64,000 nucleotides of DNA, taken from Clostridiales bacterium (GTDB lineage: Bacteria > Bacillota > Clostridia > Christensenellales > Aristaeellaceae). The notes beneath the pieces are model-generated. The model searched no databases. It was not told the origin of the DNA and saw only the letters and a program-made list of their open reading frames with translations. The stretch lies in assembly GCA_017569285.1 (NCBI GenBank), contig CP069419.1, positions 1,798,001 to 1,862,000 of the forward strand, in the 5' to 3' direction. Within the stretch, counting starts at the first letter, position 1. Each line of letters begins with the position of its first letter. Positions 1-64,000 of this stretch are shown piece after piece. The translations under genes and the position numbers were made by a program.

Positions 1-1
1 G

Positions 2-3000
2 AATTCTCTGCATTCCATCGGTTCTGAGGGGACACGGAAAACCGTGCTGACCCCGGAAGAGATTGCAGCGATCGAAGCGATGGAGAAAAAAAGGGAGGAA
101 GAAAGAAGACTGCAGGAACTGCTGAAGAAGCAGAAGGAAGAAGAAGAGCGGAAAGCAAGAAACAAGAAAATCCTGATCGGATCAATCTGCGGAGTTGCGG
201 CGGCGATTATCCTGCTGGTCGGGGGAATCCTGATTCACCGGAGCGAGGAGAAGAAGAGAGCCTATTCAGCCGGAATTGAACTGCTTGAAGCCGGAAATTA
301 TGACGAGGCGCAGAAAGCCCTGGAAAACTTTGAGGACGGCTATCAGGACGCGAAGGAAAGAAAAGAAGAACTCAGCAAGAAGATCAAGGAAAGGGATAAC
401 AACTTTAGGCAAGCGGAATATTTACGGAAGAACGGCAGTACTGTGGAAAACTTCAACGATGCTGTTAACCTGTACAAACAGATTCAGCCTTATTATCCGG
501 AGGATACCCGGAAAGAGATTGACCAGTACATTGAGGAAAGCCAGAAGAGCGGAAAGCTCCGGGAAGCGGAAAACCTGATGCAGGCAGGCGATTATGACGG
601 AGCGGCAGGCATTTACAATGCATTGGGAGAAACACAGCTTGAAAAAGAAGCTGGCCTTGAAAAGAAGTACCAGGAAGCTTTGGTGCTGATCAATGAGGGT
701 ACTGCGGAATCATATGAAGCTGCGGTGAACGACCTCGATGAACTGCAGACGGAAAAGTACCGGGAAACCATTGTGGCGGAGCTGCTGGAAGAAGTACAGA
801 TGCGGGCTGCTTTTAAGGGAGTATTGGCCATCTACGACCAGAAGGAGTACGCAACAGCGGAGGATCTGTTCGGCCAGCTGAAAGGCTTCGAATTTGAAGA
901 CAATACCGGATCATACAGCGCAGCCGATATGGCAGCGGCATCCAGAAAATGGGACATCTATACCCGCGCCCGGAAGGCGTACGGGGAAAATGACTTCGAA
1001 GGCGCTCTGGAGTTGTTCAGGCAGATTCCCGGTCATGAAGACGCGAACTCGATGGTGAGTACAATCCAGAAAGATATTGAAAACCGGGACAGATTTGATG
1101 AAGCGATCGGCAAAATGAAGGAAGCCGAGCCGTTCTATAAAAGCAGCAACAATAAGGAAAACCTGAGCACGGCAATCAGCCGGTTCACGGACGCGAAAAA
1201 TACGTTCGATTACCTGCCGGCCGGATATACCTATCCCGGAGAAGGTACCTCCGCCAGTGAAAAGGCGAAGGAATGCGAACAGTGGATCAATTTCCTGACG
1301 GGCAGGATTTACCTGCTGGACAGGAGATATGATGAAGCGCAGCCTGTCTTTGAGGCATTGGATGATTCGTTTGCCGGCGGGGAGGCGCTGGAGCGGAAAG
1401 CCGAAGCAAAACGGGGCGAAGCGGAAACGCGTGCCCAGGCGGAAATCATCAGCGGAAATTATGAAGCCGCTGAAAAAATCTATGATGAACTTGGGAAAGA
1501 TGCCAATCAGGCAGAAGCTGTAAAAGCCGGGAAGGAAAAAATCCAGGAATGGCGTGATTATGACGCCGCGGTCGGACTGCTGCAGGCTGCGGTGGAAAAT
1601 GACGCGTACGATGAGGAGATGTTCGACCAGGCAATCCAGGCATTCAGCGCCCTGCAGAATTTTGTCCGGACCGGGACGGAAGACCGCAGTGCCAGGGCCA
1701 TGGTGACGGAAGCCATGAATGCCAAGGAATACAGGCGGGCAGAGGCACTGGAGGCAAAAGACGATTACAGCAGTGCCCTGGAGATTTACCAGAGACTCGG
1801 TGACTATGGGGATTCGGCAGAAAAGGCCATGAATGCACAGGGCCGGCTGAGCGACCGGGACAGTTATGACATGGCGGTTAAAAAGCTGGAAGAGGGGATC
1901 AAAGATATTCACATTGTCCGTTCCCAGGTCTGGGGCCAGAGAATTGAAACGATTTCCGGTGCGAAAGAAACATTTGATGTGTTGGGAAACCGTGGATATG
2001 TGCATCCGGACGGAACACGGGCATCGCAGAGATCGAAGGAATGCCAGAACTGGATTGACTACCTGGAAGCGAGAATTTACCTGAGCCAGTCCGAACCGGA
2101 CTATGTCAACGCCCTGCTTCTCCTGGAGCCCCTGGACACCGGATTTGCGGATGGATGGGCTGGATACTATTGTGCCCAGGCGATGGAAAAGGACGCGGAA
2201 ATCCGTGCGGAAGCAGAGATGGCCAAGGGCGATTTTGAGGCTGCCGGAAAGATTTACGCGGAACTGAGCGAGAAACTGCCCAATGTGGCGGAAGCAGGAA
2301 ATACGGAAGTCCTGAACCGGCAGAAGTATACAGAGGGAACCCAACTGCTGGAAAAGGCACAGCAGGCAGAGGAATACAACGAAGCTGATTTTGAGCAGGC
2401 GATTGCGATCTTTGATGAGCTGGGGACCTATAACGGGAAAGGCCAGGTAACATCCGGCAAGGAAATGGCGGCGACTGCCCGGAAAGCACGGGATTACCGG
2501 ATCGGACTGAATTATGAAACAGCCGGGGATTACCAGGGTGCGCAAAACACATTCAGCAGCCTTGGCGATTATGAGGATGCCAGGGACCGGCTGAAAGTGG
2601 TCCGGACGATCCGGGAAGCAAGGACCACCATGGATACGGACCGGGATTATGAAGGCGCCCTGAGGCAGCTGAACGCGATCAGCGCATATAACCGTCCGGA
2701 AGAAGCAACGATTCAGCAGATGCAGAAGGAATGCAGCCAGCATATTGACTACAGCAACGCCCTCAGGGAGGTACAGAATGGCGACTTTGAAAGTGCCGGC
2801 CGCCGGCTGAGGAAGCTCTCTGAAGAAGGATACAGCGATGCGGATGTGCTGATCGGTCACATCAATACGTACAATGAAGCACAGAGCCTGATGAACATTT
2901 CCAATTACCAGGCGGCGCATGACAAGTTCGCATCCCTGCCGGAAGGCATCTACATTGCTGCCCAGAGAGCCCGGGAATGCCAAAATGAACTGGATTATGC

Positions 3001-5077
3001 CCAGGCCAAGAACATTATGAAGGAAAATCCCAGGGAAGCGGCAAAGATCTTTGAACGACTGGGCTCCCTCCATGACAGTCCGAGCAGCCTTGTAACCTGC
3101 AATAAAATGATCCAGTACGCGGATGCGGTTGCGATGATGAACGCGGGGAATCCGGACGGTGCGCTTGCCCTGCTGCGGGATCTGAATTCAAACGGCGGAT
3201 ATGAGAACAGTGTGCAGCTGGCAAATGAATGCAACCAGATTATCAATTACCGGACAGCCAAGACTTATATGAACCAGGGAAACAGCTATAAGGAGGCATA
3301 TAATCTGTTCGTTTCCCTGGGCGAATATAACGACAGCAAAGCCCTGGCGCATGAATGCGACTTTGAGCTGTTCTGCAGCGAGGTTGCTTCCGGCGGGGCC
3401 ACGTATAAAATGACGAAGCGGGCATACCGGTATATCTTTGAACAGAAAGACCTGGACCGCAACAACAAGGTGCAGTGGGCCAGGGAGATTGAGGTCAATG
3501 ATGTGACAGGCGCATCGCTTGCGACCAGCTTTGCTATGGCACCTCGATTTGCCAACAGCAACCTGACCAACCGGCAGCGGGTGGGCGTCCTGTTTGCGGT
3601 TCTGATGAACAGGGAAATTAATTATAATTCGGATTATAAAGCGACCCTGGAAAAGGAACCGTATCAGGGATCGGAGAACAGCGTGGAATACCTGAATGTG
3701 GGAATGACGGTAAACGCGGTCCTGTGGAACATTATCCATACTCCTGAATTCGCGAATATCTGCCGGGATGACGGCCTGGGCATCGGGGATATTCCCCTGG
3801 AAGAAACCCGGGACCAGAATTACCAGGTCACCCGATTTATTGTAAAGAGCTATCGGGCAGCGCTGAACCGGAATGCTTCCGGATATGAGTTGAATCTGTT
3901 CACGGATTATTACCTGAACCAGAATATGAACATGGAGCAGATCCTGATGGAGTTCCTGACATCCCAGGAAATGCAGAACCGATACCTGAACGATCCGGAT
4001 TATGTAACGATGCTGTTCAGGCTGATGTTCGGCCGGGATCCGGGCGCGGATGAACAGGCCAACCGGGTGAGGGAACTGACGGAAGGCAAGGAACGGCTGG
4101 ACCTGGCGGAGGAACTGATCAGGAGTGTCGAGTGTGCGGAATACCTGGATCAGTTCCGTCTCACAAAAGCGGAACGGGAGAAATACGGCGGAAGCCGCCT
4201 CGGAAAGTACAATGAAGCGCTGAAGGCAATGGAAGAAGGCCGTTACAGCGATGCGCTGGCCGGGTTTAACCAGATGCAGGACTACCTGAACAGCGCGGAA
4301 AAAGCGGATGAATGCGGAACAGCGCTTTTCAGCCGTGAGATTTCCGGCGGCAATCAGGTGAACAACTGTGTTCTCCGGGCATATAAAGAAATTTACCATA
4401 TGACCTGGCTCAGCGAAGGTGATCGGAAGGCTTGGGCGCAGCAGATCCCGAACAGCACGGTGATGAGCGACATCGTGGAAGCGTATGTGTATACGGACGC
4501 GTTCCGCAGCGGAAACATTTCCAACAAGGAGCGGGTTGCTTCCCTCTTCCGGATTATGCTGGGCAGGGGACCGAGCGATGACGCGTACCTGATTGAAATA
4601 CTGGACAAAGGATTCAGCGGAGCTTATGTGGCAAGCCAGCTCCTGGTCAGTCCGGAATGTATGAACCTGTGCGCGCGGGAAGGGCTGGAACAGGGTTCCA
4701 TTACGCTGAAGGAAGCCCGGGATAAAGACCAGAACCTGACGTGGCTTGTCCGGCGCTGCTATCAGTTCGCACTGAACCGGGAACCGGGAGCAGGCGAGTA
4801 TAATATGTGGTGCGACCTTTACCTGAGTGGAAGCACGGACGGAGCCGGACTGATCCAGATGATTATCTGCGGTCCCGAAGCAAGTGCATATCTGCAGGAT
4901 GATGAAGCTTTCTACGATACTCTGTTTGAAATGTCTACCCAGCTGAAGATATATCCGGCGGTTCTTGAACAGCTCAGGTCAGAACGCTATAACGGCAAGA
5001 GCCGGGAGGAAATTGCCGGAATCGTCACAAGTATGGATGAGTGCCGGATTTTCCTGGACAGGAACGGAATACGCTGA
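2..5077 (+). CDS. Giant membrane-anchored TPR protein with C-terminal DUF4214-like repeats (5' end beyond window)
   Basis: The frame is open to the left edge, so the true start probably lies outside the window; an internal GTG at 44 is the first start candidate inside it. Counting from that GTG (1677 residues), a charged Lys/Glu-rich cytoplasmic segment (1-42) precedes one membrane helix (about 43-65). About 1,050 residues of degenerate TPR-like helical repeats follow (pattern G-D-Y-x-x-A, Y-x-D-A). The blocks near residues 411 and 666 resemble each other, so about 255 residues look internally duplicated. Two segments, about 1170-1370 and 1430-1670, carry LFxxLxGRxP-like helices typical of DUF4214. 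The topology suggests an extracytoplasmic scaffold, but the function is unknown. It ends in tandem stops TGA-TAA. Base composition is visibly more AT-rich than in murA downstream. Confidence 0.8.
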   Translation, partial: NSLHSIGSEGTRKTVLTPEEIAAIEAMEKKREEERRLQELLKKQKEEEERKARNKKILIGSICGVAAAIILLVGGILIHRSEEKKRAYSAGIELLEAGNYDEAQKALENFEDGYQDAKERKEELSKKIKERDNNFRQAEYLRKNGSTVENFNDAVNLYKQIQPYYPEDTRKEIDQYIEESQKSGKLREAENLMQAGDYDGAAGIYNALGETQLEKEAGLEKKYQEALVLINEGTAESYEAAVNDLDELQTEKYRETIVAELLEEVQMRAAFKGVLAIYDQKEYATAEDLFGQLKGFEFEDNTGSYSAADMAAASRKWDIYTRARKAYGENDFEGALELFRQIPGHEDANSMVSTIQKDIENRDRFDEAIGKMKEAEPFYKSSNNKENLSTAISRFTDAKNTFDYLPAGYTYPGEGTSASEKAKECEQWINFLTGRIYLLDRRYDEAQPVFEALDDSFAGGEALERKAEAKRGEAETRAQAEIISGNYEAAEKIYDELGKDANQAEAVKAGKEKIQEWRDYDAAVGLLQAAVENDAYDEEMFDQAIQAFSALQNFVRTGTEDRSARAMVTEAMNAKEYRRAEALEAKDDYSSALEIYQRLGDYGDSAEKAMNAQGRLSDRDSYDMAVKKLEEGIKDIHIVRSQVWGQRIETISGAKETFDVLGNRGYVHPDGTRASQRSKECQNWIDYLEARIYLSQSEPDYVNALLLLEPLDTGFADGWAGYYCAQAMEKDAEIRAEAEMAKGDFEAAGKIYAELSEKLPNVAEAGNTEVLNRQKYTEGTQLLEKAQQAEEYNEADFEQAIAIFDELGTYNGKGQVTSGKEMAATARKARDYRIGLNYETAGDYQGAQNTFSSLGDYEDARDRLKVVRTIREARTTMDTDRDYEGALRQLNAISAYNRPEEATIQQMQKECSQHIDYSNALREVQNGDFESAGRRLRKLSEEGYSDADVLIGHINTYNEAQSLMNISNYQAAHDKFASLPEGIYIAAQRARECQNELDYAQAKNIMKENPREAAKIFERLGSLHDSPSSLVTCNKMIQYADAVAMMNAGNPDGALALLRDLNSNGGYENSVQLANECNQIINYRTAKTYMNQGNSYKEAYNLFVSLGEYNDSKALAHECDFELFCSEVASGGATYKMTKRAYRYIFEQKDLDRNNKVQWAREIEVNDVTGASLATSFAMAPRFANSNLTNRQRVGVLFAVLMNREINYNSDYKATLEKEPYQGSENSVEYLNVGMTVNAVLWNIIHTPEFANICRDDGLGIGDIPLEETRDQNYQVTRFIVKSYRAALNRNASGYELNLFTDYYLNQNMNMEQILMEFLTSQEMQNRYLNDPDYVTMLFRLMFGRDPGADEQANRVRELTEGKERLDLAEELIRSVECAEYLDQFRLTKAEREKYGGSRLGKYNEALKAMEEGRYSDALAGFNQMQDYLNSAEKADECGTALFSREISGGNQVNNCVLRAYKEIYHMTWLSEGDRKAWAQQIPNSTVMSDIVEAYVYTDAFRSGNISNKERVASLFRIMLGRGPSDDAYLIEILDKGFSGAYVASQLLVSPECMNLCAREGLEQGSITLKEARDKDQNLTWLVRRCYQFALNREPGAGEYNMWCDLYLSGSTDGAGLIQMIICGPEASAYLQDDEAFYDTLFEMSTQLKIYPAVLEQLRSERYNGKSREEIAGIVTSMDECRIFLDRNGIR

Positions 5078-5133
5078 TAAAAGGAACCCGGATCCCCGTA
5101 TTACCTGACACAGGGACCGTTGATACCGCAATC

Positions 5134-5167
5134 GGGGGACAGGCCGGAAGTGCCTGTCCCCCTTAAT
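5134..5167 (+). terminator. Terminator of the TPR/DUF4214 gene
   Basis: A perfect 11-bp inverted repeat (GGGGGACAGGC / GCCTGTCCCCC) with a 7-nt loop lies about 55 bases after the stop codon. It is followed by a short, weak T-rich tail. Confidence 0.7.
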
Positions 5168-5182
5168 TGTGGGGTGTCAATG

Positions 5183-5211
5183 TTGTCAAGGGGAACAGAA
5201 AAGTGTATAAT
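5183..5211 (+). promoter_or_regulatory. Sigma-A promoter of murA
   Basis: TTGTCA (5183-5188), a 17-bp spacer and a perfect TATAAT (5206-5211) lie about 40 bases before the murA start. Confidence 0.8.
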
Positions 5212-5251
5212 AATTCAAACGATGAACGTTTCCGGAAAGAGGTGAACATCT

Positions 5252-6517
5252 TTGGCCAAAGAGCGGATGCTGGTGACCGGCGGCCATGCGCTGGAGGGAC
5301 AGGTCCGGGTCAGCGGCGGCAAGAACACGGCCGTGGCGGTGATCCCGGCGACCCTGCTGAGCAATGAACCGTGCACGATCGAGAACCTGCCGGATATTGA
5401 GGATGTTCACGCCCTGGCGGATATCCTGAAGGAACTCGGGGCGGAAGTGGATTACGAACCTGGCCGCATGATGCGGGTGGACCCCCGTCCGGCGGAAGGA
5501 ACCAGCATTTCCTATCACAACGCGCAGCGCCTGCGGGCAAGCTACTACCTGCTCGGCGCGCTGCTGGGTCGCTGCGGCCTGGCCAATGTGCCCACCCCCG
5601 GCGGCTGTGAAATCGGCTCCCGGCCGGTGGACCAGCACCTGAAGGGCTTCCAGTCCATCGGGGCGGAAGCGGGGGAAATCGGCGGCATGCTGACGGCGAA
5701 GGCGGACGTCCTCTCCGGCGGCGATGTCTTCTTTGATATGGTCACCGTCGGCGCGACGGTGAACGTCATGCTCGCCGCCGTCAAGGCAAAGGGCAATACC
5801 ACGATCTACAACGCGGCGAAGGAGCCGCATATCGTTGACCTGGCCAACTTCCTCAACAGTATGGGCGCGAAGATCCGCGGCGCCGGTACGGATATCATCC
5901 GCATCCGGGGCGTGCAGTACCTGCACGGAAGCACCTACGCGGTCATCCCGGACCAGATTGAGACGGGCACCCTGATGATCGCCGCGGCGGCGACCGGCGG
6001 GGACGTGGTCATCAACGGCTGTATCCCGACACATATGGACGCCCTGAGCGCGAAACTGCTGGAAATGGGCGTGAAGGTCACGGATTCCGACGATGCGATC
6101 CGCGTGCGGGTGGTCGGCCCCCGGCGGGCGATCAACGTCAAGACGCAGGTGTATCCCGGTTTCCCGACGGACCTGCAGCAGCCGATGAGCGCGCTGCTGA
6201 CCACGGCGAAGGGCACCAGTATCGTGCAGGAAACGATCTTTGAGCAGCGGTTCCGCCACCTGGACGAAATCCGCCGCATGGGCGCGCACGTCCGCGTGAT
6301 GGAGCGCACCGCGATCATCGAGGGAGTGCCGGAGCTGTACGGCGCGCCGATGACGGCGACGGACCTGCGGGCCGGAGCGGCGCTGATCATCGCGAGCCTG
6401 ATGGCCCGCGGAACATCCGAAATCTACGAGCCCCACTATATCGACCGGGGCTATGAGCACATTGAGGACAAGCTCCGTTCCCTGGGAGCGGAAATCAGCC
6501 GGGAGACCGTGCTGTAA
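5252..6517 (+). CDS. murA: UDP-N-acetylglucosamine 1-carboxyvinyltransferase
   Basis: MurA transfers enolpyruvate from PEP to UDP-GlcNAc, the first committed step of peptidoglycan synthesis in the cytoplasm. The 421-residue length is normal for the family. The substrate Lys/Asn motif (SGGKNTA, about 21-27) and the active-site loop PGGCEIGSRPVDQH are present; the catalytic Cys is at position 119, so a fosfomycin-sensitive enzyme is expected. The start is TTG at 5252, supported by an AAAGAGGTG ribosome binding site 8 bases upstream and a consensus promoter. The J-domain gene follows after 15 bases and is probably cotranscribed. Confidence 0.97.
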   Translation: MAKERMLVTGGHALEGQVRVSGGKNTAVAVIPATLLSNEPCTIENLPDIEDVHALADILKELGAEVDYEPGRMMRVDPRPAEGTSISYHNAQRLRASYYLLGALLGRCGLANVPTPGGCEIGSRPVDQHLKGFQSIGAEAGEIGGMLTAKADVLSGGDVFFDMVTVGATVNVMLAAVKAKGNTTIYNAAKEPHIVDLANFLNSMGAKIRGAGTDIIRIRGVQYLHGSTYAVIPDQIETGTLMIAAAATGGDVVINGCIPTHMDALSAKLLEMGVKVTDSDDAIRVRVVGPRRAINVKTQVYPGFPTDLQQPMSALLTTAKGTSIVQETIFEQRFRHLDEIRRMGAHVRVMERTAIIEGVPELYGAPMTATDLRAGAALIIASLMARGTSEIYEPHYIDRGYEHIEDKLRSLGAEISRETVL

Positions 6518-6532
6518 CCGGAGGGGGCAGAG

Positions 6533-7066
6533 ATGAACAATCCGTTCGAGGTGCTGGGCCTGAAGGGCTGGGCGGACCAGGACGAGATCCGGGCGGCGTA
6601 CCGGACGCTGGTCAAGCAGTGCCATCCCGACATGATCCAGGACCCGGTGCAGAAGCAGGAAGCGCAGGACCGCATGGTGGCGCTGAACCTGGCCTATGAG
6701 GAGGCGCTTCGCCTGGCGTCGCCGAAGGCGGCCGCCGCGATCGCGTCCCCCATGGCCGAGATTCCGGCCCCGGCCGCCGTGCTGATGGCGGAGCGGGCGC
6801 TGGCCCGGGACAACCCGGAGGGTGCGCTGCGCCAGTTGATGAAAAGCGACGTGCGGGACGGCGACTGGTACTACATGCAGGGCCGTGTGCTGATGGCCAT
6901 GGAGCAGTACGAAAGCGCGCACCAGTCCTTCCGGGAGGCTGTGCGCCGGTGCCCGGACAACAATATCTACCGCAGCGGCGCGCTGGCTGCGGTGGTCGCC
7001 CAGCGGGAAGCCTCCACGCTGCAGGGGAAATTCAAAAAGGCATTCCGGAAAATCGTAAAGAAATGA
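6533..7066 (+). CDS. Small J-domain protein with a TPR-like C-terminus
   Basis: Residues 1-60 form a J-domain with the diagnostic HPD motif (31-33), which stimulates the ATPase of a DnaK partner. The rest (about 80-150) looks like two TPR-type helical hairpins (ALARDNPEGALRQL, YMQGRVLMAMEQYESA). No Gly/Phe region or zinc-finger domain exists, so this is a type III J-protein rather than DnaJ itself. It is 177 residues, starts at ATG with GGAGGGGGCAGAG upstream, and probably shares the murA transcript. The client and partner are unknown. Confidence 0.88.
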   Translation: MNNPFEVLGLKGWADQDEIRAAYRTLVKQCHPDMIQDPVQKQEAQDRMVALNLAYEEALRLASPKAAAAIASPMAEIPAPAAVLMAERALARDNPEGALRQLMKSDVRDGDWYYMQGRVLMAMEQYESAHQSFREAVRRCPDNNIYRSGALAAVVAQREASTLQGKFKKAFRKIVKK

Positions 7067-7088
7067 ACCGCCGCAGGATGCGGCGGTT
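7066..7088 (+). terminator. Hairpin directly after the J-domain gene
   Basis: A 9-bp stem (AACCGCCGC / GCGGCGGTT) with a 5-nt loop begins at the stop codon. It lacks a strong T-run of its own and probably acts together with the second hairpin downstream. Confidence 0.5.
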
Positions 7089-7103
7089 CCGTTGTTTCAG
7101 GGG

Positions 7104-7137
7104 CTGCTTCCACAGGCGGAAGCGGGTTTTTGTTTTT
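7104..7137 (+). terminator. Rho-independent terminator between convergent genes
   Basis: A GCTTCC / GGAAGC hairpin is followed by GGG and the T-rich run TTTTTGTTTTT. It terminates the murA/J-domain transcript and overlaps the last codons of the convergent phosphatase gene. Confidence 0.7.
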
Positions 7138-7828
7138 ACATATCGGCCAGGCGGTGGTAGCTGGTGCCGTGGATGTGCCTTCCGTCATTGCCCAGCTCCA
7201 GGCAGGGCAGCGCGGCGGCGCCGGGGTTCCGGTCCATCCGGATAATGGTGATGCCGGTGAACTCCAGGTGCAGCAGCGCGCACACATACGGGAACGGCAG
7301 GTTCAGGATATGGCCCATCGCCGCGGCGGAGGATCCCCCGTGGCTGAACAGCGCCACCGTCCGCTGCCGGTTGTCCGGCAGGGTGCTCCGGTAGTAGAAG
7401 CCGTCCCGGACGTATCCGAGTCCTTCCAGCCACTTGTCGATGCCCTCTTCGACCTGGCGGACGTTCTCCGTTACGATGTTGTTTTTGAAATACGGGTGCT
7501 CCGCCCAGTCCGGCCGGTTTAGGTTCCAGTTCTGCCGGGCCAGCTCATCCGCGATGTCCCACGGGTGGCCGTTCGAAAAGATCGGTTCTCCATCGGCACT
7601 GCCCCAGTTCAGCTCGTGCATGAAGTCCAGCGTTTTCACCGGCAGGCCCAGCTCTTCCGACGCGGCGGCCGCGGTCTGCTGCGCGCGGCCCATGGGGGAA
7701 GACCAGATTTCCTCAATCCCTTCCTCCCGGAGGCGGACGGCGGCCTGCTTGGCTTGGATGAGTCCTTTTTCCGTCAGGCAGTCATGGGCGTAATCCGGGT
7801 CTCCGTGGCGGACAAATACAATGCGCAT
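7136..7828 (-). CDS. Histidine phosphatase (phosphoglycerate mutase-like) family protein
   Basis: The N-terminus MRIVFVRHGDPDY carries the RHG phosphohistidine motif (residues 7-9). A second conserved patch, SSPMGRAQQTA (about 44-54), supplies the phosphate-binding Arg, and a later FSHGGSS supplies the second catalytic His. At 230 residues it is a typical cytoplasmic member of branch 1. The superfamily includes phosphoglycerate mutases, cobalamin-pathway phosphatases and broad phosphatases; nothing here fixes the substrate. It is a single-gene unit with its own consensus promoter, convergent with the murA operon and divergent from alaS. Confidence 0.9.
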   Translation of the reverse strand: MRIVFVRHGDPDYAHDCLTEKGLIQAKQAAVRLREEGIEEIWSSPMGRAQQTAAAASEELGLPVKTLDFMHELNWGSADGEPIFSNGHPWDIADELARQNWNLNRPDWAEHPYFKNNIVTENVRQVEEGIDKWLEGLGYVRDGFYYRSTLPDNRQRTVALFSHGGSSAAAMGHILNLPFPYVCALLHLEFTGITIIRMDRNPGAAALPCLELGNDGRHIHGTSYHRLADM

Positions 7829-7862
7829 ATATTCCCTCCGTGGGTGCGGTCTTTACCCGCCC

Positions 7863-7891
7863 ATTGTATCCGCCGGTAAACCGGATGTCAA
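7863..7891 (-). promoter_or_regulatory. Sigma-A promoter of the histidine phosphatase gene
   Basis: Read on the minus strand, TTGACA (7886-7891), a 17-bp spacer and TACAAT (7863-7868). Confidence 0.8.
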
Positions 7892-7938
7892 CCGCCGCCG
7901 GACAGATGCCGGATATTGCCTCAAAGCCTTGATTTTTC

Positions 7939-7967
7939 TTGCAATCAGCCGGGCGTTTTGCTATAAT
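7939..7967 (+). promoter_or_regulatory. Sigma-A promoter of alaS
   Basis: TTGCAA (7939-7944), a 17-bp spacer and TATAAT (7962-7967). The predicted leader is only about 45 nt, too short for a T-box. Confidence 0.8.
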
Positions 7968-8019
7968 GTCCGGGTACGTTTGAAGATCATTCGGGTCTTG
8001 ATCCGGAAGGAGTTTGAGT

Positions 8020-9855
8020 ATGAAAGGTATTACTTCCAAGGAACTGCGGAACGCCTGGATCCGTTTCTACGAGGAACGGGGCCATATCAATATCGGCGCG
8101 GTGTCGCTGATCGGCGACGGGAGCACCGGCGTTATGTTCAACGTGGCCGGCATGCAGCCGCTGATGCCCTACCTGCTGGGCAAGGAACATCCCTCCGGAA
8201 AGAAGCGCCTGTGCAACGTGCAGGGCTGCGTCCGTACGGTGGATATCGAAAGCGTCGGCGACCCGACCCATTTCACCTTCTTTGAGATGATGGGCAACTG
8301 GTCCCTGGGCGACTACTTCAAGAAGGAGAAGACCCAGTGGAGCTACGACCTGCTCACGCGGGTCTTCGGCCTGGACGGAAACGAGATCTGCTCCACCGTC
8401 TTCGAGGGCAACGACGCCGCTCCCCGGGATGAGGAGACCGCCAGCCTGCTGAAGGAAGTCGGCATCAAGCCGGAGCATATCTTCTACCTGCCCAAGAGCG
8501 ACAACTGGTGGGAGCTGGAAGGTACGACCGGTACGCCCTGCGGCCCTGACAACGAGTGGTTCTACCCGCGGCACAACAAGGCCTGCGGCCCGAACTGCGG
8601 CCCGGCCTGCGGCTGCGGCCGGTATGTCGAGATCGGCAACGACGTGTATATGCAGTATGTGAAGAACGCCGACGGGTACGCCCCGCTGGCCAACAAGAAC
8701 GTGGACACCGGCTTCGGCCTGGACCGCATGCTGGCTTTCCTCAACGGCCTCACCGACGGCTACAAGACCGACCTGTTCTGGCCGGTTATCGAGCATCTCG
8801 AGGAGAGATCGGGGAAGAAATATGACGAGGATCCCGAAGCGCAGAAGGCCATGCGCATCGTCGCGGACCACATCCGCACCTCCACGATGCTCATCGGCGA
8901 CGTGAACGGCATCCTGCCGTCCAACGTCGGCGCCGGCTATATCCTGCGCCGCCTGCTCCGCCGCGCCATCCGGTACACCCGGCAGCTGGGCCTCGAGTCC
9001 TCCGTGCTGGCGGAGGTCAGCAAGATCTTCATCGAGCAGATCTACGACGAAGCGTATCCGCTGCTGGTGGAGAAGGAAGCCTACATCCTGGACGAAATCA
9101 TGAAGGAGGCCGCCCGCTTTGAGGCGACGCTGGTCACCGGCATGAAGGAGTTCAACAAGTGCATCACCGGCATCCGCCGCAAGAATGAGTTCATGGCCCA
9201 GAAGGATCCGGCCTACCAGCCGGAAACCGAAATCAGCGGCAAGCAGGCCTTCCGCCTGTACGACACCTACGGCTTCCCGCTGGAACTGACCGAGGAACTG
9301 GCGGCCGAGGAAGGCCTCACCGTGGACGCGAAGGGCTTTGCCGAAGCGTTCAAGGAACACCAAGCCATCAGCAAGCAGGAAGGCGCGGCCAAGGGCGGCC
9401 TGACCGAGCGGAACGAAGAAACCGCCAAGCTGCACACCGCGACCCACCTGCTCCAGGCGGCCCTGCGCAAGGTCCTGGGCGACGAAGTGGCCCAGAAGGG
9501 TTCCAACATCACCACCGAGCGCCTGCGCTTCGACTTCAGCTTCGGCCGGAAGATGACTCCCGAAGAGATCGCGGAAGTGGAACGTCTGGTCAACGTGGCG
9601 ATCGACGCCCATGTGCCGGTGGTCTGCGAGGAAATGACCGTGCAGGAAGCCAAGGACAAGGGCGCCATCGGCCTGTTCGAGAGCAAGTACGGCGAGAAGG
9701 TCCGCACCTACAAGATGGGCGAGTATTCCTTCGAAATCTGCGGCGGCCCCCACGCGGCCAACACCGGAGACCTGGGCTCCTTCAAGATTCAGAAGGAAGA
9801 ATCCTCCTCTGCCGGCGTGCGCCGCATCAAGGCGACCATCGCGCCGAAGGCGTAA
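8020..9855 (+). CDS. alaS: Alanyl-tRNA synthetase, short form lacking the C-terminal domain
   Basis: This enzyme charges tRNA-Ala and removes mischarged Ser or Gly. The N-terminal class II catalytic core (about 1-240) and tRNA-recognition domain (to about 440) are recognisable. The second-additional (editing) domain keeps both halves of its zinc site: HTATH near residue 472 and CGGPH near residue 575. The protein stops soon after, at 611 residues, where typical bacterial AlaRS (about 870) continues into the C-Ala/DHHA1 domain. ATG at 8020 is preferred over TTG at 8014 because GGAAGGAG lies 7 bases before it. The short form could be the only AlaRS or a second copy; the window cannot tell. Confidence 0.9.
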   Translation: MKGITSKELRNAWIRFYEERGHINIGAVSLIGDGSTGVMFNVAGMQPLMPYLLGKEHPSGKKRLCNVQGCVRTVDIESVGDPTHFTFFEMMGNWSLGDYFKKEKTQWSYDLLTRVFGLDGNEICSTVFEGNDAAPRDEETASLLKEVGIKPEHIFYLPKSDNWWELEGTTGTPCGPDNEWFYPRHNKACGPNCGPACGCGRYVEIGNDVYMQYVKNADGYAPLANKNVDTGFGLDRMLAFLNGLTDGYKTDLFWPVIEHLEERSGKKYDEDPEAQKAMRIVADHIRTSTMLIGDVNGILPSNVGAGYILRRLLRRAIRYTRQLGLESSVLAEVSKIFIEQIYDEAYPLLVEKEAYILDEIMKEAARFEATLVTGMKEFNKCITGIRRKNEFMAQKDPAYQPETEISGKQAFRLYDTYGFPLELTEELAAEEGLTVDAKGFAEAFKEHQAISKQEGAAKGGLTERNEETAKLHTATHLLQAALRKVLGDEVAQKGSNITTERLRFDFSFGRKMTPEEIAEVERLVNVAIDAHVPVVCEEMTVQEAKDKGAIGLFESKYGEKVRTYKMGEYSFEICGGPHAANTGDLGSFKIQKEESSSAGVRRIKATIAPKA

Positions 9856-9873
9856 GCCGGGAAGGCATGTCCC

Positions 9874-10440
9874 ATGTATTTTGATCCTGAGAAAGAGAAT
9901 GCCCGCCTGCGGGAGGTGCAGGCTTCGTCGGAGGATATCTTTGACGGAGTGGTCCTCCATGTGAAGCGGGATATGGTGACCCTGCCGAACGGCGCGGAAG
10001 CCGTGCGGGAAGTGATCCGCCACATCGGCGCGGTCTGCGTGATTCCCGTGCTGGACAATGGCGACGTGATCATGGAACGCCAGTTCCGCTATCCGCTGGA
10101 CCGGGTGATCCTGGAGATCCCCGCCGGCAAGCTGGACGCGGCGAATGAGGACCGGCTTTCCGCCATCCAGCGGGAGCTGCGGGAAGAGACCGGCTACACC
10201 GCCGACAGCTGGCAGGAGATCGGGCCCTTCCATCCCGCCCCGGCATACAGCGATGAGTACATCACCATGTACCTGGCCCGCGGGCTCCACCGGGGCGCGC
10301 AGGACCTGGACGCGGATGAATTCCTGGATGTGTACACGGTCCCGCTGAAGGACCTGGTGCAGGACGTCATGGACGGAAAGATTTCCGATGCCAAGACCCA
10401 GGTGTGCGTGCTGAAAGCCGCTCGGATCCTGGGCATATAA
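9874..10440 (+). CDS. NUDIX hydrolase, ADP-ribose pyrophosphatase-like
   Basis: The protein has 188 residues. The Nudix box runs from GKLDAANE to RELREETGY, giving the metal-binding RE and EE residues; the first spacing is one residue longer than the standard GX5E. An upstream IGAVCVIPVLDNGDVIMERQ strand and a downstream PAYSDEYITMYLA segment fit the ADP-ribose pyrophosphatase branch, which hydrolyses ADP-ribose to AMP and ribose 5-phosphate. It starts at ATG after GGGAAGG. It sits 18 bases behind alaS and 9 bases ahead of ftsY, so it is probably cotranscribed. Exact substrate preference is inferred. Confidence 0.9.
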   Translation: MYFDPEKENARLREVQASSEDIFDGVVLHVKRDMVTLPNGAEAVREVIRHIGAVCVIPVLDNGDVIMERQFRYPLDRVILEIPAGKLDAANEDRLSAIQRELREETGYTADSWQEIGPFHPAPAYSDEYITMYLARGLHRGAQDLDADEFLDVYTVPLKDLVQDVMDGKISDAKTQVCVLKAARILGI

Positions 10441-10449
10441 GGAGAAGCG

Positions 10450-11364
10450 ATGAGCGAAGAGAAGAAAAAGGGATTGTTTGCCCGCCTGCGGGAAGGCTTG
10501 AGCAAAACGCGGGGCAACATGACCGAGAAAGTCGACGATATGGTCCGGGAAAACCGGAAGATCGACGAGGATTTCTATGAGGAGCTGGAGGACATCCTCC
10601 TGATGGCCGACTGCGGGCTGAAGGCGACGACCGTGATGATCGACGACCTGCGCAACCGGGTCAAGGCTGGCAAGGTGAAGGATGCCGCCGAAGCCCGGGA
10701 GATGCTCAAGCAGATCATGGTGGAGCAGATGGATATTCCGCGCCCGCCGCTGAAGTGGCCCATGGTCATGCTGATGGTCGGCGTCAACGGCGTCGGCAAA
10801 ACCACCACGATCGGCAAGCTGGCCCTGCGGTTCCAGTCCATCGGGCGCAAGGTGATGCTGTGTGCGGGCGATACGTTCCGCGCGGCGGCGGCCGAGCAGC
10901 TCACCGTGTGGGCGGAGCGCGCGCGGGTGCCGATCATCAAGCACGCGGAAGGCGCGGATCCCGCGGCAGTCGTGTTTGACGCGATCCGCAGCGCGAAGGC
11001 GCAGCAGGCGGACCTGCTGATTATCGATACGGCGGGCCGGCTGCACAACAAGAAGAACCTTATGGATGAACTGAGCAAGATGCGCCGGGTCATCGACCGG
11101 GAGTACCCGGAAGCGGATACCCGCTGCATCCTGGCCCTGGACGCGACCACCGGCCAGAACGGGCTGATCCAGGCCCGGGCATTTAAGGAGGTCGCCGAGA
11201 TCGGCGGCATCATCCTGACGAAGCTGGACGGCACCGCCAAGGGCGGCATCGCGCTGGCGATCCGGCAGGAGCTGGAGGTGCCGGTGTGGTATATCGGCGT
11301 CGGCGAGGGAATTGACGATTTACAGCCCTTCAACGCGAAGGACTTTGTGGATGCACTATTCTGA
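10450..11364 (+). CDS. ftsY: Signal recognition particle receptor FtsY
   Basis: FtsY is the SRP-GTPase that docks ribosome/SRP complexes at the membrane. It has 304 residues with a short basic/acidic N-terminus, an N-domain helical bundle (to about 100) and an NG GTPase domain. Its motifs are [10 protein letters not shown] (111-120), [16 protein letters not shown] and TKLDG. The long acidic A-domain of the E. coli protein is absent, as usual in Gram-positives. It follows the NUDIX gene by 9 bases and precedes glyS by 28, suggesting one transcript. Confidence 0.97.
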
Positions 11365-11392
11365 TACTGGAGAAAGACGGAGGAATACGACA

Positions 11393-12772
11393 ATGGCTGA
11401 ACTGACCATGGACAAGCTGGTAGCGCTGTGCAAAAACCGGGGATTCATCTTCGCGGGAAGTGAAATCTACGGCGGCCTGGCCAACACCTGGGACTACGGC
11501 CCGCTGGGTGTGGAATTCAAGAACAACGTGAAAAAGGCCTGGTGGCAGAAATTCGTGCAGGAAAGCAAGTATAACACCGGACTGGACTGCGCGATCCTGA
11601 TGAACCGGGAAGTCTGGGTGGCCAGCGGCCATGTGGGCGGCTTCAACGATCCCCTGATGGACTGCAAAGCCTGTAAGGCCCGCTTCCGTGCGGACAAGCT
11701 CATCGAGGACTTCACCCAGGGCGCGGAAACCGGCGACGGCTGGACCAACGCGGAGCTGGAAAAGTTCATCGCGGAGCATGACATCGTCTGCCCGGTGTGC
11801 GGCAAGAAGGACTTCACCGGCATCCGGCAGTTCAACCTGATGTTCAAGACCTTCGCGGGCGTGAACGAGGACAGCGCCAACGAGATCTACCTGCGTCCGG
11901 AAACGGCCCAGGGTATCTTCGTCAACTTCCAGAACGCCATGCGCACCACCCGGAAAAAGCTGCCGGCCGGTATTGCCCAGATTGGCAAATCCTTCCGGAA
12001 TGAAATCACCCCCGGTAACTTCATCTTCCGCGTCCGTGAGTTCGAGCAGATGGAACTGGAGTTCTTCTGCAAGCCCGGCGAGGACCTGGAATGGTTCAAC
12101 TACTGGCGCTCCTTCTGCCGCGACTGGCTGCTGAGCCTGGGCATCAGGGAAGAGAGCCTGCGCCTGCGCGACCATGAGCCCGAGAAGCTGGCCTTCTACA
12201 GCAAGGCGACCACGGACTTTGAGTTCCTGTTCCCCTTCGGCTGGGGCGAGCTGTGGGGCGTGGCGGACCGGACCGACTACGACCTGACCCAGCACCAGAA
12301 CCACTCCGGCAAGAGCATGGAGTACCTGGATCCGGTGACCAACGAGCGGTACATCCCGTACTGCATCGAGCCGTCCCTGGGCGTGGACCGGATGGTCCTG
12401 GCCTTCCTGTGCAACGCCTATGACGAGGAAGAGCTCGAGGGCGGCGACGTCCGCACCGTGCTGCACCTGCATCCGGCGCTGGCGCCCTTCAAGGCGGCGG
12501 TCCTGCCCCTGCAGAAGAACAAGCTGGGCGAGCTGGCCGGCCAGATCCACGCTGACCTGGCGAAGTACTTCCCCGTGGATTACGATGAAACCGGATCCAT
12601 CGGCAAGCGGTACCGCCGGCAGGATGAAATCGGCACGCCCTTCAGCATCTGCGTGGACTTCGAGACGGAGGAGACCCAGAGTGTCACCATCCGCGACCGC
12701 GACACCATGCAGCAGGAGCGCGTGAAGCTGTGCGACGTGCGCAAGTACATCGAGGACCGGATGCGGTTCTGA
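11393..12772 (+). CDS. glyS: Glycyl-tRNA synthetase, homodimeric class II type
   Basis: This enzyme charges tRNA-Gly. It has 459 residues and is of the single-chain alpha2 type, not the glyQ/glyS tetramer. Motif 1/2 features include [10 protein letters not shown] and [10 protein letters not shown], motif 3 is GVDRMVLAF near residue 345, and the C-terminal anticodon-binding domain follows. A CxxC pair (CKAC, CPVC) in the insertion suggests a zinc-ribbon-like element. ATG at 11393 was chosen because ACGGAGGA lies 8 bases upstream; the longer reading would overlap ftsY. A terminator follows. A tRNA-Gly gene lies elsewhere in the window (61936-62009). Confidence 0.96.
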
Positions 12773-12787
12773 TTCCCATAACAATCC

Positions 12788-12821
12788 CGGCCGCAGGCAT
12801 TTGCCCGCGGCCGTTTTCGTT
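12788..12821 (+). terminator. Terminator of the alaS-ftsY-glyS transcript
   Basis: A CGGCCGC / GCGGCCG stem is followed by TTTTCGTT, 16 bases after the glyS stop. Confidence 0.75.
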
Positions 12822-12822
12822 A

Positions 12823-12849
12823 AACACAAGGGGACGGTCCTTTTGTGTT
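12823..12849. repeat. REP-like palindrome upstream of the transposase gene
   Basis: AACACAA and TTGTGTT arms enclose the core GGGGACGGTCC. Allowing two G-T wobbles, the stem is 12 bp with a CGG loop. The same core recurs three times downstream of the transposase gene. The palindrome ends inside the -35 hexamer of that gene. Confidence 0.8.
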
Positions 12850-12876
12850 GACGATGCAGGCGCGATACGGTACAAT
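12848..12876 (+). promoter_or_regulatory. Promoter of the REP-associated transposase gene
   Basis: TTGACG (12848-12853), a 17-bp spacer and TACAAT (12871-12876). The -35 overlaps the end of the REP-like palindrome, so protein binding there could repress the gene. Confidence 0.65.
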
Positions 12877-12893
12877 TGAGTGGGTGATGAGGA

Positions 12894-13628
12894 ATGGCAC
12901 GAACTGCAAGAAAACTTTGTGAAAGCAATATTTATCATGTGATGCTTCGGGCAGTCAACCGTCAGCAGATCTTCCTGGATGAGGAAGACAGGGAGTTTTT
13001 CCTTCATATCCTGGTACAATGCAGGGAGATCAGTCAGTTTTCCGTTTATGCATACTGCCTGATGGGAAACCATGTTCATTTGCTGCTGCAGACAGGGGAG
13101 GAGCCCCTTCCGCAAGTCATGAAAAGAATCGGAACAAGGTTTGTCGTATGGTACAATGCGAAGTACTCCCGGACAGGTCATCTTTTCCAGGATCGCTACA
13201 GAAGTGAGCCTGTACAGGACAACGCCTATTTTCTTACTGTGCTTCGTTATATCCTGTATAATCCGGTGAAAGCGGGTATCTGCAAAGCTGCGGATCAGTA
13301 TCCTTTCAGCAGCGCACGGGATTATTTCAATGGTGGTGGAATTACGGATACTTCCTTTGCGGAAGAAATGACCGGAAAGCAGGCGCTGCTGGATTTCCTG
13401 AAAATGCCGTCAGATGATGCTTGCATGGATGAAACACCTTCAAGATTGAATGAGAGGGATGCGAAGGATATTATTCTGGAGACTGCCGGCGGGAAAGACA
13501 TGGCTGACTGCCAGCGTATAATCGCAAGCCATCCGGATCATTATGTGCCGATCCTCCGGAAATCCGGATTATCGATACGCCAGATCAGCCGCTTAACAGG
13601 GTTAAGTATCGGGATCGTCAGAAAATAG
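12894..13628 (+). CDS. REP-associated tyrosine transposase (RAYT, Y1/IS200-like fold)
   Basis: This single-strand DNA HUH nuclease family nicks at REP-type hairpins. The HUH motif is H60-V61-H62 in GNHVHLLL. The candidate catalytic tyrosine lies in RYILYNP (about 118-124), followed by the typical PVKAGI. The protein has 244 residues and ends with a helix-turn-helix-like segment (about 220-244). It is intact and is flanked by palindromes with the core GGGGACGGTCC, the usual RAYT/REP arrangement. Base composition is clearly more AT-rich than in glyS, which suggests horizontal origin. RAYTs are generally domesticated and do not move as classical insertion sequences. Confidence 0.92.
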   Translation: MARTARKLCESNIYHVMLRAVNRQQIFLDEEDREFFLHILVQCREISQFSVYAYCLMGNHVHLLLQTGEEPLPQVMKRIGTRFVVWYNAKYSRTGHLFQDRYRSEPVQDNAYFLTVLRYILYNPVKAGICKAADQYPFSSARDYFNGGGITDTSFAEEMTGKQALLDFLKMPSDDACMDETPSRLNERDAKDIILETAGGKDMADCQRIIASHPDHYVPILRKSGLSIRQISRLTGLSIGIVRK

Positions 13629-13657
13629 AGAACAACGAACAGCAACACAGCAACACA

Positions 13658-13674
13658 GGGGGACGGTCCTTTTG
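13658..13674 (+). repeat. REP core copy downstream of the transposase
   Basis: GGGGGACGGTCCTTTTG, a direct copy of the core found upstream of the transposase, here without its own right arm. Confidence 0.75.
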
Positions 13675-13738
13675 AACAGCACAGGGGGACGGTCCTTTTG
13701 TGCATATGTGCACAAAAGGACCGTCCCCCTGTGCTGTT
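13675..13738. repeat. Perfect 30-bp inverted repeat made of two REP cores
   Basis: The arms at 13675-13704 and 13709-13738 are exact reverse complements separated by TATG. Each arm carries AACAGCACA, GGGGGACGGTCC and TTTTGTGCA. Together with the copy at 13658 this gives two direct and one inverted core downstream of the transposase, like a BIME. It may also act as the transposase terminator. Confidence 0.9.
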
Positions 13739-13767
13739 GCTGTTGCGTCCCCCCTGCATTGTTTCGG

Positions 13768-13805
13768 GAAAAAAAGTGGGAACGGACAGGTATGTGTCCG
13801 TTCCC
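13768..13805 (-). terminator. Terminator of the first sugar-transport operon
   Basis: GGGAACGGACA / TGTCCGTTCCC stem. On the minus strand it is followed by AC and a run of seven T. Confidence 0.85.
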
Positions 13806-13827
13806 GGGGTTTATAGGAGGTTTCCTC

Positions 13828-15360
13828 TTACTTCATGTAGCGGTCGTAGGCAGCCTGGTAAACCGCCAGTACGTCGGCCAGGCCCATCTTTTCCACCTGG
13901 GCGGCATAGTCTTCGAACTTGTCCAGCGGCTCGACACCCATGATGAACTTGTCGATCATTTCGTTCACGTAGGTTTCGATTTCGGTGTACTTCTCGTTGA
14001 TGATGCCCTGTTCGTCATTGGTGAAGGCCAGCGTCGGGAACGCGTCGCCGATGTGTCCTTCCTGCTCGTAGATATCGCGGATGCGGTTGACCTCGTCGCT
14101 GACGAAGGCGCGTTCATAGCGGGCGTCCTGCAGCAGGGTCAGCATGCTCTGGATCCCGAAGGAACGCAGCGCGTCCTGGGGAGACAGGCCGTCGGGGTTG
14201 TTCATGATCAGGTCGGAGTACTTGTAGTCGCCGTCCACGATGTTGAAGTGCTGGCCTTCCACGCCGAAGTTCATCAGGATCATGCCTTCCTCGCTGTAGA
14301 CGTAGTCCAGCAGCTTCAGGGCCGCCTTCTTCTGCTCCTCGCTTGCGCCGACGTAGATACCGGCGTTCCAGTCTTCATCCACGGTGATGGGCTGCAGCTG
14401 GTCGCGGGTCTCGCTGATTCCGGTGGGGCCTTCCGGGGGCACCGCGCCGACGATGTTGATGTCGCTTTCCACGTTCTTGAACAGGTTGCCGACGTTGTCA
14501 ATGTAAGCGCTCCAGTCATAGCTCATGAACACCTGGTTGTTGGTCCATGCGCTGTACCAGGAAGTTTTGTCGCGGGTGAGGTATTCCTTGTCGAGCAGGC
14601 CTTCCGCATAGCAGCGGGCCAGCCATTCCAGCGCGTCCTTCATCCGGGGATCTGTCGCGCCGAACTTCACTTTTCCGTCCTCCGCGAAGAAGGTTTCGGC
14701 GATTCCCCAGTTGTCGATGAAGTGGATCACATTCTCGCGGTTGGTGCTGCCGTTCTTGCGCACGGCGAAGGGGATTTCATCCGCTTCCCCGTTTCCGTTG
14801 GGGTCGCCTTCCTTAATGGCCTTGAAGACGTTGTACAGGTCCTCGGTGGTCTTCGGGGTTTCCAGGTTCAGCTTGTCCAGCCAGTCCTGGCGCCAGAAGA
14901 AGAGCTTGCCGGCGGTGATGGCCGTGCGCTGTCCGATGAACCGCATGTTGCCGTCCGCGTCGGAGACCTTCCGGCGGATTTCCGGATCGCTGTACACCTT
15001 CCACAGGTTCGGCGTGTCGGTCTCGTTGACCAGCTCATTCAGCGGAATCCACGCGTCCTTGTAGAGCAGCAGGTCCTTTGCCTTGTACTGCACGATGGTG
15101 GGAATATCGGTGCTGGCCATCAGCAGGCCGTATTTCTCCGCCAGGTTCTCGGTCGGTGCGGAGATGATGTTGATGTTGATCCCCAGTTTTTCCTGCAGGA
15201 TGTCAATGGTCATCAGGCCGTTGCGGAAGGGCATGTTCTCGCGGTCGGAACCCCAGATGGAAATCGTGACGGGTTCATCCGCGGATGCCGTGGCGGCAAA
15301 AGCCAGCGGGAGCAGGGCGACTGCCAGGAGCAGCGCCAGGAGACGGGAAATGTGTTTCAT
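13828..15360 (-). CDS. Extracellular solute-binding protein, LplA-like
   Basis: This is the substrate-capture component of a carbohydrate ABC importer. The 510-residue precursor begins with a Sec signal peptide (about 1-28, cleavage after ATASA) and has no lipobox cysteine, so anchoring is unclear. The body (VTISIWGSD..., then alternating lobes) fits the cluster-1 sugar-binding fold seen with LplB/LplC permeases. ATG at 15360 has AAGGAGGAG upstream; the longer frame to 15393 would include the ribosome binding site. It is last in a leftward operon after two permeases. No ATPase gene is linked, so a shared MsmX-type ATPase is likely. The substrate is unknown. Confidence 0.9.
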   Translation of the reverse strand: MKHISRLLALLLAVALLPLAFAATASADEPVTISIWGSDRENMPFRNGLMTIDILQEKLGININIISAPTENLAEKYGLLMASTDIPTIVQYKAKDLLLYKDAWIPLNELVNETDTPNLWKVYSDPEIRRKVSDADGNMRFIGQRTAITAGKLFFWRQDWLDKLNLETPKTTEDLYNVFKAIKEGDPNGNGEADEIPFAVRKNGSTNRENVIHFIDNWGIAETFFAEDGKVKFGATDPRMKDALEWLARCYAEGLLDKEYLTRDKTSWYSAWTNNQVFMSYDWSAYIDNVGNLFKNVESDINIVGAVPPEGPTGISETRDQLQPITVDEDWNAGIYVGASEEQKKAALKLLDYVYSEEGMILMNFGVEGQHFNIVDGDYKYSDLIMNNPDGLSPQDALRSFGIQSMLTLLQDARYERAFVSDEVNRIRDIYEQEGHIGDAFPTLAFTNDEQGIINEKYTEIETYVNEMIDKFIMGVEPLDKFEDYAAQVEKMGLADVLAVYQAAYDRYMK

Positions 15361-15428
15361 GGTTTCTCCTCCTTTTATATTGGTGAATATCAAAACCCCA
15401 GCCTCCGGGGGTCAGACCGAAAGGAAGG

Positions 15429-16322
15429 TCACTCCTTCACGGAGCCGATCAGCACACCCTTCACGAAGTAGCGCTGCACAAAGGGATAGATGCACAGCAT
15501 CGGCAGCATGGCCACCACGATGGTGGCGTATTTGATTCCCTCTGCCATCACATTTTCCGTGCTGCTGGAATTCTCCACAATCTCATTCAGCAGAACCACC
15601 TGCCGCAGGATGATCTGCAGCGGATACAGCTCTGGCTTGCTCAGGTACAGCACCGCGGTAAAGTAACTGTTCCAGTGGGCAACGGCGTAAAACATGCCGA
15701 TGGTCATCAGGCTGGCCAGGCTCAGCGGCAGCACGATGCGGAACAGCACGCCGAAGTCCCGGCACCCGTCCAGTTCCGCGGCTTCCACCAGGCTCTGGGG
15801 AATCTGCATGAAGAACGTGCGCATCAGGATCATGTTGTAGGTGCTGACCGCGCCCGGCAGCAGGATGGCCCAGATGGTGTTCAGCAGCCGCAGCTCCCGG
15901 ATCACCAGGAAGGTCGGGATCATGCCGCCGTTGAAGAACATGGTGAAGGTGCACATCAGGGTAAAGAAGCGGCGGCCCACCATCTTTTTCTGGCTCAGCG
16001 CCCAGGCGCCGAACACGGTCAGGACCAGGTTGATGACGGTTCCGAGACCGGTATACAGCAGGGTATTCCCGTAGCTCTGCCACAGCAGCGGATACTGGAA
16101 TACCTTCTGGTAGGCTTTCACATGCGCGTCTACCGGGATAAACACCACGTCCCCCCGCAGGATGGCCGTTTCCTCGGAGAAGGAGGCGGCGATCACGTAA
16201 AGCACGGGGTACAGCATGATGAAGCTGATCGCCAGCAGGATGATGGTATTGGCGGCCAGGAATATCCGCCGGCTGGCCGAAACCCGAATCCCGTGGGGAT
16301 GGTATGCTGATATCTGATCCAT
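15429..16322 (-). CDS. Carbohydrate ABC transporter permease, LplC/YtcP-like
   Basis: This 297-residue inner-membrane permease has about six hydrophobic helices, the first near residues 22-45. The cytoplasmic EAA loop reads EAAELDGCRDFGVLFRIVLPLS (about 195-216) and would contact the ATPase. The C-terminus FVKGVLIGSVKE is typical of YtcP-like CUT1 permeases. It starts at ATG with GGAGGAGATACAG upstream. It lies between the LplB-type permease and the binding protein, with spacings of 37 and 68 bases. Confidence 0.92.
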   Translation of the reverse strand: MDQISAYHPHGIRVSASRRIFLAANTIILLAISFIMLYPVLYVIAASFSEETAILRGDVVFIPVDAHVKAYQKVFQYPLLWQSYGNTLLYTGLGTVINLVLTVFGAWALSQKKMVGRRFFTLMCTFTMFFNGGMIPTFLVIRELRLLNTIWAILLPGAVSTYNMILMRTFFMQIPQSLVEAAELDGCRDFGVLFRIVLPLSLASLMTIGMFYAVAHWNSYFTAVLYLSKPELYPLQIILRQVVLLNEIVENSSSTENVMAEGIKYATIVVAMLPMLCIYPFVQRYFVKGVLIGSVKE

Positions 16323-16359
16323 CTGTATCTCCTCCGCATCCTCTGCCTGCGCGGCGTTC

Positions 16360-17280
16360 TCACCAAAGGCTTGTTTCGCTGTAGCGGCGGCTCAGCCAGT
16401 TGGCAAAGATCACCAGCGCGAAGCCGGTCACGCTCTGGAACATGCCCACGGCGGTCGCGTAGCTGTATTCCCCGCCCTTCAGGCCGCGGCGGTAAACATA
16501 GGTGCCGATGACGTCACTGGTTTCCAGGTTCGCGTTGTTCTGCAGCAGCAGGATGGTTTCATACCCGGCGTCCATCATATGGCCCAGCCGCATGATCAGC
16601 AGCACCACGATGGTTCCGGCAATCCCGGGCAGCGTGATATGCCACATCCGGCGGAGGTATCCGCCGCCGTCCACCATGCAGGCTTCGTACAGCTCGCCGT
16701 TGATTCCGCTGATGGCAGCCAGGAAGATGATGGAGTTCCAGCCGATGTTCTTCCACAGCTGCATCAGGGTATAGATCGGGCGGAACGCTTCCGGCTGGAC
16801 CAGGAAATACTGCCGTTCCCCGCCCAGGGCCGCGATCAGGTTGTTGATGATTCCGCTGGAGGGAGACAGGAACTGGACCACCATGCTGGCGATCACCACG
16901 CTGGAAACAAAATAGGGAAGGTAGGTAATCGTTTGGGTGACCTTTTTGAACCGGCGGTTCTGCACCTCGTTGAGCAGCAGCGCGAGGATAATGGACGCCG
17001 GGAAGTTGAACAGCAGGTCATACAGGTTGATCAGCAGGGTGTTGCGGAGCAGCCGCCACAGGTAAATGGAATTGAAGAACTGCCGGAAGTATTTGAACCC
17101 CACCCAGGGGCTTTTTTCAAATCCGAGGAAGGCGTTGAAATCCTTGAAGGCGATGGAAAGGCCCAGCATCGGCGCGTAACGGAATATGACATAATAAAGA
17201 AAGACGGGCAAAAACATCAGGTACAGGTATCTGGACGCCCAGATCCTGCGCCTCAGCAGCGCGCCTTTTGATCTATGCAT
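16360..17280 (-). CDS. Sugar ABC transporter permease, LplB-like
   Basis: This is the second permease subunit (306 residues from the preferred start). Helices begin at YLYLMFLPVFLYYVIF, and the EAA loop YEACMVDGGGYLRRMWHITLPG identifies it as an ABC importer permease. ATG at 17280 is preferred over a start at 17310 because GGAGGTG lies 5 bases before it. It is the first gene of the operon and lies 92 bases downstream of the AraC-type sensor gene, which probably controls it. Confidence 0.92.
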   Translation of the reverse strand: MHRSKGALLRRRIWASRYLYLMFLPVFLYYVIFRYAPMLGLSIAFKDFNAFLGFEKSPWVGFKYFRQFFNSIYLWRLLRNTLLINLYDLLFNFPASIILALLLNEVQNRRFKKVTQTITYLPYFVSSVVIASMVVQFLSPSSGIINNLIAALGGERQYFLVQPEAFRPIYTLMQLWKNIGWNSIIFLAAISGINGELYEACMVDGGGYLRRMWHITLPGIAGTIVVLLIMRLGHMMDAGYETILLLQNNANLETSDVIGTYVYRRGLKGGEYSYATAVGMFQSVTGFALVIFANWLSRRYSETSLW

Positions 17281-17372
17281 TTTGCCACCTCCATGCTCTG
17301 AAGGTAGCACATGTTTTCCGGCCGGACTATCCGCAATTCCGCCAAACCGGTTTCAGAAATGATGAAAGGGGA

Positions 17373-19646
17373 TCATCCATTCTGCGAATGGATCGACTGA
17401 TCTGCCACACGGTATTGGCCGGGCGTAATGCCTTCCGCCTTTTTGAACGTGCGGATCAGCGTATTCTGGTTTTCGATTCCGACCCGCAGGCCGATTTCCC
17501 GCAGCGTCAGGTCGGTGGTCCGGAGCAGGCGTTTGGCTTCCTCCATCCGGATATCCGTCAGGTACTTCAGGAAGCTGGTTCCGCCCACCTTCCGGAAAAT
17601 GAGGCCGATATAGCTCGGGGACATTTCCAGCGCTTCGCTTGCGCTGTCCAGGGAGATATCCCGCATAAACCCGTTCCGGATATATTCGGTCAGCCGGGCG
17701 TAGTGCTTCTCTTCCTGGCTGCTGACGTCCATGTTCATGCAGCCGGCCAGTTCCGTCACCACCCGGCACAGGCGGTCTTCCGCGTCCGGCGCGGCGGGCA
17801 TCCGGTCCGGCTGGAAACCGCATTCCAGGAGGATCTCTTCCATCCGGTCTTCCATATTGGCCTGGCGGGCGGCCCGGCGGACCGTAAACAGGAGCGCCCG
17901 GACCAGCTCCGTCCGGGGAATGGCGCTGCCCTCTTCCGGGGAACAGAGCATGCTGACCAGCGCGGAGGCTTCCTTTCCCCGCCCGCTCAGGATCTGGTTG
18001 ATCAGCTGCTGTTCTGCGGTCAGCGTATATTCCGTGTTCGGGATATCCGGGATTTCCTCGGCAAAGGAGATGTCCCGGTTCTTTTCCTCCCCGCTGCGCA
18101 ACGCGAGCATTGCGTCCACCAGGGAGTCCGATACGCGGTCCTTTTCATAGGCGCGCCCGACGCCGATTGCGCAGGCGGTTCCGCCGAAAATCTCCTCCCG
18201 GCAGGTCTGCAGGTACTGGTAGATCCCTTCCGGCGCGGGGTGCCGGGAATCGATGTTGAACAGGATCAGGATCCGGCCGTCCGTGCGGCGGGCACACCAT
18301 ATTTTCATGGGGCCCCGGTCCTCGGCGGCAGCCAGCTCTTCCATGCGGTCGGCTGTGTTCATGCCGCTGTTCATTTCCAGGCGTTCCAGGTCCCGCGGGG
18401 ACATTTCCGCCACCGCGGCCTGGACCCGGTCGTAGGGGAGGTCCACGCCGGCTTTTCCGAGGGTGTCAGCTGTGCTGCCCCGCAGGCGGCCTTCCATCCA
18501 GTCGTTCAGCAGCCGGTTTTTCAGCAGGCGGTTTACTTCCCGGTTGGACAGCGTCAGCTCATGGTTCTCCGCGGTGATGGTGTGGATCGCGTCATCCAGG
18601 ATTTTGTATTCGTTCCCGCGCGTTTCCTCGGGCAGGCTGTGGCACATCTGCCGGACGTTGCCGATCAGCCGTTCCAGCGGGGCATACAGGCGCTTGCTGG
18701 CCAGCACCGCGCCCAGCAGGCCGATCACCATGCAGGAGCCCATCACGAGCATCACCACGTCGCGCAGCCGGAGGCTGGGCTTCAGCAATTCGCTGTAAGG
18801 AATGACTGCCATGCAGAACAGCCCGTCCGAGGCGGTTTCCAGGCCCAGCACGCCGTATTCACTGCCGCCGATCCGGATCCGGTTCTGCTTTTCCCGCATA
18901 TATTCCCGGCAGGCTTCCCCGGAATCCGGGGTGTCCGCCGCCAGTACAGGATTGCCTTCCGCGTCCGTCAGCAGCAGCGTGCCGGCGTCGCTTTCCGGCA
19001 GGCAGGCGGCCAGCTTGTCCGCGTTCAGGTGAAAAAAGGCGTAGCTTTCCCCGGCCTGCGTATTCAGCGGCAGGCTGCTCACGAAGGCCAGCACCGGTTC
19101 GGTGCTCAGGATCCGGCTCACGGTGCCGCGGCCCGCATAGCGGCTCAGCGCCACGGAGCCCGGGATGGAGCGCTTTTCCTCCATATCCTGCCGGGTGATG
19201 CCGTCAATCCGGGCGTAATAGTCCGCGGAATGGTAGCTGCTTTCCCCGGTAATGATGATATCCAGCCCTTCCGCATAGATGCCGATATCGGCCATCGTAT
19301 TGCTGAAGGCTTTCATCTGCTGCAGTTTTTCAATGATATTGCGCTTCGCCAGGATGTCGGTCGGCGTTTCCTCGGCCAGGTGCAGGTACCGCTGGACTCC
19401 GTTGTCGTTGCCCAGCTGCCAGGAGAAGGTCCGGACCTGTTCGATTTCCCGGTTGACCGCGGAGCAGGCGCTCCGGACCAGGGCTTCCTGCTGCTGCCAG
19501 GTATCGCGGATCACCTGGTCGGAAGTCCGGTCATAGAGGATCCAGCCGGTCAGGAGGGTCGCCAGCAGGGTAAAGAGCAGCAGTAAAACAACCATCTGCA
19601 GCTTTACCCTGCGATGATGTGTTTTTTTCCCTTTCCTGCGCTCCAT
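17373..19646 (-). CDS. Membrane-bound AraC-family regulator with extracellular sensor domain
   Basis: The protein has 757 residues. A basic N-terminus is followed by a membrane helix (about 17-39), a long extracytoplasmic sensor region (Cache-like by position), a second helix (about 292-315) and a cytoplasmic linker. The C-terminal AraC DNA-binding domain lies at about 655-750, with two helix-turn-helix units (SLDSASEALEMSPSYIG and LTLREIGLRVGIENQNTLIR). Such proteins sense extracellular sugars or signals without a separate histidine kinase. It sits directly upstream of the LplB/LplC/binding-protein genes, its likely targets. AAGGATC precedes the ATG. Confidence 0.9.
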   Translation of the reverse strand: MERRKGKKTHHRRVKLQMVVLLLLFTLLATLLTGWILYDRTSDQVIRDTWQQQEALVRSACSAVNREIEQVRTFSWQLGNDNGVQRYLHLAEETPTDILAKRNIIEKLQQMKAFSNTMADIGIYAEGLDIIITGESSYHSADYYARIDGITRQDMEEKRSIPGSVALSRYAGRGTVSRILSTEPVLAFVSSLPLNTQAGESYAFFHLNADKLAACLPESDAGTLLLTDAEGNPVLAADTPDSGEACREYMREKQNRIRIGGSEYGVLGLETASDGLFCMAVIPYSELLKPSLRLRDVVMLVMGSCMVIGLLGAVLASKRLYAPLERLIGNVRQMCHSLPEETRGNEYKILDDAIHTITAENHELTLSNREVNRLLKNRLLNDWMEGRLRGSTADTLGKAGVDLPYDRVQAAVAEMSPRDLERLEMNSGMNTADRMEELAAAEDRGPMKIWCARRTDGRILILFNIDSRHPAPEGIYQYLQTCREEIFGGTACAIGVGRAYEKDRVSDSLVDAMLALRSGEEKNRDISFAEEIPDIPNTEYTLTAEQQLINQILSGRGKEASALVSMLCSPEEGSAIPRTELVRALLFTVRRAARQANMEDRMEEILLECGFQPDRMPAAPDAEDRLCRVVTELAGCMNMDVSSQEEKHYARLTEYIRNGFMRDISLDSASEALEMSPSYIGLIFRKVGGTSFLKYLTDIRMEEAKRLLRTTDLTLREIGLRVGIENQNTLIRTFKKAEGITPGQYRVADQSIHSQNG

Positions 19647-19712
19647 ATCGATCCTTCTGCCTTATTTCAGTTTGATAAGAGTATATCATTTCCTTGCGAA
19701 TAATGCATCCCA

Positions 19713-19744
19713 TAAAAAACCGGGTTCCCGTTTCCGGGAACCCG
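19713..19744 (-). terminator. Terminator of the sigma/anti-sigma operon
   Basis: A perfect 10-bp stem (CGGGTTCCCG / CGGGAACCCG) with a 4-nt loop. On the minus strand it is followed by six T, 20 bases after the anti-sigma stop. Confidence 0.9.
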
Positions 19745-19763
19745 ATATATAAATGACTGCCTG

Positions 19764-20549
19764 TTATGGATTTTCGCGGATGACCCGGCGGAAGCTTTCG
19801 ATCAGGCGCTGGGTTTCATCCCAGGTCATATTCTGGGTATTCAGCGTAATCCATCTGTCGTCTGTTGCCCAGTTGGCTTCAATCGTTGAAGGATTCTGCT
19901 TTTCGATGACATGCACAACGTAGCCGTTGATTTCGACTTCCCTGACTTCACCATTATTGGTGAATGCACCGACTCCTTCAGAGGATTCAGTAATGGAGAA
20001 GGACCTTTCGTTTTCGCCGGTGTATTCGATGAATGCCATATCGGGGTCAGGAAGTTCAGCTGTAATGGTGAAATTATCCGGAATGGCGGTGGGGAAGTAT
20101 ATGCCCAGCCAGCTTTCCGGAACGTCAAATGCGGCTTCTGAATCCTTCATGAAGCTCATATTGATGACGTTGTTTTCGGCATCCTCAGTAATGAACAGCC
20201 TGTAAACGGCGGAGCGGAAGGTGCTGTTGGTGGCAACGGCAAATCCGGCGCCGATCATGATGAGAACCGCCAAACAAGCGGCAACCCGGCTGAAATTGAC
20301 CAGGACGGACTTCACGGTCCGGTTCCGGCGTTCTTTCTTTTTCCGGTTATTGATCTCATCCATTCCGGCCAGCGCCTGGGACCAGATCCGGTCCAGCCGG
20401 CTCTCTTCCTCAGGCGTTACCGGCTCCCGGCTCAGCTTCAGGATTTCTTCCGTTTCCCGCATACGTTCCCGCTTAACGGCCAGCCGGATCAGGTCGTCCA
20501 TATATTCGTCTTCCAGACCGTGCAGTGTGGTATCCTGATTAAGATTCAT
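19764..20549 (-). CDS. Putative anti-sigma factor with DUF4367-like exported domain
   Basis: The protein has 261 residues: a cytoplasmic N-terminal half with charged helices (about 1-80), one membrane helix (about 86-107), and an exported C-terminal domain ending TWDETQRLIESFRR. That end resembles DUF4367. Start ATG at 20549 has AAGGAG 8 bases upstream; the gene overlaps the end of the sigma factor gene by 11 bases, indicating translational coupling. The pairing with an ECF sigma gene is the usual sigma/anti-sigma layout. The anti-sigma role is inferred from this and from topology; no zinc-type ZAS motif is visible. Confidence 0.75.
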   Translation of the reverse strand: MNLNQDTTLHGLEDEYMDDLIRLAVKRERMRETEEILKLSREPVTPEEESRLDRIWSQALAGMDEINNRKKKERRNRTVKSVLVNFSRVAACLAVLIMIGAGFAVATNSTFRSAVYRLFITEDAENNVINMSFMKDSEAAFDVPESWLGIYFPTAIPDNFTITAELPDPDMAFIEYTGENERSFSITESSEGVGAFTNNGEVREVEINGYVVHVIEKQNPSTIEANWATDDRWITLNTQNMTWDETQRLIESFRRVIRENP

Positions 20550-21102
20550 GCACGTATCTCCTTTCGGCGCGTTCCCTGATGTGCTCCCTGGCACGGTTGA
20601 TATACCGGTATACACTGTTGGTGGAAACATTCAGAATCTGTGCAATCTCCTCATTGTCCAGCCCGTCCTCAAATTTCAGGAAGATCACTTCCCGTTCCTT
20701 TTCGGGCAGGTCCCGGACCACGTCGCGGACCATGTCCAGGTCGTCCCGGCACAGGACCAGGACTTCCACATTGGATTCATCCGCCATGTTCTCCTTCACG
20801 CTGTCGGACACATGCAGGAAATGCAGGTTCGTCTGCTTGGTTTTCCGCATGTGATTGAACGCGGTATTCCGGACCGTCCGGATAATGTAATACCGCAGGG
20901 CATTCTCATCGATGGAACGTAGGGTGTCCATTTTCTGGAACAGCGCGACCAGGCTGTCCGAAACCACGTCGTCAGCATCCTGGCGGGAGGGGAGGTAGTA
21001 TTCCGCGGTCACCATCATCAGCTTCCGGTGCTCGATATAAAAGTTGTGAAACCATTCCCGGTCGGATTCATCCGGTACGACGAAAACCACTAAAGAAATC
21101 AT
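20539..21102 (-). CDS. ECF-type RNA polymerase sigma factor
   Basis: The protein has 187 residues with a sigma-70 region 2 (about 20-90; DADDVVSDSLVALFQKMD and RYYIIRTVRNTAFNHMRK) and a region 4 (about 128-180; LPEKEREVIFLKFEDGLDNEEIAQILNVSTNSVYRYINRAR) that reads the -35 element. Regions 1 and 3 are missing, as in ECF sigmas. ATG with GAGAGGGAAC upstream. The downstream membrane protein probably sequesters it until an envelope signal arrives. The regulon is unknown. Confidence 0.93.
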   Translation of the reverse strand: MISLVVFVVPDESDREWFHNFYIEHRKLMMVTAEYYLPSRQDADDVVSDSLVALFQKMDTLRSIDENALRYYIIRTVRNTAFNHMRKTKQTNLHFLHVSDSVKENMADESNVEVLVLCRDDLDMVRDVVRDLPEKEREVIFLKFEDGLDNEEIAQILNVSTNSVYRYINRAREHIRERAERRYVHES

Positions 21103-21155
21103 CGCCAGTTCCCTCTCTTTGAACAGGATATTTGTATATACCGATGGATGGTCCG

Positions 21156-21185
21156 CTTATACGCACAAATCATCATCTTGGACAA
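21156..21185 (-). promoter_or_regulatory. Possible promoter of the sigma/anti-sigma operon
   Basis: On the minus strand, TTGTCC (21180-21185), an 18-bp spacer and TATAAG (21156-21161). This is a moderate match only; an ECF-type autoregulated promoter could also exist here. Confidence 0.35.
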
Positions 21186-21297
21186 ACATCATATCACAAA
21201 TCACAGGGGATGTCACATGCCGGGACTCGTTTTTCCCGCAAACGATTCAATTTCTATGTTCTGGATCTGTTTGCAGCAGCTTCACCGAGCTCGAACT

Positions 21298-21654
21298 TTA
21301 CTTGCTTGCAGTGACGGTCAGCCGGTCCACCTGGACACCGTTGCGGTATACCGTCAGGACCGCGGTAGCCCGGAATTCCGTAGCGCCGCTGGTAGAGCCT
21401 GTCGCGGTAGCCGTTTTCGTTCCGCTGCCGGAGGCAGCGTACTGCCATACGCCGTCCACTTTCTTCTGGACGGAGATTGTCGTGGTGGAGGTGCAGCCGG
21501 CATCGACCGTTGCGGCACAGGTACCTTTCACGGTTCCGCCGGAGACGGTGATGGTGGCCCGGATACCGTTGGCCAGGGCGGGCACTGCGGACAGGACAAA
21601 GAGCAGGACACAGATAACCAGGCAGAGTACTTTGGATCGGGACATGGGCTTCAT
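21298..21654 (-). CDS. Small secreted protein of unknown function
   Basis: The 118-residue product has a signal peptide (LCLVICVLLFVLSAVPALA) and a mature part of about 90 residues rich in Thr, Ser, Gly and Val with alternating beta-strand pattern. It suggests a single Ig-like or all-beta domain; there is no anchor motif. Two in-frame ATGs (21654 and 21645) follow an AAAGGAG site; the second is better spaced. The longer frame upstream is non-coding AT-rich DNA. The gene lies upstream of the ECF sigma operon in the same direction, about 195 bases away, and might belong to its regulon. Confidence 0.65.
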   Translation of the reverse strand: MKPMSRSKVLCLVICVLLFVLSAVPALANGIRATITVSGGTVKGTCAATVDAGCTSTTTISVQKKVDGVWQYAASGSGTKTATATGSTSGATEFRATAVLTVYRNGVQVDRLTVTASK

Positions 21655-21816
21655 TTCTCCTTTATTCTGGATTGTTCTCCGGCAGGCAGCAGGAGTTTGT
21701 AGGGCTGTCTGTCGGCCAACCCATATATATAAACACAAAACCGGCCAAAAGTGGACAGCCTTTTTGGCTTTTTTGAAAATTTTCCTATATTTTTTTTCAA
21801 AAACGGGTAGATCAAT

Positions 21817-21848
21817 AGAAAAACCCGCAAAACAGCAAGCTTTGCGGG
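21817..21848 (-). terminator. Terminator of the recJ-relA-dtd-MBL-hemZ operon
   Basis: CCCGCAAA / TTTGCGGG stem. On the minus strand it is followed by TTTTTC, about 18 bases after the hemZ stop. Confidence 0.85.
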
Positions 21849-21865
21849 AGAAAAAAATGATCAGT

Positions 21866-23305
21866 TTATGCTTCCGGGAAGATTTCCCGTTTGCGCTCGA
21901 GCATCTCATCCGTGCGGCGGATGTATTCCTCAATGTTGCTGACGTTCGGCGCGCGGGTGATGTGGCCTTCCTCCGGCCAGATCCGCTTGGAGATTCCGCC
22001 GGCGCCCATGGCGAGGACGTGGGAGGTTTCCTCCATCATGTCCACATTGTACAGGCAGGCATGTCCGGGCAGGGCATAGCCGGTATTTTCCAGGTTGCCG
22101 GCCATGTATTTCTGCCGGTACATATAGTAGGGAACGAGGCCCAGCGAGCGGGCAGTCTCCATGCCCATGGCGACCATGCGGGCGGTCATTTCCCCGTCCG
22201 GCAGGGGCGCGTTTTCAAGGCTCATGCGGGAGGAACGTTTGATGGCCAGGGTATGCACAGTCAGGCTTTCCGGCCGCAGGGCGCGGGCCGCCTCCATCGT
22301 GCGGGCAAAGTCCTCCTCGTTTTCCCCGGGAAGCCCGGCGATGACGTCCATGTTGATATGCGGGATGCCTTCCTCCCGGGCCAGCCGGTATGCGTCCACC
22401 ACCTGCGCGGCGGTATGCGCCCGGCCGATCACGCGGAGCGTCCGGTCGTTCATCGTCTGGGGATTGATGGAGATCCGGCTGACGCCGGCGTCCAGGACGG
22501 CGCGCAGCTTTTCCCGGGTAATGGTGTCCGGCCGTCCGGCTTCCACCGTGTATTCCAGCGCACCGGGGAAGCATTCCGCGATCAGCGCCATCAGACGGCG
22601 GAAATCATCCTCCGGCAGGGCGGTCGGCGTGCCGCCGCCCACATACAGGGCGCGCAGCGTCCGCCCGCTGCGGCGGAGGATCTGCGCACAGCCGCGGATT
22701 TCCTTTTCCAGCGCGTCCATATACGGCGGGACGAGGCGCCCGTTCCCGATCTCCCCGGAGGAGAAGGAGCAGTAAGCGCAGCGCGTGGTGCAGAAGGGGA
22801 TGCCGATGTATACGTCGATCCACCGGTCCCCGGGCACGGGAAGCTTCCGCTGGGTCAGCGCGATCTCCGCCAGCAGCTCCGCCTTCGGGCGGAGGACGTC
22901 AAAGCGCTCCACCATCCGGTTGATGGCTTCTTCCGGCGTGAGGCCTTCCGCCAGGGCTTCGAGCATCAGGTGGGTCGGGCGGACGCCGGTCATGCTGCCC
23001 CATGGGGGATGGATGCCGGTGGTTTTGCGGCACAGGTCGTACAGCGTCTGCTTGCACAGCCGGCGCGCAGCCCGGCGGCGGTGCAGCGCCTGCACCCGCG
23101 GATCCGGGTCGGAGGGGATTTCCGTTTCCCCAGTGGCGGAATCCGTGCCGTCCGTGAAGGTGACAATATACTTTTCGGGGGTTTCCGTTGTGCTCATCCG
23201 GTAGCGGACCGGTTCGTCCCACACGCTTTCGGGCAAGCCAAAAAGCCGGGTGACGTTCATCAGCTCCGGCCGGATGGTTTCGAGGGCGGAGGTCAGTTCA
23301 GGCAT
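21866..23305 (-). CDS. hemZ: Coproporphyrinogen III dehydrogenase-like radical SAM protein HemZ
   Basis: The protein has 479 residues. The radical SAM cluster motif CTTRCAYCSF (about 170-180) is in the form CxxxCxYC. Downstream GGGTPTALP and the INPQTMNDRTLRVIGR segment match the HemN/HemW/HemZ family. The N-terminal extension of about 160 residues with PPWGSMTGVRPTHLM is characteristic of HemZ in Bacillota rather than HemW. The biochemical role of HemZ is less certain than that of HemN. It is the last gene of a leftward operon, 18 bases after the MBL hydrolase gene. Confidence 0.88.
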   Translation of the reverse strand: MPELTSALETIRPELMNVTRLFGLPESVWDEPVRYRMSTTETPEKYIVTFTDGTDSATGETEIPSDPDPRVQALHRRRAARRLCKQTLYDLCRKTTGIHPPWGSMTGVRPTHLMLEALAEGLTPEEAINRMVERFDVLRPKAELLAEIALTQRKLPVPGDRWIDVYIGIPFCTTRCAYCSFSSGEIGNGRLVPPYMDALEKEIRGCAQILRRSGRTLRALYVGGGTPTALPEDDFRRLMALIAECFPGALEYTVEAGRPDTITREKLRAVLDAGVSRISINPQTMNDRTLRVIGRAHTAAQVVDAYRLAREEGIPHINMDVIAGLPGENEEDFARTMEAARALRPESLTVHTLAIKRSSRMSLENAPLPDGEMTARMVAMGMETARSLGLVPYYMYRQKYMAGNLENTGYALPGHACLYNVDMMEETSHVLAMGAGGISKRIWPEEGHITRAPNVSNIEEYIRRTDEMLERKREIFPEA

Positions 23306-23323
23306 ACGGGAAACTCCTATAAT

Positions 23324-23896
23324 TTACGCGTCATGGCCCGGGTGGAAGGGAATCTGCTGGTCCCTTACCATGGGAATCAGGCGGCGGAGGGACGCAAACA
23401 GCGCGTGCTCATCCCCGCCGGGGAAATCGGTGCGGCCCCAGCCGTGCTCAAACATCGTGTCCCCGGTAAACAGGTGGCCTTCAATGAGGAAGCAGACCCC
23501 GCCGGGGGTGTGCCCCGGGGTGTGCAGCACCCGGATGCCGAGTCCGGCTTCGGTCAGCTCCTGCCCTTCGCGCAGCAGGTCGGTGGGCTTCGGCGCCGTC
23601 ACAGCCGGACCGCCGAACAGCAGGGAGACGTTGCGCTCCGGATCGCTGAGCAGCGGCGCGTCCAGCTCATGGACCATCAGGCGGGTGCCCTCGTCCATCA
23701 GCGCGCCGGCGACGGCGATGTGGTCAAAATGGCCGTGGGTCAGCAAAATGGCGGCAATCCTTTTGCCGCCGGCCGCCTTCCGGATGCGTTCCGCCTCATC
23801 GCCGGGATCGATGACGATGCAGTCGTCCCGGTCCTCTTTGGAGAGGACGTAGCAGCAGGTGGCGACCCTGCCCACGGTCAGTTCCTTGATGATCAT
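23324..23896 (-). CDS. MBL-fold metallo-hydrolase (glyoxalase II-like)
   Basis: The zinc motif THGHFDH is present, together with a later HTPGHTPG and GDTMFEHGWGRTDFPGG, as in YcbL-like/hydroxyacylglutathione hydrolase-like proteins. ATG at 23896 gives 190 residues; a GTG at 23917 lacks a ribosome binding site and increases the overlap with dtd. The protein ends at PGHDA, directly after the last metal-binding His, so it is about 10-15 residues shorter at the C-terminus than usual. The small-thioester or related ester substrate is not deducible. Confidence 0.88.
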   Translation of the reverse strand: MIIKELTVGRVATCCYVLSKEDRDDCIVIDPGDEAERIRKAAGGKRIAAILLTHGHFDHIAVAGALMDEGTRLMVHELDAPLLSDPERNVSLLFGGPAVTAPKPTDLLREGQELTEAGLGIRVLHTPGHTPGGVCFLIEGHLFTGDTMFEHGWGRTDFPGGDEHALFASLRRLIPMVRDQQIPFHPGHDA

Positions 23897-23900
23897 ATGC

Positions 23901-24350
23901 TCAGAATGCCTTTTCACTGTCGATGAGGATGGTGACGGGGCCGTCGTTGACGAGGGAGACCTTCATCTCCGTCCGGAACCGGCCGGTTTCCACATGGATG
24001 CCTTTGGCGCGCCATGCGGCGACCAGGCGCTCGTACAGGGCGTTGGCCTCATCCGGCTTCGCGGCGCGGATGTAGGAGGGCCGGCGGCCGCCCCGGGTGT
24101 CGCCGTACAGCGTGAACTGGGAAACGGCGAGGATGCTGCCGCCCACGTCGATCACGGAGCGGTTCATCACGCCGTTTTCATCGTCGAATATCCGCAGGTT
24201 TGGAACCTTGTCCGCCATGTACTTCAGGTCTGTGTCGGTGTCCTCCGTGGACACGCCGATCAGCACCATCAGCCCCGGTCCGACCGCGCCGACGGTTTCC
24301 CCGTTCACGGTCACAGAGGCTTCGGTTACCCGCTGGACAACACAACGCAT
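23901..24350 (-). CDS. dtd: D-aminoacyl-tRNA deacylase
   Basis: Dtd hydrolyses D-amino acids (and glycine mischarged on tRNA-Ala) from tRNA. It has 149 residues with the two conserved motifs SQFTLYGD (about 78-85) and NDGPVT near the C-terminus; the latter supplies the cross-subunit Gly-cisPro. The usual N(S)GPVT is replaced by NDGPVT. It starts at ATG directly after relA (21 bases). The relA-dtd order is widely conserved in Gram-positives. Confidence 0.96.
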
Positions 24351-24371
24351 GGGCAGGTTCCTTCTTTCGGT

Positions 24372-26579
24372 TTACTGGTTGGAACGGTAGACATCCAGGA
24401 TGTCGCTCTTGTTCCGCAGGGCGCTGATGACCCGGTCCATTTCCTCGCGGGAGTGGACGTCGAGCGTCAGCTTCAGGGTGGAGATCTTGGTTTTGTCGCT
24501 GGCCTGGATGGACGCGGCGCGGATGGAGACGTTGTTTTCCCCGATGGTGTTGGCGATTTCGCCCAGCAGGTTCATCCGGTCATACGCCAGGATCGTGATG
24601 TTGGTATAGAATGTGCTGCCTTCGTTCTCCATGGCCCATTCCACGGGGATGCGGCGCTCCTGCTCGCCGGCTGCGACGTTGGCGCATTCCGCCTTGTGGA
24701 TCACGACGCCGCGGCCGCGGGTGATGTACCCGACAATCTCGTCGCCCGGAACGGGGCTGCAGCACTTGGCGAAACGGACCGGGATATCCAGGTCCTCGTT
24801 GCCGGTCAGCACGATGCCGTGGTTGGCTCGGCGCTGGCTCAGCCGCTGTTCGGTGGATACGATGTCGTTGACCGATACGGGCGGCGCGGCCGTCTCCTCG
24901 CCGGCCTTCTGCTCCTCAATCAGGCGGGAGACCACGTAAACCGCGGCCATTCCGCCGTAGCCGACGGAGCCGCAGATATCGTCGAATTCCTGGAAACCGT
25001 ACTTTTTGAGCATTCCGTCATAGTATTCCGGCTTGACGATATCGCTCATATGGACGCCGCGGCGGGCGCATTCCTTTTCAATCATGCTCCGGCCGAGGGC
25101 GATGTTCTCTTCCTTCAGTGTCTTTTTCAGGAACTGGCGGATCTTCGCTTTGGCCTGGGGCGTCTTGCAGATGCGGAGCCAGTCGGTGCCCGGGCCCTTG
25201 GACGAGGCGGAGGTCATGATCTCGACCCGGTCGCCGGTGGCCAGGGTGGTGTCCAGCGGCACCATGCGCCCGTTCACGCGCGCACCGACGCACTGGTTGC
25301 CGACGGCAGAGTGGATCCGGTAGGCAAAGTCCAGCGGGGTGGCGCCTTTGGGCATGGAAATGACGTCGCCCTTGGGGGTGAAGAGGAAGACCTCTTCGGA
25401 GAACAGGTCGGTTTTCAGCGTATCCAGGAACTCGCGGGAGTCGCGGGTTTCCGTCTGCCAGTCCAGCATCTGCCGCACCCAGAACAGCTTGTGGTCCAGG
25501 TTGTCCTCGCGGGAGGAGCCTTCCTTGTAGCGCCAGTGGGCGGCGATGCCGTATTCCGCCACGCGGTGCATCTCCCAGGTCCGGATCTGCACCTCGAAGG
25601 GGAAGGGGATCTTGCGCCCGCCGACCACCGTCGTGTGCAGCGACTGGTACATGTTGGCCTTGGGCACGGAGATATAGTCCTTGAACCGGCCGGGCACCTG
25701 GTTCCACAGGGTGTGCACGATTCCCAGCACGGTGTAGCAGTCGGGAATGGTGTCCACGATGACGCGGATGGCCATCAGGTCATAGATCTGGTCAAAGGAC
25801 TTCTGCTGCAGCACCATCTTCCGGTAAATGGAATAGAAGTGCTTGGACCGGCCGTCGATATCGTAGTGGATATGCTGCTGGTCCAGCCGCTCAGACAGCT
25901 CGTCGATCACCAGGCGGATGCTCTCCTCGCGCTCGGTCCGCTTCTGGCCTACCAGGTGAACGATCCGCTGGTAGCCTTCCGGATCAATGTACTTGAGGGA
26001 AAGGTCCTCCAGCTCCTGCTTCACGGCGTAAACGCCGAGGCGGTGGGCCAGCGGGGCATAGATATCCAGCGTTTCCCGGGCAATCGCCAGGCGGCGGTCT
26101 TCGGGCTGGAAGCGGAGGGTCCGCATGTTGTGCAGCCGGTCCGCCAGTTTGATCAGCACGACGCGGATATCCCGGGACATGGCCAGGATCATCTTGCGCA
26201 GGGATTCGGCCTGGGCCTCTTCGCGGTTGGCGAAGTCCAGCCGGTTCAGTTTGGTTACGCCGTCCACCAGGTCGGCAACCTCTTCGCCGAATTCCGTGCG
26301 GATGGTTTCCAGCGTGATGCCCTCGCAATCCTCCACAGTATCATGGAGCAGGCCCGCGGCAATGGTCGGCGGGTCGATCATCAGGTCGGTGAGGATCGAT
26401 GCGACGATGCACGGGTGGGTAAAGTAAGGCTCGCCGGATTTGCGGACCTGGCCTTCATGGGCTTTTTCCGCAAACTTCCACGCCTTTTCCACCAGCTGGT
26501 ATCCTTCGCCCGGGTGGTATTTCCGGACGCGGTTGAGCATTTGCTCCAGGTTCATGGGTTCATTTTGTGCGAATGCCAT
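24372..26579 (-). CDS. relA: Bifunctional (p)ppGpp synthetase/hydrolase, RelA/SpoT family
   Basis: This is the stringent-response enzyme that makes and degrades (p)ppGpp. It has 735 residues: an HD hydrolase domain with H79-D80 in LLHDTVED (so hydrolase competent), a synthetase domain (about 240-350, including YDLMAIRVIVD), a TGS domain (about 385-450, DVISMPKGATPLDFAYRIHS), a helical/zinc-finger region with the CCSPVPGD segment, and a C-terminal ACT domain. ATG at 26579 is preceded by AAAGGAGG. It lies between recJ and dtd in one operon. Confidence 0.96.
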   Translation of the reverse strand: MAFAQNEPMNLEQMLNRVRKYHPGEGYQLVEKAWKFAEKAHEGQVRKSGEPYFTHPCIVASILTDLMIDPPTIAAGLLHDTVEDCEGITLETIRTEFGEEVADLVDGVTKLNRLDFANREEAQAESLRKMILAMSRDIRVVLIKLADRLHNMRTLRFQPEDRRLAIARETLDIYAPLAHRLGVYAVKQELEDLSLKYIDPEGYQRIVHLVGQKRTEREESIRLVIDELSERLDQQHIHYDIDGRSKHFYSIYRKMVLQQKSFDQIYDLMAIRVIVDTIPDCYTVLGIVHTLWNQVPGRFKDYISVPKANMYQSLHTTVVGGRKIPFPFEVQIRTWEMHRVAEYGIAAHWRYKEGSSREDNLDHKLFWVRQMLDWQTETRDSREFLDTLKTDLFSEEVFLFTPKGDVISMPKGATPLDFAYRIHSAVGNQCVGARVNGRMVPLDTTLATGDRVEIMTSASSKGPGTDWLRICKTPQAKAKIRQFLKKTLKEENIALGRSMIEKECARRGVHMSDIVKPEYYDGMLKKYGFQEFDDICGSVGYGGMAAVYVVSRLIEEQKAGEETAAPPVSVNDIVSTEQRLSQRRANHGIVLTGNEDLDIPVRFAKCCSPVPGDEIVGYITRGRGVVIHKAECANVAAGEQERRIPVEWAMENEGSTFYTNITILAYDRMNLLGEIANTIGENNVSIRAASIQASDKTKISTLKLTLDVHSREEMDRVISALRNKSDILDVYRSNQ

Positions 26580-26618
26580 CGTGCGAGCCTCCTTTCATCA
26601 TAAATTCGGGGAAAATAA

Positions 26619-28271
26619 CTATTTCGACGGACGCAGGGCGGTTACCTGCGCTTCCACGGAGATTTTTCCGCGGAACTCGTTCAGCACGGGTTTGTAGAGG
26701 ATATCGATCTCCTGCCAGCCGGTGTCCGCGGCGGCGCCCATGGAGAAGCCGATGCCCTTGAGCATCGTATCCCCGGACAGCAGCTGCATCTGCAGGTGGG
26801 TCATATCCTTTCCCACGCGCCGCATGGCCTGCACCGATACGCTGGTGAGCAGGAACACGGGCGGCGGATTGCCGCAGCCGGAGGGCTCCAGGGCGGAAAG
26901 GCGGGTGAGCGCGGCGGGGGTCCATGTGCGGAAGGGCAGCACCAGGTCGTATTCCTTCACCTGGTCAAAACAGGCGGGATCGCTGTTTTCCCGGACCACC
27001 CTGTCCAGCTTTTCCCGGAATGCCTCGATGTTTTCCGTCTTCAGCGTCAGGCCGGCTGCCTGGGCATGGCCGCCATAGCGCTCCAGCAGGTCTTCGCAGG
27101 CCTTCAGCATCTCGAAGATATTCACGCCGGGAACGGACCGGCAGGAGCCGGTGGCCGTATCGCCGGATATGCTCAGCGCCACCACGGGGCGGTGGTATCT
27201 CTCGCACAGGCGTCCGGCCGTCAGGCCGATCAGCCCGGGGTTCCATTCCTCGCCGGAAACAACCAGCACGCGGGAAGTATCGAAATCCGCCCGTCCCTGT
27301 GCCTGTTTGTCCGCTTCAGCGGTGGTCGCCCGCTCCATCTGCTGGCGCCGGCCGTTCAGGTCTTCCAGGTGATGGGCAAGGATCTCCGCTTCCTCTGTGT
27401 CCCGGGTCAGGAGCAGCTGTTCGGCGATATCGGCGCTTTCCAGCCGGCCGGCGGCGTTCAGCCGCGGTCCGATACGGAAGGCGAGATGATCCGCGCGCAG
27501 CGGCGGGTTGGTGGCGGAAACGCGCAGCAGCGCCTGCAGTCCGGGCCGCGCGGAGCCTTCAATCCGCTTCAGCCCTTTCGCCACGATAATCCGGTTTTCA
27601 TCCAGCAGCGGCACGACGTCCGCCACGGTGGCGATTGCCGCAAGGTCCAGCCGTTTTTCCACACCGGCCATGCCCTGCAGCGCCTGGCAGATCTTCAGCG
27701 CCACGCCCGCGCCGCACAGGTTCGGGCAGGGATATCCGCCGAGCAGGGGATTGGTCACGGCATCCGCCTCCGGAAGCTTTTCCGGCAGGGCGTGGTGGTC
27801 GGTTACGATCACCTTCAGCCCCAGGGATTTTGCGAGGGCAACCTCGTCCACCCCAGCGATACCGCAGTCCACGGTAATCAGCATGCCGCAGTCCCGGGCA
27901 GCTTCCCGCACGGCGGCTTCGTTCAGGCCGTAGCCTTCCGCGTGCCTGGAGGGCAGGCGCCAGGTGACGTCCGCGCCCTCTTCCCGCAGTGTCTCATAGA
28001 GGATTGCGGCGGCACAGATGCCGTCGGCGTCATAGTCGCCGAAGACCATGATCCGGGTGCCGTTGGCCGCTGCCTCCCGGATCAGCGATACGATCTTGTC
28101 CATGTCCTGCAGGAGGAAGGGGTCGTACAGGTTTTCCAGGCGCGGGTGCAGGAAGGCTTCCGCCTTTTCCGGCGTGTCGATTCCCCGGATGGCCAGCAGC
28201 TCATCCAGCCAGTCCCCGCCGGGACGGGATTCGGCGCCTTCCGGCGCGGGACGCTTTTCAAATCGCAGCAT
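26619..28271 (-). CDS. recJ: Single-stranded-DNA-specific exonuclease RecJ
   Basis: RecJ is a 5'-3' ssDNA exonuclease of recombinational and mismatch repair. It has 550 residues. The DHH phosphoesterase motifs GDYDADG (78-84), VDCG and TDHH (about 155) are intact, and a DHHA1 domain plus an OB-like domain follow. It lacks the roughly 200-residue C-terminal extension found in B. subtilis RecJ, and is close to the E. coli length. It is the first gene of the leftward recJ-relA-dtd-MBL-hemZ block, 39 bases before relA. No obvious promoter lies immediately upstream; the structured region at 28284-28700 separates it from secDF. Confidence 0.95.
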   Translation of the reverse strand: MLRFEKRPAPEGAESRPGGDWLDELLAIRGIDTPEKAEAFLHPRLENLYDPFLLQDMDKIVSLIREAAANGTRIMVFGDYDADGICAAAILYETLREEGADVTWRLPSRHAEGYGLNEAAVREAARDCGMLITVDCGIAGVDEVALAKSLGLKVIVTDHHALPEKLPEADAVTNPLLGGYPCPNLCGAGVALKICQALQGMAGVEKRLDLAAIATVADVVPLLDENRIIVAKGLKRIEGSARPGLQALLRVSATNPPLRADHLAFRIGPRLNAAGRLESADIAEQLLLTRDTEEAEILAHHLEDLNGRRQQMERATTAEADKQAQGRADFDTSRVLVVSGEEWNPGLIGLTAGRLCERYHRPVVALSISGDTATGSCRSVPGVNIFEMLKACEDLLERYGGHAQAAGLTLKTENIEAFREKLDRVVRENSDPACFDQVKEYDLVLPFRTWTPAALTRLSALEPSGCGNPPPVFLLTSVSVQAMRRVGKDMTHLQMQLLSGDTMLKGIGFSMGAAADTGWQEIDILYKPVLNEFRGKISVEAQVTALRPSK

Positions 28272-28283
28272 GTGTAATCCTTT

Positions 28284-28700
28284 CAGGGGGTAATAGAGGG
28301 GGTAATGGTACTTCTCGTTCGGAACTGTACCCGAAATTCCGGAGGTACAAGCTGCATTAGTCCGGACCAGTGCCGGTTGTTCCGACCGAAGACGTTATGA
28401 GGCCGCCGGTGCTTGGCGATTGGCGAGCCGCAGGCAAACGAGAGAAGCGTCAGCCCAGTGGGCTGTCTGCGAAGCAGAAGCGACTCGAGTTTGTTAGCGC
28501 GAAACGAGTACAGACGACGCTCCAAGTCGTCTGTACGACGATTGAGCGAACGGAGAAGACAGAGCTTAGCACCGCTGCGTGACGAATACAGCGAGAGCGT
28601 GTCTGAGGCGGAATTACAGACGGCGTCCGGCCGAACATTGTCGGTCTTGGAAAGCTGCAAGCTAAGGCAACTGATGTAAATTCATGCCTGAAGCAATACA
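28284..28700. other. Structured non-coding region upstream of recJ
   Basis: No credible gene is seen here. An 11-bp perfect inverted repeat (28508-28518 / 28526-28536, loop GCTCCAA) is preceded by CGAAACGAG and followed by CGATTGAG at 28539. The 104-bp repeat copy at 52450-52553, read on the minus strand, has CGAAACAAG, a hairpin and CGATTGAG in the same order. A second hairpin, CAGCCCAGTGGGCTG, is at 28451-28465. Short CGAA-containing units recur. Two copies of GGGGGTAAT lie at 28286-28307. It could be an untranslated leader of recJ, a divergent repeat copy, or a decayed mobile sequence. Confidence 0.5.
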
Positions 28701-28701
28701 A

Positions 28702-28741
28702 TCAAAAACAGAAGGAGGGACTGCGCGTACACAGCCCCTCC
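28702..28741 (-). terminator. Terminator of secDF
   Basis: A GGAGGGGCTGTG / CGCAGTCCCTCC stem (with wobbles) and TACG loop is followed by TTCTGTTTTT on the minus strand. Confidence 0.8.
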
Positions 28742-28757
28742 GGATGGACAGTCAGAA

Positions 28758-29654
28758 TCAGGCTTTTGCCGCCTTGCGGGCCTTGCGCTTTTCTTCCAGC
28801 CAGGCCCAGATATAACCGTTGATCATGTTGGCACTGTAGACGCCGGACAGGATACCGACGATGATGGGCAGCGCGAACTCGCGGATGGAGGCGACGCCCA
28901 GGATGCACAGGGCCACGATGGTGATCAGGGTGGTGACGGTGGTGCAGATCGTGCGGCCCAGGCTCTCGCGGATGGAGACGTTGGTAACCTCTTCCTTCGG
29001 GGCGGTGGGCATCTTCTTCGCATTCTCACGGATGCGGTCGAAGATCACGATCGTGTTGTTGATGGAGTAACCGACGATGGTCAGCGCCGCGGCGATGAAC
29101 GAGGAGTTCATCTGGATGAAGGAGCGGAAGATGACCATGAAGCTCAGCATGATCAGCACGTCATGGATCAGGCCGAACACGGCGGAGAGGCCGGAGTTCA
29201 GGTCGAACCGGATGGCGATGTAGATCAGCATCAGCAGGGAGGCCAGCAGCACGGAGACCACCGCGTTGCGGACCAGGGTGGCGCCGGCCACGGGTCCGAC
29301 GTAGCTCACGTCGCCGATGGATTCGGCTTCGGGATACTCGGCCTTGATCTCGTTTTCAAACGTGGCCTGGAGGTTCTGGATGTCGTCCTTCGCGACGTCC
29401 TTGATGCGGACGTTGATTTCGTTGTCCTTTGCGCCCTGGACGTTTACCACATAGGAGCCGACGTCCATCTTGTCGAGCGCGGTTTCGATCACGGCCTTGT
29501 TGACCGCGGTCTTCACATCATACTGCATGGACAGGCCGCCCTCGAAGTCGATGCCGAGGTTGATGCCGTGACCGAAGACGGTCAGCAGCAGGGCTGCGAT
29601 GATAATTGCCGCTGAAATGAGCAGGCAGATGCGGGAGCGATTCTTGATCACCAT
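28758..29654 (-). CDS. secF: Protein translocase subunit SecF
   Basis: SecF forms the proton-driven SecDF complex that helps SecYEG/SecA complete export. It has 298 residues with six helices: the first at about 10-28, then a periplasmic-side domain, then VRNAVVSVLLASLLMLIYIAIRF onward. The family motif region GIDFEGG (about 35-41) and the SINNTIVIFDRIREN segment are present. Its stop/start arrangement with secD is coupled (the last base of one codon set abuts the other). The C-terminus is Lys/Ala-rich and cytoplasmic. Confidence 0.96.
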   Translation of the reverse strand: MVIKNRSRICLLISAAIIIAALLLTVFGHGINLGIDFEGGLSMQYDVKTAVNKAVIETALDKMDVGSYVVNVQGAKDNEINVRIKDVAKDDIQNLQATFENEIKAEYPEAESIGDVSYVGPVAGATLVRNAVVSVLLASLLMLIYIAIRFDLNSGLSAVFGLIHDVLIMLSFMVIFRSFIQMNSSFIAAALTIVGYSINNTIVIFDRIRENAKKMPTAPKEEVTNVSIRESLGRTICTTVTTLITIVALCILGVASIREFALPIIVGILSGVYSANMINGYIWAWLEEKRKARKAAKA

Positions 29655-30976
29655 TACTGCTCACCCTCCTTTTCAGCATTCACTTTGGTATACAGGTTGA
29701 TGCCGGTGAAGCCCGCGTTGACGAAGCGGTTCATCAGGAAGCGGGTGATCAGGATGGCGGAGAGCATGGATACGATAACGCCCAGCAGCAGCGTCCGGGC
29801 GAAGCCCTGGATGGAGCCGGTGCCGAAGATCAGCAGCACGATGGCGGCGATCAGGGTGGTGACGTTCGCGTCCAGCACGGCGGACATGGCGTTCTTGAAG
29901 CCGGCCTTCACGGCAGCCTTCGCGGAGCGGCCCTTCCGGGCTTCCTCGTTGAAACGCTCGAAGATGATGACGTTGGCGTCAACGGCCATACCGATGCCGA
30001 GTACCACGCCGGCCAGGCCCGGGAGGGTCAGCTGGATCTTGAACAGGGCAATCAGGAAGAACAGCACGATGATGTAGATGCACAGGGCCCAGGAGGCGAT
30101 CACGCCGTTGAGCCGGTAGCGGAGGATCATCAGCAGCATGATCAGCAGGATGCCGATGAACGCGGCGGTAACGGAGGTGGACACCGCATCCTGGCCGAGC
30201 GTGGCGGACACCTTGTCCACCTTCTGCTGGGTCAGTTCCAGGGGCAGGGCGCCGGACTGGATCTTCGCGGCGGTGTTCATGGCCTCTTCAGGCGTGTAGT
30301 TGCCGGAGATCTGGCCGTTTCCGTCGGGAATCGCCGACTGGACGGTGGCGTTGACCAGGGTCACACCGTCAAGCTCGATGATGAGGTTTTTGCCGATGTT
30401 GGCGGCGGTCATTTCGCCGAAGATCTTCGCGCCTTCATCCGTCAGGGAGAAGGAGATAACCGGCTTGCCGTCTTCGTCATACACGGCGCGCGCGCTCTTG
30501 ACCTTATCGCCGGTCATGAACTCGTTGCCTTCGGGATCCAGGAACCGCATCTTGGCGGCGGCGCCGATCAGGTCCAGGACGGAATCGTCCTGCACGCCGG
30601 GAACCTCCACGCGGATGCCGTCCGTGCCGATGCGCTGGACGTTGGCTTCGGTGAAGCCGCGGTCGGTCAGGCGGGCCCGGATGATGCTCATGGAGCCTTC
30701 AACCAGGTCGTCAAAATTGGCTTCGCTGCCTTCAGGCGCGGCGCCGGAGTATTCCACATACATACCGCCCCGCAGGTCCAAACCCAGGGACAGGGATTCG
30801 GGCCATTTTTCCGAATCGGCGGTGGGCAGCCAGGAGCGTACCTTGTACAGTCCCCTGGGGGGAATCGCAAGCCCCGTAAACCCGATCACGCCGATAAGGA
30901 TCGTGAGTACGAGCACGACACACAGCGCAGCGACAGCGCTTTTTTTACTGCCGGTACGCTTATTACCAGATTTCAT
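29654..30976 (-). CDS. secD: Protein translocase subunit SecD
   Basis: SecD has 440 residues: an N-terminal helix (about 12-33), a large external domain (P1-like, including LGLDLRGGMYVEY near residue 65) and five C-terminal helices with the conserved GMAVDANVIIFERF proton-path segment (Asp in VDAN). In this organism SecD and SecF are separate polypeptides rather than the fused SecDF of B. subtilis. ATG at 30976 follows GAAGGAGG, and a consensus promoter lies just upstream. Confidence 0.97.
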   Translation of the reverse strand: MKSGNKRTGSKKSAVAALCVVLVLTILIGVIGFTGLAIPPRGLYKVRSWLPTADSEKWPESLSLGLDLRGGMYVEYSGAAPEGSEANFDDLVEGSMSIIRARLTDRGFTEANVQRIGTDGIRVEVPGVQDDSVLDLIGAAAKMRFLDPEGNEFMTGDKVKSARAVYDEDGKPVISFSLTDEGAKIFGEMTAANIGKNLIIELDGVTLVNATVQSAIPDGNGQISGNYTPEEAMNTAAKIQSGALPLELTQQKVDKVSATLGQDAVSTSVTAAFIGILLIMLLMILRYRLNGVIASWALCIYIIVLFFLIALFKIQLTLPGLAGVVLGIGMAVDANVIIFERFNEEARKGRSAKAAVKAGFKNAMSAVLDANVTTLIAAIVLLIFGTGSIQGFARTLLLGVIVSMLSAILITRFLMNRFVNAGFTGINLYTKVNAEKEGEQ

Positions 30977-31012
30977 GTCGATCGTATCCTCCTTCGAAAC
31001 ACAGATGAAGTA

Positions 31013-31041
31013 ATTATAGCCTTCCGCCCTTTTTTCGTCAA
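31013..31041 (-). promoter_or_regulatory. Sigma-A promoter of secDF
   Basis: On the minus strand, TTGACG (31036-31041), a 17-bp spacer and TATAAT (31013-31018). Confidence 0.85.
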
Positions 31042-31066
31042 TACTTCATGCGCAAACGAAAGGCAT

Positions 31067-31098
31067 AAAAAAACCGCGCGGAAACGGACTCCGCGCGG
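31067..31098 (-). terminator. Terminator of the GNAT gene
   Basis: A perfect CCGCGCGGA / TCCGCGCGG stem is followed by seven T on the minus strand, 20 bases after the stop codon. Confidence 0.9.
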
Positions 31099-31119
31099 GG
31101 TAAAACACAATCCGGCTTC

Positions 31120-31923
31120 TCAGTTGAGATACATGCCGGGGAAGATCATATTCACGCCGATCACCCGGGCGCCGAAGTCGTTCATCAGGCGCTGCTGGGG
31201 GATACTGCGGCTCATGGTGCGGGCGGTCACCCGGGTGACGCCTTCCGCCGCCATGATGGCCAGCGACCGGTGGAGCAGGGCTTTGCCCATGCCCTGGCCG
31301 CGGCTGGACGGCTCGATGTAGATGGCCGCGAGCTCCGCGTCCTGTCCCTGGCCGGCCAGGATTGCCTCGCCGATCAGCACGGCGTTGCGGTACAGCCCGA
31401 GCGTCAGGAAGCGGGGCATGCGCATCATTGAGTTGAGGTAGTTCATGTCGATGAAGGAAATATCGTTCATCTGGAGGCGGTAGATCAGGCTGTTCTGCTC
31501 GTCCCAGGTGTGCAGCGGCGTCATCGCGACGGTGCAGCTCATGGGGATCCGCCCGTCCCCGTAGGGGATGGACAGCTCGACCACCTGGTCCGTCTCGTCG
31601 CAGTCGAACCCGTTGTGCAGGTAGAAGTCCTTCAGCTGGGTGTCATCCGGCGCAATACCGGTGTACAGGCGGGCGCGGAGCTGCGGATTCACGTTCTGCA
31701 GCACCCGGGCGCGGGCTACCAGCGCGCCGAACAGCAGGTACCGGGCGGAAGGATCCCCGGCAATGGAAAAATACATGTTCACAGGGCAGTCCGGATACAG
31801 CCCGGGCTGCTGCTGGTACAGGATAAAGCCATAGCCGGCCTGCGCGCCGAGATCATCTATGGCGTAGAACACGTCTTCCGGGTTCAGCCCGTTCACGGGC
31901 GCCTGGGGATGCACAATCATCAT
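31120..31923 (-). CDS. GNAT-family N-acetyltransferase
   Basis: The protein has 267 residues from the ATG at 31923. The C-terminal half carries the acetyl-CoA pyrophosphate-binding motif SRGQGMGKALL (about 213-223) with the preceding AELAAIYIEP strand. The N-terminal half (HPQAPVNG..., FYLHNGFDCDE near residue 125) resembles a second, degenerate acetyltransferase fold, so this may be a tandem GNAT. The longer frame extends over its own promoter and is rejected. The substrate is unknown. It is a single-gene unit with a perfect consensus promoter and its own terminator. Confidence 0.88.
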   Translation of the reverse strand: MMIVHPQAPVNGLNPEDVFYAIDDLGAQAGYGFILYQQQPGLYPDCPVNMYFSIAGDPSARYLLFGALVARARVLQNVNPQLRARLYTGIAPDDTQLKDFYLHNGFDCDETDQVVELSIPYGDGRIPMSCTVAMTPLHTWDEQNSLIYRLQMNDISFIDMNYLNSMMRMPRFLTLGLYRNAVLIGEAILAGQGQDAELAAIYIEPSSRGQGMGKALLHRSLAIMAAEGVTRVTARTMSRSIPQQRLMNDFGARVIGVNMIFPGMYLN

Positions 31924-31977
31924 GGCGGGGAAAGTCCTTTCCTGGCACGGTCGGTACCGGTTCAAAAAGCGGATTAC

Positions 31978-32006
31978 ATTATAGCGGCTTTCCGGACGGT
32001 TGTCAA
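31978..32006 (-). promoter_or_regulatory. Perfect consensus promoter of the GNAT gene
   Basis: On the minus strand, TTGACA (32001-32006), 17 bp, TATAAT (31978-31983). It is back to back with the cyclophilin promoter; the two -35 hexamers are only 5 bp apart. Confidence 0.9.
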
Positions 32007-32011
32007 AATAC

Positions 32012-32040
32012 TTGCCACGCGCGGGAAATACGCATATAAT
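32012..32040 (+). promoter_or_regulatory. Sigma-A promoter of the cyclophilin gene
   Basis: TTGCCA (32012-32017), a 17-bp spacer and TATAAT (32035-32040). Confidence 0.85.
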
Positions 32041-32077
32041 AGATATATTCCACCGGTGCAGAAGGAGGCACTTTGCA

Positions 32078-32596
32078 ATGGCGCAGAATCCGGTATTTAC
32101 CATCACGATGCGTAACGGCCGCGTGATGAAAGGCGAGCTGTATCCCGAAACGGCGCCCCAGTCCGTGGGGAACTTCGTTGCGCTGGCGAACAGCGGCTTC
32201 TATGACGGCCTGATTTTCCACCGGGTGATTCCCGGCTTTATGATCCAGGGCGGCGATCCCAAGGGAATGGGCTTCGGCGGCCCCGGGTACTGCATCAAGG
32301 GTGAGTTCGCCGCCAACGGCGTGCCGAACCCCGTGAAGCACACCTACGGCGTGCTGAGCATGGCGCGGAGCATGGCGCCGGATTCCGCGGGCAGCCAGTT
32401 CTTCATCATGACCAGCGACAGCCCGCATCTCGACGGGCAGTACGCCGCCTTCGGCAAGGTGCTGGAGGGAATGGACGTGGCGGAGGATATCGTCAACACG
32501 CCGCGGGACCGGTCCGACAAGCCCCTGGAGCCCCAGGAAATGGCGTCGATCCGGGTGGACACCTTTGGCCAGGTGTATCCCTTTGACCAGATGTGA
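32078..32596 (+). CDS. Peptidyl-prolyl cis-trans isomerase, cyclophilin type
   Basis: This 172-residue cytoplasmic cyclophilin catalyses proline isomerisation during folding. Signature segments are [15 protein letters not shown] (catalytic Arg in HRV), [20 protein letters not shown] and [18 protein letters not shown]. No signal peptide is present. ATG at 32078 has GAAGGAGG 9 bases upstream; the longer frame would include the promoter. A terminator follows directly. Confidence 0.95.
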
Positions 32597-32609
32597 CGAA
32601 CCGAGAACC

Positions 32610-32644
32610 AGCGCGGAAGGGGGCAAGCCCTTTCCGCGCTTTTC
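32610..32644 (+). terminator. Terminator of the cyclophilin gene
   Basis: A GCGCGGAAGGG / CCCTTTCCGCGC stem (one-base bulge) is followed by TTTTC. Confidence 0.75.
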
Positions 32645-32668
32645 AGTACAGGCAGGAGCGTGAAAACC

Positions 32669-32920
32669 ATGGAGAAGCGGAAGTATACAGTGACGGTGGC
32701 GGGAAAGCCCTATACGCTGGTGTCGTCCGACGGCCCGGAGTATGTGCGCCGCATCGCGGAGTATGTGGACCGGCAGCTGCGGGAGACCGCGGCGGTCACG
32801 AACCTGCCCTCCGGGCAGACCGCCGTGCTGGCCTGCTTTAACCTGGCGGAAGAGCTGATGAAGGCCCAGGACGAAAACCGCGCCCTGCGCCGGCAGATGG
32901 AAAAGCAGCAGGAGAAATAA
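32669..32920 (+). CDS. zapA: Cell division protein ZapA
   Basis: ZapA binds FtsZ and promotes Z-ring bundling. It has 83 residues. The N-terminal KRKYTVTVAGKPYTLVSSD strand-turn-strand and the following YVRRIAEYVDRQLRE helix are typical of Gram-positive ZapA, and a C-terminal coiled coil runs from about residue 55 to the end. ATG at 32669 is preferred over GTG at 32660 because AGGAG lies 10 bases before it. It heads a rightward run of closely spaced genes ending at aroK. Confidence 0.85.
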   Translation: MEKRKYTVTVAGKPYTLVSSDGPEYVRRIAEYVDRQLRETAAVTNLPSGQTAVLACFNLAEELMKAQDENRALRRQMEKQQEK

Positions 32921-32924
32921 GCGT

Positions 32925-35231
32925 ATGGAAAATCTGGCTCCCGCGGGAAGCCGGGCGGCGCTGGAAAGGGCGGCGGCCGCCGGGGCGGACGCGGTCTATC
33001 TGGGGTATGCCGCCTTCAGCGCCCGGGCGGGCGCCGGCAACTTCGACCGGGAAGCGCTGACCGATGCGGTCCGCTATGCCCATGCGCGCCATATCCGGGT
33101 TCATGTGACGCTGAATACCCTGGTGAAGGACGGGGAGCTCGCGGAGGTGGCGGAGGTCATCCGCCTGCTGCGCGAGGTGAAGGCGGACGCGGTGCTCGTA
33201 CAGGATATGGGTATCCTGCGCATGATCCGGCGGATGTGCCCGGATCTCACCGTGCACGCGAGCACGCAGATGGCCATCCATAACCGGACAGGCGTGGAAT
33301 GGTGCGCCCGGCAGGGAATCCGCCGCGCTGTGCTGGCGCGGGAGTGCTCCCTGGCGGAAATCCGGAAGTGCGCGGAAGCCGGGATTGAGATTGAGGTATT
33401 CGGCCATGGGGCGCAGTGCGTCGCCGTCAGCGGCCTGTGCCTGATGAGCGCCATGGCGGGGGAGCGGAGCGGCAACCGGGGACGGTGCGCCCAGCCCTGC
33501 CGCGGTGAATATGTGTACCGCGGAAAGCGCGGCGCGTGGCTGAGCCCGCGCGACGTGTGCCTGCGGGATGACCTGGAAAAGCTGGAGGCCGCCGGGGCGG
33601 TCTCCCTGAAGATTGAAGGCCGGCTGAAGCGCCCGGAGTATGCCGCGGTGGTTGCCGGCTCCTACCGCCGGGGGCTGGACAGCCTGGCGGCGGGGAACTT
33701 CCGCCCCGCGGGTTCCGCGGAGCGGGAAGGCCTGCTGCAGATTTACAACCGCGGCGGGTTCATGCGCGGGTATGCCTTCGGCTGCGAAGATGCCGGGGTG
33801 ATCGACCCGTCCTCTCCCCGCCACAGCGGCGTGGAGATCGGCGTGGTGGAGCAGGCGGACAAACGCTTTGCCCGCATCCGCCTCACAAAGGACCTGCATG
33901 ACGGGGACCAGCTGGCCGTCCGCCGGGAAACGACCGGGCCGGACATGATTTATTCCGGGAAGGATACGCCGGCCGGCGGTACGGCGTCGCTGCGCCTGCG
34001 GGAGGACGTTTCCGCCCGGGCCGGGGACCGGGTGGTCCGCCTGACGGACGCGGTGCAGATGCGCGAAGCGGCCGGCATTCCGGAACGCCGTTTCACGGCG
34101 GACCTGTTCCTGCGGGCCGTGCCCGGGGAACCGCTTTCGCTGACGGCGACAGACGGGGAAGTGTTTGTGACCGTATCCGGGGAACCGGTGCAGGCGGCGC
34201 GCACCCGTGCGGCGGAAGCCGCGGAGCTGGAACGCAGCCTGCGCAAAACCGGGGAAACGATGTTTGACCCCGGCCGGATTGAGATTGAAACGGAAGGCGC
34301 GTTTGTGCCGGTGTCGGAAATCAACCGCGTCCGGCGCGAGGCGCTTGCGGCGCTGGAGGAAAAGCGGGCGGAAGCGTTCGCCCCGGACACCGGCGCAGCC
34401 GGGGAGATCCCGGCGGTTAACCTCCCGGGGCGGGAGATCCCGCCGATGGTCACCGTTCGGACGGATGCCCAGGCGGAAGCCGCCGCGGCGCGCGGATTCC
34501 GGGTGATCCGGTATCCGGAGGACTGGAGGCGTGAAGCGCTGGAAGCCCTGCTGGACGGAATGGCGCCCGGCGAATGGCTGCGCCTGCCGGATGTGTGCGA
34601 ACAGAATACGCTGGAGATGATCCATGCTGTTGTGGAACAGTACCGCGGAAAGCTGGGCGGCGTTGTGCTGGGCACGGTGGGCCAGCTGGGCATGGATTGG
34701 CCGGTGCCGTACGGCGCGGGCAGCGGTATCCCGGTGATGAACCGCCAGGCGGCGGCGCTGCTGCTGGAGGAAGGGTGCGAATTCGTCACGGCCTCCCCGG
34801 AGCTTACGGGGAAGGAACTGGCGGTGCTGTGCGCCGGGAATGCGCCGATTGCGGTGAACGTATACGGCCGGACGCAGCTGATGCTGCTGCACCACTGCCC
34901 GGCGCGGACGTACCTGGGCCTGGACCGGGGGCATCGGGACTGCCGGATGTGCGATACCCGCAGCGCGGACGCGCTGGCCGGCACGTCGCTGGAGGACCGC
35001 CTGGGCCACAGCTTCCCGCTGCTGCGCCTGCTGCTGCCGGAAGGGTGCCTGGTACGGCTGCTGAATATGCTGCCGGCGGAGAATACCGACCGGCGGGAGG
35101 TTCACTTCCGCTGCGCGGAGCTGACGGATGAAACCCCGGAGGAAGCGGGGCGCGTACTGGACGCCTTTGCGGAATACCGGAAAACCGGAATGAAATCCAC
35201 CGCGGGCCATTGGGCCCGGCCGGTGGAATAA
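32925..35231 (+). CDS. U32-family protein (DUF3656-type), probable RNA-hydroxylation enzyme
   Basis: The protein has 768 residues. The N-terminal U32 domain carries the signature EVFGHGAQCVAVSGLCLMS (about 155-175) and further cysteines in GRCAQPCRGEY that can hold an iron-sulfur cluster. A long C-terminal region matches the position of DUF3656 and ends with a second Cys cluster (HHCPARTYLGL..., DCRMCDTR). Characterised relatives (RlhA, TrhP/TrhO partners) modify rRNA or tRNA, so a tRNA/rRNA hydroxylation role is more likely than proteolysis; this is inferred. Only 4 bases separate it from zapA, and mutS2 follows after 12. Confidence 0.88.
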   Translation: MENLAPAGSRAALERAAAAGADAVYLGYAAFSARAGAGNFDREALTDAVRYAHARHIRVHVTLNTLVKDGELAEVAEVIRLLREVKADAVLVQDMGILRMIRRMCPDLTVHASTQMAIHNRTGVEWCARQGIRRAVLARECSLAEIRKCAEAGIEIEVFGHGAQCVAVSGLCLMSAMAGERSGNRGRCAQPCRGEYVYRGKRGAWLSPRDVCLRDDLEKLEAAGAVSLKIEGRLKRPEYAAVVAGSYRRGLDSLAAGNFRPAGSAEREGLLQIYNRGGFMRGYAFGCEDAGVIDPSSPRHSGVEIGVVEQADKRFARIRLTKDLHDGDQLAVRRETTGPDMIYSGKDTPAGGTASLRLREDVSARAGDRVVRLTDAVQMREAAGIPERRFTADLFLRAVPGEPLSLTATDGEVFVTVSGEPVQAARTRAAEAAELERSLRKTGETMFDPGRIEIETEGAFVPVSEINRVRREALAALEEKRAEAFAPDTGAAGEIPAVNLPGREIPPMVTVRTDAQAEAAAARGFRVIRYPEDWRREALEALLDGMAPGEWLRLPDVCEQNTLEMIHAVVEQYRGKLGGVVLGTVGQLGMDWPVPYGAGSGIPVMNRQAAALLLEEGCEFVTASPELTGKELAVLCAGNAPIAVNVYGRTQLMLLHHCPARTYLGLDRGHRDCRMCDTRSADALAGTSLEDRLGHSFPLLRLLLPEGCLVRLLNMLPAENTDRREVHFRCAELTDETPEEAGRVLDAFAEYRKTGMKSTAGHWARPVE

Positions 35232-35243
35232 CGGAGAGGAAAT

Positions 35244-37730
35244 ATGATTGCTGAAAGAACCATGCGGGTGCTGGAGTTTACCCGGATCCGCGAAATCCTG
35301 GCGGAGGGTGCACTGACGGAAAGCGGCGCGGAGCTGTGCCGCGCCCTCGTGCCGTATGACGAACTGCCGCAGGCGGAAAACGCCCTGGCGGAAACCGAAG
35401 AGGCCGCGGTGGTGCTGCAATACGTCGGCGGCCACCCGATGGCGCCGTTCCCGGATATCCGCCCGGCACTGTCCGTGTGCGCGAAGGGCGGAACGCTGTC
35501 CGCCGGTATGCTGCTGAGCGTAGCGGAAACGCTGCGGGCTTCCCGCACCGCGCGGGACGCGCTGGTGACTGACCGGGAGAATACCCCCATCCTGAAGCAG
35601 AAAGCCGAGGGGCTGTTCATCGCGCGCAACCTGGAAAAGGATATTACGGACGCGATCCTGTCCGAGGATGAGATCGCGGACCGCGCGAGCTCCGAGCTGA
35701 TGAATATCCGCCGCCACCTGCGCGGCGCCCAGGACCGGATCAAGGACAAGCTGAACCAGATGATCCGCTCCGCCGCGATGCAGAAATACCTGCAGGATCC
35801 GATCATCACCATGCGGGGCGACCGGTATGTACTGCCGGTGAAGGCGGAATACCGGGCGAACGTGCCCGGCCTGGTACACGACCAGTCGTCCTCCGGGGCC
35901 ACGGTGTTTGTGGAACCCATGGCTGCGGTGGAAATGGGCAACGAGCTGAAGCAGTGGGAGCTGAAGGAACAGCAGGAAATCGCGCGGATCCTGGCGGCGC
36001 TGAGCGCGCAGGTCGCGCCCTATGCTGATTCGCTGGCGGAAACCGTATCGCTGCTGTCCGAGCTGGACTTCATTTTCGCCAAAGGCCTGCTGAGCCGCCG
36101 GTGGATGTGTGTTTCCCCGAAGATGAACAGCCGGGGCTACCTGCACATCGTGCGCGGACGCCATCCGCTGATCGATCCGGAAAAGGTGGTGCCGGAGACC
36201 CTTTGGTTGGGCGAACCTCTGTCGACCGCCGGTGGCGGAAATTCCGACAGAGGTGAGGTCAGCCGAAGCAAGCGAGCTCCGCGGGGCGGAGTCGCGCCGA
36301 CTGAGGCTGCGGATACTCCCGAAGATGAAAAGAACAAGGAAGAAGGCTTCAACACCCTGGTGGTCACCGGTCCGAACACCGGCGGCAAAACCGTTACGCT
36401 GAAAACCGTTGGCCTGTTCACCCTGATGGCCCAGGCCGGGCTGCAGGTGCCGGCGGACCCGGGCACCGAGCTGGCGGTATTCGAGCAGGTGTTCGCGGAC
36501 ATCGGCGATGAGCAGAGCATCGAGCAGAGCCTGTCCACCTTCTCCGGCCACATGACGAACATCGTGAAGATCATGCGCGAGGTGACCCCGCGGGACCTGG
36601 TGCTGTTTGATGAGCTGGGCGCCGGAACGGACCCGACCGAGGGCGCGGCGCTGGCGCAGAGCATCCTGACCCGGCTGCTGCACATCGGGGTGCGCACCAT
36701 CGCGACCACGCACTACAGCGAGCTGAAGGTGTTCGCGCTGACCACCAAGGGCGTGGAGAACGCCTCCGTGGAATTCGACGTGGAAACCCTGCGGCCGACG
36801 TACCGGCTGTCCATCGGCGTACCGGGCAAGAGCAACGCCTTTGAGATCAGCCGCCGGCTGGGACTGCCGGAAAACCTGATCGACGCGGCGAAGAAGCTGC
36901 TCAGCGGCGACGCGGTACGTTTTGAGGACGTGATCGCCAACGCGGAATACCACCGGCAGATCGCGGAGCGCGAGCGCCAGATTGCCCAGGAGGCCGGAAA
37001 GGAAACGATCCGCTTGCGGGATGAGGCCGAGGCGCTGCGCCGTGAGATGGAGGCGAAGCGCACGGAAACCCTGCGCAAGACCCGCGAGGAAGCGAAGCGG
37101 ATCCTGGAGCAAGCCCGCCGCGAGAGCGACAGCATTATCTCCGAACTGAAGAAGATGAAGAAGAACGCCGCGGAGGGCGGCCTGTCCGCCGCGGAGCTGC
37201 AGCGGAAGCTGGACCGCGGCATCGACGACCTGTCCGAGGGCATCCGCCCGGCGGACGACGACGGCAACGAGGCGCCGAAGACCGTGAAGGCGGGCGACCG
37301 CGTGCGCATCCTGACGCTGGGGGCGGAGGGCGTGGTGCTCGCGCCGCCGGACGAAAAGGGCGAGGTTTCCCTGCAGGCCGGCGCGATGAAGTTCAAGGCG
37401 CCGCTTTCCCAGCTGCGCATGGCGCAGGAAGCGCCGAAAAAGGAGCGCACCACCGTGAAGGCGAAAACCGGCATGATGACCCGTACGGTTTCCTCCGAGT
37501 GCGACGTGCGCGGCATGAGCCTGGAGGAAGCGCTGACCGCAGTGGGCCTGTACCTGGACGAGGCGGTGCTGGCCGGGCTGAACGAGGTGTACGTCATCCA
37601 CGGCAAGGGCACCGGCGTGCTGCGCGCGGGCATCCAGCAGGACCTGCGCAAGAACCGCCATGTGAAGAGCTTCCGCCGGGGCATGTACGGTGAGGGCGAG
37701 GACGGAGTGACCGTGGTCACGCTGAAGTGA
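35244..37730 (+). CDS. mutS2: Endonuclease MutS2 with an in-frame repeat insertion
   Basis: MutS2 is an ATPase that acts in recombination control and rescue of collided ribosomes. It has 828 residues: an N-terminal core, an ABC-type ATPase with Walker A GPNTGGKT (376-383) and Walker B LVLFDELGAGTDPTEG, a coiled coil (about 560-650), a KOW-like segment and a C-terminal Smr nuclease domain (CDVRGMSLEEAL, HGKGTGVLR). About 43 residues (from GEPLST to NKEE, about 325-367) separate the LWLGE strand from FNTLVVTGP, where related proteins have none. This insert is encoded by the 104-bp repeat at 36209-36312. The frame is intact, so a functional protein is likely. Confidence 0.95.
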   Translation: MIAERTMRVLEFTRIREILAEGALTESGAELCRALVPYDELPQAENALAETEEAAVVLQYVGGHPMAPFPDIRPALSVCAKGGTLSAGMLLSVAETLRASRTARDALVTDRENTPILKQKAEGLFIARNLEKDITDAILSEDEIADRASSELMNIRRHLRGAQDRIKDKLNQMIRSAAMQKYLQDPIITMRGDRYVLPVKAEYRANVPGLVHDQSSSGATVFVEPMAAVEMGNELKQWELKEQQEIARILAALSAQVAPYADSLAETVSLLSELDFIFAKGLLSRRWMCVSPKMNSRGYLHIVRGRHPLIDPEKVVPETLWLGEPLSTAGGGNSDRGEVSRSKRAPRGGVAPTEAADTPEDEKNKEEGFNTLVVTGPNTGGKTVTLKTVGLFTLMAQAGLQVPADPGTELAVFEQVFADIGDEQSIEQSLSTFSGHMTNIVKIMREVTPRDLVLFDELGAGTDPTEGAALAQSILTRLLHIGVRTIATTHYSELKVFALTTKGVENASVEFDVETLRPTYRLSIGVPGKSNAFEISRRLGLPENLIDAAKKLLSGDAVRFEDVIANAEYHRQIAERERQIAQEAGKETIRLRDEAEALRREMEAKRTETLRKTREEAKRILEQARRESDSIISELKKMKKNAAEGGLSAAELQRKLDRGIDDLSEGIRPADDDGNEAPKTVKAGDRVRILTLGAEGVVLAPPDEKGEVSLQAGAMKFKAPLSQLRMAQEAPKKERTTVKAKTGMMTRTVSSECDVRGMSLEEALTAVGLYLDEAVLAGLNEVYVIHGKGTGVLRAGIQQDLRKNRHVKSFRRGMYGEGEDGVTVVTLK
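36209..36312 (-). repeat. 104-bp two-hairpin repeat, copy C, inside mutS2
   Basis: Read on the minus strand it starts CCGCAGCCTCAGTCGG and ends GGTTCGCCC. It holds hairpin 1 (CTCCGC-CCC-GCGGAG) and hairpin 2 (ACCTCTGTCG paired with CGACAGAGGT, enclosing CCGCC-ACC-GGCGG). About 78 of 104 positions match the copy at 52450-52553 without gaps. It contributes an in-frame insert to MutS2. Confidence 0.85.
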
Positions 37731-37743
37731 GGCAGGAGAGCAT

Positions 37744-38433
37744 ATGAAGGACAGACCCGAAATCCTGGTTGTGGATGACGATCCGAATATCAGCCGCCTG
37801 GAGCAGCTGTACCTGGAAAAGGAAAATTTTGAGGTGCGCACCGCCGCGGACGGAAACGCGGCCATCGCGGAGTTCAAACGGCTCCCGCCGGACCTGATCC
37901 TGCTGGATGTGATGCTGCCCGGCGCGGACGGCTACGAGGTGCTGAAGACCGTGCGCCGCAGCGGGAATATCCCGGTGATTATGGTCACCGCCCGGGGCGA
38001 AACCTTCGACAAGGTGCTTTGCCTGGAGCTGGGCGCGGACGACTATATCACCAAGCCCTTCGACGGCAAGGAAATGGTGGCCCGCGTGAAGGCGGTGCTG
38101 CGCCGGGCCCAGGGCGGCGAGGAAGAGAAGACGACCGACATCTCCTTCCCGGCGCTCACGGTGAGCATTGCGGAATACGACGTGCATTATGAAGGAAAGA
38201 AGATCGAGATGCCGCCGAAGGAGCTGGAGGTGCTGTACTTCCTGGCCTCCCATCCGAACCAGGTGTTCACGCGGGAGCAGCTGCTGCGGCAGGTATGGGG
38301 CTTCGAGTTCTTCGGGGACAGCCGCACGGTGGACGTGCATATCAAGCGCCTGCGGGAAAAGCTGCCGGACAGCGAAAAGTACGGCTGGACGATTTACACC
38401 GTGCGCGGTGTGGGATACAAGTTTTCAGCGTAA
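37744..38433 (+). CDS. OmpR/PhoB-family response regulator
   Basis: The protein has 229 residues. The receiver domain (1-120) has the acidic pocket VVDDD and the phospho-acceptor D55 in LLDVMLPG, with the conserved Lys in TKPFD. The C-terminal winged-helix DNA-binding domain (about 135-229) contains FTREQLLRQVWG, RTVDVHIKRLREKL and the terminal VRGVGYKF. It pairs with the histidine kinase 27 bases downstream. The targets are unknown. Confidence 0.95.
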   Translation: MKDRPEILVVDDDPNISRLEQLYLEKENFEVRTAADGNAAIAEFKRLPPDLILLDVMLPGADGYEVLKTVRRSGNIPVIMVTARGETFDKVLCLELGADDYITKPFDGKEMVARVKAVLRRAQGGEEEKTTDISFPALTVSIAEYDVHYEGKKIEMPPKELEVLYFLASHPNQVFTREQLLRQVWGFEFFGDSRTVDVHIKRLREKLPDSEKYGWTIYTVRGVGYKFSA

Positions 38434-38460
38434 GGAAATGAAGGAAGGGGGCGGAACGCT

Positions 38461-39951
38461 GTGTTCGCGCGGATTATGGCGGTGGTGCTGGCAGCCATCC
38501 TGCTGACCACCATCGGGCTGTCGGCGGTGTGGTATATCACGCTGCGCAACCAGCAGATTGACGCCCGGCTGGACTACCTGATCTCTGAGGCGCAGGACAT
38601 CGCGTACCTCGCCTCCAATTACAGCGACTCCAGCGATATCTGGAATTACTTTTCGGTGTACGGCAGTACCACCGGCAACGACATGGTGCGCGTCATCATG
38701 GACCGGAAGGCGGACAAGATCAACCGGGAGTTCGGCGCGTACATCGCCGTGGTAGACCGCAGCAGCAATGTGATGGATAACCTGCCGGCCGCCTACCGGG
38801 AGGATCCGGAATTCGTGGCCTCCCTGAACAGCGAGGAGATCAACAGCGCACTGAACAAGATTATCGGCGGGGAAACGATCCGCCTGCGTTCGAATACCGG
38901 GCCGGACCCGACCTTTACCGTGGGTGTTCCGTTCACCCGGCGGGGATTTATCTACGGCGCGGTATTTATCCAGACCAAGGCCCAGCGGATTGAGAGCGGG
39001 CTGAACGAGATCCTCCTGAAGGCCGGCCTGCTGGCGGCGGGCGTGATGATCCTGTCCGGCGTGGCGGTGTTCCTGTTTGTCCGCGGCGCGATGAAGCCGG
39101 TGCGGAGCCTGTCGGCGGCGGCAGGCGCCATTGCCGGGGGGGATTTCACTCCCCGCCTGGCGGAGGACAAGGGCGGCCGCGAGATGCGTGAGGTCAGCCG
39201 CACCTTCAACCATATGACGAAAACACTGGCGGACGTGGAGGAAGGCCGGCGGGAGTTTGTGGCCAACGTGAGCCACGAGCTGCGCAGCCCGATCACCAGC
39301 ATCCGCGGCTTTGCCGAGGGCATGGCCGACGGCGTGATTCCGCCGGAGGAGCAGCCGAAATACCTGCGCCTGGTGGCGGACGAGAGCAAGCGCCTTTCAA
39401 ACCTGGTGAATGACCTGCTGGCCTTGTCCCGCCTGGAACGCGAGGACGCGAAGCCGGACTGGTCGGTTTTCGATATCAATGAGATGCTGCGCCGGGCGAT
39501 CATCCGCCGGATGGATGACCTGGACAAAAAGCGGATCGAGGCCGAGTGCGACCCGGCGGTGGATCCCTGCCCGGTGCGCGCGGACAGCGACCGGATTGAG
39601 CAGGTGATCATCAACCTGCTGGACAATGCCCTCAAGTTTACCGGGGAGGACGGGAAGATCCGCCTCAGTTCCGCCGTGAACGGGAATACCGTGGAGGTCA
39701 CCGTGTGGGATAACGGCCCCGGCGTACCGCCGGAGGACCGGGACCGGATTTTCGACCGGTTCTTCACCGGCGACCGGGCGCACACCTCCGGCAAGGGAAC
39801 CGGCCTGGGCCTGAGCATCTGCCAGCGCATCATGGAAATGCACGGGCAGACGATCCGCCTGCTGGATACGGCGGAGGGCGCCGCGTTCCGCTTTACGCTG
39901 GAGTACGCGCCGGACGGGAAGAACTTGACGGAAACGGAAAAAAATGCATAA
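38461..39951 (+). CDS. Sensor histidine kinase (HAMP-HisKA-HATPase)
   Basis: The protein has 496 residues. There are helices at about 3-24 and 180-203, with an external sensor domain between. A HAMP domain follows (about 205-255, MKPVRSLSAAAGAIAGGDF). HisKA carries the phospho-acceptor His at about 272 in VSHELRSPITSIRGF. The ATPase has N-box INLLDNALKFT, G1 VWDNGPGVP and G2 GKGTGLGLSI. It starts at GTG at 38461 with GGAAGGGGGCGG upstream. It forms a two-component system with the preceding regulator; the signal is unknown. Confidence 0.94.
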   Translation: MFARIMAVVLAAILLTTIGLSAVWYITLRNQQIDARLDYLISEAQDIAYLASNYSDSSDIWNYFSVYGSTTGNDMVRVIMDRKADKINREFGAYIAVVDRSSNVMDNLPAAYREDPEFVASLNSEEINSALNKIIGGETIRLRSNTGPDPTFTVGVPFTRRGFIYGAVFIQTKAQRIESGLNEILLKAGLLAAGVMILSGVAVFLFVRGAMKPVRSLSAAAGAIAGGDFTPRLAEDKGGREMREVSRTFNHMTKTLADVEEGRREFVANVSHELRSPITSIRGFAEGMADGVIPPEEQPKYLRLVADESKRLSNLVNDLLALSRLEREDAKPDWSVFDINEMLRRAIIRRMDDLDKKRIEAECDPAVDPCPVRADSDRIEQVIINLLDNALKFTGEDGKIRLSSAVNGNTVEVTVWDNGPGVPPEDRDRIFDRFFTGDRAHTSGKGTGLGLSICQRIMEMHGQTIRLLDTAEGAAFRFTLEYAPDGKNLTETEKNA

Positions 39952-39987
39952 TTGCTGAGGAACAAAAATACGGAAGGAGGGGACGCC

Positions 39988-40497
39988 ATGCCGGACCGGC
40001 ACATATTCCTGATCGGAATGCAGGGCTGCGGCAAGAGCAGCCTGGGCAAGCGCGTCGCCCGGGAAACCGGACTCTCCTTTATGGATACGGACGCCATGGT
40101 GGCGGCCAGCGCCGGATGCACGGTGAACGAATTCTTCGAGAAATACGGGGAGGAAACGTTCCGCCGGGCGGAAACCGGCGCGCTGTCCCTCCTGACCCGG
40201 GAGCGCCCGATGATTATCTCAACCGGCGGCGGCACCATCATGAACCCGGTGAACCGGCATATCATGCGCGCCTGGGGCGCCATCGTGCTGATCGACCGGC
40301 CGCTGGAGGAAATCCTGTCCGATATCAAGCTGGACCGGCGGCCCACGCTGCGGGACGGCGGCCTCGCCGAGGTGGAACGGGTTTACAACGAGCGCATCGG
40401 CATCTACCGGGACCTGGCGGACATCACCGTGCGCAACGACCAGGGATACCACATGGCGGTGTATACATTAACCAGGCTTATACGAGAGAGATTCTGA
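39988..40497 (+). CDS. aroK: Shikimate kinase
   Basis: This enzyme phosphorylates shikimate in aromatic amino acid synthesis. It has 169 residues: Walker A GMQGCGKS (about 10-17), the substrate Asp motif FMDTDAMV, the STGGGTI shikimate-binding Gly motif, the lid around RRPTLRD and a C-terminal adenine-binding segment. ATG at 39988 follows GGAAGGAGGGG; the frame's earlier start at 39952 overlaps nothing useful and lacks a site. It is last in the zapA-mutS2-kinase cluster. The other shikimate-pathway genes are not in the window. Confidence 0.92.
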   Translation: MPDRHIFLIGMQGCGKSSLGKRVARETGLSFMDTDAMVAASAGCTVNEFFEKYGEETFRRAETGALSLLTRERPMIISTGGGTIMNPVNRHIMRAWGAIVLIDRPLEEILSDIKLDRRPTLRDGGLAEVERVYNERIGIYRDLADITVRNDQGYHMAVYTLTRLIRERF

Positions 40498-40500
40498 GCA

Positions 40501-40533
40501 CTTGTCCAAATCTCTGATTTGGGTAACAAGTAT
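40501..40533. repeat. Hairpin just ahead of repeat copy A
   Basis: CCAAATC / GATTTGG with a TCT loop, flanked by ACTTGT / ACAAGT arms (the first arm begins at 40499). It follows the aroK stop directly. It has no T-run, and the other two repeat copies lack an equivalent. Confidence 0.6.
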
Positions 40534-40638
40534 CCGCAATCTCAATGGTCGCAACTGTCCACAGGACAGCTTGCTCCCTTTCGATTGATCTCAGCACCAA
40601 TGAATATTCCGCCACTGGCGGTCATTGGTGCTTCGTCC
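40534..40638 (+). repeat. 104-bp two-hairpin repeat, copy A, aroK to kinase-gene interval
   Basis: It begins CCGCAATCTCAATGG and ends GTGCTTCGTCC. Hairpin 1 is CTGTCC-ACA-GGACAG. Hairpin 2 is an 11-bp perfect outer stem (AGCACCAATGA / TCATTGGTGCT) enclosing CCGCC-ACT-GGCGG. It is about 70% identical by eye to the copy at 52450-52553, with one extra base. Stem differences between copies are compensatory. Confidence 0.85.
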
Positions 40639-40685
40639 ATGCTACAGCCGTCGGGGCAATAATCATCCGCTGGAGGAATGGGGAT

Positions 40686-41513
40686 ATGGAATACGAATTT
40701 GATCTGGTGGGCAAGATCGGCTCCATGGCGCTGATCCGGAAAGAGGACCAGGACATCGATTACAATATTTTTTCCCGCCTCGGCGCGGAGCTCCGGCCTG
40801 GCATGATCTGGGTTACCAGCGGCGCGACGGAGATCGGCCGCCTGGATTACCTCAAGCGCACCGGCTGCGAGCTGTGCGGCGATCCGGAGCAGGACAAGGC
40901 GGACTACTCTTCCCAGGGCCAGGCCATCCTGATGCAGAACTACCGCCAGTTCATTCCCCAGGAATACGGTATCCGCCAGATCCTGGTGGAGCATACCCAT
41001 TTCAATGATCCGGAAAAGTGCGAGCATATCCGCCAGCTGCTGATCCGCTCCGCACGCCAGAAGACGATTCCGATCGTGAACTACAACGACCCGGTGTCCG
41101 ACGAGGAAAACCGGAAGATGGAGCTGGCAGCCCGCCGCGAAAAGGGCGGCGAGGTCCATGAGTGCGTGGATAACGACGAGACCGCGGCGGTGATTGCCGG
41201 GCTTGTGAAGGCGAAGACGCTGGTGCTGATGACCTCCACCGAGGGCATCTACCGCGAGAGCGGAAATCCGGACACCCTCGTGCGCGAGGTGACCGGAAAG
41301 ACCTATGAGGAAGTGGAGCGCCAGGTGCGCGAGCTGCAGAAGGGCTGCCACGGCACCAGCCGGGCCGGCTCCAACGGCGCGGCCGCGAAGCTGGAATACG
41401 CGCTGGGCTGCGTGCGCGGCGGCACGACCGTGATCATCGGCCATGCGCGGCACCACCTGTCGGACCTCACGGAAGGCCGGGTACCGTGTACCCGCATCGG
41501 AGTGGAAAAATGA
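40686..41513 (+). CDS. Amino acid kinase family protein, glutamate 5-kinase-like
   Basis: The protein has 275 residues with the amino-acid-kinase fold. VTSGATEIGRLD resembles the ProB SSGAIA loop, NYNDPVS the YNENDxV loop, CVDNDETAAVIAGLVKAKTLVLMTSTEGIYR the nucleotide-site LTDxDGLY segment, and GCHGTSRAGSNGAAAKLEYA the GTGGMxTK loop. These matches are consistent but divergent: the EN pair of ProB is changed and no PUA domain exists. No proA is adjacent. It could be a glutamate kinase or a related kinase with another substrate. GGAGG lies 9 bases before the ATG. The stop overlaps the next start (ATGA). Confidence 0.7.
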   Translation: MEYEFDLVGKIGSMALIRKEDQDIDYNIFSRLGAELRPGMIWVTSGATEIGRLDYLKRTGCELCGDPEQDKADYSSQGQAILMQNYRQFIPQEYGIRQILVEHTHFNDPEKCEHIRQLLIRSARQKTIPIVNYNDPVSDEENRKMELAARREKGGEVHECVDNDETAAVIAGLVKAKTLVLMTSTEGIYRESGNPDTLVREVTGKTYEEVERQVRELQKGCHGTSRAGSNGAAAKLEYALGCVRGGTTVIIGHARHHLSDLTEGRVPCTRIGVEK

Positions 41514-42694
41514 GCACGGCACTGACACAGGGCATCCGGTTTTTCACCCGGGAGACAGGCATCCTGTCCGCCCTGGCCGCGGCATGCGGCACGGAAAGCC
41601 GGACGGAAACAGCGATGGATGGTGACTGCACATCCACGTCCGTGTTCGACCTGGCCAGCGTGACGAAGCTGTTCACGGGCCTGTGCCTGATGAAACTGAA
41701 GGAAGACAGCCTGCTGGATTTCAGCAGGCCTGTTTCTTTTTACGATCCGCGCTTTGAAAACCTGAAGGACACCCCGGTGGACGCGCTGGCGAAGTTTGCC
41801 TTCACGCTCAAAACCCCTTGCCGGCTGGATGCCTGCGGCAGCCGGGAGGAAGCGCTGGCGGCGCTGTTTGCCGCCTTCCCGGCGGAAAAGCCGGACCGGC
41901 GCATCTATTCGGATATTCCCGCGATGGTGCTCAAGTATGTGATCGAGGCGGCGGCCGGTATGCCGTTCATGGACTGCGTGCGCAAAACCGTGCTGGAGCC
42001 CGCGGGCATGCGGGAAACCTGGGCGAAGGTGCCGGAAGGCCGGATCGCGGACTGCCAGGTGTACAGCCCGGAATACCGGATTGAAAACGGAAAGCGGATC
42101 GTGCGGGCGGGTCTCCGGCCGGGTGTTCCGCATGACCCGAAGGCCGCCGTGCTGCAGGGGGATACGGGCGACCTGTGCGGCCATGCCGGGCTCTTTTCCA
42201 CCGCGGCGGACATGGAACGCTTCTGCCGGGCGGTGCTCGCGCGGAAGATCGTGGGGGAGGAATCCCTGCGGGAAACCGCGGTCAACCGCACGGGACGGCT
42301 GCTGGAGGACGGGACTTATACCCAGTACCTCGGCATCCAGTGCTATGTGCGCCATCCGGTGCAGTACTGGTCGGAAATCCCGGCGTACATGGGCAGCCGG
42401 GCGTTCGGCATCGGCGGATTTACGGGCAACCATGTGTCTATGGACCCGAAACGGAATATTTTTACAATTTTCCTCGGCAATCGGGTGCGGGACCGGCTCA
42501 CGGTGCTGGTGCCGGAGGCGGGGAAAACGCTCACGGATTACGGCCTGAACGCGGACGGAAGCGGAACCTTCCCCTGGGAGGAAGGGCTGGTTCTCCCGTC
42601 CTCCGTGAAGTATGTGCACCAGAAGGACGCGCACCTGCACAGCGCGGTGATGGAAACGCTGAATCTCCCGGCGGTACCGTTCGGGGAAGAATAA
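41510..42694 (+). CDS. Serine hydrolase, class C beta-lactamase/DD-peptidase family
   Basis: The protein has 394 residues. The SxxK nucleophile motif is SVTK (about 49-52) in DLASVTKLFTGL, the second motif is YSD (about 139-141) and the third is HAG (about 225). This is the penicillin-binding-protein-like fold of EstB/AmpC-type esterases and peptidases. No signal peptide is visible, so a cytoplasmic esterase-like role is possible. It overlaps the preceding kinase gene by 4 bases (ATGA), suggesting coupled translation. The substrate is unknown; beta-lactam resistance should not be assumed. Confidence 0.85.
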   Translation: MSTALTQGIRFFTRETGILSALAAACGTESRTETAMDGDCTSTSVFDLASVTKLFTGLCLMKLKEDSLLDFSRPVSFYDPRFENLKDTPVDALAKFAFTLKTPCRLDACGSREEALAALFAAFPAEKPDRRIYSDIPAMVLKYVIEAAAGMPFMDCVRKTVLEPAGMRETWAKVPEGRIADCQVYSPEYRIENGKRIVRAGLRPGVPHDPKAAVLQGDTGDLCGHAGLFSTAADMERFCRAVLARKIVGEESLRETAVNRTGRLLEDGTYTQYLGIQCYVRHPVQYWSEIPAYMGSRAFGIGGFTGNHVSMDPKRNIFTIFLGNRVRDRLTVLVPEAGKTLTDYGLNADGSGTFPWEEGLVLPSSVKYVHQKDAHLHSAVMETLNLPAVPFGEE

Positions 42695-42695
42695 C

Positions 42696-42724
42696 TTGCA
42701 TTCAATGAAAAACTGTGATACACT
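42696..42724 (+). promoter_or_regulatory. Promoter of the ctsR-clpC operon
   Basis: TTGCAT (42696-42701), a 17-bp spacer and TACACT (42719-42724), just upstream of a CtsR box. Confidence 0.7.
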
Positions 42725-42729
42725 TTAAT

Positions 42730-42746
42730 GGTCAAAGAAAGTCGAA
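42730..42746 (+). promoter_or_regulatory. CtsR operator
   Basis: GGTCAAA-GAA-AGTCGAA matches the known CtsR heptad repeat (A/G)GTCAAA-NAN-(A/G)GTCAAA with a single mismatch. It sits right after the -10 of the ctsR promoter, as expected for autorepression. Confidence 0.85.
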
Positions 42747-42778
42747 GTATTCTTTGGCCTGAAAAGAGGGGGATCCGT

Positions 42779-43249
42779 ATGCGACTGAGCGATTCGATTG
42801 AGAGCTTTATCAAAGAAATGCTGGACGACGGCTCCGCCGAAGTGGAGCTGAAGAGGAACGAGCTGGCGGAGTATTTCCGCTGCGCGCCGAGCCAGATCAA
42901 CTACGTCCTGGCCACGCGTTTCAGCCCGGACCACGGGTACCTGACGGAGAGCCGCCGCGGCGGCGGCGGGTACATCCGGATCGTCCGGGTGGTGCAGAGC
43001 GGCAGCCAGCGGCTGATGTACCTGGTGAACGAGCGCATCGGCGATTCGCTGACCGGGGAGGAGTGCATCCGCCTGATCAGCCAGCTGAAGGAAGCGGAAG
43101 TTGTCACCGCGGACGAGGCGTCGCTGATGGCCGCGGCGGTCAGCGCCCGCGCGCTGAGCGTCCCGCTGACCGATGAGCTGAAAAACGCCATGCGCGCCCG
43201 GATTATGAAGAGTATGCTGATGACCATTGCGGCCCGGAACAAGGGCTGA
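42779..43249 (+). CDS. ctsR: Heat-shock transcriptional repressor CtsR
   Basis: CtsR represses clp genes and is released on heat or thiol stress. It has 156 residues. The N-terminal winged helix-turn-helix includes ELAEYFRCAPSQINYVLATRF, followed by the wing with the conserved glycine-rich RRGGGGYIRI that acts as thermosensor in B. subtilis. The C-terminal dimerisation helices follow. ATG at 42779 follows AGAGGGGGA. A CtsR box and promoter precede it. The gene is followed after 21 bases by clpC, with no mcsB between. Confidence 0.95.
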   Translation: MRLSDSIESFIKEMLDDGSAEVELKRNELAEYFRCAPSQINYVLATRFSPDHGYLTESRRGGGGYIRIVRVVQSGSQRLMYLVNERIGDSLTGEECIRLISQLKEAEVVTADEASLMAAAVSARALSVPLTDELKNAMRARIMKSMLMTIAARNKG

Positions 43250-43270
43250 CCCGGAACGGAGGAGTGCCGG

Positions 43271-46039
43271 ATGCTGTGTGAGGAATGCCACGTCAACGAA
43301 GCGAGCTTTACCGTTTCGGTCGTGACGGGCGAAGAGACGACGGTCCGCCATCTCTGCGCGGACTGCATGAGCCGGATGAACGCGGACCTGATGAAGGGCA
43401 ACGTGCGCAGCCTGCTGAATACGGTGCTGAGCGCCATCCAGGCCTCAGCCGAGGAGAGAAAGGAATTTTCCATGCCGATTTTCGGAAGATTTACCCAGCG
43501 GGCGCAGCAGACCCTGCTGCTGGCCCAGCGGATTGCGGCGGAGCTGCAGCAGAGCTACGTGGGAACCGAGCACCTGCTGCTGGCCCTGCTCAAGAGCAAC
43601 GCGAACGTGCCCGAGGCGGTTTCCGCCCGCATGAGCTATGAGTCCGTGCTGGACGAGCTCAAGCGGGAGATTGCCGCCCTGAACGATCCCGAGGCGGGCA
43701 AGGGTACCGGCCGGATCGAGCTGAGCCCCCGGGCAAAGAAGACGCTGGAAAACAGTGTGCTGGAAAGCCATAAGCTGGGGCAGAACTATGTGACCGTGGA
43801 ACACTTCTGGCTGGCGCTGCTGGGCAATGACGACGGTGTGGCCGGCGGCCTGCTGCGGCGCGCCGGGGTGGACCTGTCCGCCGCGCGGGAGGAAATCCTG
43901 CGCCAGATGCGGGAGAATGCCGATGCCGGCGAACCGGCCCGGCCGAATGTATGGCCGCCCTTCGCGGCGGTGCGCAACCGCGGCGGGAACAGTGCAGCAC
44001 CGGAGAAGACGCTGCTGGACAAGTACAGCCGCGACCTGACGGCTGCCGCCGAGAAGAATGAGCTGGATCCGGTCATCGGCCGGGAAAAGGAAATCCAGCG
44101 GATTATCCAGATCCTGATCCGGCGGACGAAGAACAACCCCGTGCTGATCGGCGAGCCCGGCGTGGGCAAGAGCGCCGTGGCGGAAGGCCTGGCGCAGCGC
44201 ATCGTGCAGGGCAACGTGCCGGAAATGCTGCTGGGCAAGCGCGTGCTGAGCCTGGATATGGGCAGCATGGTGGCAGGCACCAAGTACCGGGGCGAGTTTG
44301 AGGAGCGCATGAAGAACGTCATGGACGAGCTCCACAAGGCCGGGAATGTGCTGCTGTTTATCGATGAGATCCACACGATTATCGGCGCGGGCAGCTCCGA
44401 GGGCAGCCTGGACGCCGCCAATATCCTTAAGCCGGCGCTGAGCCGCGGGGAGATCCAGTGCATCGGCGCAACCACGCTGGATGAATACCGCAAGCATATC
44501 GAGAAGGACGCCGCCCTGGAGCGGCGGTTCCAGCCCGTGATGGTCGGCGAGCCGACGGCGGACGAGACGCTGAGCATCCTGTTCGGCCTGCGCGACCGGT
44601 ATGAGGCGCACCACAAGGTCCGCATCACGGACGAGGCGCTGAATGCTGCCGTGCGCCTGTCCGACCGGTACATCACCGACCGGTTCCTGCCGGACAAGGC
44701 GATTGACCTGATGGACGAAGCGGCCAGCCGCGTCCGCATCCAGGCCTGCACTGCACCGCCGGACGTGCGCGAGCAGGAGAAGCGCCTGGAAGCCGTGGTC
44801 ATTGAAAAGAAGGAAGCCATCTCCCACCAGGATTTCGAAAAGGCCGCCGCGCTGCGGGACCAGGAACGGAACCTGAACCGTGAGATTGAGGAGAAGCGTG
44901 CGGAGTGGAGCCGTTCCCAGACGAACGCCCGCGACGTGGTGACCGAGGACGATATCGCCCAGGTCATCTCCCAGTGGACGGGCATTCCCGTCAGCAAGAT
45001 GACGGAGCAGGAAAGCCAGCGGCTGCTGCACCTGGAGGAATCGCTGCATAAGCGCCTGATCGGCCAGGAGGAAGCGGTGAGCGCGGTGGCGCGGGCCATT
45101 CGCCGGGCCCGGGCCGGGCTGAAGGATCCGCGGCGCCCCATCGGCAGCTTCATCTTCCTGGGACCGACCGGCGTCGGCAAAACCGAGCTGTGCCGCGCCC
45201 TGGGCGAGGCGATGTTCGGGGACGAGGACGCTGTGATCCGCCTGGACATGAGCGAATATATGGAAAAGCACACCGTATCCCGGCTGGTGGGTTCGCCGCC
45301 CGGCTATGTGGGATATGAGGAAGGCGGCCAGCTGACAGAAGCCGTCCGCCGCAAGCCCTACAGCGTCGTCCTGCTGGACGAGGTGGAAAAGGCGCACCCG
45401 GATGTGTTCAACATGCTGCTGCAGATCCTGGAGGACGGGCGGCTGACGGACAACACCGGCCGTACGGTCAGCTTCAAGAACACGATCCTGGTCATGACCT
45501 CCAACGCCGGCGCACATACGATCAGCACCCACCGGGCCATGGGGTTCGGTGCGGCGCAGAAGGATGAGGCCCGCGACTACGAGGCGATGAAGGAATCCGT
45601 GATGAAGGAGGTCAAGGACCTGTTCCGGCCGGAATTCATCAACCGGGTGGATGAGATGATCGTCTTCCATGCCCTGACCGAGGAAGAAATCCGGAAGATC
45701 ACGGAGATGATGCTGAAGCAGGTGGCGAAGCGCCTGGAGGAACAGGAAATCCGCCTGACTTGGGACGACGCTGTGGTCGAGAAACTGGCCGCGGACGGAT
45801 ACGATCCGAAGTTCGGCGCCCGGCCGCTGCGCCGGCTGATCCAGCGCACCGTCGAGGATACGCTGAGCGAGGAACTCCTGCAGGGCCATATCCGGCTCGG
45901 CCGCGGGGTGGCGCTGACCGTGAAGGACGGCGCGGTTGCCCTGGAGGAAGTGGCGGAAACGGAACCCGCGGAGGAGAAACTGGCGGAAAAGGTATCCGCG
46001 GAAACAGAACCTGCCGCCGCCGCTCCGGAAGAAGAATAA
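43271..46039 (+). CDS. clpC: ClpC ATPase with a fused McsA-like zinc-finger N-terminus
   Basis: This is an AAA+ unfoldase feeding the ClpP protease. It has 922 residues. Residues 1-67 carry CEEC and CADC pairs, as in the N-terminal zinc finger of McsA. The Clp N-domain (about 68-200) begins [22 protein letters not shown]-1 has Walker [10 protein letters not shown] (about 293), a UVR-type middle segment ([15 protein letters not shown], about 520) follows, and AAA-2 has GPTGVGKTE (about 633). The C-terminus is an Ala/Glu-rich tail. An internal ATG at 43472 with GAGAGAAAGGAA upstream could yield a standard ClpC. Separate mcsA and mcsB genes of the usual operon are missing here. Confidence 0.94.
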
Positions 46040-46054
46040 CCCCCAAAAGAAAAC

Positions 46055-46085
46055 AATGCCGGCTCAGGATGAGCCGGCATTTTCA
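46055..46085. terminator. Bidirectional terminator between clpC and the GH43 gene
   Basis: A perfect 11-bp stem AATGCCGGCTC / GAGCCGGCATT with an AGGAT loop. TTTTC follows on the plus strand and GTTTTCTTTT on the minus strand. Confidence 0.85.
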
Positions 46086-46092
46086 TGTGGAT

Positions 46093-46947
46093 TTACAGCT
46101 TTTCCTTGTGCCCGTTTACGGTGAGGAAAACCGGGCGCTCCAGCAGGTGCTCGTTCGGGCGGTGCAGGGCGAGGCGCACCTCGCCGTCCTTGTCGCGGAA
46201 GAGCATGCCGTGGCCGCCGTCCCGGGAGAACAGAGGCGCCAGCTGGCGGAAGGGACCGGTGATCTCGCCGCTTTCGGAGAGGGCGAGGCCCTGGGTATAG
46301 CCCGTTTTCGAGAACGAGGACCAGAGGCAGAGCAGGCCGCCCTCCTGGTCCCGCCACAGGAAGGGACCGTCGGTCACATAGCCGCTGATCCCGCTGGAAT
46401 GCTGGACCGGGGTGGCCCATTTCGCTTCCGAGGCGCGGAAGAGCAGGCGGGGTTCTCCCGCGGGGGCACGCAGGTCATCGGTGAGCGGCATGGCCTGGAT
46501 CTCCCCGTCGCCGACCTGGACCCATTCATGGCAGAACACGATCCAGGGGCGGCCTTCATGGTCGGCGTAGAAGGTGCCGTCCAGGCATTCCCAGTCCGCC
46601 GGGGTGACCGGTCCGTCCGACCAGGGGACGAAGGGACCTTCGGGCTTGTCTGCCCGCAGGATGGCGGTGCCGCGGCGGCGCTTGTCGCTCTTGAAGCTCG
46701 CAAACATGTAAAACGCACCCTGCCAGGGATGCACTTCCGGCGCCCAGTAGTTGCGGTCTGCCCAGAAGGTGCCGTCGTTTTCAAAGCAGGGGATGGGATC
46801 CGACCAGTTCTCCAGGTCGGTGCCGGTATAGACGTCAAAGCCCGTGGCTGGTCCCCAGCAGGTGGGGCCGCGGGTCCCGTAAAGATAGTAGACCCCGTCA
46901 TGCAGGAGGACGAAGGGGTCTCGGATGTTGATTTCATTCCTCTTCAT
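46093..46947 (-). CDS. Glycoside hydrolase family 43-like protein
   Basis: The protein has 284 residues and lacks a signal peptide, so it is probably cytoplasmic. It is a five-bladed propeller-type glycosidase with the family's RDPF start (catalytic-base Asp at 10), NYWAPEVH (about 67-74) and LDGTFYADHEGRPWIVF. GH43 enzymes act on arabinan, xylan and related oligosaccharides, often as arabinofuranosidases or xylosidases; the specificity is not fixed here. Its start overlaps the end of the AraC-type sensor gene by 14 bases. It is last in a sugar-transport operon. Confidence 0.85.
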   Translation of the reverse strand: MKRNEINIRDPFVLLHDGVYYLYGTRGPTCWGPATGFDVYTGTDLENWSDPIPCFENDGTFWADRNYWAPEVHPWQGAFYMFASFKSDKRRRGTAILRADKPEGPFVPWSDGPVTPADWECLDGTFYADHEGRPWIVFCHEWVQVGDGEIQAMPLTDDLRAPAGEPRLLFRASEAKWATPVQHSSGISGYVTDGPFLWRDQEGGLLCLWSSFSKTGYTQGLALSESGEITGPFRQLAPLFSRDGGHGMLFRDKDGEVRLALHRPNEHLLERPVFLTVNGHKEKL

Positions 46948-49168
46948 TGGTCGATTCCTTTCCCGGGCGCCGTGTGCGCCGGTACTGCAGCGGAGTCTCC
47001 CCGGTGACCTGCTTGAAGCGGCGGATGAAGCTGCCCGCGTCGTAGTAGCCGACGAGGGTGCTGATTTCGCGGATGGTCTGGTCGGTGTTTTCGAGCAGGT
47101 CCCGCGCGCGCTCGCAGCGCAGCAGCGTCAGGTAATCCGAAGGCGTCATCCCCATCCGCTCCTTGAAGGAAAGGCTCAGGCGGGTGGTGGACAGGTCAAT
47201 GGATTCGGCGATCGCCGTCATGGAGATTTCCGGATCAGTAAAGTGTGTGTCGATATAGCGGATGGCCTGGTCGATTTCGTCGCCGGCCGGTTCGGCAGCC
47301 GGATCCTCCGCAGGCGTTTCGCCGGACAGCAGGTGGTCGCACAGGCGGCGCAGCAGCTCATCCAGGTCGTCGATGGACTGGCAGGAGGTCAGGCTGAAAA
47401 TGTCGTAGAAATCCCGGGCGTCATGGCCGGCCAGCTTGGCGGCCTGGTCCCGCGTCAGGGTATCGATGACGTTGTTGTAGATCATCCGGAAGGCGAAGGG
47501 CGACATGTTCGTGTTCTTCAGGAAATGCAGCAGCTCCGAGATCCGGCTGTCCAGCAGCTCGCGGTTGTTCAGCGCGAGCGCCTGGCTGATGGAGTTGGTA
47601 ATCTTCTGGGCCCGGGGCAGGGTGCCCTCCAGGCTGGAGGAAATATCGGTATAGGCAAGCACCTGGGAATGTCCCATCACGAAACGGTTGTCATAGGCGG
47701 CAGCGGCCTCCAGGTAAGCCGCCGGGGCTTCCTCCGGCTGGGAATGCACTGCGGAAATCGCGGTGACACAGGCGGTTTCGTCATTGCCGGACTCCCGGCG
47801 GATCATTTCCGCAAGTGCGCTCAGCATATCCGGATCATTGGCAAAGGCCAGGTACAGGATGGCCTTCATGGCGACCAGCTCCACGCCCGCGGCGGTCACA
47901 TCCGCCAGGGAGGAGAACGGCTCCCGGCTCATCTCAAAAGGCCGGTCCTGGTCGGCGGAGGGGGAGCAGAGGATCGCGGCGTAATACTGCTTCCGGATAT
48001 CCAGGCCGATGCGTTCCGCCGCGGCAGCCGTATCGGCCGGGGAGGCAAAGCGCCCCTTGAAGAAGCGGAGCACGAAATCGTGCCGCTGCATCGGAAGGGA
48101 TTCATCCAGCCGGCTGCTCAGCTCGCTGTTGGCGCGGGTCAGGTGGCGGATTCCGGTGGAAATGCGCGTCAGTTCATCCTTGCGCGCGTCGTCCCCCGGG
48201 GCTAGCAGGCCGGAAATCGCTTCAATGGGCTTGGCATGATGGCGGGCGACCCAGAGGATCAGCAGCACGGAGACCAGCAGCAGGGACATCAGGAACAGGA
48301 GCAGCTGGCCGAGGCTGGACCGGATGGCCGCCCGGACGTCCGCCATCCGCAGGACCGTGTCATAGCGCATGCCCCAGCTCCGTCCCGGCAGGGAAACGGA
48401 AAGCCAGCTGTCGTTGTTCCGGCTGAAGACGCGGCTGTATTCCCCGTCCGGCGCGGTTTCCATGTCTGCCGGGGAAAGGGGAAGGTCTTCCGCGGAGGCA
48501 ATCACCTGGTCCCCCATGCGGATATACGTGTTCAGGTCGGTGTCGATGGCGTCGGCAAACAGATCCCGGTATACGGATTCCTTGATCAGAAAGAACACGG
48601 AGCCCTTGCTCCTGGCCGGGCTGGCGCCCAGGGGCAGGATAAAGCCGACCATGCGGGAGTCCGTTCCGTCGATCAGGTTGGAGATGACCCGCTGCGCGGG
48701 CAGCACGGTCAGCCGGTCCGCGGTGCGGAGCAGGCCGGCCAGGTCTTCCGCGGGAGTCTGTTCAAACTGCGTCATGCGGGAAAACCGCTCCAGCGTCATG
48801 GATGCCGAAGAGGAATAAAGCCGGTCATCCTCCGGGAAGTACAGGTACAGTTGGTCGCAGAAGGAGTTGGTGGCCGTGTAGGGAATCAGCTGGAGCTGCA
48901 GGTCATAGGCCTTCCACGGCTCCTCGTCAAACCGGAACGGCTCGATATGCGGCGACAGGCCGATTTCCTCGGCAGTGCTGAGCATGGTGGAAATATAATC
49001 CTCATGCCGGATGGCGATCCGGGTCAGGCGGTTGACCTGGCCGGTGACGATATCCTCCTGCACCTGCCGCTGCGAGGTGTGGATCATGTAGAAGGTGACG
49101 CCCGCGAACAGCAGCAGCAGTACGAGCGTGTAGGACAGGGCATATTTGATAAAGACCGACCTGCGCAT
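46934..49168 (-). CDS. Membrane-bound AraC-family regulator with extracellular sensor domain
   Basis: The protein has 744 residues with the same architecture as the regulator at 17373-19646. A membrane helix lies at about 8-29, an external sensor at about 30-275, and a second helix at about 280-303 (LGQLLLFLMSLLLVSVLLILWV). After a cytoplasmic linker comes a C-terminal AraC domain at about 635-730, with SMTAIAESIDLSTTRLSLSF and TIREISTLVGYYDAGSFIRRF. It lies between the binding-protein genes and GH43 and probably activates this locus in response to an external sugar. Confidence 0.9.
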   Translation of the reverse strand: MRRSVFIKYALSYTLVLLLLFAGVTFYMIHTSQRQVQEDIVTGQVNRLTRIAIRHEDYISTMLSTAEEIGLSPHIEPFRFDEEPWKAYDLQLQLIPYTATNSFCDQLYLYFPEDDRLYSSSASMTLERFSRMTQFEQTPAEDLAGLLRTADRLTVLPAQRVISNLIDGTDSRMVGFILPLGASPARSKGSVFFLIKESVYRDLFADAIDTDLNTYIRMGDQVIASAEDLPLSPADMETAPDGEYSRVFSRNNDSWLSVSLPGRSWGMRYDTVLRMADVRAAIRSSLGQLLLFLMSLLLVSVLLILWVARHHAKPIEAISGLLAPGDDARKDELTRISTGIRHLTRANSELSSRLDESLPMQRHDFVLRFFKGRFASPADTAAAAERIGLDIRKQYYAAILCSPSADQDRPFEMSREPFSSLADVTAAGVELVAMKAILYLAFANDPDMLSALAEMIRRESGNDETACVTAISAVHSQPEEAPAAYLEAAAAYDNRFVMGHSQVLAYTDISSSLEGTLPRAQKITNSISQALALNNRELLDSRISELLHFLKNTNMSPFAFRMIYNNVIDTLTRDQAAKLAGHDARDFYDIFSLTSCQSIDDLDELLRRLCDHLLSGETPAEDPAAEPAGDEIDQAIRYIDTHFTDPEISMTAIAESIDLSTTRLSLSFKERMGMTPSDYLTLLRCERARDLLENTDQTIREISTLVGYYDAGSFIRRFKQVTGETPLQYRRTRRPGKESTNEEE

Positions 49169-49189
49169 CGGGGCGCCTCCTTTCTTTGC

Positions 49190-50737
49190 TTATCGTTCGC
49201 TGATCCAGCGGTCATAGATTCCCTGGTAAGTGCTGCGGTATTCCTCCCATCCGGCGTCGCGGATCTTCGCGGCGTATTCAGCGGTGGATTCCTCGGTGAC
49301 GCCTTTGGTGATCATCTCCACGATGGTGGCATCGACGATGCTCTTGAGCCGGTTGCGGAGAAGGTTGATGCGGGCGTCCTCTTCCGGAGCCCTGGACGCT
49401 ACGGTGGTGAGGAGCTTGCTGCTGGTGGATTCCAGCACACCGGCTTCCTCATACAGGCGGCAGTAGCCGGCCTTTTCCTGCCGGTGGGCGGCAGGCACAT
49501 ACACGGAAGCATAGTATTCAGCGGGGGCGAAGAACTGGCCGCAGATGACGGGCACCGTACGGTACAGCTCGTTGTCCGGCGGCACGTAGGAAACGGCGTA
49601 GCGGCCGTCCTCCTGGCGGATCAGCGTATCGCCCACGGCGCCGTTCTGGGAAACCAGCATGGTTTCGGTTTCAAACTGGGCATCCAGCCAGCGGAGGCTG
49701 GCCTCCACGTCCCGGTTGTCCACGGTGAGGGCGGCGCCGAAATCGATCAGGTCGATCAGGCGGGGCAGGCAGGCCCTGCAACCTTCGGCATGCACCGGCT
49801 TCATCACCCGGTACATGGAGACCACGGAGGGGGACAGGGCGGTGTTCTGCAGCCGCCAGTAGCTGAACATGCCGACATTCCCCTGGTTCACCTTGTCCGC
49901 CCAGATATTGCTGCCCTGGCTGATAAAGCCGATGTCCAGCAGGTCTTCGGCATACAGGCTGTGCAGCCATTTCAGCGTTTCGAGGAACGCGGGATCCGCC
50001 GGGGTAAAGACCACCTTTCCGCTGTCATCCAGGGAGATGAAGTCCTCATTCAGCGGCAGGCCGTAGAAGGAGAACAGGTTGTAGATCCCGGTGTTGTTGT
50101 CATCGAAGGTGAATTCCATGGGAACTTCATCCTTCTGCCCGTTCCGGTTCGGGTCATCATTGCGGAAACGGCGGAGCACCTCCGTCAGCTCATCCACCGT
50201 GGAAGGCACCGGCAGGGACAGCGTGTCCAGCCAGTCCTGGTTGATGAAAAAGTGGCCGTCCGTATTGACGCCCTGGGAAATCAGGAAGCCAAGCTCATAG
50301 ATATGCCCGTCCGAGGCGGTCAGCTGGTTCTTCAGGCCGCTTTCCTCCAGCCGCTGGGTGTAGTTGGGGAGGAGACCGCGGGCCATATAGTCATCCAGCG
50401 GAAGCAGCTGGTGGCGGGAAACGCCGTACTCCTCCACGTCGAGCTTCCCACGGATGATCAGGTCCGGCAGGGTGCCCTTGGCGAAGGTCAGCGAAACAGC
50501 GCTGCTCCATTCAGCCTCCTTGACGTCGCTGAAGGTCACATGGACGCCCGTCTGCTCCTCAATCTGCTTGTAGAACCAGAGATTGTTGAAGTCGACGGCC
50601 ATATTTTCAATTTCATACTGAAGGGCGGTCAGGGAGACGGGCTTTGTGGCGGAAGGCGGTTCCGGCGCAGGACCGGAACAGCTGCCCAGCAACAGCGTGG
50701 CAGCCAGCAGGATCAGGAAGAGCGCTCTCCGTTTCAT
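49190..50737 (-). CDS. Extracellular solute-binding lipoprotein (sugar ABC importer)
   Basis: The protein has 515 residues. The N-terminus MKRRALFLILLAATLLLGSC is a lipoprotein signal with lipobox Cys20. The body starts LTALQYEIENMAVDFNNLWFYKQIEEQTGVHVTF and closely parallels the next protein upstream (LTAFQYALENQNCDFNNDFWYFQQIEEKT...), so the two are paralogues. It is separated from that paralogue by a terminator with an embedded promoter and could be expressed independently. The ligand is unknown, but the GH43/GH28 context points to a plant-cell-wall oligosaccharide. Confidence 0.9.
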   Translation of the reverse strand: MKRRALFLILLAATLLLGSCSGPAPEPPSATKPVSLTALQYEIENMAVDFNNLWFYKQIEEQTGVHVTFSDVKEAEWSSAVSLTFAKGTLPDLIIRGKLDVEEYGVSRHQLLPLDDYMARGLLPNYTQRLEESGLKNQLTASDGHIYELGFLISQGVNTDGHFFINQDWLDTLSLPVPSTVDELTEVLRRFRNDDPNRNGQKDEVPMEFTFDDNNTGIYNLFSFYGLPLNEDFISLDDSGKVVFTPADPAFLETLKWLHSLYAEDLLDIGFISQGSNIWADKVNQGNVGMFSYWRLQNTALSPSVVSMYRVMKPVHAEGCRACLPRLIDLIDFGAALTVDNRDVEASLRWLDAQFETETMLVSQNGAVGDTLIRQEDGRYAVSYVPPDNELYRTVPVICGQFFAPAEYYASVYVPAAHRQEKAGYCRLYEEAGVLESTSSKLLTTVASRAPEEDARINLLRNRLKSIVDATIVEMITKGVTEESTAEYAAKIRDAGWEEYRSTYQGIYDRWISER

Positions 50738-50767
50738 ACAAATCCTCCGACGGAATAAACGGCAAAG

Positions 50768-50796
50768 CCGGAGGATCGGTCTGACGGATCCTCCGG
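50768..50796 (-). other. Leader hairpin before the lipoprotein gene
   Basis: A perfect 10-bp stem CCGGAGGATC / GATCCTCCGG with a 9-nt loop lies in the 5' untranslated region of the binding lipoprotein mRNA. There is no T-run, so it is more likely an mRNA-stabilising or processing element than a terminator. Confidence 0.5.
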
Positions 50797-50804
50797 GGTT
50801 TGGG

Positions 50805-50844
50805 AAAATCTCCCGGCAAGGCGATTATAGCACCTTGCCGGGAG
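50805..50844 (-). terminator. Terminator between the two binding-protein genes
   Basis: A perfect 12-bp stem CTCCCGGCAAGG / CCTTGCCGGGAG encloses an 11-nt loop. ATTTTCCC follows on the minus strand. It lies 30 bases after the stop of the upstream paralogue. Confidence 0.8.
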
Positions 50845-50853
50845 CGCTTTCAA
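50824..50853 (-). promoter_or_regulatory. Promoter nested in the terminator loop
   Basis: On the minus strand, TTGAAA (50848-50853), 18 bp, TATAAT (50824-50829). The perfect -10 occupies the terminator loop. It would drive the lipoprotein, AraC sensor and GH43 genes. Confidence 0.55.
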
Positions 50854-50874
50854 GGAAACAAAATGGTTAACAAA

Positions 50875-52383
50875 TTACTTGGCAAGGAACGCGTCATACG
50901 CATTCTGGTACAGCTCGATGTAGCGGTCGACGCCGATGCTCTTGGTCTGGGCCTGGAAGGCATCCCAGGATTCATCGGTCACGCCTTCACGGACGAACTT
51001 CGCGAACGCTTCATCCACGGCCTTTTCCAGCTCGGTATAGATGTCGGAAGCTTCGATGGAGTCATCGTTGTTCATCTTGCACAGGTCACGCAGGTACTGG
51101 TAGCTCTTGTATTCGAGCACGCCGGCTTCCGCATAGGTCTTGCTGTCTTCATAGCGTTCCACGCGGTGGGGCGCCATCTGGTAGATCTCGGTGTAGTAGT
51201 CGCCGGGGGCGAAGAACTGACCCATGATCACCGGAACGAAATCGTACAGGCCGTTGTTCTCGGGCACATTGATGACTTCGTACTTGCCGGCGTCATTCTT
51301 GATGATCTGCTCGCCGACCTTGCCGTTACCGGCCACCATCATCATTTCGGTTTCCAGCTGGGCATCGATCCACTTCAAGGCCGCGACGGGGTCCTTGCAG
51401 TTCTTGGTCAGGTAAGCGCCGACTTCCGGAACCTCCAGGATGGAGGAAACAGAAACCTTGTAGCCGTCCGCAACGGGGGGCAGGATGGACTTGAAGTTGC
51501 CGATGTTGTCCGCGGTGATGGCGGTGTTGATCAGGCGCAGGTAGGTGAAGTAGCCGACCTTGCCCTCATTGACCTTGCTGGCCCACAGGTTGGAGTCCTG
51601 GGTCAGGGATTCGGGATCCAGCAGGCCTTCTTCGTACAGCTGGTGGAGCCATTCCACGCAGGCACGCCAGCCGGGCTGGGCGCCGGTGAACTGCACCTTG
51701 TCGTTTTCATCGATGAAGTAGTACTTCTGGTTTTCCGGAACACCGAAGGAAGCGAAGAAGTTCAGAATGCCTTCGGGACCGGTCTTGCTGGAGGAAGCGG
51801 ACATCGGGAACTCAAAGCCGTCCGCCTTCATCTTGCGCAGCATTTCGGTCACTTCGTCAATGGTCTTGGGGGCTTCGAGGCCCAGCTTGTCCAGTTCGGT
51901 CTGGTTCACGTACCAGGTGCCGTTGTGGTTGACGTTCTGCGCCATCAGGTAGCCGATGTAGTAGGTCTTGCCGTCGGAGGCGGGGATGGAGTCGCTGGCG
52001 TGGTTCAGGTTCATGCGGGAAACATAGTTGGGCATGATTTCTTCCGTCAGGTACTCATCCAGGGGCAGCAGCAGGCCCTGGGATACGCCGTACTCTTCCA
52101 CGTCCACCGCATGGCGGAGGATCATGTCGGGCATCTGGTCCGGGATGGAGAACATCAGGTTGGCTTTGGTTGCCCAGTCGGAATCCTTGACCATGTCAAA
52201 GGTGACGTGGGTGTTGGTCTTCTCTTCGATCTGCTGGAAGTACCAGAAGTCGTTGTTGAAGTCGCAGTTCTGGTTTTCCAGCGCATACTGGAAGGCGGTC
52301 AGCTCGACCTTGTCGTCGGCCAGAGCGGCGCCGATGCCCATTACGAGGCACAGCGCGAGAAGCAGGGAAACGATTTTCTTCAT
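50875..52383 (-). CDS. Extracellular solute-binding protein (sugar ABC importer)
   Basis: The 502-residue precursor has a Sec signal peptide (MKKIVSLLLALCLVMGIGAALA) and no lipobox. The mature protein fits the cluster-1 carbohydrate-binding fold of LplA-type importers and is paralogous to the lipoprotein encoded next to it. ATG at 52383 is preceded by an AAGGAGGAAT site. It is third in the operon after the LplB and LplC permeases, but repeat copy B lies in the 164-bp gap before it. No ATPase gene is linked. Confidence 0.9.
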   Translation of the reverse strand: MKKIVSLLLALCLVMGIGAALADDKVELTAFQYALENQNCDFNNDFWYFQQIEEKTNTHVTFDMVKDSDWATKANLMFSIPDQMPDMILRHAVDVEEYGVSQGLLLPLDEYLTEEIMPNYVSRMNLNHASDSIPASDGKTYYIGYLMAQNVNHNGTWYVNQTELDKLGLEAPKTIDEVTEMLRKMKADGFEFPMSASSSKTGPEGILNFFASFGVPENQKYYFIDENDKVQFTGAQPGWRACVEWLHQLYEEGLLDPESLTQDSNLWASKVNEGKVGYFTYLRLINTAITADNIGNFKSILPPVADGYKVSVSSILEVPEVGAYLTKNCKDPVAALKWIDAQLETEMMMVAGNGKVGEQIIKNDAGKYEVINVPENNGLYDFVPVIMGQFFAPGDYYTEIYQMAPHRVERYEDSKTYAEAGVLEYKSYQYLRDLCKMNNDDSIEASDIYTELEKAVDEAFAKFVREGVTDESWDAFQAQTKSIGVDRYIELYQNAYDAFLAK

Positions 52384-52449
52384 GGGGTATTCCTCCTTTT
52401 TATTTTAAGGGACTCTGCCCTTAATTACACGACAGTTGACACAGTTTGT

Positions 52450-52553
52450 CCGCAGCCTCAATCGGTGCGACTGTCCACCGGACAGATCGCTTGTTTCGGC
52501 TGAATTCACATCCGTCGAGATTCCTGCCACAGGCAGTCGATGGATGTTCATCC
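52450..52553 (+). repeat. 104-bp two-hairpin repeat, copy B, permease to binding-protein interval
   Basis: It begins CCGCAGCCTCAATCGG and ends ATGTTCATCC. Hairpin 1 is CTGTCC-ACC-GGACAG. Hairpin 2 has an 11-bp outer stem (ACATCCGTCGA / TCGATGGATGT, one G-T wobble) enclosing TGCC-ACA-GGCA. Its right end includes the stop codon of the permease gene. It is antisense to the operon and about 75% identical to the mutS2 copy. Confidence 0.85.
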
Positions 52554-53480
52554 TTTTAAGCTGCCAATCATAACGCCCTTGACAAAGTACTTCTGCATGA
52601 AGACGTAGAGCAGGATAGCGGGAACCGTGGCTACCACGATGCAGCAGTACTTGGCGACTTCGGCCTTCCGGAGGGCTTCCTGCAGGCCGCCCAGGTTGTC
52701 GGCGTAGGAAGCGAAGAAGGTGTCGGAATTGCCGGTGGTCAGGGAAGCCAGGATTTCCTTCAGGATCAGCTGCAGGGGGAACAGGTTCCGGGACCGCAGC
52801 ATTACCAGGCCGGTGAAGTAGTCATTCCAGCGGGCAACGCCGTAATATACGGACAGCACCGCGACGATGGTTCCGGAAAGCGGCAGCACGCACTTGAAGA
52901 AGTAGGTGAAGTGACCGGCCCCGTCCATGACGGCGGCTTCGTACAGCTCTTCGGGAATCGTGGTCTGGATATAGGTGCGGGCGACCATCAGGTTCCACAC
53001 GGACACCAGGTTCATCAGGATCATGACCGCGCGGGTGTCGTACAGTCCCAGGTCCTTGATGTTGATGAAAATCGGGATCAGGCCGCCGCTGAAGAACATC
53101 GTGAAGGTGATGACCAGGCTGACCACCTTCCGCCCGGCGAACTTCCGGGACAGGGTGTAGGCCGCGGCCAGCGTGATGATGACGCTCATTGCGGAACCGA
53201 CCAGGGTGTAGAAAATGGAGTTCAGGTAGCTGTTCCACAGCTCGCTGTGCTGGAAAACCGCCTCATAGCCCATCAGGGAGAAGTCCACCGGCCAGATCAG
53301 CACTTCAGCCCGGCGCACCGCGTCCGGATCGGAAACGGAGGAGATGATGATCAGCCACAGGGGGTACAGCACGATAAACAGCACAATGATCCAGAAGATC
53401 AGGTTGATGGCATTGAATACCCGGTCTTTCCCGGTTTCCCTGATGCGCGTTTTCCGGCGCGGGAGTACGATATCTGACAT
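52548..53480 (-). CDS. Carbohydrate ABC transporter permease, LplC/YtcP-like
   Basis: This 310-residue inner-membrane permease has a first helix at about 25-48 (LIFWIIVLFIVLYPLWLIII) and about six in total. The EAA loop is YEAAVMDGAGHFTYFFKCVLPLSG, and the C-terminus FVKGVMIGSLKG is typical of YtcP-like subunits. Its stop codon lies inside the end of a 104-bp repeat, which may have supplied the last bases of the gene. It follows the LplB-type permease after 27 bases. Confidence 0.92.
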   Translation of the reverse strand: MSDIVLPRRKTRIRETGKDRVFNAINLIFWIIVLFIVLYPLWLIIISSVSDPDAVRRAEVLIWPVDFSLMGYEAVFQHSELWNSYLNSIFYTLVGSAMSVIITLAAAYTLSRKFAGRKVVSLVITFTMFFSGGLIPIFINIKDLGLYDTRAVMILMNLVSVWNLMVARTYIQTTIPEELYEAAVMDGAGHFTYFFKCVLPLSGTIVAVLSVYYGVARWNDYFTGLVMLRSRNLFPLQLILKEILASLTTGNSDTFFASYADNLGGLQEALRKAEVAKYCCIVVATVPAILLYVFMQKYFVKGVMIGSLKG

Positions 53481-53507
53481 GTTTCTTTTCCTCTCTTTCG
53501 CTCCGGA

Positions 53508-54458
53508 TCAGAACAGGCTGATCTTGCCGACCTTGCGGGAAATGTAGTTCACCGACATGACGATCACGAAGTTCATCACATTCAGGCACAGGCCGATCGC
53601 GGCGGCATAGGACGGCTGGGCTTTGGCGCCCGCGATACCGACGGTGTACTGGTAAACGCCCAGGATGTCCGAGGTGGCCAGGTTGCCGGAGGTCTGCAGG
53701 AGCAGCACCTTGTCCGTGTTGGATGCGAGCAGCGAACCGCAGTTCAGGATCAGCATCATGACCGTGATCGGGATCAGGTGCGGGATATCGATGTGCTTGA
53801 TCTTGTCCCAGCGGGTGGCGCCGTCGATGGTGGCGGCTTCATACAGCTGGGGATCGATACCGGTCAGGGTGGCGATGTAGAGGATCGTATTCCAGCCGGC
53901 GTTCTGCCAGATGTCCGATCCGATATACAGCGGACGGAACCAGGCGGGCTCCATGATGAAGTAGATGGGCTTTCCGCCGGCTGCGGTGATGATGTGGTTG
54001 ATGATGCCGTTGGTCGGGGAGAAGAACAGGTAGATCATACCGGCCAGGACCACGGTGGAGATGAAGTGCGGCACATAGATGGCGGTCTGGGTGAAGCCCT
54101 TGAAGCGTTTGTGGTTCAGCTGGTTCAGCATGATAGCCAGGATCACCGGGATCGGGAAGCCGAACAGCAGGCCCAGGAAGTTGAGCAGGAAGGTGTTCGT
54201 GAACATCCGCCCGCAGTAATACAGCTTGAAGAACTTTTCAAAGTTGGCCCAGCCGACCCAGGGGCTGCCGGTGACGCCGAAAGCGGCTTTATAGTTCCGG
54301 AAAGCGATCTGCGCGCCATACATCGGGAAATAGCAGAACACAATGAAGAATGCCAGCGCGGGGATCAGGAGCACCCACAGCTGCCAGTCCCGCTTCATGG
54401 TGAGGGAGAAGCGGTAGCCCAGGCTTTTGCGGGGTCGGACAGAAGGGATGGTTGTCAT
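53508..54458 (-). CDS. Sugar ABC transporter permease, LplB-like
   Basis: This 316-residue permease is the first gene of the leftward sugar operon. Helices start at LWVLLIPALAFFIVFCYFPM; the EAA loop is YEAATIDGATRWDKIKHIDIPH; the C-terminal helix precedes YISRKVGKISLF. ATG follows GGAGG by 6 bases. It is divergent from the glycosidase gene at 54706 across a 247-bp gap that contains repeated TTTCGTGAA motifs. It presumably forms a heteromeric channel with the next permease. Confidence 0.92.
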   Translation of the reverse strand: MTTIPSVRPRKSLGYRFSLTMKRDWQLWVLLIPALAFFIVFCYFPMYGAQIAFRNYKAAFGVTGSPWVGWANFEKFFKLYYCGRMFTNTFLLNFLGLLFGFPIPVILAIMLNQLNHKRFKGFTQTAIYVPHFISTVVLAGMIYLFFSPTNGIINHIITAAGGKPIYFIMEPAWFRPLYIGSDIWQNAGWNTILYIATLTGIDPQLYEAATIDGATRWDKIKHIDIPHLIPITVMMLILNCGSLLASNTDKVLLLQTSGNLATSDILGVYQYTVGIAGAKAQPSYAAAIGLCLNVMNFVIVMSVNYISRKVGKISLF

Positions 54459-54557
54459 AAAATGCCTCCGGAATCAGGATAAATTCGGTTGTTTGGTCAC
54501 GTCTCGTTCACACCCTGAATTCTACCGGACGCATCCGGAAGGGGGAAGAAGCGAAAA

Positions 54558-54605
54558 TTTCGTGAATCGGGGTCCGTAAAGCGAAAAGACACCGCGTTTC
54601 GTGAA
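54558..54605. promoter_or_regulatory. Repeated TTTCGTGAA sites in the divergent control region
   Basis: TTTCGTGAA occurs at 54558-54566 and 54597-54605 in the same orientation, 39 bp apart. GCGAAAA appears beside the first and again at 54581. AraC-type activators bind direct repeats, so these are candidate operators for the transport operon on one side and the glycosidase genes on the other. No clear promoter was found in this gap. Confidence 0.35.
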
Positions 54606-54705
54606 AACCAAAATATGCCGAATTTTTGCGAATGGGTTTTCAGGGGCCAAAATGGTATGATAAACTCATTCAAAAGGTTGAATATGAAGAGGGAAGGGAA
54701 TACGA

Positions 54706-56199
54706 ATGAACCCGGAAACCATGGTTTCATTCCGGTGCGATGATCCGGCGCTGATGAAACTGTATAATGAAGCGGAATCCCGCTGCCGGCGGAACCTGAA
54801 GGATTTCGGCGGGGACACCGTGCTGGTGGAGGGCGGCGGCTACCGCAAGATCTGGCTGGAAACCCAGCCCATGGGCGGGGAAATGTACGCCCTGCGGAAT
54901 CTGCAGGTCGGCCTCAACAACTCGCTGATGTTCATGCGCCACCAGCGGGAGGATGGGCGCCTGCCGGGCTCCGTCCGCGCGGACGGGAACAAGGTAATTC
55001 CGGAATACAACAAGGTGCAGGGTTTCTGCTTTCCATGGCACGCGCTGAACCTGTATTACCTGGCGGGGGAGGACAAGGCCTTCCTGGAGGAGCTGCGGGA
55101 TACGCTGGTCCGCTTTGAGGGATGGCTCCGCCGCACCCGGGCGCTGGAGGACGACGGGCTGCTGCGCTCCTTCTGCGTTTACGACACCGGTGAGGACCGG
55201 GCGGTCCGCTACGGGGATGCCCCGTGCTGGTGGACGGAGGATACTGCGCCGGAAGGATATGGGGTTGTGCCGATGGCCAGCATGGACGTGACCAGCTGGA
55301 GCTATGCCTGCCGGGATACGCTGCGGCGGATTGCCCGGATCACGGGCGATACGGCCGGAGAAGAAAAATGGTGGAAGCAGACGGAGGAAACCGCCCGCGC
55401 CATCCGGAAGGGCCTGTGGAATGAGGCGCGCGGCGCGCTGTTTGACCGGGACAGGGCCGGAAAGCCGGTGGACGTCCTGTGCCATAACACCCTGCGCTGC
55501 ATGTACTGGGGCTCCGTGTCCCCGGCGATGGCGGACCGGTTTGTGCGGGAGCACCTGATGAACCCGGATGAATTCATGACGCCGTTTCCGCTGCCGAGCG
55601 TGGCGGCGAACGATCCGGCCTTCCGGAATGCGCCGGAGAACAACTGGAGCGGGCAGCCGGAGGGACTGACCTACCAGCGGGCAATCCGCGCGCTGGAGAA
55701 TTACGGATATGAACCGCTGGTGACCCGGCTGGGCGACGCGCTGATGCGCGCGGTGATCGCGGGCGGGTACCGGTTTACCCAGCAGTTTGACCCCTTCACC
55801 GGGAAGCCGTCCCTGGTGCACGCGGATACCGGCGCGGTGCTTGCGCCGGACGATACCGCTTCTCCTGTGCAGGACAGCTACGGGCCCACCATGCTGGCGG
55901 TGCTGGAGTACATCGCGCACCGGTGGGGAATCCATCCGCACCTGGATGCGGTGTGGTTCTCGCTGGGCAGCGGGCCGGCAGTTGAATACCGGGCGGCGTT
56001 CCGGAACCATGACTGCCGGATTGAGAGCGACGGCCGGAAGGCCCGGGCGGAGATGGACGGGAAGACCGTCTGGGAGGGCGCCTGCGGCGTCCGGATCATC
56101 ACCGGGGACGACGGAGCGGTCCGCGGGATTTTGCCCATTGAAACAGGACGGGAAGGATGGACGGGATATGGTGAACCGGCAGACGCCGCAATGGTGTGA
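54706..56199 (+). CDS. Six-hairpin (trehalase/MGH1-like) glycoside hydrolase
   Basis: The protein has 497 residues and no signal peptide. Sequence character fits an (alpha/alpha)6-barrel glycosidase: GGGYRKIWLETQPMGGEMYA, DGRLPGSVRAD, FPWHALNLYYLAGED, WSYACRDTLRRIA, and the NNWSGQPEGLTYQRAIRAL segment. These recall the MGH1-like/GH63-type and trehalase-like clan. The exact family and substrate are not certain; rhamnosidase- or glucosidase-like roles are possible. It starts the rightward part of the locus and overlaps the GH28 gene by up to 32 bases, so the two act together. Confidence 0.75.
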   Translation: MNPETMVSFRCDDPALMKLYNEAESRCRRNLKDFGGDTVLVEGGGYRKIWLETQPMGGEMYALRNLQVGLNNSLMFMRHQREDGRLPGSVRADGNKVIPEYNKVQGFCFPWHALNLYYLAGEDKAFLEELRDTLVRFEGWLRRTRALEDDGLLRSFCVYDTGEDRAVRYGDAPCWWTEDTAPEGYGVVPMASMDVTSWSYACRDTLRRIARITGDTAGEEKWWKQTEETARAIRKGLWNEARGALFDRDRAGKPVDVLCHNTLRCMYWGSVSPAMADRFVREHLMNPDEFMTPFPLPSVAANDPAFRNAPENNWSGQPEGLTYQRAIRALENYGYEPLVTRLGDALMRAVIAGGYRFTQQFDPFTGKPSLVHADTGAVLAPDDTASPVQDSYGPTMLAVLEYIAHRWGIHPHLDAVWFSLGSGPAVEYRAAFRNHDCRIESDGRKARAEMDGKTVWEGACGVRIITGDDGAVRGILPIETGREGWTGYGEPADAAMV

Positions 56200-57559
56200 G
56201 GAAATGAAAAAAAGCCTGCTGGCGATGGCCGGCGGGCTGGAAAAACGGGAATGCCGGTGGACGGGCGCGGAAACGCGCTTCCGGCCGGAGGATTACGGAT
56301 ATGAACCGGGTACTGTCGGCACCCGGGCGATCCAGCAGGCTATTGATGCCGCCGCGGAAAACGGCGGCATCGCCTGCCTGGAGAACGGGGAATACTTATC
56401 CGGTACGCTGGTGCTGCGGTCCGGCATCTGCCTGTACATTGGCCCGGGAGCATGCCTGAAGGCGTCCACGGACCTGCGGGATTTCCCGGAGATGCATGCG
56501 AAGCGGCTGACCGTGCAGGATACCAGCATGGGCATGCACCAGTCCCTGATCTTCGCGGAGGACTGTGAGCACATTGCGCTGTGCGGCGAGGGCGTGCTGG
56601 ACGGACAGGGTTTCCCGGATAACTTCCCCGGGGAGGAAACGGCCCAGGGAACGCCCGGCCGGCCGTTCCTGATCCGGATGATCGACTGCCGGGATGTGCT
56701 GGTGAACGGGCTGACAATGAAGAACTCTCCCTGCTGGATGCAGAATTACCTCAACTGCGACCGGCTGACGATTTCCGGGATCACGGTGCGCAACCACGCG
56801 AACTACAACAACGACGGCATGGATATCGACGGATGCCGGGACGTGCTGATCCGCCGCTGCCGGGTGACCAGCGGGGATGACGCGCTGTGCTTCAAGGGCG
56901 CGTCCATGCGGCCGCTGGAGCGGGTGCTGGTGGAGGACTGCGATTTCTATTCCGCATGCAATGCCGTCAAGGTCGGCACGGATACCCAGGGCGACTTCCG
57001 GGATGTGCTGATCCGGCGGTGCCGCATCGGCGGGCTGGCGGAGGACCCCTCCGGGCTCAAGCATGCCTGCGCGGACAGCGGGGTTTCCCTCGAGAGCGAG
57101 GACGGCGGTACGGTGGAGCGCTTCTGGCTGGAGGACATCGAGATGACCCGGGTGTGGAGCCCCTACTTCCTGCGGCTGGAAAACCGCGGGCGGGTACGCC
57201 CCGGGGATCCCGCCCCGGGCCCGGGCGCCATCCGGCAGGTGCTTTTTGAGCATATCCGCGGAACCGGCAACGGGCCGCGGGGATCCTACATCCTCGGTAT
57301 TCCGGAAGCGCGGATCCGGGATATCCTCTTCCGGGATATTGAGCTGCGCCAGAAGCCGTATACCGGCGAAGTCCGCCCGGCGGCGGAATACCCGGAGTTT
57401 ACCGGCCTGTATCCGGACGCGCATATGATCGACAGTTTCGGCCCCGCGCCGGCGTACGGCCTGTGGGTCCGGCACGCGGACGGGATCGTCCTGGACCGGT
57501 ACCGGATCATTCCGGAGGGGGAGGATACCCGGCCGGGCATCGTGATGGAAGCGGAATAA
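56168..57559 (+). CDS. Glycoside hydrolase family 28 (polygalacturonase-like)
   Basis: The protein has 463 residues from ATG 56168 (another in-frame ATG is at 56204). It is a right-handed parallel beta-helix enzyme of pectin degradation. GH28 signatures are NNDGMDIDGC (about 217-226) and SGDDALCFKG (about 237-246), which hold the catalytic Asp residues. The usual GHG His motif is not obvious and is replaced around CNAVKVGTDTQG. There is no signal peptide, so it probably acts on imported oligogalacturonides or related sugars. Its start overlaps the preceding glycosidase gene. Confidence 0.88.
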   Translation: MVNRQTPQWCEEMKKSLLAMAGGLEKRECRWTGAETRFRPEDYGYEPGTVGTRAIQQAIDAAAENGGIACLENGEYLSGTLVLRSGICLYIGPGACLKASTDLRDFPEMHAKRLTVQDTSMGMHQSLIFAEDCEHIALCGEGVLDGQGFPDNFPGEETAQGTPGRPFLIRMIDCRDVLVNGLTMKNSPCWMQNYLNCDRLTISGITVRNHANYNNDGMDIDGCRDVLIRRCRVTSGDDALCFKGASMRPLERVLVEDCDFYSACNAVKVGTDTQGDFRDVLIRRCRIGGLAEDPSGLKHACADSGVSLESEDGGTVERFWLEDIEMTRVWSPYFLRLENRGRVRPGDPAPGPGAIRQVLFEHIRGTGNGPRGSYILGIPEARIRDILFRDIELRQKPYTGEVRPAAEYPEFTGLYPDAHMIDSFGPAPAYGLWVRHADGIVLDRYRIIPEGEDTRPGIVMEAE

Positions 57560-57571
57560 GCCCTGTGTGCC

Positions 57572-57600
57572 TTGAAGTTCTGCCGGAATTCAGTTACAAT
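57572..57600 (+). promoter_or_regulatory. Promoter of araD
   Basis: TTGAAG (57572-57577), a 17-bp spacer and TACAAT (57595-57600), about 30 bases before the start codon. Confidence 0.7.
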
Positions 57601-57631
57601 GATCGGAGAAAACCGACAGGAGATGAATTTC

Positions 57632-58339
57632 ATGCTGGAAGAACTGAAACAGAAGGTATACGAGGCGAATATGCTGCTGCCGGCATACCACCTGGTCACA
57701 TTCACCTGGGGCAACGTATCCGGGATTGACCGGGAGCGCGGCCTGTTTGTGATCAAGCCCAGCGGTATCCCGTATGAAAAGCTGAAGCCGGAGGATATGG
57801 TCGTGATCGACCTGGCGGGCAACCGCGTGGAAGGCACCCTGAATCCCTCCTCCGATACTCCGACGCACGCGGAGCTGTACCGCCGTTTCCCGGAAATCGG
57901 CGGCGTGGTGCATACCCATTCCCGGTGGGCAACCATCTGGGCCCAGAGCGGGCGGGATATTCCGGCATACGGAACCACCCACGCGGACTATATCTACGGC
58001 AACGTTCCCTGCTGCCGGGACCTGACGGCGGCGGAAGTGGAGGAAGCCTATGAGCTGAACACCGGCAAGGTGATTGCTTCCCACTTTGAGCAGGCGGGAC
58101 TGAATCCGAAGCATGTACCCTGCGTGCTGGCGCGCCACCACGGGCCCTTCGCCTGGGGCAAGGACGCGATGGAAGCGGTGCACAACGCCGTGGTGCTGGA
58201 AGAGGTCGCCATGATGGCATGGCATACCGAAGCGCTGCCGCAGGCCCAGACCCGGGAGAACCTTCCCGAGTATGTGAAAGAGAAACATTTCATGCGCAAA
58301 CACGGCCCGAATGCGTATTATGGCCAAAAAAATACCTGA
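57632..58339 (+). CDS. araD: L-ribulose-5-phosphate 4-epimerase (class II aldolase family)
   Basis: This enzyme converts L-ribulose 5-phosphate to D-xylulose 5-phosphate in arabinose (or ascorbate/xylulose) catabolism. It has 235 residues. TWGNVSGID (about 28-36), KPSGIPYE, the zinc-binding [10 protein letters not shown] (His pair) and [10 protein letters not shown] (third zinc ligand) are all typical. ATG at 57632 has AGGAG 9 bases upstream; the start at 57572 lies inside the promoter. AraD fits with GH43 and GH28 upstream, suggesting that arabinose released from arabinan or pectin is used. The UlaF/SgbE paralogues cannot be excluded. Confidence 0.88.
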
Positions 58340-58397
58340 AATTCCTTAAAAAATACTGTATTTTTCCTGCATTTCATCTTGAATCAAATATTTGTTC

Positions 58398-58427
58398 TTG
58401 TCATTTCAATCATATTTGGTTTATAAT
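58398..58427 (+). promoter_or_regulatory. Strong promoter of the structured RNA
   Basis: TTGTCA (58398-58403), an 18-bp spacer and TATAAT (58422-58427), in AT-rich DNA. Transcription would begin near 58434, the first bases of the structured region. Confidence 0.8.
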
Positions 58428-58432
58428 GCGTG

Positions 58433-58660
58433 CGGTTGAGTCCTTCGGGTCTGTGGTTGAAAGCCGATGCCAGTCGCAGGCAAAACGGTCCACGTAATCC
58501 GCTCAAAGCGGCGGGGAGCATGGTGCGGTCTAGATGTAAGTCCGTCCGGGGCATGACCCCGAGAGGCGGGAGTGAGGGCGCGGACAGCGCAGAGCAAACG
58601 TCCGGACGGCGAGTGTGGGGTCAAAAACCAGGTCAGCCGGGGGAATCGCCTATCAACATT
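58433..58660 (+). ncRNA. Large structured RNA, probably raiA-motif class
   Basis: A GC-rich non-coding stretch of about 225 nt starts where the strong promoter predicts transcription. Possible closing stem: GTTGA (58435) with TCAAC (58653). Internal hairpins include CCGCT-CAA-AGCGG (58499-58511) and CGGGG-CATGA-CCCCG (58547-58561), and GGCGA can pair with TCGCC (ends 58650). Purine-rich unpaired segments such as GAGAGGCGGGAGTGAGGG are typical of ornate RNAs. The layout and size recall the Clostridia raiA-motif RNA; this is from memory of the class, not a model search. It is not tmRNA, RNase P or SRP RNA. Confidence 0.6.
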
Positions 58661-58677
58661 TTGGGGGTTGCCTGATC

Positions 58678-58956
58678 ATGTACGAAGACAAAACGCTGGT
58701 ATGCAAGGACTGTGGTGCTGAGTTCGTTTTCACCGCCGGTGAACAGGAATTCTACGCCGAAAAGGGATTCCAGAACGAGCCCACCCGCTGCAAGGCCTGC
58801 CGTCAGGCCCGGAAAGCCAGCCGCGCTGCCGGCGGTCCGCGTCAGATGTTTGATGCAGTCTGCGCCGAATGCGGGAAGCCCACCCAGGTTCCCTTCGAGC
58901 CGCGGGAAGACCGCCCCGTTTACTGCAGCGAGTGCTACGCCGCCCGCCGCGGATAA
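58678..58956 (+). CDS. Zinc-ribbon protein with four CxxC motifs
   Basis: The protein has 92 residues. Four CxxC pairs (CKDC, CKAC, CAEC, CSEC) form two zinc ribbons of the kind found in small cytoplasmic zinc-ribbon proteins of Clostridia and Chloroflexi (the CxxC...PxxCxxCR and CGKxTxVPFxP...YCxxC patterns). ATG at 58678 is preferred; GGGGG lies about 10 bases before it. The earlier frame lies within the structured RNA. The gene may be transcribed from the RNA promoter. Nucleic-acid binding is possible, but the function is unknown. Confidence 0.85.
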   Translation: MYEDKTLVCKDCGAEFVFTAGEQEFYAEKGFQNEPTRCKACRQARKASRAAGGPRQMFDAVCAECGKPTQVPFEPREDRPVYCSECYAARRG

Positions 58957-58970
58957 TCGGACGCCGCAAA

Positions 58971-59016
58971 CAGAAAGCCCGGAAGAGCATTGCTCCTCCG
59001 GGTTTTCTGTATTTTG
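58971..59016 (+). terminator. Terminator after the zinc-ribbon gene
   Basis: CAGAAAGCCCGG... pairs with ...CCGGGTTTTCTG, followed by TATTTTGGGTTTT. The next 120 bases hold no gene; GCGCACCGCG occurs there twice. Confidence 0.7.
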
Positions 59017-59140
59017 GGTTTTCCGGTGGACCGGCCAAAGGGCTTTCCGTAAGGAATCGCACGCGCACCGCGGACGGAATTCCCGTCCCGCGCACCGCGC
59101 GCGACAGCGCCCAACCTTCGGTCCGGATCTTTCTGCAGCG

Positions 59141-60322
59141 TCAGATGTTCTCAAAGAACGGGGTGCCGTCCTCGTGGCAGAGCACGTCATCCACAAACTT
59201 CAGGGGCGTCGGGACCGTCAGCATGTACTTCAGGATTTCATCCATCCGCACGCTCTCCCGGAAGGTGACCAGGGAGAAGCTGACGCCGTGCTTGTGCGCC
59301 CGGCCGGTGCGGCCGATGCGGTGCAGGTAGTACTCGTTCTCGTTGGGCAGGTCGTAGTTGATGACCGCCTCGACGTCGTCCACGTCGATCCCGCGGGCGG
59401 CCACATCCGTGGAAACGAGGATCGGGAACTTGCCGCGCTTGAAGTCGCTCATCACCACGTTGCGCTTCGCCTGGGGGATATCCCCGTGGAGGCACTGGGC
59501 GTCATAGCCGTCGCGGACCAGCTGGCGCGTGAGCTTGTCGGTCATGAACTTCGTGTTGCAGAAGATCATCACGCGCTGGTACACGTTCGCGTCCAGCAGG
59601 TACATCAGGTGGTCCGTCTTCTTTTCCTGTTCGACAGCGATGACGTACTGGGTAATCTGGGGCCGGTCTTCCTTCGTGGCTTCCACGGTGATCTCCACCG
59701 GCTCATGCTGGTATTTCCAGGCGATGGTCAGCACGTCCTGGTTCGTCGTGGCGGAGAAGAGCACGAGCTGCCGTTCCGGCGGCGTGGCCTCGATGATCTT
59801 CGTCACATCCTTGACGAAGCCCATGTTCAGCATCTCGTCCGCTTCGTCGAGCACCATGGTGTGAACCGCGTCCAGGCGGATGTTGCCGCGCTGCATATGG
59901 TCCAGCATGCGCCCGGGCGTGGCGATCACGATCTGGGGCTTGCGCTTCAGGGCGTTGATCTGCTTGGAGATGGACTGGCCGCCGTAGATCACGGCGATCC
60001 GGACGCCGGGAATGAACTTCGCCAGGCGGGTCAGCTCTTCGCCGATCTGCACAGCCAGCTCCCGGGTCGGGGCCAGCACAACCTCCTGGATCCGGCTGTC
60101 CTTCAGCTGGACGTACTCCAGCATCGGGATGCCGAAGGCGCAGGTTTTGCCGGTGCCCGTGGGGGCGATGGCGTTGATATCGGCGCCGGACATCATCAGC
60201 GGAATCGTCCGGGCCTGCACGGTGGAGGGCTCCTGAAAGCCCATCTCCTGTACCGCCCGGAGGATTTCCGAGGAAAGGTCCATGGATTCAAAGGATACCG
60301 GGGTTTCTGTTTCTGCGGACAA
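59141..60322 (-). CDS. DEAD-box RNA helicase
   Basis: The protein has 393 residues. All core motifs are visible: the Q-motif (PSTVQARTIP), I APTGTGKT, Ia PTREL, Ib TPGR, II DEAD, III SAT, V ARGID and VI HRIGRTGR. The protein ends about 30 residues after the core, so it lacks the basic or RNA-recognition tail of CshA/DbpA, which suggests dependence on partners for RNA targeting. Roles in mRNA decay or ribosome assembly in the cold are typical for the family. ATG follows AAAGGAGA. It lies 20 bases behind the TSCPD gene. Confidence 0.94.
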   Translation of the reverse strand: MSAETETPVSFESMDLSSEILRAVQEMGFQEPSTVQARTIPLMMSGADINAIAPTGTGKTCAFGIPMLEYVQLKDSRIQEVVLAPTRELAVQIGEELTRLAKFIPGVRIAVIYGGQSISKQINALKRKPQIVIATPGRMLDHMQRGNIRLDAVHTMVLDEADEMLNMGFVKDVTKIIEATPPERQLVLFSATTNQDVLTIAWKYQHEPVEITVEATKEDRPQITQYVIAVEQEKKTDHLMYLLDANVYQRVMIFCNTKFMTDKLTRQLVRDGYDAQCLHGDIPQAKRNVVMSDFKRGKFPILVSTDVAARGIDVDDVEAVINYDLPNENEYYLHRIGRTGRAHKHGVSFSLVTFRESVRMDEILKYMLTVPTPLKFVDDVLCHEDGTPFFENI

Positions 60323-60342
60323 GGGGAATCTCCTTTCGGGGT

Positions 60343-60582
60343 TCAGTCATGATACGCGCGGATGGCGCGGGAAAGCTGGTCCGGGCAGGAAGTATCGCCC
60401 CGGCAGGGAATGCCGGCGAGCTTTTCCGCCACTTCGTCCGCTTTCTGGCCGGTGACCATCTTCGCGAGGCCGGCGGTGTTGCCCCGGCAGCCGTTGTTGA
60501 TTTTGCAGTAGGTGATCACACCGTCCCGGATCTCCAGGTCGATTGAGGTGGAGCAGGTGCCGCGGCATTTGTAGCTGAACAT
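60343..60582 (-). CDS. TSCPD domain protein (TIGR03905-like)
   Basis: The protein has 79 residues. Its C-terminal TSCPDQLSRAI gives the TSCPD motif, and there are six cysteines, including CRGTC and CRGNTAGLAKMVTG. The domain also occurs at the C-terminus of some B12-dependent ribonucleotide reductases, where it probably binds metal. As a free-standing protein its function is unknown. ATG with AGGAGGTAATG upstream. It lies after the tuf terminator and before the helicase gene. Confidence 0.85.
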   Translation of the reverse strand: MFSYKCRGTCSTSIDLEIRDGVITYCKINNGCRGNTAGLAKMVTGQKADEVAEKLAGIPCRGDTSCPDQLSRAIRAYHD

Positions 60583-60597
60583 AACGCATTACCTCCT

Positions 60598-60634
60598 GAA
60601 CAAAACGAAACGCTCCCGAAAGGGGAGCGTTTCG
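60598..60634 (-). terminator. Terminator of tuf
   Basis: A perfect CGAAACGCTCCC / GGGAGCGTTTCG stem. On the minus strand it is followed by TTTTGTT. Confidence 0.85.
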
Positions 60635-60647
60635 GTAAGGGATTCAA

Positions 60648-61862
60648 TTACTCGATGACCTTCGCCACAACGCCGGAACCCACGGTACGGCCGCCTTCAC
60701 GGATAGCGAAGCGCAGTCCCTGTTCCATAGCGATGGGGGTGATCAGGGTGATTTCCATGTCGATGTTGTCGCCGGGCATCACCATTTCAACGCCTTCGGG
60801 CAGCTTGATGTTGCCGGTAACGTCCGTCGTCCGGAAGTAGAACTGCGGACGATAGCCGTTGAAGAACGGGGTGTGACGGCCGCCTTCTTCCTTGGTCAGC
60901 ACGTACACCTGGCCAATGCAGTGGGTGTGCGGATGGATGCTGCCGGGCTTCGCCAGAACCTGGCCGCGCTCGACTTCGTTCCGCTGAATACCACGCAGCA
61001 GCGCGCCGATGTTGTCGCCGGCTTCCGCCTGGTCCAGCAGCTTGTGGAACATTTCAACACCGGTAACAACCGTGCTGCGGGGCTTTTCCATCAGGCCGAC
61101 GATTTCAACCGCGTCAGATACCTTCACGGTACCGCGCTCAACACGGCCGGTAGCCACGGTGCCGCGGCCGGAAATGCTGAACACGTCTTCAACAGGCATC
61201 AGGAAGGGCTGGTCCGTCGCACGGGCGGGTTCCGGGATGTAGTTGTCAACAGCGTCCATCAGTTCCCAGATGCACTTGCACTCGGGAGCGTTGTCCACAT
61301 CGGTGCCGCCGTTCTGGATGTACTCCAGGGCCTTCAGGGCGCTGCCCTTGATGATCGGGATGTCATCGCCCGGGAAGTCGTAGCTGCTCAGCAGTTCGCG
61401 GATTTCCATCTCGACCAGCTCCAGCAGCTCTTCGTCGTCCATCATGTCCGTCTTGTTCATGAACACAACGATGTAGGGCACGCCAACCTGACGGGCCAGC
61501 AGGATGTGCTCACGGGTCTGGGGCATCGGGCCGTCGGGAGCGGAAACAACCAGAATCGCGCCGTCCATCTGCGCGGCACCGGTGATCATGTTCTTAACAT
61601 AGTCAGCGTGGCCGGGGCAGTCCACGTGAGCATAGTGACGCTTCTTGGTCTCGTACTCAACGTGAGCGGTGTTGATGGTGATTCCACGTGCTTTTTCTTC
61701 GGGCGCCTTGTCGATTTCGTCGTAACGCATCGCCTGCGCTTCGCCCTTCAGGCTCAGCGTCATGGTGATCGCAGCGGTCAGGGTCGTCTTGCCGTGGTCA
61801 ACGTGTCCGATCGTCCCGATGTTTACATGGGGCTTTGTCCGTTCATAATGTCCTTTCGCCAT
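60648..61862 (-). CDS. tuf: Elongation factor Tu
   Basis: EF-Tu delivers aminoacyl-tRNA to the ribosome. It has 404 residues with G1 GHVDHGKT (19-26), G2 RGITIN, G3 DCPGH, G4 NKTD and G5 SALK, then beta-barrel domains 2 and 3 with a normal [15 protein letters not shown] end. It sits 74 bases downstream of tRNA-Gly(CCC) with no terminator between, so both appear to come from one strong promoter. It is not in the usual rpsL-rpsG-fusA-tuf cluster here. Confidence 0.98.
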
Positions 61863-61935
61863 TGGGGTTTCCCTCCTTAATTATGTCTCGCTCAAAAGCG
61901 AATGTGGTAATTGCTTCCGAGTCATTGATGCGGTC

Positions 61936-62009
61936 TGGAGCAGGTGATGGGAATCGAACCCACGTGACCAGCTTGGGAAGCTGGAGCTCTGCCATTGAGC
62001 TACACCTGC
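61936..62009 (-). tRNA. tRNA-Gly (anticodon CCC)
   Basis: The cloverleaf reads GCAGGTG acceptor arm paired with CACCTGC, a D-arm GCTC/GAGC, anticodon stem CCAGC/GCTGG with loop TTCCCAA (anticodon CCC, reading GGG codons), and a T-arm with TTCGATT. The 3' CCA is encoded. It is 74 nt and lies directly upstream of tuf. Confidence 0.95.
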
Positions 62010-62050
62010 ATGCTCCGCATCAAGCCCTTGAAGACTTGCGAACAAAGTGT

Positions 62051-62079
62051 ATTTTATCCGTTTTTTCAATGCATGTCAA
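62051..62079 (-). promoter_or_regulatory. Strong promoter of tRNA-Gly and tuf
   Basis: On the minus strand, TTGACA (62074-62079), a 17-bp spacer and TAAAAT (62051-62056), about 40 bases before the tRNA. Confidence 0.85.
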
Positions 62080-62115
62080 GCCTTTTGCGGAAAGGGTTTT
62101 CGGCTGATTCCGGAT

Positions 62116-63144
62116 TCAGTCGATAAACATCGCGTCGCCGAAGGAGAAAAAGCGGTATTTTTCGGAAACGGCTTCCTTATACACACGGAGGGCTTCCTCC
62201 CGTCCCATGAAGGCGCTCACGAGCATCAGCAGTGTGCTCTGGGGCAGGTGAAAATTGGTGATCAGGGCGTCCACCGCCTTGATTTTCACACCGGGATAAA
62301 TGAAGATGGAGGTGTCCCCGTCGCCGGGATGGATGATCCCGTCCGGCGTGGACATGGTTTCCAGCGTGCGCACGGACGTGGTGCCGACGCAGATGATGCG
62401 CCCGCCTTCCCGGCGGATGCGGTTCAGCGTTTCGGCGGCTTCGGCGGAAACGGCGCAGTACTCACTGTGCATCACGTGCTTCTCCGCGTCCTCCACCTTC
62501 ACGGGACGGAAGGTGCCCAGCCCGACGTGCAGCAGCACGGGGACCACGGTCACGCCTTTGGCGCGGATGCGGTCCAGCAGCTCCGGCGTGAAGTGCAGCC
62601 CTGCGGTCGGGGCGGCGGCGGAACCCTCCAGCCGCGCGTACACGGTCTGGTACCGGCTGCCGTCCTCCAGCTTTTCATGGATGTATGGCGGAAGCGGCAT
62701 CTCGCCCAGGCGGTCGAGCACCTCCTCAAACACGCCGTCGCAGGAGAAGCGGACCATGCGCCCGCCGATCTCCTCCACGTTGCCGAGGATTTCGCAGCGG
62801 AGCAGCCCGTCCCCGAAGGAACAGGTGGTGCCGGGCTTCAGCCGGCGGCCGGGGCGCACCAGCGCCTCCCAGTCCGTGGCGGTTTTCCGGCGCAGCAGCA
62901 GCACCTCCACCGGGACGCCGGTGTCGTCCTTCACGCCGAGCAGGCGCGCGGGAATCACCCGGGTCTCATTGATGACCAGGGCGTCCCCGGGATTCAGTTC
63001 ATCGATGATGTCGTAGAAATGCTTATGTTCAATGGCACCGGTTTTCCGGCGGTAAATGAGCAGCCGGCTGTGGTCCCGGGGTTCCACCGGGGTCTGGGCA
63101 ATCAGCTCCTCCGGAAGCTCGTAATCAAAATCGGAAGTTTTCAT
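62116..63144 (-). CDS. queA: S-adenosylmethionine:tRNA ribosyltransferase-isomerase
   Basis: QueA makes epoxyqueuosine in wobble-position queuosine synthesis. It has 342 residues, starting [24 protein letters not shown], the family's hallmark, with [15 protein letters not shown], the [12 protein letters not shown] loop and [10 protein letters not shown]. It lies 7 bases behind ruvB; the ruvB-queA(-tgt) order is common in Gram-positives. No tgt gene follows here; the tRNA/tuf promoter comes next. Confidence 0.97.
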
Positions 63145-63151
63145 CGTACGG

Positions 63152-64000
<849 letters not shown>

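Follow-up and report, generated by a model that had tools for sequence, protein, structure and literature searches.

The window, that is, the whole stretch of 64,000 nucleotides analyzed here (contig CP069419.1 of a Clostridiales bacterium), carries three copies of a two-hairpin repeat, A, B, and C, at the positions reported in the initial annotation. The copies, the genes around them, and two further features of the window are as follows:

12894-13628, plus strand: RAYT-type Y1 transposase gene, with its own REPs (GGGGACGGTCC...) on its flanks, unlike the 104-bp element
35244..37730, plus strand: mutS2 gene with MutS_V, MSSS, and Smr domains, containing copy C
36209..36312, minus strand: copy C, 104 bases; hairpin 1 at approximately 36260-36309, hairpin 2 at approximately 36211-36258
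40534..40638, plus strand: copy A, 105 bases; hairpin 1 at approximately 40537-40587, hairpin 2 at approximately 40589-40636; a shikimate kinase gene on one side and an amino-acid kinase family gene on the other
52450..52553, plus strand: copy B, 104 bases; hairpin 1 at approximately 52453-52502, hairpin 2 at approximately 52504-52551; neighbored by a solute-binding protein gene and a transporter permease gene, each on the minus strand
58440-58645, plus strand: raiA RNA (Rfam RF03072, 172 bits)

The size of approximately 104 bp first given for the repeat is exact for B and C, whereas copy A is one base longer; the ungapped identity of B and C at 78 of 104 positions and the stem letters quoted for the three copies were both correct. 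Copy A, whose hairpin 2 is of type I with a TC/TC mismatch, is flanked by fragments of another hairpin repeat, called X here, and the permease ORF beside copy B terminates inside the final bases of that copy. Copy C lies antisense within mutS2, the frame of which stays open across it, and adds approximately 35 codons (residues approximately 322-356) just ahead of the MutS_V domain (373-553).

The structure of the repeat was hand-written from single-sequence folds of 15 aligned copies. Hairpin 1 consists of the stems P1 (5 bp), P1b (2 bp), P2 (4 bp), and P3 (6 bp), and hairpin 2 of P4 (15 bp) and P5 (5 bp), together 37 pairs. In the 15-copy alignment, 95.5% of 554 cells pair, and two-sided changes are found at 26 of the 37 pairs. 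The covariation score of these copies is 0.549, compared with 0.178 in shuffles and no more than 0.096 with the partners slid. All five measures exceed the slid controls in the 15 copies, a control that is generous because the structure was drawn from the same 15 sequences, and the observed values were reached by none of 500 shuffles on four measures and by 6 of 500 on the fifth (further pair types). Covariation in the stems was tested with both pair counts and shuffles on the 15 copies, and with pair counts in a larger set of 161. The three window copies, folded as DNA on both strands and compared with 200 shuffles, were equaled by 0 of 200 in five folds and by 1 of 200 in the sixth.

The unpaired letters of the repeat are more conserved than its stems, which are variable. 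In alignment A4 (89 rows), TCAAT is conserved in 84 rows and the TTTC facing it in an internal loop in 86; the triloops are of the form ACH, with the P3 loop being ACH in 84 of the rows. Hairpin 2 contains a 5-base bulge of similar make-up among copies, together with a 2x2 TC/TC mismatch in P4, present in its exact form in 102 of 161 copies and corresponding to a tandem G-A on the opposite strand. Judged by eye, the element ends with CGCA on one side and mostly with TTCRYCC or CCC on the other; the terminal inverted repeats of a MITE are absent, as each end sits in its own hairpin and lacks complementarity to the other. In 136 of the 161 copies, which share ancestry, one sense frame stays open, compared with approximately one third in letter shuffles. 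Covariation at 26 of 37 pairs, as well as the better conservation of unpaired letters, counts in favor of a structured RNA, in which a transcribed element would have its two hairpins under selection and its copies would act in cis or trans.

The repeat of approximately 104 bases has spread through one genus of gut Clostridia. A blastn search of the window's genome (3.27 Mb in two contigs) with copy B as the query gave hits at 15 places with E <= 1.3e-5, copy A not being among them, so the three window copies are not a chance resemblance. A covariance model, R1, derived from 15 copies with A, B, and C among them, gave 43 matches in the same genome when the cutoff was E <= 0.01 and 50 when it was E <= 10; several of the weakest belong to a second, related family. 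With stricter filters, R1 has matches in all 45 genomes of the genus, ranging from 1 to 42 each with a total of 581, and a separate, smaller search with R1 gave 53 matches in one genome. That the repeat forms a family with further copies, as had been proposed, is therefore confirmed by the covariance-model searches. In an order-wide search of 297 genomes, six had a match, namely, all five from the genus and one other; this single match among the 292 genomes outside the genus is weak (E 6.6e-5) and comes from one of 18 other genomes listed from the same taxonomic family. The exact hairpin 1 pattern occurs in at least 120 stretches of the named genome collection, and the 80 loci listed by name are all titled "Clostridia" or "Clostridiales bacterium," many of them from ruminants. 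Viral contigs hold four matches, one of which (L254) shares its flanks with the chromosome of genome G048; one copy searched against named phage and plasmid records gave no match.

For the repeat, no Rfam family reached its gathering score in the window or in seven loci bearing copies, and the best overlap with a copy was HgcC at 21.3 bits (E 0.41, gathering score 50). It had been said beforehand that a match to an Rfam or REP family would make the repeat a known one: the Rfam comparison yielded none at gathering score, and in the REP comparison, which was confined to the REPs beside three RAYT genes of the window's genome, those REPs differ from the element. Literature searches, covering few subscription journals, found no published description of this family. 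It is a real structured family with many copies and without an Rfam match.

Two other repeats of the same surroundings were recorded:

G000:C1 464670, 1009829, 1263348, 1513406, 1871526, and 2658390: second family
L161, L286, L297, L294, and L281: repeat X, made of two hairpins whose stems vary while the TTACC...GAC junctions are conserved

The second family keeps a TCAAT/TTTC-type loop with other hairpins, and some of its members end where a first-family copy starts. By eye, both it and repeat X are built like the element, with loops that are conserved and stems that vary. Within repeat X, the inner hairpin CAAATC-AAA-GATTTG occurs in either of the two hairpins, as if moved as a cassette.

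The repeat appears mobile, as there are a clean empty site, nested and tandem copies, and in-frame insertions. The one clean empty site is that of G048:2312916, filled in G048 and empty in G031; the copy in G048 sits at the end of a second-family repeat. Copy A is absent from the 95% identical genome G015, with a junction that is not clean there. In mutS2, 22 of the 23 orthologous sites listed were judged by eye to be without the element, and among these 23 only genome G042 has it, as several units. Copies inside repeat X include G031:1635699, G031:2254544, and window copy A, tandem copies are spaced 103-104 bp apart, and a general scan for empty sites returned mostly tandem copies. Of the 42 copies in the window's genome, 36 have CC ahead of the conserved GCA, and 40 have CC close to the 3' end. 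A putative target duplication would be at most two bases long (CC), the element's own end carries CC too, and junctions vary by one or two bases, so a 2-base target duplication is not separable from shared CC ends. A T-loop motif, picked after the flanks had been viewed, occurs no more than 30 bases from the 5' end in 7 of 49 copies, three of these seven being in one array beside tRNA-Ala, compared with 1 of 49 at the 3' end and 21 of 1274 background windows (p 1.5e-5).

The relation of the repeat to genes is not constant, which speaks against a structured RNA: copies are antisense in mutS2, in sense in a phage gene, near tRNA and rRNA genes, or in tandem. Among 42 copies of the window's genome, one (mutS2) is confirmed to lie in a gene. 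Eight copies have crossing frames of at least 200 codons and seven only shorter ones; among the eight, which were read by eye, only mutS2 was convincing, and in-frame insertion appears unlikely as a general habit. The phage gene (L252 9134-9952) has a lysin-like PG_binding_1 domain and carries the element in frame and in sense, on a viral contig that has sheath, baseplate, and portal genes; another contig, L253, matches it with 100% identity for 7662 bases. At another locus (L031, approximately 980-1300), the 3' end of a tRNA-Met and its terminator look duplicated directly after an element copy. Locus L128 (G000:C1 463000-466500), where an rRNA operon ends in a 5S rRNA gene, has element copies and a second-family repeat just beyond that gene. 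An intrinsic terminator was rejected as an identity of the element, since, of the 42 copies of the window's genome, 39 have at most 1-3 consecutive T at the 3' end and the other three have 4-5.

The spectrum of pair types was counted in 161 copies, obtained from 224 aligned matches (alignments A3-A5) by retaining the 162 distinct rows in which no more than one pair was gapped and dropping one with fewer than 30 pairs. Four pairs, the second of P1b and the first, third, and fourth of P4, were set aside after a first look. The remaining 33 pairs comprise 5313 cells, not independent because the copies are related, of which 5207 are Watson-Crick, 37 G-U, 35 A-C, and 34 other combinations. This near equality of G-U and A-C is what complementarity of DNA predicts and not what RNA pairing does, and a covariance-model alignment is in our judgment, if anything, biased toward G-U over A-C. 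Over all 37 pairs, the counts are 5454 Watson-Crick, 115 G-U, 37 A-C, and 351 other in 5957 cells; the excess of G-U here is due to the second P1b pair (G-T 59, A-C 0) and the outermost P4 pair (G-T 19, A-C 0). These two pairs are in favor of a structured RNA, and one strand may matter at them. As a control, 24 tRNA genes gave 476 Watson-Crick, 31 G-U, and 0 A-C of 507, in a set for which ARAGORN itself requires pairing.

Change at shared sites was followed in two genome pairs, G031/G048 and G000/G015, with flanks mostly 94-99% identical and matching flank adding up to 250 bases or more, giving nine sites. The comparisons of 1513287, 1513406, and 464670 with one G015 copy were left out as truncated or second-family copies. 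The G031/G048 candidate 1941009/2593797, which lies in an inverted arrangement, is not among the nine either. Six of the nine sites are near-identical (four with no difference, one with 1, and one with 2, giving 3 differences over 638 positions), a change smaller than the flanks suggest, which counts in favor of a structured RNA. The other three show block replacement with 18, 11, and 37 differences. In G000:2278821 compared with G015, 18 of 107 element positions differ between flanks that are 96.7% and 96.8% identical over 600 bp each. The block comprises hairpin 1 and the left arm of P4, with the right P4 arm unchanged and three mismatched P4 pairs left in G015, and it exceeds the element, as approximately 40 bases of the left flank are changed too. 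In G031:2956448 compared with G048, the tip of hairpin 1 (P3) is exchanged together with a few other bases, and in G000:2334028 compared with G015, 37 of 108 positions differ across the entire element and approximately 11 flank bases differ as well; the upstream match is short at 2334028 and 2956448 (73 and 77 bases). The exchanged versions are present elsewhere as exact matches of 30, 43, and 72 bases, and the G048 version has exact counterparts of 54-72 bases among copies of other genomes; no complete donor of the G015 tract was present in the sequence searched.

Among the 161 copies, the stem modules are weakly linked, with an excess mutual information of 1-21% of the maximum, and the two parts of P4 reach 37%; linkage exceeds that of shuffles in most pairs of modules. 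Four gametes are seen in 20 of 21 module pairs, a result that recurrent change could give as well. Between the least-different copies, two-sided changes are often isolated base pairs, which exchange of blocks does not by itself produce, and where one pair has changed, 7 changes are two-sided and 20 one-sided. The stem changes are mostly not RNA-like and seem mainly to arise at the DNA level, partly by block exchange. The suggestion of the initial annotation that selection on structure is the simplest reading is not supported, in view of the balance of G-U and A-C at the 33 pairs and the replacement of stem blocks at shared sites.

The repeat is best filed among short palindromic mobile DNA. 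REPINs, in the portion of their description drawn on here, have REP spacings of 71 and 110 bp, with compensatory changes common in the REPIN spacer (PMC3116915). With these elements and with REPs, mobilized by RAYT (TnpA-REP), the repeat shares a similar unit size, dispersal, and hairpins in single-stranded DNA, as far as the same portion describes them (PMC3116915), whereas it has no GTAG tag by eye and no inverted REP pair, is not beside the RAYTs of its own genome, and is present in drafts without a detected Y1. The Rickettsia palindromic elements (RPE) are approximately 150 bp long and can be read in frame within genes, according to part of one account (PMC10969869). The read-through in mutS2 and in the lysin-like phage gene is similar, but one of 42 copies here is in a confirmed gene, and RPE were compared by description, not sequence. 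Mitochondria offer a further comparison, with double-hairpin elements, among them those of fungi, and repetitive hairpin-forming elements. Repetitive hairpin elements of sponge mitochondria have conserved stems and varying loops in the sections of their report used (PMC2800124). These elements are likewise short, hairpin-forming, and potentially mobile, and sometimes have two hairpins or a tandem insertion in those sections (PMC2800124); the present repeat differs in being bacterial and in having conserved loops and variable stems. GTAG/CGTC-tagged palindromic repeats are described in an excerpt as 20-40 bp long with the tag at one end (PMC3733652). They resemble the present repeat in being palindromic and, in the same excerpt, occur in many prokaryotes and in part within genes or other palindromes (PMC3733652), whereas no end tag of that sort was seen by eye here.

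We consider the repeat, with a probability of approximately 0.6, to be a non-autonomous mobile palindromic DNA element of 104-105 bp with two hairpins, whose stems change mostly as DNA and partly by blocks. Copies are gained at new sites, usually beside CC, including the end of an earlier copy or the inside of another hairpin repeat, as differences in presence between close genomes, the clean empty site, and the nested and tandem copies show. Movement would take place as folded single-stranded DNA, and a protein would recognize the unpaired letters, namely, the TCAAT/TTTC loop, the five-base bulge, the ACH triloops, and the TC/TC mismatch. After insertion, point changes are few, whereas a block can be replaced at once, be it the tip of a stem, one hairpin, or the element in full, as at three of the nine shared sites. 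The replacing blocks probably come from other copies via ectopic gene conversion, and template switching between arms may create or repair new stem versions. As the two arms of a hairpin are adjacent and move together, pairing survives, and strong covariation results without need of RNA. The absence of any cellular function beyond persistence and spread is favored.

A tentative extension is that the copies constitute a shared pool of DNA hairpin cassettes: at a fixed locus, stems, hairpins, or entire elements would be exchanged at a higher rate than the flanks mutate, perhaps through an unknown enzyme that works on single strands in folded form.

An element resembling REPINs, moved as a folded single strand by resident Y1 (TnpA-REP) transposases, is unlikely. 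Y1_Tnp matches eight genes of the window's genome, five near-identical IS200 and three of RAYT length, one of the latter in the window, and the hairpins, the CC at both ends, and the 2x2 stem mismatch recall the substrates of TnpA-REP/IS200, as far as part of one source describes these (PMC8266576). Copy number is correlated with the RAYT count, as assigned by frame length from Y1 matches (partial rank correlation 0.28, permutation p 0.03), but with all Y1 the partial correlation is 0.15 (p 0.18). R1 at E <= 10 has no match within approximately 1.5 kb of the three RAYTs, where other REPs are found, and one R1 copy lies approximately 1.6 kb from one of them. One copy adjoins an IS200, in an apparently truncated LPXTG-type gene; the ends of IS200 look unrelated to the element. 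A Y1 match was obtained in 28 of the 45 genomes of the genus, and the 17 without are drafts, 54-93% complete; among these, G035, G038, G034, and G012 (drafts 83-93% complete) have 30, 20, 11, and 8 copies, respectively. A RAYT or an IS200 as a proven mobilizer is unsupported given the different REPs, the IS200 ends that look unrelated, and the genomes without a Y1 match, and no enzyme is named as the mobilizer.

Template switching within the element alone, by which one arm is copied from the other and compensation arises without selection or exchange, is described for RNA genes in the part of the literature used (PMC8794818) and is quite improbable as the sole cause here. Mismatch types that are symmetrical and rare at 33 of 37 pairs, as well as the isolated two-sided changes between near neighbors, agree with it; however, it leaves unexplained the whole-hairpin replacement, loops and bulges included, at shared sites, and copies at shared sites otherwise barely change. 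Inversion of a whole hairpin by template switching was rejected separately, as no inverted triloop is found in the 89 rows of A4. An RNA gene or riboswitch as the main reading is very unlikely, with G-U not commoner than A-C at 33 of 37 pairs, no constant gene relation, and no Rfam family at gathering score.

The repeat is genus-wide and without a known mobilizer, and its copies turn up next to tRNA genes as well as within mutS2 and a phage gene. With 45 genomes, several hundred copies, and close genome pairs, it provides a countable natural test case. Covariation counts as strong evidence of a functional RNA, and this family passes decisively; despite that covariation, the shared sites and the kinds of change seen at 33 of the 37 pairs point to DNA-level causes. 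If the repeat does draw on a shared pool of hairpin cassettes, it would be an instance of textbook RNA-type covariation without any RNA behind it.
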